A stretch of DNA of 26,484 nucleotides from positions 1 through 26,484 of IMG/VR virus record IMGVR_UViG_3300036770_002527. The stretch is one strand, 5' to 3'. A program made the translations under genes and the position numbers. The number at the start of each line of letters is the position of its first letter. The stretch's first letter is position 1. This stretch comes from a virus. Of this stretch, positions 1 to 26,484 are shown piece by piece. The notes below the pieces were generated by a model. The model had not been told where the DNA came from, made no database searches, and worked only from the letters and a program-made list of their open reading frames with translations.

Positions 1-2
1 AG

Positions 3-461
3 GTCATTACCACCGGAGACGACAAGCGCTTCAAGCCGTACGTCGTGGTGCGTACCGGCCCCAAGCGCTTCAACGTGTTCAGCGCGTCGCCATACCTCGA
101 CGAGGCCAAAGGCTACGTCGCCCGGCCTATCCGCTACAATCACCTCATCCAAGCGGGGCAGGGCGCATCAGAGCGCACCGGGGGCGTGGGCAAGAAGGTG
201 GGCATCGTTCGACCGTTCAGCCGGGGGTTTAAGTTCGGCACGGTGGATGGGCGGCGCAAGACCGGGCGCGGGGCGTTCACAGTACGCAACGCGGAGAGCG
301 GAAAGGTGCATCGCATCGCGTCCATCAAGCACCCCGGCTTCAAGGGGCACAATTTGTATCAGGAGGCGTTTGACGCCAAGAAGGGCGTGGTTGAGCAGAA
401 GTTCAGCAGGGACGTAGTTAAGGTCATCGAACGGTTCAAAAAGCGAAAGGGATTCCAATGA
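3..461 (+). CDS. HK97 gp10-like neck/tail component, 5'-truncated by window edge
   Basis: The reading frame is open to the left edge, so the gene starts before the window; a GTG at 45 is an internal codon. About 152 residues are visible. The protein is basic. A VRTGPK segment followed by IRYNHLIQAGQ resembles the VGPK...YAxFVEFGT core of HK97 gp10-like proteins, and the C-terminal HPGFKGHNLYQEAFD followed by a charged helix resembles the family's HPGTxxxPFLRPAFD ending. Members sit at the head-tail interface or in tail completion. Position supports this, because it lies directly before a tail-terminator-like gene. It ends in a 4-nt overlap (ATGA) with the next gene. The assignment rests on pattern and gene order, not on a strong motif. 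Confidence 0.6.
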   Translation, partial: VITTGDDKRFKPYVVVRTGPKRFNVFSASPYLDEAKGYVARPIRYNHLIQAGQGASERTGGVGKKVGIVRPFSRGFKFGTVDGRRKTGRGAFTVRNAESGKVHRIASIKHPGFKGHNLYQEAFDAKKGVVEQKFSRDVVKVIERFKKRKGFQ

Positions 462-2875
462 TAAATCTCATCATCGACATCCTCAAAGCGGATGCCAACA
501 TCACGGCTATCACCACCACGAGCCGCATCTATCCTGTCTCTCGGCTCGAGGGCGGGGTGATTCCGGCCATCGTGGTGCAGCTGACCAACACCGACCCGGC
601 GGATACGCACGACAACACGACCAACATGGACGTGCATACCGTGCAGGTGTCCGTCATCGAAGACCGGCCGAAGGAGGCGCACGCCCTTGCGGAATTGTGC
701 CGCTCGGCCTTGGACGGCTACACCGGCGGGACAATTGCCGAGTGCCGCTTCGTGAACCAAGCCACCGACGTCTTCGAGAGCATCGACCTCTACACGCAGA
801 CGATGTTGTTTCGGGTCATGCTGGTGCGCGACAACGTGACGCTGCCCACCGCCCTTGCAGACCTCGGCATCTTTGAATTGGACGACGTCAGCGACGTCAA
901 CGCTCCCAATCCGACCGACGGGCAGGCGCTCATCTACGACGACGCGACTGGCACGTGGATTCCGGGCGACGTCAGCGCCACCCTCGCCGCGCTGACCGAC
1001 GTCAACTTGGACGAGCCGCTTGATCGCGAGGCCTTGGTGTACGACGAGGCCACCTCCTTGTGGATTAACGGCGGCCCGGCCAAGATTGATTTCCCCGTGA
1101 CCAACAACTACCTCCCTGGCTTCACCGTCGGGCAGGTCGTGGGCTTCAACGGCGAGGCGGCCGGCGACCGTCCGCGCATCGTCCCGTTCAGCGCAAGCAG
1201 CAGCACCGACCCGAAGACCTTGGTTGGCGTTTGCGTTGAGAACATGGCCTACCGGGCGAATGGCCACGTGCGTTCCTACGGCACGATTTACGGGGTGAAC
1301 ACGCTCGCATACCCGGTCGGCACGCTGCTCTACGCTTCGACCACCGCCGGGGAGTTGACGTCCATCCCACCGACTGCCCCAAACCACCGCATCGCTTTGG
1401 CCGTGGTGACCCGGCAGCACGCCAGCACCGGGCGCATCTTTGTGCGCACGTACACCCCAGCGTACCGTTTGGCCGACCTTTCCAATGTTGCATCCACCAC
1501 GCCCAACCCCGGTCAGGGTCTCGTGTGGAACGGCAGCGCGTGGGCGCCGGGTGCGGTCGGCTACGTGCCCGGGTCACCGCCCCCGGGCGGGTTCCTTGGG
1601 AATGTCTTCTATCAGGACAACGCGGGCAACCTAACCTTCGAGGACGCGTTCCGCTACACCGCATCGACCAACACGCTCGCCGTCGAGAACATCACCGGCA
1701 CCACCGTCACCGGGTCAGGCGTAGTGAAGGGCAGCAACACGTTCGGGCAGCGTTACGCGACGCAGGCGGCGACCAACCGGGCGCTTGCAAACACCGCATC
1801 GCTGACCGTCGAACGCTACTTCACCGTGACCGCAGAGGGCAACGGGGAGTCGTTCAACATTCAGTCCAACACCCCGTCGGCTGGCAATAAAATCGTGCGG
1901 AAAATCTGGTACAAGAACGAGGCGTTTGAGGCCACCGACGTGGACACGTGGACGCTGCTGCACACCTTCGCCGATGACACCGCCTACGCTTCGACCGCTA
2001 CCAAATGGCAGGAGTATTTGGACGGGCAGGCCAACGGCAAACCGCCGTTCACGCTGGCGATTAGTTGGGAGGACATTCCGGCATTCACGGGCTTGCTTGA
2101 CACTTACGGCGGGGCGGCGGCGGCCTATTCCCTGCGACTGCTTGACAAAGATTACACGGGGTCAGCGGTGCGGGTGCGGCGGGCGTCCGACAATACCGAG
2201 CAGGACATCGGCTTTGACGGCAACGGCGACCTTGACACCAGTGCCTTGACCACATTTTGCACGGGCACCAATTGCTTCATTCGAACTTGGTACGACCAAA
2301 GTGGCAACGCGCGAAATGCAGGCCAAACCACTAACGCAAACCAACCAAAAATCTACGACAGTAGCGCGGGTGTAGTTACGCGCGGCGCAAACTCAAAGCC
2401 TTACCTTTCATTCAGCGGGTCGCAATGGGTAAAGCGTCAATACGCAAGTGCGCTTTCTCAACCTATTCAAATTTACGTCAACGCAGAGCATACGACATCT
2501 GGCGTGACTATGTTCGTCTTCAGCGGATTTGGACAAGAGGTTTTTGGGCTGCGATATGACGCAATTGATAGCACTTTCTTTTATGGCGGAAATACTCCAG
2601 GACTGGCCGCGAATTGGGTAAGTAACAACATTGGCATTCATTTATTATTCAACCAACTTAACGGCGCATCATCGCAGTGGCGCGTGGACGGCGTTGACAT
2701 CGCAACGGTAAATGCAGGCACAGCAACCTCGGACGGCCTTACAATTGGAGCTCGGTATAACAATCAAGCAGGGCTTATCGGTTACATCTCCGAGTTGATA
2801 CTTTACCCAACCGCCGACACGACCAACCGCACGGCGATTGAGATGAACATCAACGACTACTATTCCATCTACTAA
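458..2875 (+). CDS. Tail-terminator-like domain fused to a large fibre/lectin adhesin (805 aa)
   Basis: Residues 1 to about 125 have the size and style of siphovirus tail terminator/completion proteins (DUF3168/gp17-like): a short helix, then IPAIVVQL, VHTVQVSVIE and a C-terminal YTQTMLFRVML strand. From about 140 there are three related repeats of the form L-x-DV...DGQALIYD...TWIPG (near residues 140, 180 and 345), a pattern common in phage fibre shafts. From about 557 to the end, AYSLRLLDKDYTG, then IRTWYDQSGNAR and NQPKIYD resemble concanavalin-like modules annotated as arabinofuranosidase-B catalytic-like in phage and Bacteroidota surface proteins. The segment from about 2325 to 2770 is visibly more AT-rich than the rest, suggesting domain exchange. 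I infer a neck-attached whisker or receptor-binding protein. A separate terminator gene would be more usual. Confidence 0.72.
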   Translation: MINLIIDILKADANITAITTTSRIYPVSRLEGGVIPAIVVQLTNTDPADTHDNTTNMDVHTVQVSVIEDRPKEAHALAELCRSALDGYTGGTIAECRFVNQATDVFESIDLYTQTMLFRVMLVRDNVTLPTALADLGIFELDDVSDVNAPNPTDGQALIYDDATGTWIPGDVSATLAALTDVNLDEPLDREALVYDEATSLWINGGPAKIDFPVTNNYLPGFTVGQVVGFNGEAAGDRPRIVPFSASSSTDPKTLVGVCVENMAYRANGHVRSYGTIYGVNTLAYPVGTLLYASTTAGELTSIPPTAPNHRIALAVVTRQHASTGRIFVRTYTPAYRLADLSNVASTTPNPGQGLVWNGSAWAPGAVGYVPGSPPPGGFLGNVFYQDNAGNLTFEDAFRYTASTNTLAVENITGTTVTGSGVVKGSNTFGQRYATQAATNRALANTASLTVERYFTVTAEGNGESFNIQSNTPSAGNKIVRKIWYKNEAFEATDVDTWTLLHTFADDTAYASTATKWQEYLDGQANGKPPFTLAISWEDIPAFTGLLDTYGGAAAAYSLRLLDKDYTGSAVRVRRASDNTEQDIGFDGNGDLDTSALTTFCTGTNCFIRTWYDQSGNARNAGQTTNANQPKIYDSSAGVVTRGANSKPYLSFSGSQWVKRQYASALSQPIQIYVNAEHTTSGVTMFVFSGFGQEVFGLRYDAIDSTFFYGGNTPGLAANWVSNNIGIHLLFNQLNGASSQWRVDGVDIATVNAGTATSDGLTIGARYNNQAGLIGYISELILYPTADTTNRTAIEMNINDYYSIY

Positions 2876-3270
2876 TGGCCTCGTACATCATCGTCCGCCC
2901 CGAAGGGATTTTAAGCAGCCCGCAGCGAGCGCAGTTCATCACGCGCGAACTGTACTGCATCACGCTGCCCCTCCAATTCCAAAGCCCCGACCAAGCCGAC
3001 GGCACGGTGTTCGGCGTGATTCACCACCCGACGGACGGCAGGGCAGCGTTGCAGGTGGACCTTGACTACGTCATCCCGGTGCATCCGCTGGTCACGTTGG
3101 AGCGGCTGGTGTCGCTCTTCCCCGAAATCACCGACGCGGAGCGCATGACGCTGATGCAGGTGATATTTTCCTCCAAGGCGTTCCCGTTCCGGCACATCGT
3201 GCCAAGCACGGTCACGGTCAGGGACGAGGCATTTATGATCGCGGACGGGTGGTTTTCCGCAGAGATATGA
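2875..3270 (+). CDS. Conserved-looking tail-region protein of unknown function (131 aa)
   Basis: I do not recognise this protein. It begins at a TAATG overlap with the adhesin stop, so translation is probably coupled. It is a soluble mixed alpha/beta-looking protein without signal peptide, membrane segment or metal motif. It contains FGVIHHPTDGRAALQVDLD and an ending DEAFMIADGWFSAEI. Its position directly after the adhesin, with a 4-nt overlap into the next gene, suggests a structural or adhesin-accessory role such as a chaperone or cap; this is inferred from context only. Confidence 0.6.
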   Translation: MASYIIVRPEGILSSPQRAQFITRELYCITLPLQFQSPDQADGTVFGVIHHPTDGRAALQVDLDYVIPVHPLVTLERLVSLFPEITDAERMTLMQVIFSSKAFPFRHIVPSTVTVRDEAFMIADGWFSAEI

Positions 3271-3404
3271 CGGTACTTTCCCCCATCCAACTGCTCGGCT
3301 ACGTGCTGGCCGGGCTGGCCGGGCATTACGACCTTGCCGGTGACATCGACCGCAACGGGGTGATTAACGTGGCCGATTTGCTGCAACTTCTTACCATGTT
3401 CTGA
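3267..3404 (+). CDS. Dockerin/EF-hand-like microprotein (45 aa)
   Basis: A 45-residue frame starts at an ATGA overlap with the previous stop and ends in a TGATG overlap with the next start. The C-terminal half contains GDIDRNGVINVADLLQLL, which fits a type I dockerin calcium-binding loop: acidic or amide ligands at loop positions 1, 3, 5, 9 and 12 (D, D, N, N, D), Gly at 6, followed by an LLxLL helix. Only one repeat is present, whereas classical dockerins have two. The N-terminal half is a hydrophobic helix (IQLLGYVLAGLAG). Dockerins bind cohesin domains, and single dockerin-like repeats also occur as C-terminal modules of Bacteroidota secreted proteins. A role in virion attachment or calcium-dependent assembly is speculation. 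Confidence 0.62.
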   Translation: MTVLSPIQLLGYVLAGLAGHYDLAGDIDRNGVINVADLLQLLTMF

Positions 3405-3538
3405 TGGCAAAATCACAGACCACCCACACCAAGGTGCTGCGCGAAGTGTCGCGGCCGGGCGTTCACGCGAAGACGAAGACGAGCGCCAACAAGAACTCAC
3501 GTAACTACCGCAAACCCTACGGCGGCCAAGGCAGGTAA
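3404..3538 (+). CDS. Small highly basic protein (44 aa)
   Basis: This 44-residue protein is rich in Lys, Arg, Ser, Thr and Asn, with no hydrophobic core. It contains SRPGVHAKTKTSANKN and ends in YRKPYGGQGR. From memory, short proteins of this style (SRPG.HAKTKTSKNK...) recur in Bacteroidota and their phages, but I cannot name a function. It begins at TGATG directly on the stop of the dockerin-like gene. Nucleic-acid or polyanion binding would suit the charge, but this is inference. Confidence 0.6.
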   Translation: MAKSQTTHTKVLREVSRPGVHAKTKTSANKNSRNYRKPYGGQGR

Positions 3539-3549
3539 TTGGGCTTGCG

Positions 3550-3557
3550 TACATTTG
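3550..3557 (+). promoter_or_regulatory. Bacteroidota-type -7 promoter box TACATTTG
   Basis: TACATTTG matches the Bacteroidota sigma-ABfr -7 consensus TAnnTTTG exactly and ends 4 nt before the ATG at 3562, so the transcript would be leaderless or nearly so. No TTG lies at the usual 19-21 nt upstream spacing. The box sits in the short gap before an accessory glycosyltransferase, as expected for an independently transcribed cargo gene. Confidence 0.5.
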
Positions 3558-3561
3558 AAGC

Positions 3562-4311
3562 ATGAAGGTTGCAATTCACTTTCCGGTCTACAAGCGCGCT
3601 CGCATTCGCAACATTGCGATGGACGCGCTCGACCGGGTGCGCGAGCAGTTCAAACGTCTCGGCATCGAGACGGAGGTGGTGGTGATTGGCGATGACAAAG
3701 ACCTACCTGCCGTCTGCGAAAAGCGGGGTTACCTGCATTTCGTTCACAAGAACTCGCCGGTCGGCGCCAAGTTCGAGATGGGCCTGCGGTGGATGCTGCG
3801 CAATCTTGAGTTCGATTACTTCATGGAGTACTGCTCGGACAACATCCTGCGCGAAGATTGGGCGGAGTTGATGGCCAAGGAACTCAAGGCCGGGCGGGCA
3901 TGGATTGCACACGACCAGTTTTACATCATTGACGCAGCGACCGGGCGCACGCATCTCTTCGGAGGCCGGGGCCAAAGCAACGTAGGTCGGTGCACCAAGC
4001 GCGACCTGCTGGTCAAATGCCAAAAGCATTTGGGGCGGTGCTACGACGGCGACTTGATGAGCGGAATGGATTCGTCATTTCGCTCGAACATTAGCCGGTG
4101 CAGCGACCAATTGACGTACCTGCTTAAGACCAAGACGCCGCTCATCGCAGACCTGAAGACCAAGGACAACATCAACAAGTTCGAGGGGTTTGCGCGCAAG
4201 TCCGAGCGGTTCCCACCGACGGAGGTGGTCGGCAGCTTTCCCGAACTTTCACAACTCAAATCCTTTCAAAATTTAGATCACAATGGCAACAACGGGGAAA
4301 ATCAGGAGTAA
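3562..4311 (+). CDS. GT-A fold glycosyltransferase-like protein (249 aa)
   Basis: The N-terminus MKVAIHFPVYKR followed by an ALDRVREQF helix, EVVVIGDD and a conserved-looking HKNSPVGAKFEMGLRWM helix has the layout of family 2-type GT-A glycosyltransferases. FMEYCSDNI (residues about 90-98) occupies the usual DxD metal/nucleotide-sugar position, with SDN in place of DxD. Acidic residues in DGDLMSGMDSSF could form the acceptor or catalytic region. There is no membrane anchor, so it should act in the cytoplasm. The gene lies between the adhesin block and the major tail protein with its own promoter box, and its last 29 nt run into the next gene. The substrate is unknown; glycosylation of virion protein or a host glycan is inference. 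Confidence 0.68.
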   Translation: MKVAIHFPVYKRARIRNIAMDALDRVREQFKRLGIETEVVVIGDDKDLPAVCEKRGYLHFVHKNSPVGAKFEMGLRWMLRNLEFDYFMEYCSDNILREDWAELMAKELKAGRAWIAHDQFYIIDAATGRTHLFGGRGQSNVGRCTKRDLLVKCQKHLGRCYDGDLMSGMDSSFRSNISRCSDQLTYLLKTKTPLIADLKTKDNINKFEGFARKSERFPPTEVVGSFPELSQLKSFQNLDHNGNNGENQE

Positions 4312-4804
4312 TGCCATCGGCATTTACATCAGCAACGAGAGTGCCGATAGCGGCACTTTCACGGGCGGAACTTACGGCGACAACACGTCGGAGAATGACA
4401 CGTGGGAAATCGTCGCCTGCGCGACGTCCGGCACGTTCAGCGGGTCGATGGAAGTCATCGACGCCACCACCAAAGACAACGACGGAGAGCGGGAAATCCT
4501 GACCTCATCGCTGTCCTGGACAATGGCCTGCGACGGCTTAATCGAGTACGGCCTGTCCAGCAACGTGAAGTCCGGCGCCGACCTGTTCACGCTGTGGAAG
4601 AACAAGACCAAAATCAAGTTGGCTTGGACGACCGGGGTGGATGGAGACATCATGTACTGGGGCAAGGGATACATCACCACGTACGAAGAGAGTGCGGGAT
4701 TGAACGAAGTGGCCTCGTTCTCAGTTAACTTTGAAGGCGACGGAACTGTGTACAAGGCGGTTCTTGACACTGCATCAGCTGTATTCAACAACAACAACAA
4801 CTAA
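4283..4804 (+). CDS. Major tail (tube) protein (173 aa)
   Basis: The protein starts MATTGKIRSNAIGIYI and continues with many short beta strands (TWEIVACATSGTFSGSMEVIDATTKD, then SLSWTMACD, FTLWKNKTKIKLAWTT and ASFSVNFEGDGTV). This is the pattern of siphovirus tail tube proteins of the TP901-1/Phage_tail_2 type, whose monomers form stacked hexameric rings. The length is typical. It is followed at a TAATG overlap by the tail assembly chaperone pair and then the tape measure gene, the canonical order. The start overlaps the preceding glycosyltransferase by 29 nt, consistent with a cargo gene inserted upstream. Confidence 0.85.
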   Translation: MATTGKIRSNAIGIYISNESADSGTFTGGTYGDNTSENDTWEIVACATSGTFSGSMEVIDATTKDNDGEREILTSSLSWTMACDGLIEYGLSSNVKSGADLFTLWKNKTKIKLAWTTGVDGDIMYWGKGYITTYEESAGLNEVASFSVNFEGDGTVYKAVLDTASAVFNNNNN

Positions 4805-5127
4805 TGGCCAACCAACTCCGCGGCGAATTCACAGTCCAATTGACCGACGACCTGTCGGTGGACGTTGTCATCAATATGTATGCACTGAATTTGTTTCTCG
4901 AAGAAGAGGGCGCGGGGTTGGCGGACCTTCAGGAGTTGCTCGAATCAAAGGCATTGCGCTCCCTGCCCCGCTTAGTGTGGGCAGGGGCGCGCACTGCTGC
5001 CCTTGTGAAGGACGCGCAGTTGCCGCTGACCTTCGAGAAGTTCGCCGCACTGTTCGGCTCCGTCGCGTGGGACGAGGTCAGCGAGAAGGTTCTCGCCTCG
5101 CTCCAACTTGACACAAAAAAAAAGTAA
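4804..5127 (+). CDS. Tail assembly chaperone, gpG-like (107 aa)
   Basis: This is a small acidic, mostly helical protein located between the tail tube and tape measure genes, the invariant place of lambda gpG-type chaperones. It begins in a TAATG overlap with the tail tube gene. Its last codons are a run of nine A followed by G (5115-5124), read as Lys-Lys-Lys before TAA. This is where a -1 frameshift would extend the protein into the following frame to give a longer gpGT-like form of about 227 residues. The chaperone coats the tape measure protein during tail assembly and is not expected in the mature virion. Confidence 0.85.
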   Translation: MANQLRGEFTVQLTDDLSVDVVINMYALNLFLEEEGAGLADLQELLESKALRSLPRLVWAGARTAALVKDAQLPLTFEKFAALFGSVAWDEVSEKVLASLQLDTKKK

Positions 5128-5152
5128 GCGATGGCGGCGGGGGTGACCCGCC
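5118..5152 (+). promoter_or_regulatory. Programmed -1 ribosomal frameshift element
   Basis: In the zero frame of the gpG-like gene the heptamer A AAA AAG occupies 5118-5124, immediately before the TAA at 5125-5127. Re-reading from 5124 gives GTA AGC GAT, then a glycine-rich linker and the downstream frame. That downstream frame has a TGA at 5109-5111, so the switch must happen between 5112 and 5127, which is exactly the A-run. A GC-rich hairpin follows: GGCGGG (5136-5141), 5-nt loop, CCCGCC (5147-5152), 11 nt after the heptamer. Confidence 0.85.
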
Positions 5153-5156
5153 CACC

Positions 5157-5486
5157 ATGCGCGACTACTACGTCGCGTGGCTGGAACGCGGGCGCGATCC
5201 CGATACCTTTTGGCGCAGTACCTTCGGGGAGGTAACCATTATGCTCCGCGCCTACGAATTCCAAGATGAAGTGCAGTGGATGCACACGTCTGCGTTGATG
5301 GCCCTGACGGCCAACATCAACCGCGGAAAGAACGCGCGCCCGTTCGAATGGAATGACTTCAACCCATACGCCAAGGCGAAGGTGAAGGTGAAGGCCGCCC
5401 CGAAGTTGGGCAAGAAGCACCACGACCTGTTCGCCAAGATGACTCAAAAGCTAAACTCCAATGGCGAAAAGCAACGCGATACTTAA
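5157..5486 (+). CDS. gpT-like C-terminal domain of the tail assembly chaperone, made by -1 frameshift
   Basis: The frame is open from 5112 and is contiguous in the -1 frame with the gpG-like gene, so the natural product is probably the frameshift fusion, joined through VSDGGGGDPPT to MRDYYVAWLERG. An ATG at 5157 could also initiate. The domain contains FWRSTFGEVTIMLRAYEF and ends in a Lys-rich tail, in keeping with gpT-type domains that contact the tape measure and tail tube proteins. The last 26 nt overlap the tape measure gene. The coordinates give the segment after the internal ATG; as a fusion the coding region is 4804-5486. Confidence 0.8.
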   Translation: MRDYYVAWLERGRDPDTFWRSTFGEVTIMLRAYEFQDEVQWMHTSALMALTANINRGKNARPFEWNDFNPYAKAKVKVKAAPKLGKKHHDLFAKMTQKLNSNGEKQRDT

Positions 5487-7770
5487 CATCATCTTTGGCG
5501 CGGACACCAAGCAGCTCGACCGGGCGCTCGGTGGCGTAGCCAAACGCCTGCGGGAAACCGCCGACAACCTCAACGGCCTCGGACAAAATCTGTCCCTTGG
5601 GCTGACCGCCCCCATCGCTGCGTTCGCCGGGCTTGCCACGAAGAGTTTTGTCGATAGCGCAAAAGCCATCGCCCAGGTGGAGGCCGCGGTGAAGTCCACG
5701 GGCGGGGCGGCGGGCAAGTCGGTGGACGGCCTCGCCAAGATGGCGTCGGAGTTGCAGCGGGTGTCGCTGTTCGACGATGACGAGATTCTGCAGAACGTCA
5801 CCGCCAACCTGCTCACGTTCACCAATGTCGCAGGCACGGAGTTTGACCGGGCGCAGCAGGCGGTGCTTGACCTTTCGACCCGCCTTGGCACAGACCTTAC
5901 ATCGGCCACGGTGCAGGTGGGCAAGGCGCTGAACGACCCCATCAAAGGCGTCACGGCCTTGGGTCGGGCGGGCGTGCAGTTCAGCGCGCAGCAGAAGGAA
6001 CTGATTGAAACGCTGGTCGAATCCGGCGACGTGGCCGGGGCGCAGGCGGTCATCTTGGGCGAACTTGAAACGCAGTTCGGGGGCGCTGCTGCGGCGGCTG
6101 CCAATGCCGACCCGTACACGCAGCTGGCCAATGAAATCGGCAACCTCGCCGAGGAGTTCGGCGGCATCATCAACGATGCGCTCAAGCCTTTGCTTGCTTT
6201 GATTCGGGACGTGGTAGATGAGGTGAAGGGGTGGAGCGACGAGACCAAGACCCTTGCCGTCGTGGTCGGCGGGCTGCTTGCCGCCATCGGCCCAACGCTC
6301 ATCGCGGTGAGCGGGATGATAAACGCCTTTGTGACCATCAAGGGTGCGATGAAATTGGCGAGGATTGAGCAGCTGAAACTGAACGCATCGGTGCTTGCCA
6401 ACCCTTATGTCATCGCAGCGGCGGCTGTTGTGGCACTTGGGATTGCCATCTACACGTTCACGCGACGGGCAGAGACGGCAGTACAGAAGATAGACAAACT
6501 GCGGGACAGTGTGAAGGGGCTTGCGGCGACCGAATCCATCTTGGAAATCAACCAAGCCATCGACGAGCAGGGCAAGAAGGTGGAGGAACTTCGGAACCTT
6601 TACAACACCTTGAGGGGCGGGCCGAGCAAGGAGCAACTGCTCAAGGAGTTGAAGGCCGCTGAAGAGACGTTAGAGGGTTACAAAAAACTCCGTGCGCAGA
6701 AGGAGAGCGACGCCTACTGGTCGCAGCGCAGGACGGCGGAGATAGAGGCGCAAGCCGAGGCCGAGCGCGAAGCGGCGGCAGAAGCAGAGCGGGTCGCGGC
6801 AGAGGCGAAGCAGCGCAGGAAAGAGGCGGAAGCGGCCGCAAAGGCGTACCTCACGCAACTTGACGACCGGCTTGCTGCTATCGACGCGGAGTACAAAATC
6901 ACGGGTGATCTAAACAACCGGGTGACGTCCCAAGCCGCCGCCTACCGCGACGCCGCCATCGCCGCCCAACTGCTCGGAAACGAAACCGAGGCGCTGCGAC
7001 TGAAGCAGGAGATGCTTGCACGGGTCGCTGCACCGGAGGCGCTTGCAGTTGCGCCATTAACCAGCGCTCCTGTGACCCCGGAAATCGTTGTCGGAAACAG
7101 TGCGGCCGATGCCATCCAAGCGCAAATAGACGCGACCACAGGCCTTGGCACAGCGTTCGATGACACCCGGCAGAAGGGCGTGGCATTTGCTACCGACGTG
7201 GCGAGCGCGATGGAGACGGCGGCGGAGGGCATGGCCGTATCGTTTGGTATGATGCTCGGCGAAAGCCTCGCTACCGGCAGCAAGTTGCAGGGGGTGGGCA
7301 CGATGATTTTGACCACCCTCGCCGACCTTGCCATTCAAGTGGGGCAAATCGCTATCGGGGTTGGCGTGAGCGTGGACGCCATTAAGAAGGCGCTGCTCAC
7401 CCTGAACCCCGTGGTGGCCATCATCGCCGGTGTGGCGTTGGTCGCGCTTGGCTCGGCAGCCAAGAACGCTCTGGCACAAAGCGCCGGGGGTGGCGGCTCA
7501 AACGGCGGAGGCGGCGGCATCATGTCCCGCCTTGGCTTCCCTGCATTTGCGCAGGGCGGTCTTGTCACCGGGCCGATGCTGGCGATGGTCGGCGACAATC
7601 CGTCCGGCAAGGAGGCCATCATCCCGTTTGAGCGCATGGGCGAGTTCATGAAGATGGCGGGGCAAGGTGAGCCGAAGACGCAGAACGTCGTAGTCACCGG
7701 GCGCATCAGCGGGCGGGACATCTACATCACCAACGAGCGGGCAGTTAAAGAGACCAAGCGATACAGATAA
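5461..7770 (+). CDS. Tail tape measure protein (769 aa)
   Basis: This is the longest gene product after the fusions, and its place after the chaperone pair identifies it. The N-terminus (LSLGLTAPIAAFAGLATKSF) and the following Ala-rich helices match the minor tail/tape measure family. Hydrophobic helices occur near residues 265-290, 310-330 and 613-667, and a charged Ala/Glu/Arg coiled coil near 430-463. A Gly-rich GGGGSNGGGGG linker and the ending AQGGLVTGPMLAMVGDNPSG are typical of the C-terminus that meets the tail tip. At roughly 0.15 nm per residue (a general rule), the tail would be on the order of 110-115 nm. It ends in a TAATG overlap with the tail-tip gene. Confidence 0.92.
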   Translation: MAKSNAILNIIFGADTKQLDRALGGVAKRLRETADNLNGLGQNLSLGLTAPIAAFAGLATKSFVDSAKAIAQVEAAVKSTGGAAGKSVDGLAKMASELQRVSLFDDDEILQNVTANLLTFTNVAGTEFDRAQQAVLDLSTRLGTDLTSATVQVGKALNDPIKGVTALGRAGVQFSAQQKELIETLVESGDVAGAQAVILGELETQFGGAAAAAANADPYTQLANEIGNLAEEFGGIINDALKPLLALIRDVVDEVKGWSDETKTLAVVVGGLLAAIGPTLIAVSGMINAFVTIKGAMKLARIEQLKLNASVLANPYVIAAAAVVALGIAIYTFTRRAETAVQKIDKLRDSVKGLAATESILEINQAIDEQGKKVEELRNLYNTLRGGPSKEQLLKELKAAEETLEGYKKLRAQKESDAYWSQRRTAEIEAQAEAEREAAAEAERVAAEAKQRRKEAEAAAKAYLTQLDDRLAAIDAEYKITGDLNNRVTSQAAAYRDAAIAAQLLGNETEALRLKQEMLARVAAPEALAVAPLTSAPVTPEIVVGNSAADAIQAQIDATTGLGTAFDDTRQKGVAFATDVASAMETAAEGMAVSFGMMLGESLATGSKLQGVGTMILTTLADLAIQVGQIAIGVGVSVDAIKKALLTLNPVVAIIAGVALVALGSAAKNALAQSAGGGGSNGGGGGIMSRLGFPAFAQGGLVTGPMLAMVGDNPSGKEAIIPFERMGEFMKMAGQGEPKTQNVVVTGRISGRDIYITNERAVKETKRYR

Positions 7771-10274
7771 TGGCAATCCGCTACTACTCCCAGTTCACCG
7801 ACCAGCAGGGCACGCTGTTCACGCTGAACATCTACGATGACCAATACAGCGGCACCAGCCCGTTCGAGTTCACCGTTGGGTCGGACGGCTTCCGCCTGGA
7901 CTACGAAATCGAAGACAAGTTCGCGCCCATCTGCCCCAGCACGGTGACCGTGCCGATGCTGCTTCGTAACAACAACGACGCGGCGCTGCTGACCAACCTC
8001 GTCAACTCCGACGAAGGGCGGTATGTGCTGGAGATACGCAGCGGCGGGACTACCTACTCCAACGGCCACATCTTTTGGCGGGGCATCGTGCTGCCAGAGT
8101 TCATCGAGGTGGTGGATGAGGCGTACCCGCAACTTGTGGAACTCAAGGCGATGGACGATTTGTCGAACCTGCGTACCATCGACTACCTGCAAAGCCCGGA
8201 GGGCACAGGATACGCATACGCACGGGGTCACCTTGCCAACTGCATCAACCTGCTGCGGCCGTGGACTATCACCGCCGACACCGACCGATTTATCATCATC
8301 GACTTCCTTGAGGTGCTTGCCGCGGGGCCGACGTGGTATTCCGGCCTGCAAATGCAGCTGAACTTTGCCACGTTCAAGAACGCGGAGACCGAGCCTGCCA
8401 CCTATTGGTCGGCCTACGAGGTGCTTGAGGAGATACTGCTGGCAATGGGCTGCCGCATCTACTGGCGGCCAAGCATCGACGCCTCGGTAAAATCCATCTT
8501 CGTGGTAGACAGTTGGGCGGGTCATGCATACGACGACGACCTGCTCACCGGCTACGTGGTGAACAGTGGCGCATCGCTCACCGCCACCACACCGGCCCGC
8601 CCCGTGTACAACCTCGACAGCACAGGCATCAGCCGTCTGCGTGGGTGGAGGCATGGCTACCTGCCGAGCATCCGGGAGGTGCGCCGGAAGTTTGATTATT
8701 TGCAGGCCAACCCCTTTGCGGTAGATCACGTTTACGACCACGTTGACGAGGACAATTACTTTAATTCGTTTGAGGCGCAACTCAACGTAATACCGCAATT
8801 GCACTTCAGTCAAGGCAGCGGAGTGTCGGTCCGCTTTAGGCTCAACTTTGAAATTGCGGCAGACGACACGCCAATTTCTGCGTATCCAATGCGCATATTA
8901 CTTTCCATGAATTTACTTATTGGCCAGTACTATGCAGAGCGCGGATTTACACAAACGTCAGGGCTGCCATACACCACGCCGGGCGGCAATCAGTTTGTGC
9001 TTGGATTTTCTTACGACGAGTCGTCTTGGAATACATCTCCTGCTGCCGTAGTGTTTTTTAGCCCCCCATTTAATCCGTGGCAGGGCGGTTCCTTTACGGT
9101 CGATATGGGCGTGGACTTGCCAGGATTGCCGGCTGACTTAAGCAGCGACATTTTTAAGGTCATTTTCACCAGCAACATTGTACAGGTTACTACGTCGTCC
9201 TCTACATCAGTGTCTTATACGACCCCCGAAAACCTTGTCAACTCCGCGAGCATTGAAGCGCTGACCATCTACCCAACCGACATCATCGAATTGCAAGGCA
9301 GCACGGTGGTATTCAAGGCGGTGAATAGCAGCACGACCGGGCGCTACAAGTTGGAATTGCCAGACGCTAAAATCGGCGACCGCGTCATTGCCAGGGGCGG
9401 CGGCATCTTCGCGCTGCCGTCCGGGGGCAGTCGTTTCCAACCGACCAAATGGCGGTCGCTTGCCGATACGTCCGTGGAGCTGAACCTGCACAACGTGATC
9501 TGCCGCGATTGGATGAAGTCGCAGCCGCTGAACATCCGGCGCATGGTCGGCACCATTCTCGACCACCGCAGCAGCCCGACGCAAGTGTTTTCGCCGTTCG
9601 TTACGTTCACGCATAACACCATCTCCTACGGCGTGGTGGCCATGAGTTACATCGCGGGCGAAAACCTTTGGGATGTTGAACTGGCGGAGTTGAAGTACAG
9701 CGGCACCATTACCACTCCGGCGGTCGGCTTTGAGGACTTCATCCCGCCCACCCCGTTCACTCCTCCGGGCATTCCTACAGCCATTGAGGCGGCGGAAAAC
9801 GCCGTGAGCGGAACCTCTGCGACCGTGGACAGCGTCGTGCCACTGCGCGACGGCATCGTGTCCCTCGTGGCTGACCTGGACAATTTCGTGAGCGTCGGCG
9901 ACACCACCTTTGAGGTGAACGTTGGCACGGTCAAAATCATGGAGGCCGACGATGTCAGCGCGACATTCAACGTGCCCGTGACCATCGACCTGCAAGGCGA
10001 AACCTTCGAGGTGCTAAACGCGGGCAGCGCAAATCCGTTGACGATGTACACTGACTCGGCAATCTTCGGCGTTGAAATTCAAATTGAAAGCCCGAGCGAT
10101 GCCAATGGCGGGCAGTTAAAATTGGCTGAAGGAAGGACAAACGGAACTAATACAATTGCCCTAAAGGCGCCGAATACATTAGCCGGAAGCACAACATACA
10201 CATTGCCTGCAGCTGACGGAACGTCGGGGCAATCCCTGAAGACAGATGGCGCCGGAAACCTTTATTGGGGGTGA
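7770..10274 (+). CDS. Tail-tip (hub) protein with C-terminal fibre domain (834 aa)
   Basis: It follows the tape measure gene at a TAATG overlap, the position of distal-tail/tail-hub proteins. The N-terminus MAIRYYSQFTDQQGTLFTLN with a baseplate-like beta-rich body (to about residue 320) is of a kind I associate with Bacteroidota phage tail proteins. Residues about 324-487 are encoded by a distinctly more AT-rich stretch (8740-9230). The C-terminal 150 residues are fibre-like, ending in TYTLPAADGTSGQ and a GAGNLYWG terminus, a frequent ending of phage fibre proteins; this stretch is again more AT-rich (about 10060-10270). It probably combines distal tail, hub and receptor-binding roles, as no other large tail gene follows. 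Confidence 0.78.
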   Translation: MAIRYYSQFTDQQGTLFTLNIYDDQYSGTSPFEFTVGSDGFRLDYEIEDKFAPICPSTVTVPMLLRNNNDAALLTNLVNSDEGRYVLEIRSGGTTYSNGHIFWRGIVLPEFIEVVDEAYPQLVELKAMDDLSNLRTIDYLQSPEGTGYAYARGHLANCINLLRPWTITADTDRFIIIDFLEVLAAGPTWYSGLQMQLNFATFKNAETEPATYWSAYEVLEEILLAMGCRIYWRPSIDASVKSIFVVDSWAGHAYDDDLLTGYVVNSGASLTATTPARPVYNLDSTGISRLRGWRHGYLPSIREVRRKFDYLQANPFAVDHVYDHVDEDNYFNSFEAQLNVIPQLHFSQGSGVSVRFRLNFEIAADDTPISAYPMRILLSMNLLIGQYYAERGFTQTSGLPYTTPGGNQFVLGFSYDESSWNTSPAAVVFFSPPFNPWQGGSFTVDMGVDLPGLPADLSSDIFKVIFTSNIVQVTTSSSTSVSYTTPENLVNSASIEALTIYPTDIIELQGSTVVFKAVNSSTTGRYKLELPDAKIGDRVIARGGGIFALPSGGSRFQPTKWRSLADTSVELNLHNVICRDWMKSQPLNIRRMVGTILDHRSSPTQVFSPFVTFTHNTISYGVVAMSYIAGENLWDVELAELKYSGTITTPAVGFEDFIPPTPFTPPGIPTAIEAAENAVSGTSATVDSVVPLRDGIVSLVADLDNFVSVGDTTFEVNVGTVKIMEADDVSATFNVPVTIDLQGETFEVLNAGSANPLTMYTDSAIFGVEIQIESPSDANGGQLKLAEGRTNGTNTIALKAPNTLAGSTTYTLPAADGTSGQSLKTDGAGNLYWG

Positions 10275-10289
10275 GTTAAATTGCAGGCC

Positions 10290-10490
10290 ATGACACCGGA
10301 AGTACTTGGCATTGCGCTGACTGTGGCCTTGGCCATTGTCGGCACCTGGGTGAAGCTCAACGCCGACATCGCCCGCATGAACGCGCGCATTCACACCCTG
10401 GAGAAGAATGAGGTGGAGGTGAAGACTCTGCTTAAGGAAATGAGCGAGGCCATCCGCCGGATTGAACTGCATTTAGCCAAGAACTCATGA
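10290..10490 (+). CDS. Membrane-anchored coiled-coil protein, holin/XhlA-like (66 aa)
   Basis: I chose the ATG at 10290; a TTG at 10281 is an alternative start three codons upstream. One hydrophobic segment (VLGIALTVALAIVGTWV, residues 4-20) is followed by a heptad-like amphipathic helix (NADIARMNARIHTLEKNEVE) and a charged tail. This architecture matches the small XhlA/hemolysin-like proteins found beside phage endolysins. It overlaps the endolysin gene by 4 nt. A role in lysis is inferred from architecture and position. Confidence 0.68.
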   Translation: MTPEVLGIALTVALAIVGTWVKLNADIARMNARIHTLEKNEVEVKTLLKEMSEAIRRIELHLAKNS

Positions 10491-10843
10491 AGTGGTTTAA
10501 TTACGCCGAGTTTGATTCGCCCGACGCGCCCGGCAGCGGCGAGGCGCACATGGATTCGGATTTCCTCCAAATGCTTGACCGCGCCCGTGGCCTCGCCGGG
10601 GTGCCATTCAAAATCAACTCCGGCTACCGCACCGCAGCCCACAACCGCAAGGTCGGCGGCGTCAAAGCCAGCAGCCACACGCTCGGGCTTGCCGCGGACA
10701 TCCACTGCACGGATTCACGCAACCGGGCGCACATTGTCAGCGCGCTGATGGAGGTGGGATTTAACCGTATCGGGATTGCGCCGACTTTCATCCACGTGGA
10801 CAACGACCCGTCAAAACCAGAAGACGTCATATGGCTGTACTAA
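10487..10843 (+). CDS. Endolysin, peptidase M15A-like (118 aa)
   Basis: This is a zinc peptidase of the D-Ala-D-Ala carboxypeptidase-like M15 family, which cleaves peptidoglycan cross-links or stem peptides at lysis. The motif INSGYRTAAHNRKVGG is followed by SSHTLGLAADIH, which supplies the His and Asp zinc ligands (His and Asp of SxHxxGxAxD), and FIHVD near residue 106 supplies the second His. The length matches single-domain M15A proteins. There is no signal peptide, so release would need a holin, and the preceding gene is a candidate. It overlaps both neighbours (4 and 13 nt). Confidence 0.9.
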   Translation: MKWFNYAEFDSPDAPGSGEAHMDSDFLQMLDRARGLAGVPFKINSGYRTAAHNRKVGGVKASSHTLGLAADIHCTDSRNRAHIVSALMEVGFNRIGIAPTFIHVDNDPSKPEDVIWLY

Positions 10844-11661
10844 CCCGTAAGGATGGCAACGTCTTCGTCTACGACATGGCGCACGAGGACAAAAGGCACC
10901 GGATGCTGCTCATGTCGGACGTGCATTTCGACAGTACGCACTGCGACCGCGACCTGCTGACCAAGCACCTGGACGAAGCCCTCGCAACTGATGCGGGGGT
11001 TTTCATTTTTGGGGACTGGTTTGATTTGATGCAGGGGATGTACGACCCGCGCCGCTCCTATTCGGGCCTGCGGCCGGAGTACAAGAGCATCACCTACCTC
11101 GACGACGTCATCGAGGACGCGGCCGATTACCTCGAGAAATACCGCAGCATCATCAAGTTCATCGGACGGGGCAACCACGAAACGAACATCGAGAAGCGCC
11201 TGTCCACCTCTCCCATCGACCGCCTGTGCGAGCGCATCGGAGCCATGCCCGGCCCATACGCCGGGTGGGTGGTACTGCGCTATGTTCGAGGCAAGGCCAT
11301 GTTGAGCAAGTACCTTCATTTTCACCACGGCTACGGCGGAGCAGCGCCCCGGTCGAAAGGCGTGCTGAACGCGGACATCGACCAAAAAGAATGGCCGGAC
11401 GCGGACATTATCGTGAGCGGCCATACACATCAGAAGTGGCACCTGCCTGTAACCGTGGAGCGCATCAACCAATACCACACAGTCAGTGAGGGGACGGTTC
11501 ACCACGTGAAACTTGGTTCGTACAAGAAACTAAACCGCCTTGCGGGGTGGGAAGTGGAGAAGGGATTTCATCAGCCCCGGCTTGGAGGTTGGTGGCTTGA
11601 CGTAAGGCACACAAGGCATCCGCAGGAACGGGTGTATCTTGAACTCACAGAAGCACACTAA
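10831..11661 (+). CDS. Calcineurin-like metallophosphoesterase (276 aa)
   Basis: All five metallophosphoesterase signatures are visible: MSDVHFD (residues about 28-34), GDWFD (about 61), GRGNHE (about 112), FHHG (about 165) and VSGHTHQ (about 194). Together they form a two-metal site that hydrolyses phosphomono- or phosphodiesters. No fused domain or membrane segment is present. The start overlaps the endolysin by 13 nt. The substrate is unknown. Related phage enzymes include nucleases and nucleotide or protein phosphatases, and the sequence alone does not decide between them. Confidence 0.88.
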   Translation: MAVLTRKDGNVFVYDMAHEDKRHRMLLMSDVHFDSTHCDRDLLTKHLDEALATDAGVFIFGDWFDLMQGMYDPRRSYSGLRPEYKSITYLDDVIEDAADYLEKYRSIIKFIGRGNHETNIEKRLSTSPIDRLCERIGAMPGPYAGWVVLRYVRGKAMLSKYLHFHHGYGGAAPRSKGVLNADIDQKEWPDADIIVSGHTHQKWHLPVTVERINQYHTVSEGTVHHVKLGSYKKLNRLAGWEVEKGFHQPRLGGWWLDVRHTRHPQERVYLELTEAH

Positions 11662-11673
11662 ACACCTCTATCA

Positions 11674-11832
11674 ATGTGGGACTTTTTAAGCGAAAACTGG
11701 GCGGAAATCGCCCTCGGCCTGATCACGCTGGCGGGAACGGTAACGGCACTAACGGAGACGACGGCGGACGACAAGTGGCTGGACGTTTTGAAGCGGATAG
11801 TCCAGGCCATCCTGCTGGGCAAAAGCAAGTGA
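11674..11832 (+). CDS. Small membrane protein (52 aa), holin-like
   Basis: The frame starts MWDFLSENWAEIALG, has one hydrophobic segment (IALGLITLAGTVTAL), a short polar loop (TETTADDKW) and an amphipathic helix ending LLGKSK. I recall short proteins of this appearance in Bacteroidota phages near lysis genes. It ends in GTGA, overlapping the next gene's GTG start. A different frame over the same bases gives a Gly/Arg-rich sequence that looks like a shadow. Confidence 0.62.
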   Translation: MWDFLSENWAEIALGLITLAGTVTALTETTADDKWLDVLKRIVQAILLGKSK

Positions 11833-12062
11833 ACCCGCTGCTCGGTCACCTGACCAAACTGCTCGGCTCGTTCGATGTCACCGAGGCGTTCAAGACCAAG
11901 GGCGACCTACGCCGGTGGAGTGCCAAGCGTACAATCGGCGGGCTGATTGCCACCACGGCCTGCGCTGACATCGTGCAGAACGGCATCACGTGGCCAGCCG
12001 TCGCACTGTGCGCCGTGGCCATTGTGCCCTTGTGCCTTTCATTCACGGAAGACAGGGCGTAG
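11829..12062 (+). CDS. Small protein with two hydrophobic segments, holin-like (77 aa)
   Basis: I place the start at GTG 11829, overlapping the previous stop by 4 nt (GTGA). An in-frame GTG at 11676 would add a 51-residue Gly/Arg-rich stretch lying opposite the previous gene in another frame, which is unlikely. Residues about 34-47 (TIGGLIATTACADI) and 53-70 (WPAVALCAVAIVPLCLSF) are hydrophobic and separated by a short polar turn, as in class II holins. It is the last gene before a strong terminator, so it closes the late transcription unit. Confidence 0.58.
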   Translation: MNPLLGHLTKLLGSFDVTEAFKTKGDLRRWSAKRTIGGLIATTACADIVQNGITWPAVALCAVAIVPLCLSFTEDRA

Positions 12063-12110
12063 ATTAGCGCCTCCATCAGGGCGTTGTTTCTTTTCATGTT
12101 TGATAACTGG

Positions 12111-12143
12111 AACGTCTCTCCAAACGTGGGGAGGCGTTTTTTT
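12111..12143 (+). terminator. Rho-independent terminator closing the tail/lysis unit
   Basis: An 11-bp stem with two G-U pairs is formed by AACGTCTCTCC (12111-12121) and GGGGAGGCGTT (12128-12138) around a 6-nt loop, followed by seven T (12137-12143). It lies 48 nt after the last lysis-region gene and immediately before the next promoter. Confidence 0.88.
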
Positions 12144-12167
12144 ATTTGTTAAAATTACGCTGGTGTG

Positions 12168-12197
12168 TTGCACGTGAGACGCATTGACCTATCTTTG
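12168..12197 (+). promoter_or_regulatory. Bacteroidota consensus promoter for the recombination/replication operon
   Basis: TTG at 12168-12170 is separated by 19 nt from TATCTTTG at 12190-12197, a close match to the Bacteroidota TTG-N19-21-TAnnTTTG consensus. It stands between a terminator and the ATG at 12216, leaving a leader of roughly 15 nt. It implies a start at 12216 for the next gene, because the upstream in-frame GTG/TTG-type start at 12165 lies before the promoter. Confidence 0.85.
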
Positions 12198-12215
12198 GCA
12201 CATCAAACGACAGAA

Positions 12216-12605
12216 ATGAAGGACAACGCTGCTGAACTGAGGGCATTAGCAGCCCGCTACAAGATGAACGCCAGCCACTTCCACAAGGACGGGCGCGGCT
12301 TCATCATAGTGACCCGGGCGGGCATCGAACACATTTGCCGCGTGGCCAAGGTCACGGTAACCTACACCCCGGTCTTCGAGTGGAGCGACGCCGAGAAATC
12401 CCGCTACGTCATCGAATGCACCGCCAAGATGGGCGACGTAACCACCACCTCCTACGGCGAGTGCGCCCCGGCAAACAACCGCAACCCGTACCCGGTGGCA
12501 ATGGCGGAAAAGCGCGCGATGTCCCGGGCGGTGCTGAAGCTGACCGGCTTTTACGAATTGAACGCCAAGGGCGAAGACGAAATTGAAACCCAACAAACCA
12601 AGTGA
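12216..12605 (+). CDS. First gene of early operon, probable DNA-metabolism protein (129 aa)
   Basis: The ATG at 12216 is chosen because it is the first after the promoter at 12168-12197. The protein has an N-terminal helix, a beta-rich centre (FIIVTRAGIEHICRVAKVTV) and a closing PVAMAEKRAMSRAVLKLTGF helix followed by an acidic tail. The KRAxxRxxLKL-type helix is of a kind seen in phage single-strand annealing or mediator-like proteins, but I cannot assign a family. It lies upstream of a RecE-like nuclease and a putative ssDNA-binding protein, so a recombination or repair role is plausible by context. Confidence 0.65.
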   Translation: MKDNAAELRALAARYKMNASHFHKDGRGFIIVTRAGIEHICRVAKVTVTYTPVFEWSDAEKSRYVIECTAKMGDVTTTSYGECAPANNRNPYPVAMAEKRAMSRAVLKLTGFYELNAKGEDEIETQQTK

Positions 12606-12606
12606 T

Positions 12607-12873
12607 ATGATTAAGCACCTTGAGATTATTGAAATCCTGGAGGCCATGCAGGTGAACGAGGCCGACATCGTCGGTCTGCACACCAGCCTTCAGGCAGTTG
12701 TAAAGCCCAACTTTCAGGCGATGTTGTACGTAAAAACCAACACGCCAACGGCTGACCTCCTGCGGCAGAAGTACACCTTCGAGGCCGACCCTGAGACCAA
12801 AATCGAGCGCGCTGAAATCACCGCGCACCACCTTGACGGCAATTCGTACACCTTCTTTTTGCGCATCCTATGA
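12607..12873 (+). CDS. Hypothetical protein (88 aa)
   Basis: The ATG at 12607 is preferred over an in-frame TTG at 12583, which lies inside the previous gene. The sequence starts MIKHLEIIEILEAMQVNEAD and ends HHLDGNSYTFFLRIL, a mixed alpha/beta small domain without recognised motif. It lies one nucleotide after the preceding stop and overlaps the next gene by 4 nt, so it belongs to the same operon. Confidence 0.58.
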   Translation: MIKHLEIIEILEAMQVNEADIVGLHTSLQAVVKPNFQAMLYVKTNTPTADLLRQKYTFEADPETKIERAEITAHHLDGNSYTFFLRIL

Positions 12874-13085
12874 CCCTCATCCAACTGCTCCGCACAATTG
12901 ACTGGCCGAAAGTGGCCATCGCGTTCGGCCTCGGCTTGGGCGTGACCCTCGCCGCGATCATCGCCGCTGACCGCCAAGTGGAAACCGAGGTCATGCTGTA
13001 CGAGTACGACGGCGTTACCTACATCATTGCCACATCGCCCACCGGTGACGTCGCGCTGCAATCACATTTTGACCCCATCCCATGA
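12870..13085 (+). CDS. Small single-pass membrane protein (71 aa)
   Basis: Residues 14-33 form one hydrophobic segment (KVAIAFGLGLGVTLAAIIAA), followed by a short polar, mostly beta domain (VMLYEYDGVTYIIATSP). It starts at an ATGA overlap with the previous gene and ends 4 nt into the next. No family is recognised. The location among DNA-metabolism genes gives no clear function. Confidence 0.55.
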   Translation: MTLIQLLRTIDWPKVAIAFGLGLGVTLAAIIAADRQVETEVMLYEYDGVTYIIATSPTGDVALQSHFDPIP

Positions 13086-13276
13086 CCCAACTCACGATAT
13101 TTGAAGTCGAGCAGGCGCAGGTGGAGATGCTGACCTTCTACCACGCAAAGCACAAGATGAACGGGTGGAAGTTCGTAACCCCTGACCGCGACGACCTGCG
13201 CCACCACGAGGCTAACCCGGAGTGGGAGGTGTGGATGGAAACGTACCCACGGCCCGAATGGCACAAGGGAAAATAA
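13082..13276 (+). CDS. Hypothetical protein (64 aa)
   Basis: A small soluble protein rich in His, Glu and Trp, with MLTFYHAKHKMNGWKF near the middle and a PEWEVWMETYPRPEW ending. No motif is recognised. The ATGA overlap with the gene before it and a codon pattern like its neighbours support it as real. It is followed by about 260 nt without a convincing gene. Confidence 0.52.
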   Translation: MTQLTIFEVEQAQVEMLTFYHAKHKMNGWKFVTPDRDDLRHHEANPEWEVWMETYPRPEWHKGK

Positions 13277-13375
13277 CCTCGGTGTGCCCAGAGGCTAAAC
13301 GGGCGCTATTGGCCGCTGGAGATGAGCGGACGCGGTTCGCTGCAGGCAAAGCGATGGCAGCCGGAAAGACGGCAC

Positions 13376-13519
13376 AGTCAGGCCCCAAGGTGGGGAGACG
13401 GGGCGCGCAAGTCGTTGCATCCCGGGTTCTGGTAACGGCGACCAATGGCCACAATGCGGCGCAACCGCAACGCTGGACAAACCGCAGAGCGCCAGCTGGT
13501 TCGATTCCAGCCCTGACTA
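13376..13519 (+). ncRNA. Structured noncoding segment with a tRNA-like acceptor and T arm
   Basis: A canonical T arm, GCTGG-TTCGATT-CCAGC (13495-13511), is directly followed by CCTGACT (13512-13518), which pairs perfectly with AGTCAGG at 13376-13382. The closed unit is 144 nt, about 68 nt longer than a tRNA, and I find no standard D or anticodon arm. The interior offers other hairpins: CCCC/GGGG (13383-13395), CGGG..GCAA/TTGC..CCCG (13399-13424) and TGCGG/CCGCA near 13455-13469. It could be a degenerate or interrupted tRNA gene, a tRNA-like regulatory RNA, or an attachment-site remnant. The 262-nt gap between genes (13277-13538) holds nothing else convincing. Confidence 0.35.
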
Positions 13520-13538
13520 CAACACAAACCAATGGCGA

Positions 13539-14306
13539 ATGAAACGCAACTACCTATCCGTGAGCGCCCTTAAGGCGTTCGCAAAATCACCCAACCACTA
13601 TCTCGCCTACGTCAGCGAGGGCGGGCGAAAGCAGACCCCAGCGATGCTGCTTGGCGAAATGGTTCACGCGGCTGTCTTGGAGCCGGACGAATTCCATACC
13701 CGGTACCAGCTAATTCCAGAGCATCTTGACCGCCGAACCAAGGAGGGGAAGGAGACGTACCAGCGGTATGTCCAGCAGGCAAACAGCCTTGGGCGCAAGT
13801 TGGTGGACTACGACGCCCACGTGCTGGCCACAACGGTCGGAGCGGCGGTGCAGGCGAGCAAGCACCCGGTGTGCCAAATGCTGCCCAAGATGATGACCGA
13901 GCAGACGGTGGAGGGCGAACTGCAAGGCGTGCCTTTCAAGGGCATCATTGACGCCATCGACCAGACGACCATCATCGAGGTGAAGACCACCACGGACGCA
14001 TCTGCGGCGGCATTTACGAGGGATTGTGCCAAGTACGACTACCACCTCCAAGCGGCGGCGTATCTGCAACTTACAAGCCTGAAAATGGACTTTGCGTGGA
14101 TTGTCGTGGAGACGGTGGAGCCGTTCAACGTGGCGGTGTACCGACCGCACCCGCACAGCATCGAGATGGCCGGGGCGTATCTCACCGACCTCATCGAGCG
14201 GTGGAAGGAGTGGGACGGCGCAGAAGGCGGCTACCCCGAGGCGATGATTCAACTGCCGAACTGGCACCCGGCGATGCAATTAACGAAACCTTTCGAGTGG
14301 CTATGA
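13539..14306 (+). CDS. RecE/exonuclease VIII-like PD-(D/E)XK nuclease (255 aa)
   Basis: Ordered motifs of the RecE-like/DUF3799 nuclease family are present: LGEMVHAAVLEPDEF (residues about 38-52, with the family GxxxH motif), FKGIIDAID (about 133-141, the catalytic Asp), IIEVKTTTD (about 145-153, the E-x-K) and YHLQAAAYLQ (about 168-177, the QxxxY motif). These enzymes digest one strand of duplex DNA to supply recombination substrates. The length is normal for the nuclease domain alone. A possible annealing partner is the protein at 12216, and a putative ssDNA-binding protein follows two genes later. It ends in an ATGA overlap. Confidence 0.88.
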   Translation: MKRNYLSVSALKAFAKSPNHYLAYVSEGGRKQTPAMLLGEMVHAAVLEPDEFHTRYQLIPEHLDRRTKEGKETYQRYVQQANSLGRKLVDYDAHVLATTVGAAVQASKHPVCQMLPKMMTEQTVEGELQGVPFKGIIDAIDQTTIIEVKTTTDASAAAFTRDCAKYDYHLQAAAYLQLTSLKMDFAWIVVETVEPFNVAVYRPHPHSIEMAGAYLTDLIERWKEWDGAEGGYPEAMIQLPNWHPAMQLTKPFEWL

Positions 14307-14611
14307 ACGACTTTGCACTTGCCGTGATCACCACGCTGGCCTGCGTCATGTACGCTGGCTACACCTACCAAACTTACCGCGAGCGATACAACCGCCGCAA
14401 GCAGGCCGAAATCGACGCGAAAGAGGACGCAAAAGACGTCCTGCGCTACGTCATGATGGATATCATTTGGGTGCGCAACGAGATGTCGAACATCAGCGTC
14501 AGCGGTGACGATGCGTGGGACATCCGCGAGAACTGCCAGTTCCACCTAACCAAATTGCACGAGAATTTAGAGGACTATTACAAAACCCTGACAGATGAAA
14601 GTCACAATTGA
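14303..14611 (+). CDS. Membrane-anchored hypothetical protein (102 aa)
   Basis: I take the ATG at 14303 (ATGA overlap with the nuclease stop). Longer in-frame extension upstream to 14024 lies inside the nuclease gene and is not supported. Residues 4-20 form a hydrophobic helix (FALAVITTLACVMYAGY), followed by a basic stretch (YRERYNRRKQ) and an acidic helical domain (ENCQFHLTKLHENLEDYYK). No family is recognised. It overlaps the next gene by 17 nt. Confidence 0.6.
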   Translation: MNDFALAVITTLACVMYAGYTYQTYRERYNRRKQAEIDAKEDAKDVLRYVMMDIIWVRNEMSNISVSGDDAWDIRENCQFHLTKLHENLEDYYKTLTDESHN

Positions 14612-14951
14612 AGGCCGCGTTATCGACGTGGCAGAGCCCCAGACGGTGGGAGCAAGCGGATTCCGCAAGCAAACGGTGGTCGTTCAAACGGACGACAAGT
14701 ACGACAACGAGATGCCCATCACCCTGGTGAAGGACAGCGTCGGCGAAATGGACGCGAGCCTCGGCGCGCAGGTCAAAGTGCGATGCTACCTCGGCGCCCG
14801 GCAATGGAACGACCGTTACTTTTTGGAGTTGAAGTACGCCGGGCACGAGTTGATGCAATTAACCACCGTTCACGCGCCTGCACCCGCTCCAACGACGCCT
14901 CCGGGCTACATCCCGCAACCCGATGGCCTCGATAAAGAACTGCCCTTTTGA
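14595..14951 (+). CDS. DUF3127-like putative ssDNA-binding protein (118 aa)
   Basis: VIDVAEPQTVGASGFRKQTVVVQTDD is interrupted here for length; the QTVGxxGFRKQ segment near residues 16-26 and the beta-strand pattern after it (MPITLVKDS, then KVRCYLGARQWNDRYFLELK) match the DUF3127 family, an OB-fold-like group common in Bacteroidota. After a Pro/Ala-rich linker (APAPAPTTPPG) the protein ends DGLDKELPF, like the acidic DDDxPF tail by which SSB recruits partners. I infer a phage SSB substitute for replication and for the adjacent RecE-like nuclease. No classical SSB gene is seen elsewhere in the window. Confidence 0.74.
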   Translation: MKVTIEGRVIDVAEPQTVGASGFRKQTVVVQTDDKYDNEMPITLVKDSVGEMDASLGAQVKVRCYLGARQWNDRYFLELKYAGHELMQLTTVHAPAPAPTTPPGYIPQPDGLDKELPF

Positions 14952-14964
14952 AACAAACTCGGTC

Positions 14965-15153
14965 ATGGTCACGTACACCGTGCATCTAATTGACCACGAT
15001 GCTCACATTTCTTACACGGACAATGAACCAGCTTTCCGCAAGTTCCTCCAAAGCGTCAAAGCGCGGTCGCTTCCTCATCGCCTCCGCTTTACGACCCAAC
15101 CCAGCGACCCAGATCGTGAGGCAATGCTTTATCAGCGTTACGGTGGCGGCTGA
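14965..15153 (+). CDS. Small hypothetical protein (62 aa)
   Basis: The ATG at 14965 lies 13 nt after the previous stop; an in-frame start at 14923 inside that gene is less likely. The protein begins MVTYTVHLIDHDAHISYTD and is polar, with no recognised motif. It overlaps another candidate gene in a second frame for over 100 nt, so one of the two is likely to have a later start or be spurious. Confidence 0.42.
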   Translation: MVTYTVHLIDHDAHISYTDNEPAFRKFLQSVKARSLPHRLRFTTQPSDPDREAMLYQRYGGG

Positions 15154-15319
15154 CTGCTTCGGGGTAAGCCGCTCCACCCTGTCCCGATGGCTCAAGCACG
15201 AGCCGGAGGAACTGTTGCGGTTCGCTTACCAATTCGAGCAGGTCGGAGGCATCGACGCCAACACCCTGGCGGCTGCGGTGCGAATGCGACGGCTGGAAAT
15301 TGACGGGGCGGAGTGTTGA
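15023..15319 (+). CDS. Probable helix-turn-helix protein, start uncertain (up to 98 aa)
   Basis: The C-terminal two thirds look like a real DNA-binding domain: VAADCFGVSRSTLSRWLK has the spacing of a helix-turn-helix (Ala in helix 1, G-V-S turn, STLSRW recognition helix). Possible starts are ATG 15023, giving a Ser/Ala/Arg-rich N-terminus, or GTG 15116, which shortens the overlap with the gene before it. It is the last gene before a terminator. A regulator or small terminase/replication-like DNA binder is possible. Confidence 0.55.
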   Translation: MNQLSASSSKASKRGRFLIASALRPNPATQIVRQCFISVTVAADCFGVSRSTLSRWLKHEPEELLRFAYQFEQVGGIDANTLAAAVRMRRLEIDGAEC

Positions 15320-15340
15320 GGTAGTGCAGTACACCACCTG

Positions 15341-15368
15341 AAAGGGCGGCCTACGGGTCGCCTTTTTT
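15341..15368 (+). terminator. Rho-independent terminator ending the recombination operon
   Basis: A stem pairs 15341-15351 with 15356-15366 around a TACG loop (GGCGGCC with GGTCGCC, extended by A-T pairs), followed by six T at 15363-15368. It lies 21 nt after the stop at 15319. Confidence 0.82.
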
Positions 15369-15381
15369 GTTAGCGAAAAAT

Positions 15382-15413
15382 TTGGAAGTACGGAAATAAG
15401 CGCGTTAACTTGG
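15382..15413 (+). promoter_or_regulatory. Probable Bacteroidota-type promoter of the initiator operon
   Basis: TTG at 15382-15384 and TAACTTGG at 15406-15413 are spaced by 21 nt; the -7 box has one mismatch to TAnnTTTG. It lies between the terminator at 15341 and the ATG at 15418, only 4 nt after the box, so the mRNA would be leaderless or nearly so. Confidence 0.6.
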
Positions 15414-15417
15414 CGGC

Positions 15418-15561
15418 ATGAAAAGACCTAAAAGAACTGCCCTTGTGGGCGTGAGATTAACGCCCGAGGAGTATCAGCGGCTAAAGTTCGCCGCGAAGAT
15501 TAGCGGCAAAACGCCGTCCACCATTGCCTATCAAATACTGACTAAAGGGCTAGAAGCATGA
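15418..15561 (+). CDS. Ribbon-helix-helix DNA-binding protein (47 aa)
   Basis: The frame starts MKRPKRTALVGVRLTPEEYQ: a basic arm, a short beta strand (ALVGVRL), TPEEYQRLK helix A and a second helix after SGKTPST (TIAYQILTKGL). This is the size and layout of Arc/CopG-type ribbon-helix-helix repressors, which dimerise to bind operator DNA through the strand. As first gene after its promoter it may autoregulate this operon. It ends with an ATGA overlap. Confidence 0.75.
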   Translation: MKRPKRTALVGVRLTPEEYQRLKFAAKISGKTPSTIAYQILTKGLEA

Positions 15562-15788
15562 CTTACCAAGAAATCTATTCGAGGGCTGTCCAGTACGAAT
15601 TGACGGATGTTGAACTGGCCGTTCTGTCCGGCTTATTGGCTGACCCAACGGGCAATTTATGGGAGGCGCTCAAGTTGGTTAGAGGCGAATGGCGGGATGT
15701 TTTCGATGCATTGAACAATCTGGTCATGCACAACATAATCAAGGTGGAAACGGACTGCAACGGCTTTGCATATCAGTTCTTGCCATGA
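15558..15788 (+). CDS. Hypothetical protein, possibly winged-helix-like (76 aa)
   Basis: Starts at an ATGA overlap. The sequence ELTDVELAVLSGLLADP and WRDVFDALNNLVMHNIIKVE, ending in a short strand (GFAYQFLP), could form a small winged-helix-like domain, but I recognise no family. Its place between a repressor-like gene and the initiator suggests a replication-control role. Confidence 0.55.
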   Translation: MTYQEIYSRAVQYELTDVELAVLSGLLADPTGNLWEALKLVRGEWRDVFDALNNLVMHNIIKVETDCNGFAYQFLP

Positions 15789-15886
15789 ACTACGTGAAAC
15801 TGCCCTATGAGGCACTGCCGAAGGCTACGACATGGCCCGTGGCGCAAGAGGCATTGGAATACCTGAAGCGTCATGCACGAGGGTAA
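15785..15886 (+). CDS. Very small hypothetical protein (33 aa)
   Basis: A 33-codon frame (MNYVKLPYEALPKATTWPV to the end) begins at an ATGA overlap with the gene before it and overlaps the initiator gene by 14 nt. The start-stop overlaps on both sides fit the phage's gene packing and argue that it is translated, possibly to couple the initiator. No function is recognisable. Confidence 0.4.
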   Translation: MNYVKLPYEALPKATTWPVAQEALEYLKRHARG

Positions 15887-16643
15887 CGGGATCTGGATAC
15901 CAGCGGAGATATGGGCATTGGACTTGAACCCAATGCAGCGCATCATGCTGGCCCGCGTGCAGAGTTTGGCCCAGTCAAGCGGCACGTCATGGGCAGGAGA
16001 CGAATATTTGGCCAACGAACTGCGCTGCACCGTTCCATACATCCGCAAACTGCGCAAGGGGCTGGAGGAACTCGGATATTTGACGCGGACGGGATACGGC
16101 TACACGCGCAAGTTGAATGTAGACCTGACGCCTAAAGAAGTTCCTACAGGAACAAGTTCCAATAGTCACAAGTTCCTACAGGAACAAGTTCCAATAGTCA
16201 CAAAAGAAGTTCCTGTAGTATCACAAGAAGTTCCTATAGTCACAAAAGAAGTTCCTGTAGGAGCGCATATAGAAGAGTATAGTAAAGAGAATAGTAAAGA
16301 AGTATCAAAGAGTATAGAGGCCAAACCAAAAAAAGAGGCAACTCCAAAAGACCTTCAGACGGTCATCGACGCCTTCGTGGCGGCCGGCCAGACCTCCGAC
16401 TTGGGCGAGCGGTTTTACAACTACTACGAAAGCGTCGGGTGGGTTATTGGCAAGGCCAGAAAGCCGATGAAGGACTGGAAGGCCACAGCACGAGATTGGA
16501 TACAACGAGAAACCAAATACCAAGATGAATCAGCTAACAACGGTTGGAACAAGTCCGGGAAGAGGAATGGTAGTTACTTCCATTCAAGCGGTAAGTACAA
16601 ACACCCCTCCGACGTCCTTAAGGACCGCGATATTTGGGGCTAA
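15873..16643 (+). CDS. Replication initiator with origin iterons inside the gene (256 aa)
   Basis: Residues 1 to about 85 look like a winged-helix replisome-organiser domain (SGTSWAGDEYLANELRCTV, then IRKLRKGLEELGYLTRT), with the usual order of helix-turn-helix and wing. Residues about 88-131 are a low-complexity linker whose codons are made of DNA repeats (KEVPxxx heptads), followed by a Lys/Ser/Glu-rich stretch encoded by A-rich DNA. The C-terminus (FYNYYESVGWVIGKARK, MKDWKATARDWIQRE) resembles the conserved C-terminal motif of phage replication proteins of the DnaD/initiator type. The arrangement recalls lambda O, which binds iterons in its own gene and recruits the helicase system. The role is inferred from this layout. 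Confidence 0.78.
   Translation: MHEGNGIWIPAEIWALDLNPMQRIMLARVQSLAQSSGTSWAGDEYLANELRCTVPYIRKLRKGLEELGYLTRTGYGYTRKLNVDLTPKEVPTGTSSNSHKFLQEQVPIVTKEVPVVSQEVPIVTKEVPVGAHIEEYSKENSKEVSKSIEAKPKKEATPKDLQTVIDAFVAAGQTSDLGERFYNYYESVGWVIGKARKPMKDWKATARDWIQRETKYQDESANNGWNKSGKRNGSYFHSSGKYKHPSDVLKDRDIWG
16138..16264 (+). repeat. Iteron array, putative replication origin
   Basis: AAGTTCC occurs seven times at 16138, 16154, 16170, 16186, 16207, 16228 and 16249. Spacings are 16, 16, 16, 21, 21 and 21 nt, or about one and a half and two helical turns. Units 1 and 3 are AAGTTCCTACAGGAAC, which contains the dyad GTTCCT/AGGAAC; units 2 and 4 are AAGTTCCAATAGTCAC. Together they make a perfect 32-bp tandem duplication. 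Units 5-7 share AAGTTCCTRTAG. The array lies in the linker of the initiator gene. Confidence 0.8.
16265..16340 (+). other. A-rich tract beside the iterons, candidate DNA unwinding element
   Basis: Directly after the last iteron the + strand is very rich in A and T with repeated short words (AGAGTATAG, AGTAAAGA, AGTATCAAAGAG), in sharp contrast with the GC-rich surroundings. Such tracts next to iterons melt first in lambda-type origins. It still encodes part of the initiator (a Lys/Glu/Ser-rich linker). Confidence 0.55.
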
Positions 16644-17199
16644 TGTCCAGCGGGCATTGCGGGAGCAGCCAGAGGCCACCCGAGCGGCATTGGTCAAACT
16701 GCTGTCCGCGACGCTGGAGATGATAGGCGCGCCGAACGGCATTAAGAGCGAGGAAGGCATTGCACGGGCTGCCAAGCGGCTGACCGATGAGTTCGGCAAC
16801 TTTACGTTGGAGGACTGGAAACTGTGCCTTTACGAAATGGAGGCGGGCCGGGTGCTGAAGCATTACAACAACACCAACCTTGAGTGGTTGATACAATGCT
16901 TCCAAGCGTACGACGAGCGCAAGGTGGAAGCCATGCGTCAACTGCACGGCGAGCAGGCCACAGCGCACCAACGTGAGACGGCCACGCTGTTCCAGGTGCC
17001 GCTAACCGACGCCATCGGCGACCGGGAGCGTGCGCCGCGATCACTGGCCAAGTTCATCGCCGGGGCCGAAGGGCGCATGACCTTTGACGAACGCGACCAG
17101 ATGGCACGCCGTGATGTCGCGCGCAGGGATGCCAAGGTAAAGCAGCAGATGCGGCAATTGGTCAGGGCGCAAATGCGGGCAGAACGCAAGAAGTCATGA
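16525..17199 (+). CDS. Hypothetical replication-associated protein (up to 224 aa)
   Basis: It follows the initiator and overlaps it by 119 nt if the ATG at 16525 is used, or by 77 nt from the in-frame ATG at 16567. The first clearly conserved-looking region is QRALREQPEATRAALVKLLS, followed by FTLEDWKLCLYEMEAGRVLK, HYNNTNLEWLIQCFQAYDER, and a very basic coiled tail (RRDAKVKQQMRQLVRAQMRAE). The position after an O-like initiator is that of lambda P, so a helicase loader is possible, but I see no AAA+ motif or P-family signature. Confidence 0.62.
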   Translation: MNQLTTVGTSPGRGMVVTSIQAVSTNTPPTSLRTAIFGANVQRALREQPEATRAALVKLLSATLEMIGAPNGIKSEEGIARAAKRLTDEFGNFTLEDWKLCLYEMEAGRVLKHYNNTNLEWLIQCFQAYDERKVEAMRQLHGEQATAHQRETATLFQVPLTDAIGDRERAPRSLAKFIAGAEGRMTFDERDQMARRDVARRDAKVKQQMRQLVRAQMRAERKKS

Positions 17200-18080
17200 A
17201 CCACGCCTCGCTATTTAGCGGCATCGGCGGGTTTGACCTGGCAGCCGAGTGGATGGGGTGGAACAACGTCCTGCACGTAGAGCGCGACCCATTCTGCCAA
17301 AAAGTTCTCAAGCATCATTTCCCAAACGCCTCATCATTTGACGATGTCAAAAATTTCGACGGACGACCTTTTCGGGGGCGCATCGACATCCTCACCGGTG
17401 GCTTCCCATGTCAACCCTATTCAAGCGCAGGAAAGCGGTTGGGCAAGGACGACGAGCGCCACCTGTGGCCCGAGATGTGTCGCATCATATCAGAGATTTC
17501 CCCGGCCTTCGTCGTGGGCGAAAACGTTCGCGGCCTCCTTAATTGGAATGGAGGGGTGGTCTTCGAGGAGGTGTGCGCTGACTTGGAAGCTATGGGGTAC
17601 GAGGTTTGGACGGGCATCATTCCAGCTGCGGGTGTCGGGGCACCCCACCGACGTGATCGCATCTGGTTTGTTGCTAAAAACACCCTGCGCAGCGGATGCC
17701 TACACGGAGGGCTTGAGCAAGAAGGAGCAGAGGTTCGGCAACAGTGGAACGCTGGCGCAGGAGGTGCAGAGCGGGTTTATCTACCAGAGGGGTTTGCTGC
17801 CAACGCCGAACGCGATGGACTGGAACACGGCACGAAGCGAGGAAGCGCACGCAAGAGCCAAGGAGCAACACGGCAGCGCATTGCAGGACACGCTGCGTCA
17901 GAGAGCTGGGCAGGGTTCCCGACTCAACCCCCGATTTGTGGCGGAGATGATGGGCTTCCCCGTCAATTGGACGGAATTACCTTTCCAAAGTGGCGAGCAG
18001 AAAGCATAAAGGCCTACGGCAACGCCATAGTTCCGCAGGTCGCTTTTCAGATATTTCAAGCAATACAACAGACACGATGA
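17196..18080 (+). CDS. C5-cytosine DNA methyltransferase (294 aa)
   Basis: Motif I (ASLFSGIGGFDLAAE), motif IV (TGGFPCQPYSSAGK, with the catalytic Cys near residue 72), motif VI (GENVRG, about 108), motif VIII (PHRRDRIWFVA, about 150) and motif X (AYGNAIVPQVAFQIF, about 273) are all present in one frame. The enzyme would transfer a methyl group from SAM to cytosine C5, probably guarding phage DNA from host restriction. Between VIII and X the target-recognition region is short. A second frame over the same bases (up to 18009) also looks like a methyltransferase C-terminus. Overlaps of 4 nt tie it to both neighbours. No cognate restriction gene is visible. Confidence 0.88.
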   Translation: MNHASLFSGIGGFDLAAEWMGWNNVLHVERDPFCQKVLKHHFPNASSFDDVKNFDGRPFRGRIDILTGGFPCQPYSSAGKRLGKDDERHLWPEMCRIISEISPAFVVGENVRGLLNWNGGVVFEEVCADLEAMGYEVWTGIIPAAGVGAPHRRDRIWFVAKNTLRSGCLHGGLEQEGAEVRQQWNAGAGGAERVYLPEGFAANAERDGLEHGTKRGSARKSQGATRQRIAGHAASESWAGFPTQPPICGGDDGLPRQLDGITFPKWRAESIKAYGNAIVPQVAFQIFQAIQQTR

Positions 18081-18406
18081 AGTGGGATTACGAGGACCTT
18101 GAGCAGTACCGCATCACCCGGCAGGGGCGGTTCAGCAGCGCGGTGTTCACGGAGATGAAGGCCACCGAGCAGATGGCGCAGGAGTTCATGCAGCAAGCGC
18201 AGGCGATACGGGATTACATCGAGGCCGGGCAGGTGGAGACGACGGTGCTGTCTACCCCCATGCGCAAGAACGGGCGCCTGACGCAGATGTTTCGGCGGCA
18301 TGCGACCGACATGGATGTCGCCACGTTCCTTCGGCTGCGACAGCAGGCCGAGGCGCTGGAAGAGCGTGCGGGGTTTATTTTGGACGCGTTACGGCTTGGG
18401 ACATGA
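18077..18406 (+). CDS. Hypothetical helical protein (109 aa)
   Basis: I take the ATG at 18077 (ATGA overlap with the methyltransferase stop). The protein is almost entirely helical and charged (ATEQMAQEFMQQAQAIRDYI; VATFLRLRQQAEALEERAG), consistent with coiled coil. No family is recognised. It overlaps the next gene by 4 nt. Confidence 0.6.
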   Translation: MKWDYEDLEQYRITRQGRFSSAVFTEMKATEQMAQEFMQQAQAIRDYIEAGQVETTVLSTPMRKNGRLTQMFRRHATDMDVATFLRLRQQAEALEERAGFILDALRLGT

Positions 18407-19056
18407 CAACCATCATCTACACCAACTGGAGGCGCGCAGCGCAGTTGCAAGGCATCGTGGGCAGAGCGATTGACCAGACGGCATTCCCGCAGGTTCACGT
18501 CATCGACAACGCGTCCGGCACGCGGCACGCATACCAAGGCAAAGCGCACAAGATGGTGCACGCGGACAACTCGCTCAAGTGCTGGGCACGGTGGGTCGAA
18601 GCGATGCAGGTGGACACGCGCTACGTATGCATCATGGACGATGACCTGACCTTCACGCGGCCAACGGTCATCGAGGAGTGCCAGGCGTACATGGACGAAC
18701 ACAAAGGCGTGCAGTGCATCGGGGCGTTTGGGGTGATGCTACCCAAAGGCCGCAGGTATTGGGAGGGCAGGCACACCAAGGCTAAGCACGACACGACGGT
18801 TGCGGTGCAGGTGGTAAAGGGCAGGTTCATGTTCATCCGGCGGGACGCGCTCGATGGGCTGGGAATGGAGCCGGACCTCACCTGCGACGACATCAAGGTG
18901 AGTGCGCACCTGTGGGATAAGAGATTGCCGGGCTTCCTGCATCGGGCGTTCAAGGACCTCGTCGAAGGGCCGGAAGCATTGCACGCAGATCCCGTGCAGA
19001 GGATGAAGAGGAACGAGGCTGCGGCCAAATACTTCCCCGATGCCAAGCGTACCTAA
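18403..19056 (+). CDS. GT2-like glycosyltransferase (217 aa)
   Basis: The N-terminal IIYTNWRRAAQLQGIVG and VHVIDNASG follow the GT-A pattern (strand, helix, then the D-N/G acceptor of the nucleotide). CIMDDDLTF near residues 74-82 is a DxD motif for metal and sugar nucleotide. VVKGRFMFIRRDAL and LTCDDIKVSAHL fit the acceptor side of family 2 enzymes. There is no membrane segment. It lies beside the DNA methyltransferase, so it could modify DNA bases, but the fold equally suits protein or glycan acceptors. Its 3' end overlaps the HNH gene by 17 nt. Confidence 0.78.
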   Translation: MTTIIYTNWRRAAQLQGIVGRAIDQTAFPQVHVIDNASGTRHAYQGKAHKMVHADNSLKCWARWVEAMQVDTRYVCIMDDDLTFTRPTVIEECQAYMDEHKGVQCIGAFGVMLPKGRRYWEGRHTKAKHDTTVAVQVVKGRFMFIRRDALDGLGMEPDLTCDDIKVSAHLWDKRLPGFLHRAFKDLVEGPEALHADPVQRMKRNEAAAKYFPDAKRT

Positions 19057-19318
19057 GGGCCGGCCACCGAAGTGGCACGCCAAGATTCCGGGAGCGGACA
19101 AGGTTGAAGCCATCTATCACACGCACAAGTGGCAGAAGTACCGTGCGTGGTTCCTCAAGGAGAACCCGGTGTGTGTGCAGTGCGAAAGATTATCGAACGT
19201 AGTTGACCACATCATCCCGGCCAAGCAGAAGCCGGATTGGTTCTGGCGGACGACAAACCATCAGGCGCTTTGCGACTCATGCCACAACAAGAAGCGGGCG
19301 GGAAGTGATATGTATTGA
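19040..19318 (+). CDS. HNH endonuclease (92 aa)
   Basis: The core CVQCERLSNVVDHIIPAKQ, then WFWRTTNHQALCDSCHNKK, contains the two CxxC zinc knuckles and the DH...N...H catalytic residues of HNH nucleases. Small HNH proteins beside terminases assist terminase cleavage in HK97-like phages, and the terminase genes follow after one noncoding gap. The short basic N-terminus (KGRPPKWHAKIPG) is typical. It is the last gene of its operon and is followed by a strong hairpin. Confidence 0.88.
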   Translation: MPSVPKGRPPKWHAKIPGADKVEAIYHTHKWQKYRAWFLKENPVCVQCERLSNVVDHIIPAKQKPDWFWRTTNHQALCDSCHNKKRAGSDMY

Positions 19319-19355
19319 AACTTCTGAATGCAGTTAAGTAATATCAAAACAATAA

Positions 19356-19387
19356 CAGAAACGAAGAAACGGACTCTTCGTTTTCTG
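19356..19387 (+). terminator. Probable terminator hairpin after the HNH gene
   Basis: CAGAAACGAAGA (19356-19367) pairs with TCTTCGTT-TTCTG (19375-19387) with one bulged T and a 7-nt loop, giving a 12-bp stem. The T-run is weak (TTTT is inside the stem; TTTCTTATTT comes a few bases later). It lies 37 nt after the HNH stop. Confidence 0.55.
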
Positions 19388-19603
19388 TCCGCATTCTTTC
19401 TTATTTGAGCCAGTCGGGCGGAATCTCAGCAGGGGTAGGGGGTGCAGCGAAGGAATTTAACAATCGTGGTTAGAGCGCGCCATCATGCGTGTGTCGATTT
19501 TATTGAAAACCTTTTGCTCGCCTTTGCAATTACGCATAACATTTCCGCCCATTTTCACCCGCACGCAACCACCCGCCTGTGGCGTGAAAACATTTTTCTT
19601 CCC

Positions 19604-19611
19604 CATCTTTG
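19604..19611 (+). promoter_or_regulatory. Weak promoter-like -7 box before the packaging genes
   Basis: CATCTTTG has one mismatch to TAnnTTTG and ends 16 nt before the small terminase ATG. No TTG sits at the expected upstream distance. It lies inside a CCCCA-TCTT-TGGGG inverted repeat. Confidence 0.35.
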
Positions 19612-19627
19612 GGGACAAACCAACCCA

Positions 19628-19948
19628 ATGGACGCAATCATCCAAGAGCGTTTCGACGCACTTGCCGCCGACTACGAGCGGCGCGGCATCATCACCCCGG
19701 GCATTCGCTCGCTCATCTACACCCTCGCCTGCGTGGAGGTGGAGGAGGAGGAGCTGCAAAACTACGTTCGCAAGAACGGCACAACCTACGAAACGACTGG
19801 CCACAACGGGCAACTCTATTCCAAGCAGCGCCCGGAATGGCAGCAATTACGGGACAATCGCCAGCGGAAAACCGCCATCGTGAAGTCACTTGAGGCCAAG
19901 ATGAACCAAGAGATGGAGGAGGATGAACTCGACAAGTTCCTTGAGTGA
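19628..19948 (+). CDS. Terminase small subunit, P27-like (106 aa)
   Basis: The ATG at 19628 is chosen; the open frame extends upstream to 19442 but that region is noncoding-like. ERRGIITPGIRSLIYTLACV resembles the LGLTPxSRxxL core of P27-family small terminases, followed by a long helix, a Gly/Thr-rich turn (KNGTTYETTGHNGQ) and KQRPEWQQLRDNRQ. An acidic tail closes it. It overlaps the large terminase by 26 nt, as is common. Small terminases bind the packaging site and present DNA to the motor. Confidence 0.8.
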   Translation: MDAIIQERFDALAADYERRGIITPGIRSLIYTLACVEVEEEELQNYVRKNGTTYETTGHNGQLYSKQRPEWQQLRDNRQRKTAIVKSLEAKMNQEMEEDELDKFLE

Positions 19949-21494
19949 CCCCAGCGCGACGGGATATTGGTACGACGAGGACGCAGCTGAGCGCGTTGTC
20001 AACTTCATCGAGCGGTTTTGCTCTCACGTCAAAGGCCACACCGGGCCGTTCCTGCTGGAGGAATGGCAGAAGAACGACATCATCCGCCCGCTCTTCGGGT
20101 GGAAGCGAGCGGACGGACGGCGCAAGTTCAGACAGTGCTACATCGAGATCCCGCGCAAAAACGGCAAGTCCAACCTCGTCGCTGCCATTGCCTTGTACCT
20201 GCTGGTGGCGGAGCAGGAGGAAGGCGCGGAGATTATCAGCGCAGCCGGTGACCGCAATCAGGCGCGCATCGTCTTCGACATCGCCGCGGCCATGGTGGGT
20301 CAGAACAAGAACCTGTCGTCTAGGTGCCGCACGCTTCAACACGCCATCTACTACAAGAACTCCTTTTACAAATCCATCAGCGCAGAGGCCCGAACGAAGC
20401 ACGGCTTCAACTGTTCGGCCGTGCTCTTCGACGAGTTGCACACGCAGCGTGACCGGGAACTGTACGACGTACTGACGACGTCCGTGGCGGCACGTGAGCA
20501 GCCGCTTATCATCATGCTGACCACGGCCGGCTACGACACGACGTCCATCTGCTACGAGGTGCATGACTACGCCGAGCGCGTGCTGTCCGGCGAGGTGGAC
20601 GACCCGACGTTCCTGCCTGTCCTTTACCGGGCAAGCAAGGACGACGACTGGACGCAGGAAGCCACCTGGCGCAAAGCAAATCCGGGCTTTGGCACCATCT
20701 GCAAGGCGGAGTATTTCGAGCAGGAAGTGGCCAAGTGCCAAGCCAACCCGGCGGTGCTGAACACCTTCCTGCGGCTGCACCTGAACATCTGGACGGGCGC
20801 GGATTCCGCGTGGATAACCGACGCCGAATTCATGCGCGGGGCGACACCCTTGCCGCCCGACGAATACCTCGCCAAATTGCCCTGCTGGGGTGGGCTTGAC
20901 CTTGCTTCCACCCGCGACCTGACGGCTTTTGCGCTCATCTTCAAGGACGAACGCAAGGGGCTGTATTACCTGAAAGTTCACCAATTCGTGAACGAGGAAC
21001 GCAGCCAAATGCGCAAAAGCGAGGGCGTGGATTACCTGCGTTTCGAGCGCGACGGCGACCTCACCATCACGGCCGGAAACGTCACCGACTTCCGCGTCGT
21101 GCGTGACCACATCCTTGCCGCTGCCGACAAGTTCCAAATTCAAGCCGTGGCCTACGACCAGCGTTTCAGTACGTACATCGTGCCCGACCTCATCGACGAG
21201 GGGGTCGATATGCAGCCCATGGGCCAAGGCTTCCTGCACATCAGCACGCCCACCAAGATGTTCGAAATGGAGATGCTCAAGGGCACGCTGATTCACGGCG
21301 GCAACGCCTGCCTGCGGTGGCAAATGGGCTGCGTGAAAATCGACCGCGACGCAGCGGACAACATCAAGGTGACCAAGAACAGAACCCGCTTCGGGCAGAT
21401 GGTTGACGGCGTGGTGGCGAGCATCATGGCCTACGGGGCGATGATGAACGGCGACGACGGGGACGACGTCATCACCACCGTGATCACGCTCTAA
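19923..21494 (+). CDS. Terminase large subunit, HK97/P27-type (523 aa)
   Basis: The ATPase half has IEIPRKNGKSNLVAAIAL (Walker A, about residue 77) and AVLFDELHTQRD (Walker B with the catalytic Glu, about 165), followed by a LTTAGYD coupling motif. The nuclease half has GGLDLASTRDLTA (about 321) with the first metal-binding Asp, AVAYDQRF (about 408) and a late KIDRDAADN segment (about 473) with acidic residues. Length is typical. It powers DNA translocation into the prohead and cuts the concatemer. Confidence 0.93.
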   Translation: MNSTSSLSDPSATGYWYDEDAAERVVNFIERFCSHVKGHTGPFLLEEWQKNDIIRPLFGWKRADGRRKFRQCYIEIPRKNGKSNLVAAIALYLLVAEQEEGAEIISAAGDRNQARIVFDIAAAMVGQNKNLSSRCRTLQHAIYYKNSFYKSISAEARTKHGFNCSAVLFDELHTQRDRELYDVLTTSVAAREQPLIIMLTTAGYDTTSICYEVHDYAERVLSGEVDDPTFLPVLYRASKDDDWTQEATWRKANPGFGTICKAEYFEQEVAKCQANPAVLNTFLRLHLNIWTGADSAWITDAEFMRGATPLPPDEYLAKLPCWGGLDLASTRDLTAFALIFKDERKGLYYLKVHQFVNEERSQMRKSEGVDYLRFERDGDLTITAGNVTDFRVVRDHILAAADKFQIQAVAYDQRFSTYIVPDLIDEGVDMQPMGQGFLHISTPTKMFEMEMLKGTLIHGGNACLRWQMGCVKIDRDAADNIKVTKNRTRFGQMVDGVVASIMAYGAMMNGDDGDDVITTVITL

Positions 21495-21505
21495 TTCATC
21501 TACCC

Positions 21506-21513
21506 TAATTTAG
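21506..21513 (+). promoter_or_regulatory. Weak promoter-like -7 box before the portal gene
   Basis: TAATTTAG has one mismatch to TAnnTTTG and ends 5 nt before the portal ATG in the only short gap (24 nt) of this module. No TTG element is found at the usual distance. Spacing resembles the boxes at 3550 and 15406. Confidence 0.3.
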
Positions 21514-21518
21514 CCGCA

Positions 21519-22709
21519 ATGTTCGAACGCATCCGCACCCTATTCCAACGGCGCGCCCGCGTCGCATACACGGGCAGCAACGAGTTTTGGAACTCGACGG
21601 CCTACACCATGCGCACCCGGTCGGGGGCAATGGTCGGCAAGGAGAATGCCCTGACCGTGGCCACCGTCTACGCCTGCGTGCGGGCGATTTCGCAGACCAT
21701 CGGTTACATGAACCTGAACGTGCTCGAACGCATCGACAGCGGGCGGAGATTGGCGTACAACCACCCGGCGCATCAACTGTGCGCCATCCGCCCGAACGAA
21801 TACCAGACGCCTTACGAGTTTTGGGAAACCATCACCGCGATGGCGCTGACCTACGGCAAGGCCTACGCCCACATCGAGCGCAACAACTTCGACGGGCGGC
21901 CGATGGCCTTGCACATCCTGCACACTAACGACTGCACCTTGATGCGACTCAATGGGCGGCTCTTCGTCCGGCACACCGAGTTCGGGGATCTGAAGTATGA
22001 GGACGTTTTGGCTATCTCCTGCATCAACGGCAAGTCCCCGGTGGAGTTGCACCAGGAGAACATCGGCATCGCCAAGGCAGCAGAGAACTACGGGGCGGAT
22101 TTCTTTGGCTCGGATGGCTCGATGCTCGGCATCCTTTCCACCGACAACCCCATCAAAACCGAGCAGATGAACGCGGTGAGGTCGTCGTGGCAGACGGGCG
22201 GCATCGGGGTGAAGGTGTTGCCATTTGGCTTTAAATACCAACAGATTTCCCTGCCGCCGGAGCAGGCGCAGTTCCTGCAAACCCGCCGCTATTCGGACGA
22301 AACTATCTGCACCATCATGGGCGTCCCGCCCTACATCGTGGGCGTCGCAACGCAGACCACGTTCAACAACACGGAGGAGCAAGGGCGGAACTTCGCCCGG
22401 CACACCATCGTGCCGTGGGCAACGCGCATCGAGCAGGAGGTCAATTTGAAACTGATCCCGGAATTTGAGCGCGAGGACTTTTTTGCCAAGTTCAACATGC
22501 AGGACTTGCTGCGTGGCGATACCAAGGCCCGCAGCGACTTCTACCACCAAATGCTCACCGACGGCGTGTTCACCATCAACGAGGTGCGGCGCATGGAGGA
22601 TTACAACACCATCGGCGCGCAGGGCGACCTGCACCTCGTCCAAGTCAATCAGCTGGACCTCGGCAGCATGGCCGAATACAGCAGCAAAATCAGCAGCAGT
22701 GCCGTATAA
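21519..22709 (+). CDS. Portal protein, HK97 family (396 aa)
   Basis: VATVYACVRAISQTIGYMNL near residue 47, PNEYQTPYEFWETI near 88, GPs such as LPFGFKYQQISLPPEQAQFL near 234, and IMGVPPYIVG (about 266) are hallmarks of HK97-type portals. The C-terminus is a helical region. The portal forms the dodecameric channel through which DNA enters and leaves the head. Length is typical. The gene ends in GCCGTATAA, and the following methyltransferase starts at a GTG 11 nt before this end. Confidence 0.92.
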   Translation: MFERIRTLFQRRARVAYTGSNEFWNSTAYTMRTRSGAMVGKENALTVATVYACVRAISQTIGYMNLNVLERIDSGRRLAYNHPAHQLCAIRPNEYQTPYEFWETITAMALTYGKAYAHIERNNFDGRPMALHILHTNDCTLMRLNGRLFVRHTEFGDLKYEDVLAISCINGKSPVELHQENIGIAKAAENYGADFFGSDGSMLGILSTDNPIKTEQMNAVRSSWQTGGIGVKVLPFGFKYQQISLPPEQAQFLQTRRYSDETICTIMGVPPYIVGVATQTTFNNTEEQGRNFARHTIVPWATRIEQEVNLKLIPEFEREDFFAKFNMQDLLRGDTKARSDFYHQMLTDGVFTINEVRRMEDYNTIGAQGDLHLVQVNQLDLGSMAEYSSKISSSAV

Positions 22710-23322
22710 AAAGAAAGCTGACAAGGTGGCTCCACCTGCACCAGCGCCTACAAGTTTGGGCGACCTGCTTGACGCGCGCGGGTCAGACAAGAATACTGTG
22801 CATTCCTACGGCCCCGTTTATGACCTCATCTTTGCGCAGCAACTGGTCAAAAACCGACCGCTCAAAGTGCTGGAAATTGGCATCTACAAGGGTGCATCGC
22901 TGCAGGCATTTGCCTCGCTTCCCTACGTGCAAACGGTGATTGGCATCGACAACGCGGCGTCGGGCGTAGCGGAACCGCAAGGATTGAACATCGACAAGGT
23001 AAAGGTCTATTGGGGTGCGGAGTTTGATGCCTACTGCGACGACACGTTGCAGATGCTGCTGGATGTTCATGGCAAGTTCGACGTCATCATCGACGACGGC
23101 CCGCACTCGTGGGAATCGCAGGTCTGGTTTTTTAAAAACTACGATACCCTGCTTAACGATGGCGGCGTGCTTGTCTGTGAGGACATTTGGGAGCGGCACA
23201 TCGAGCGCCTTGCCTCGCTCAAAAAAGAGTTGAATCTGTACATTCTTGACTTGCGTTTGAATAAAAACACGCACGACAACGAAATCATCGCGCTCAAATA
23301 CAAGCACGCAAATGCCGTATAA
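22699..23322 (+). CDS. SAM-dependent methyltransferase, macrocin-O-methyltransferase-like (207 aa)
   Basis: I place the start at GTG 22699, overlapping the portal stop by 11 nt; an ATG-led extension to 22465 would lie inside the portal gene. After a Lys/Pro-rich leader and LGDLLDARGSDKNTVHSYG, motif I is VLEIGIYKGASLQAF (about 55-69), and DVIIDDGPHSWESQ (about 128) with FFKNYDTLLNDGGVLVCEDIW matches TylF/macrocin-type O-methyltransferases, which act on sugars. It is an extra gene inside the portal-protease-capsid block, bounded by 10-bp direct repeats. A role in methylating glycans added by the phage glycosyltransferases is inference. Confidence 0.8.
   Translation: MPYKKKADKVAPPAPAPTSLGDLLDARGSDKNTVHSYGPVYDLIFAQQLVKNRPLKVLEIGIYKGASLQAFASLPYVQTVIGIDNAASGVAEPQGLNIDKVKVYWGAEFDAYCDDTLQMLLDVHGKFDVIIDDGPHSWESQVWFFKNYDTLLNDGGVLVCEDIWERHIERLASLKKELNLYILDLRLNKNTHDNEIIALKYKHANAV
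22700..22709 (+). repeat. Left copy of TGCCGTATAA direct repeat flanking the methyltransferase
   Basis: TGCCGTATAA contains the portal's last codons and stop, and lies one base into the methyltransferase GTG start. An identical copy is at 23313-23322, one base into the next gene's ATG start. Confidence 0.6.
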
Positions 23323-25522
23323 CGACTACCCTCAAAGCGTGACCGACGCAGCCCGCCGGGGCATCGCCCTGAACGAGGAGGTCGGCGGTCGCTGCGCTAC
23401 GGACGTGGGCAAGGAGACGGCGCGCATACTCGCCAACCGCGAGACCATCAGCGAAGAGCGGACCGTGCGTATGTACTCGTTTCTCTCCCGCGCCCGCACT
23501 TATTACAACCCCGACGACACCGAAGCCTGCGGCACCATCTCCTACCTCCTTTGGGGTGGAGACCCTGGGCTATCTTGGGCGTCAAAAAAAGTCGAAGAGA
23601 TGCAAGAGAATAACAAGACCAATGAGAGCGAACTGCGCGCCCGCTACGGCGACAATGTCGAAGTGCGCGCCGTCGAAGTTCGTGCCCAGGAGGACATGAC
23701 CATCGAAGGCTACGCCTCGGTGTTCGGCGATGAGTATGACCTCGGCTACTTCACCGAGCGCGTGGCGCCGGGGGCTTTCGATGGCCGCACGAACGACGAC
23801 GTTCGCCTGCTCATCAATCACACCGGCGTGCCCCTCGCTCGCACTACGAACAACACCCTGACGCTGACCATTGACGAGCGTGGCCTGCACTACCGCGCCA
23901 AACTCGCCGATACGCAGGAAGGGCGTGATCTGTACACGCTCATCCAACGGGGCGACATTACCCAATCCTCGTTCGCCTTTACCATCGAGGACGACGAATG
24001 GAGCGGCGACCGGCGCACCCGCACCATCAACCGGGTCGGGCAGTTGTACGACGTCAGCCCGGTCACCTACCCCGCTTCGCCCACCACCACCGTGCAAGCG
24101 CGGGAGATGGCGATGTTCACCGAGCAAGCGCCCGAGCCTGCGCCCGCACCGGTCGCAGAGGCTGAACCCGAAATTGTAGCAACCCCTATCTTTGAACGCA
24201 AATCAGATAAATTCCAGACCATGAATCTCAATGACATGAAGGCGCTCCGCGCCAACAAAATCAGCCAACTGACCGCCTTGAACGAGGGCGCGACGTTGCA
24301 GGCCCGCGGCTACACCGAGGGAGAGGAAGTCACCATCGACGCCTTGAACGCTGACATCGCAGAACTCGACGCCAAAATCGAGCGCGCGGAGAAGGTGGAG
24401 GCGCAGGTCGCACGTGCGGCTTTCGGCTCTGCACCCTCCAAGAGCGAGGTTGTTGAGCAGTCCAAGTTGCAGGAGCGTTACAGCTTCAGCAAGTTGGTAC
24501 GCGAGTCGATGACGGGTCGCCTCACCGGCCTCGAAGCAGAGATGAGCCAGCAGGCCGCCAAGGAGTTGAAGGACTCCGGCGTCGGCATCCGTGGCCTCGC
24601 TCAAATCCCCGGCTTCTTGATGCGCGCGACCTCGACCATCGGCGGCACGAACGTCCCCGGACAGTCGAACCTCAACCTGCTCGAGGGCTTGGTCGCCACT
24701 CCCATCTTGGAGCAAGCGGGTGCAAACGTGTTGCGCGGATTGACCGGCAACATCAACTTGCCGTCTTTGGGCAGCGACTACACGGACATCATCAACGAGA
24801 CCGCATCTGCTACCAGCGGCGCAGCGATTGCAGCGCGTCAGTTGGCTCCGCAGCGTGTGGCGTCTCGCATCGACGTGACCAACGAGTTGCTCGCGGCCAT
24901 GAACCAGTCGGTGGATGCGACCATCCAGCGTCAGTTCGCCAAGGCGACCGCGTCACAGGTGGACGAGATGTTCCTCACTAAGGTCATTGCTGCTGCTGCA
25001 TCAACGTTCGTAAAGCGTTTTGAGACGCCCGCTGCTACCGTTGCAGGCTTGACCTCGGCAGTCGCTTCGAAATTGATTGGCTCGCTCGGTGATGCCAACG
25101 GGCTCGGCAACAACGTGGCGTTCATCACGTCGCACGGCTTGCTCGCTACGGCGCGCTACACGCCCACCGTTTCCGGCGGTGCAATCCCCATCATGCAAGA
25201 TGACGAGGTCTTCGGCTACATGGCTTACGGCACGAGCATCGCCTCGACCGGCCTCATCGCCGATGCTTCTTACGACATCTACTCCGAGGTGTACGCGAAC
25301 ACGACCGCGACGACGGCCATCGGCAATGAGGCCGACCTCGTGCCCATCGTGATCGCGAACATGGAGAACTGCTTTGTGGCATACTGGGGTGGCGGTGCTG
25401 CTGACCTCATCATTGACCCGTACACGAACGCTGACACGGGCATCACCCGTCTCATCCTCAACACGTACGCTGACGCGGACTTCGCTCACACGGGCGATGT
25501 TCGGTTCACGGTCGGCGCATAA
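23312..25522 (+). CDS. Prohead protease-major capsid protein fusion with N-terminal accessory domain (736 aa)
   Basis: Residues 1 to about 97 form an accessory domain (MPYNDYPQSVTDAARRGIAL ... CGTISYLLWGGDPGLSWA) that I recall in Bacteroidota phage and genome proteins. Residues about 115-270 are an HK97-type prohead protease: EGYASVFGDEYD, LINHTGVPLART (catalytic His, about 170), ITQSSFAF (catalytic Ser, about 219) and LYDVSPVTYPA. A Pro/Ala/Glu linker follows. Residues 304-736 (from MNLNDMKALRANK) match an HK97-fold capsid protein with an N-terminal helical delta-like region and a GAxxLRGLTG...PSLG start. An internal promoter box and ATG sit at the capsid start. The protease should cleave the scaffold region and free the capsid. 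Confidence 0.9.
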   Translation: MPYNDYPQSVTDAARRGIALNEEVGGRCATDVGKETARILANRETISEERTVRMYSFLSRARTYYNPDDTEACGTISYLLWGGDPGLSWASKKVEEMQENNKTNESELRARYGDNVEVRAVEVRAQEDMTIEGYASVFGDEYDLGYFTERVAPGAFDGRTNDDVRLLINHTGVPLARTTNNTLTLTIDERGLHYRAKLADTQEGRDLYTLIQRGDITQSSFAFTIEDDEWSGDRRTRTINRVGQLYDVSPVTYPASPTTTVQAREMAMFTEQAPEPAPAPVAEAEPEIVATPIFERKSDKFQTMNLNDMKALRANKISQLTALNEGATLQARGYTEGEEVTIDALNADIAELDAKIERAEKVEAQVARAAFGSAPSKSEVVEQSKLQERYSFSKLVRESMTGRLTGLEAEMSQQAAKELKDSGVGIRGLAQIPGFLMRATSTIGGTNVPGQSNLNLLEGLVATPILEQAGANVLRGLTGNINLPSLGSDYTDIINETASATSGAAIAARQLAPQRVASRIDVTNELLAAMNQSVDATIQRQFAKATASQVDEMFLTKVIAAAASTFVKRFETPAATVAGLTSAVASKLIGSLGDANGLGNNVAFITSHGLLATARYTPTVSGGAIPIMQDDEVFGYMAYGTSIASTGLIADASYDIYSEVYANTTATTAIGNEADLVPIVIANMENCFVAYWGGGAADLIIDPYTNADTGITRLILNTYADADFAHTGDVRFTVGA
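23313..23322 (+). repeat. Right copy of TGCCGTATAA direct repeat
   Basis: It contains the last codons and stop of the methyltransferase and codons 1-4 of the protease-capsid gene. It is identical to 22700-22709. Confidence 0.6.
24187..24194 (+). promoter_or_regulatory. Internal -7 promoter box before the capsid domain
   Basis: TATCTTTG, an exact copy of the box at 12190, lies 26 nt before an in-frame ATG at 24221 that begins the capsid part of the fusion. No TTG lies at 19-21 nt upstream (the nearest is 10 nt away), so strength is uncertain. The leader between box and ATG is A-rich, unlike the coding sequence around it. Confidence 0.5.
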
Positions 25523-25547
25523 GCTGCTAGATTGGTTGTTGGTTGGG

Positions 25548-25582
25548 AAGGCCGGGGCATCGTCCCCGGCTTTCTTATTTTT
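25548..25582 (+). terminator. Rho-independent terminator after the capsid gene
   Basis: GCCGGGG (25551-25557) pairs with CCCCGGC (25564-25570) around a 6-nt loop, extended by A-T and G-T pairs, then TTTCTTATTTTT (25571-25582). It lies in the 65-nt gap between the capsid and connector genes, which would attenuate transcription after the most abundantly needed product. Confidence 0.85.
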
Positions 25583-25587
25583 ACCCC

Positions 25588-26145
25588 ATGACAATGCGCT
25601 ACCAACGGGCCGCCGAGCCAACGGACACCAACTTCATCAGCCTGACCAACCTGAAGAATTACCTGCGGGTGGACGGGGCGGATGATGACACCACGCTCGG
25701 CTTTCTGCTCACCTCCGCGCGGCAGGCGTGCGAGGAATACACCGGGCGGCTATTAGGCAGCGGCACGGTAACCTACTACATGGATTCGTTCGCGGACATG
25801 GCTTTCCCCGCAGGGCCGGTGACGGCCATCACCTCGGTGCAGTATTACGACATCGACAACGTGCTGCAAACGCTTTCCACCGCCAGGTGGTACGCTGACC
25901 TTGTGGGCACCCCGCAGCGCATCGCCTTTGACGCGCCACCGGCGGTGTACTTGGAGCGTTACAATCAGGTCATCATCAACGCCACGGCAGGGCACAGCAC
26001 GGTGCCCGGCCCCATCCTGCAAGCCATCCGCATCCTCGCCGGGCACTTCTACGAGAACCGGCAGGCGGTGCTGACGGGAACCATCGCCACCGAACTGCCT
26101 ATCGGCGTGCATGCGCTGCTGGCACCTTATCGCGTCTACGCATGA
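25588..26145 (+). CDS. Head-tail connector protein, HK97 gp6-like (185 aa)
   Basis: The ATG at 25588 is chosen because an earlier in-frame start at 25543 lies within the terminator. SLTNLKNYLRVDGADDDTTL followed by LLTSARQACEEYTGRLL is the classic start of Phage_connect_1/gp6-like connectors. A middle strand-rich section (DFADMAFPAGPV region and YDIDNVLQTL) precedes the C-terminal AIRILAGHFYENRQAV helix, typical of the family. The protein binds under the portal and builds the head-tail connector. It overlaps the next gene by 4 nt. Confidence 0.9.
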   Translation: MTMRYQRAAEPTDTNFISLTNLKNYLRVDGADDDTTLGFLLTSARQACEEYTGRLLGSGTVTYYMDSFADMAFPAGPVTAITSVQYYDIDNVLQTLSTARWYADLVGTPQRIAFDAPPAVYLERYNQVIINATAGHSTVPGPILQAIRILAGHFYENRQAVLTGTIATELPIGVHALLAPYRVYA

Positions 26146-26456
26146 GAATCGGCAAACTCGACCGCCGCATCGTCATCGAGCAGCAGGTCACCGCAAAGGA
26201 TGATTGGAACTTCGACTACACCACGTGGACGACGTACGCCACCGTGTGGGCCAACAAGATGGACAAAGGCGTCACAGAGCGCGAGGAAGTGGACAGACAG
26301 ACCGCGCTCACCCGCACCATTTGGAACATCCGCTACAACGCCGGGGTGAACGCCACCATGCGCATCAGCTTCGGCGGGCTCTACTACTACATCACCGGCG
26401 TCGAGGAGGTGAACCGCCGGCAGGAGATGAACGTCTACACCGAACTGCGGAACTGA
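26142..26456 (+). CDS. Head closure / head-tail joining protein (104 aa)
   Basis: MRIGKLDRRIVIEQQV and YTTWTTYATVWANKMDKG at the N-terminus, then a mid QTALTRTIWNIRY strand, and YYYITGVEEVNRRQEMNVY near the end, match SPP1 gp16/HK97 gp7-type head-tail joining proteins (Phage_H_T_join). Length is typical. The start overlaps the connector by 4 nt (ATGA), and the stop (TGATGG) overlaps the next start. Confidence 0.9.
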   Translation: MRIGKLDRRIVIEQQVTAKDDWNFDYTTWTTYATVWANKMDKGVTEREEVDRQTALTRTIWNIRYNAGVNATMRISFGGLYYYITGVEEVNRRQEMNVYTELRN

Positions 26457-26484
26457 TGGCGGTCAAATTTGGCGTAGATCCCGC
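26456..26484 (+). CDS. Start of next neck/tail gene, cut by window edge (gp10-like expected)
   Basis: Only nine codons are visible (MAVKFGVDP). The start overlaps the joining protein stop at TGATG. By gene order the product should be HK97 gp10-like, the type whose C-terminal part occupies 3-461. Direct joining of the two ends is out of frame; 3n+2 missing bases would bring the two parts into one frame. Confidence 0.55.

Follow-up and report, generated by a model that had tools for sequence, protein, structure and literature searches.

We find that a phage gene in which a prohead protease is joined in frame to a major capsid protein (MCP) is best read as a gene with two products, because the start codon heading its MCP part is invariant among relatives, a promoter-like box shortly upstream is conserved as DNA, and a terminator closes an MCP-only unit. 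The gene comes from an IMG/VR virus record, 26,484 bases long and called the window here. In the mechanism we propose, one gene would yield two proteins with a common C terminus: a long one (protease plus MCP), translated from position 23312 on a late transcript, and a short one, free MCP, starting at ATG 24221. Free MCP would come mainly from a short mRNA running from a host-type (Bacteroidota sigma-A) promoter at 24187 to the terminator at 25544-25577, with a possible further contribution from translation starts at 24221 on the long transcript. A few fusion chains and many free MCP chains would then co-assemble, so that the prohead interior would receive a small proportion of protease, which would trim delta domain and linker there. 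In HK97 proheads, about 60 proteases accompany 415 MCPs (PMC12749128), and a 1:1 fusion alone puts one protease on every subunit; in the proposed model, the nested MCP unit would solve this stoichiometry problem. We give the whole model (fusion plus free MCP from a nested promoter, co-assembled) a probability of about 0.7; the fusion, the conserved ATG, the box kept as DNA, the terminator, and the lack of Shine-Dalgarno sites are seen in the sequence, and promoter firing, free MCP as the major product, and co-assembly are the steps that we infer.

The fused ORF (Table 1) runs without an internal stop and combines an S78/HK97 prohead protease with an HK97-type MCP, in agreement with the original observation that protease and capsid share one frame. 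The protease part matches PF04586 (E 6.7e-41, 140.6 bits against a cut-off of 21) and TIGR01543 (90.2 bits, cut-off 59), and its H170 and S219/S220, looked at as candidate catalytic His and Ser, are invariant among relatives. The MCP part scores 42.4 bits against TIGR01554 (cut-off 27.5) and 21.4 against PF05065, the latter under the gathering score of 24.2. A single family, phrog_617, covers both parts, placing the gene with the PHROG 617-type fusions. AlphaFold, run on seven sequences, gave a mean pLDDT of 34 and a model that is poor except in the accessory domain and the two predicted helices of the delta-like region, the only parts above 50 (about 57-74 over most of the delta-like region). 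Among close relatives, the accessory domain is present, deleted in frame (MPYNDYPQ-KAEEMQENN), or absent, and the family that it matches, phrog_2859, is one of unknown function. Other genes seen in the window include a methyltransferase gene (PF13578; 22696-23322), between the portal gene and the fused gene, and a family 2 glycosyltransferase (18403-19056), among the genes upstream of the terminase.

Table 1. Features of the fused protease-MCP gene and its surroundings (window coordinates)
Feature	Position	Strand	Remarks
Intergenic promoter-like site TTG-N19-TATCTTTG, used for comparison	12168..12197	+	Octamer at 12190; relatives G001 and G004 have the site too
Fused ORF: accessory domain, prohead protease, linker, and MCP, 736 aa	23312..25522	+	Open in all relatives at the junction
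N-terminal accessory domain, residues 1-95, modular	23312..23596	+	phrog_2859 match, residues 4-98; some relatives lack it through in-frame loss
Peptidase_S78 prohead protease domain, residues 116-267	23657..24112	+	PF04586, TIGR01543
Variable linker, residues 268-303	24113..24220	+	Four unrelated-looking linker types among relatives
Putative Bacteroidota -7 promoter box TATCTTTG (TAHHTTTG)	24187..24194	+	TAHHTTTG kept in all 101 loci (18 distinct junctions); flanks diverged
Predicted transcription start (24199-24200) and A-rich MCP mRNA leader, 21-22 nt	24199..24220	+	Position taken from F. johnsoniae, where 4-5 nt separate box and start
Nested MCP reading frame from internal ATG, 433 aa	24221..25522	+	ATG invariant; aligned with MCP start of split relatives
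Delta-like coiled-coil region of MCP, residues 306-371	24227..24424	+	Two predicted helices; TIGR01554 match from residue 308
Intrinsic terminator past MCP stop	25544..25577	+	14-bp stem plus T tail

Three scans of IMG/VR viral contigs returned 101 fused loci of the same clade covering the junction, some of which are one contig with different flanks, and we take the 18 distinct 60-nt upstream sequences among them as the meaningful sample size. A comparison of relatives for stops between protease and MCP had been proposed as a check: the frame is open at the junction in all of them, and the stop seen in one contig (L003/L045) falls later, within the MCP. Four linker types lead into the MCP (PIFERKSDKFQT before MNLNDMK, TTFDPKPFTLPY before MNLNDMK, N/S-TFERNKPFAD before MKLNDLK, and RTFASEPLKIRH before MNLNDLK). 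The internal ATG is invariant in every relative covering the junction, and conservation begins sharply at this codon: the linkers before it share little, and NLNDMKALRA or KLNDLKALRA follows it almost without change. A point against the model is that the A at -3 is not conserved in lineage 2. Distant relatives with split genes (about 27-40% identity) have a protease that ends upstream and an MCP with its own start codon at the matching place, these MCPs mostly beginning with an MK-S-rich sequence such as MKSSIELKE. We hold use of the nested MCP start to be very probable.

The junction could also be read as giving the fusion as sole product, with the protease cleaving itself in the linker and all MCP beginning as a 1:1 fusion. 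Such a reading agrees with the frame being open in all relatives and with the polar, variable linker, and S78 proteases are known to trim MCP N termini, as established for HK97. We nevertheless consider it quite improbable, since it would supply one protease per subunit against the about 60 per 415 of HK97 (PMC12749128) and leaves unexplained the invariant Met at the end of a variable linker, the box, and the MCP start shared with split relatives.

The junction proved to be as originally described to the base, with TATCTTTG followed, after a 26-nt gap, by the in-frame ATG; the linker peptide FERKSDKFQT is read in translation, and the stretch called A-rich has, as predicted leader, 45% A versus 23% in the window. 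We dropped the octamer count as evidence for the box (TATCTTTG occurs 2 times in the window versus 0.28 expected and TANNTTTG 7 times versus 5.8), as the count by itself is weak evidence, and the case for the box beyond chance rests on the relatives. A TAHHTTTG box and the ATG are found in 18/18 distinct junctions, 23 or 26 nt apart throughout the clade of the window, amid linker DNA that is 17-61% identical between lineages (downstream of the box, 4-14 of 23 nt agree; upstream of it, 9-13 of 24 nt). The lineages carry different variants (TATCTTTG, TACCTTTG, and TACATTTG), all of which fit TAHHTTTG, and the six informative box bases never change.

Read in frame, the box spells xxT-Ann-TTT-Gxx. 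Its first codon is CCT, ACT, TCT, AAT, or CGT (P, T, S, N, or R) with a constant wobble T, third-position T usage in these genes being 8-15%, and its Phe codon is always TTT although the genes prefer TTC. In a codon alignment of five lineages, which is anchored on the box and built from related lineages, so that these wobble, TTT, and window probabilities are descriptive only, the box column is the 1 of 13 invariant Phe columns that is all TTT, the third base is invariant in 10 of 112 columns with at least three amino acids, and, of 2413 windows, the box is the only one in which six bases stay fixed while several amino acids change. A control comes from the major tail gene, near the end of which a chance TAACTTTG octamer (4726-4733) lies within the conserved peptide VNFEG; it is kept in lineages 1 and 2 and reads TAACTTCG in lineage 3, where the Phe codon is TTC, so that protein constraint alone did not hold that box. 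The junction octamer could itself owe its conservation to the encoded peptide x-T/I-F-E/D, which might for instance be a protease site, its likeness to a promoter being accidental; the Phe is conserved and followed by E, D, or A, and the tail gene shows that in some lineages protein constraint can hold a box of this kind within coding sequence. This is the least probable of the alternatives, however, as five amino acids occur as the first residue, all with T in the wobble position, and the junction Phe is never TTC, whereas the tail gene shows that codon. Together, the comparisons support conservation of the junction box at the DNA level rather than as protein.

The conserved motif corresponds to the refined Bacteroidota -7 element, TAHHTTTG, which in Flavobacterium johnsoniae has its G at -5, with transcription starting 4-5 nt downstream, leaders averaging 33 nt, and a -33 motif that is hardly visible (PMC6847099); in B. 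thetaiotaomicron a -33 element is seen (PMC7366714). The junction box thus shares with Bacteroidota sigma-A (ABfr) promoters the -7 box, a short leader, and the lack of a Shine-Dalgarno sequence (PMC6847099), and differs from them in lying within coding sequence and in missing the -33 element: no TTG or TTTG occurs at spacers of 17-22 upstream of it in any lineage, unlike the intergenic site at 12190, which has TTG at N19 spacing. Scanning for sigma-70 promoters found none at the junction box. No Shine-Dalgarno core precedes 24221, and such cores are not above background in the phage's genes, which are A-rich at -12, -13, and -15 in the pattern described for Bacteroidota (an analysis of 26 listed start positions, two of them misplaced, with the trend unchanged). 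Because of the TAHHTTTG box, the lack of Shine-Dalgarno excess, and these A-rich positions, the host is likely a member of the Bacteroidota. Among 395 genomes from the phylum of a Bacteroidetes MAG, we found no close relative of the fusion or the terminase, and a search of genome contigs gave only distant split relatives. We predict, with good but lesser confidence than for the nested start, that the junction box acts as a promoter. RNA folding around the internal start gave no consistent signal; a small GC-rich hairpin (24260-24275), about 20 nt past the ATG in the KALRA codons, folds in 3 of 4 lineages.

The gene was originally suggested to retain an old intergenic leader and promoter and perhaps to give two products. 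The conserved ATG, the box conserved as DNA, and the terminator make two products the best reading, albeit with the canonical -33 element absent, and the claim of retention finds no support: in the sampled split relatives, the intergenic leader before the MCP is A-rich, but we did not find the TANNTTTG box there, and a sister fused lineage (L160/L161) has the ATG and no box. As these split relatives and this sister lineage both lack it, the box may have been gained after the fusion. In a tree of 45 MCPs, the fused or split label changes three times; the window group and L161 form one fused clade (support 98/95), and L184-L188 are a separate fused group. This second fused family (L184-L188 and kin) comprises about 27 loci, among which MCP identity falls as low as 41%, and no TANNTTTG box was found in it. 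It keeps an in-frame ATG behind an A-rich stretch, and the residues around that codon vary (MENENKK, MGKENKK, MENTNIA, MKDSGNT, and MEDNKNA). The protease-MCP linker of this family (L184-L188 and L209-L237) is very acidic and Glu-rich, and an EAR motif is repeated, as PTEAR before the internal start and GDSEAR in the MCP; the two motifs could be protease cut sites. Two further loci proved to be split: MT835917, and L163, which we rejected as a case of fused plus free MCP. At 3652-6149, L163 carries its protease separately, followed by a tandem pair of MCP paralogues; the first paralogue has no delta-like N-terminal region and a start overlapping the protease stop.

These relatives bear on a third alternative, in which short MCP arises solely because ribosomes also start at ATG 24221 within the long mRNA and the box is no promoter. 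The A-rich leader and the ATG are conserved, the ATG is present in the second fused family and in L160/L161 despite the missing box, and start sites in Bacteroidota need no Shine-Dalgarno sequence (PMC6847099), as genes here lack one; all this fits. What it does not explain is why TAHHTTTG should be fixed as DNA 23-26 nt upstream, the leader between box and ATG having diverged, and we regard it as unlikely, though the strongest of the three.

A hairpin equivalent to the strong terminator of the window follows the MCP in all four lineages, and the fusion and the nested MCP have the same frame, the same stop, and this common terminator. Box, leader, ATG, MCP, and terminator would thereby make up a complete monocistronic MCP unit, predicted to be nested in the fusion gene.

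Nesting of an assembly protein has a precedent in lambda, where Nu3, a smaller in-frame assembly protein, is made from an internal start within protease gene C. There, the nesting is of a scaffold and at the level of translation, the MCP being a separate gene, and a Shine-Dalgarno sequence of the kind sought for such an enterobacterial-type start does not precede 24221. The HK97/D3 head genes (gp4 protease, gp5 MCP) have the same gene order, domain families, and MCP N-terminal delta scaffold domain, and differ in that protease and MCP are separate ORFs; their low protease-to-MCP ratio is a likeness that is only proposed for the phage fusion (PMC12749128). Actinophage fusions (EpicDab and Powelldog) and PHROG 617 likewise have protease and MCP in one ORF; the excerpts of the reports on them describe no nested MCP promoter, and the internal ATG discussed there for EpicDab precedes the protease, not the MCP (PMC9671378, PMC12760985). 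The closest parallel is herpesvirus UL26/UL26.5, in which the protease is joined in frame to the assembly protein and a separate promoter within the protease ORF drives the smaller product, with 3'-coterminal transcripts (PMC2949831); in the phage, the promoter is predicted. The herpesvirus gene belongs to a eukaryotic virus and another protease family, and its nested product is scaffold, not MCP, whereas the phage scaffold would be the delta domain of the MCP. The likeness would be a parallel in mechanism, not membership.

Initial literature queries on nested MCP starts gave nothing. Protease-MCP fusions are already known; measured against the excerpts on them, a nested promoter conserved as DNA, and working like that of UL26/UL26.5, would be new, and the stoichiometry problem of fused protease-capsid genes goes unexplained in those excerpts. 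This clade offers a concrete, testable answer, as the predicted promoter overlaps codons that allow silent changes at their wobble bases. If it is true, phage and herpesvirus would have reached the same solution, an assembly protein nested in a protease gene with its own promoter. We lean, less firmly than for the model itself, toward the broader view that phages with fused protease and MCP keep a nested MCP gene, through a linker-codon promoter, maintained by selection on the DNA, in this probable Bacteroidota-phage clade and an A-rich internal start in the second family, and so combine minor protease-bearing with major free subunits as a phage counterpart of UL26/UL26.5. This suggests that annotators should check protease-MCP fusions generally for a second product.

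Similar boxes occur elsewhere in these genomes. TAHHTTTG followed by exactly 4 nt and an ATG is found at 3550-3564 in the window, at 10728 in L112, and after the MCP terminator in L114, L116, L120, and L122-L125. Just after the MCP terminator, lineages 2-4 carry the box as TACTTTTG or TATTTTTG and the window carries it as TATTTTTA; part of it overlaps the terminator T tract. If the box is a -7 element, the layout with 4 nt before the ATG would give leaderless mRNAs.
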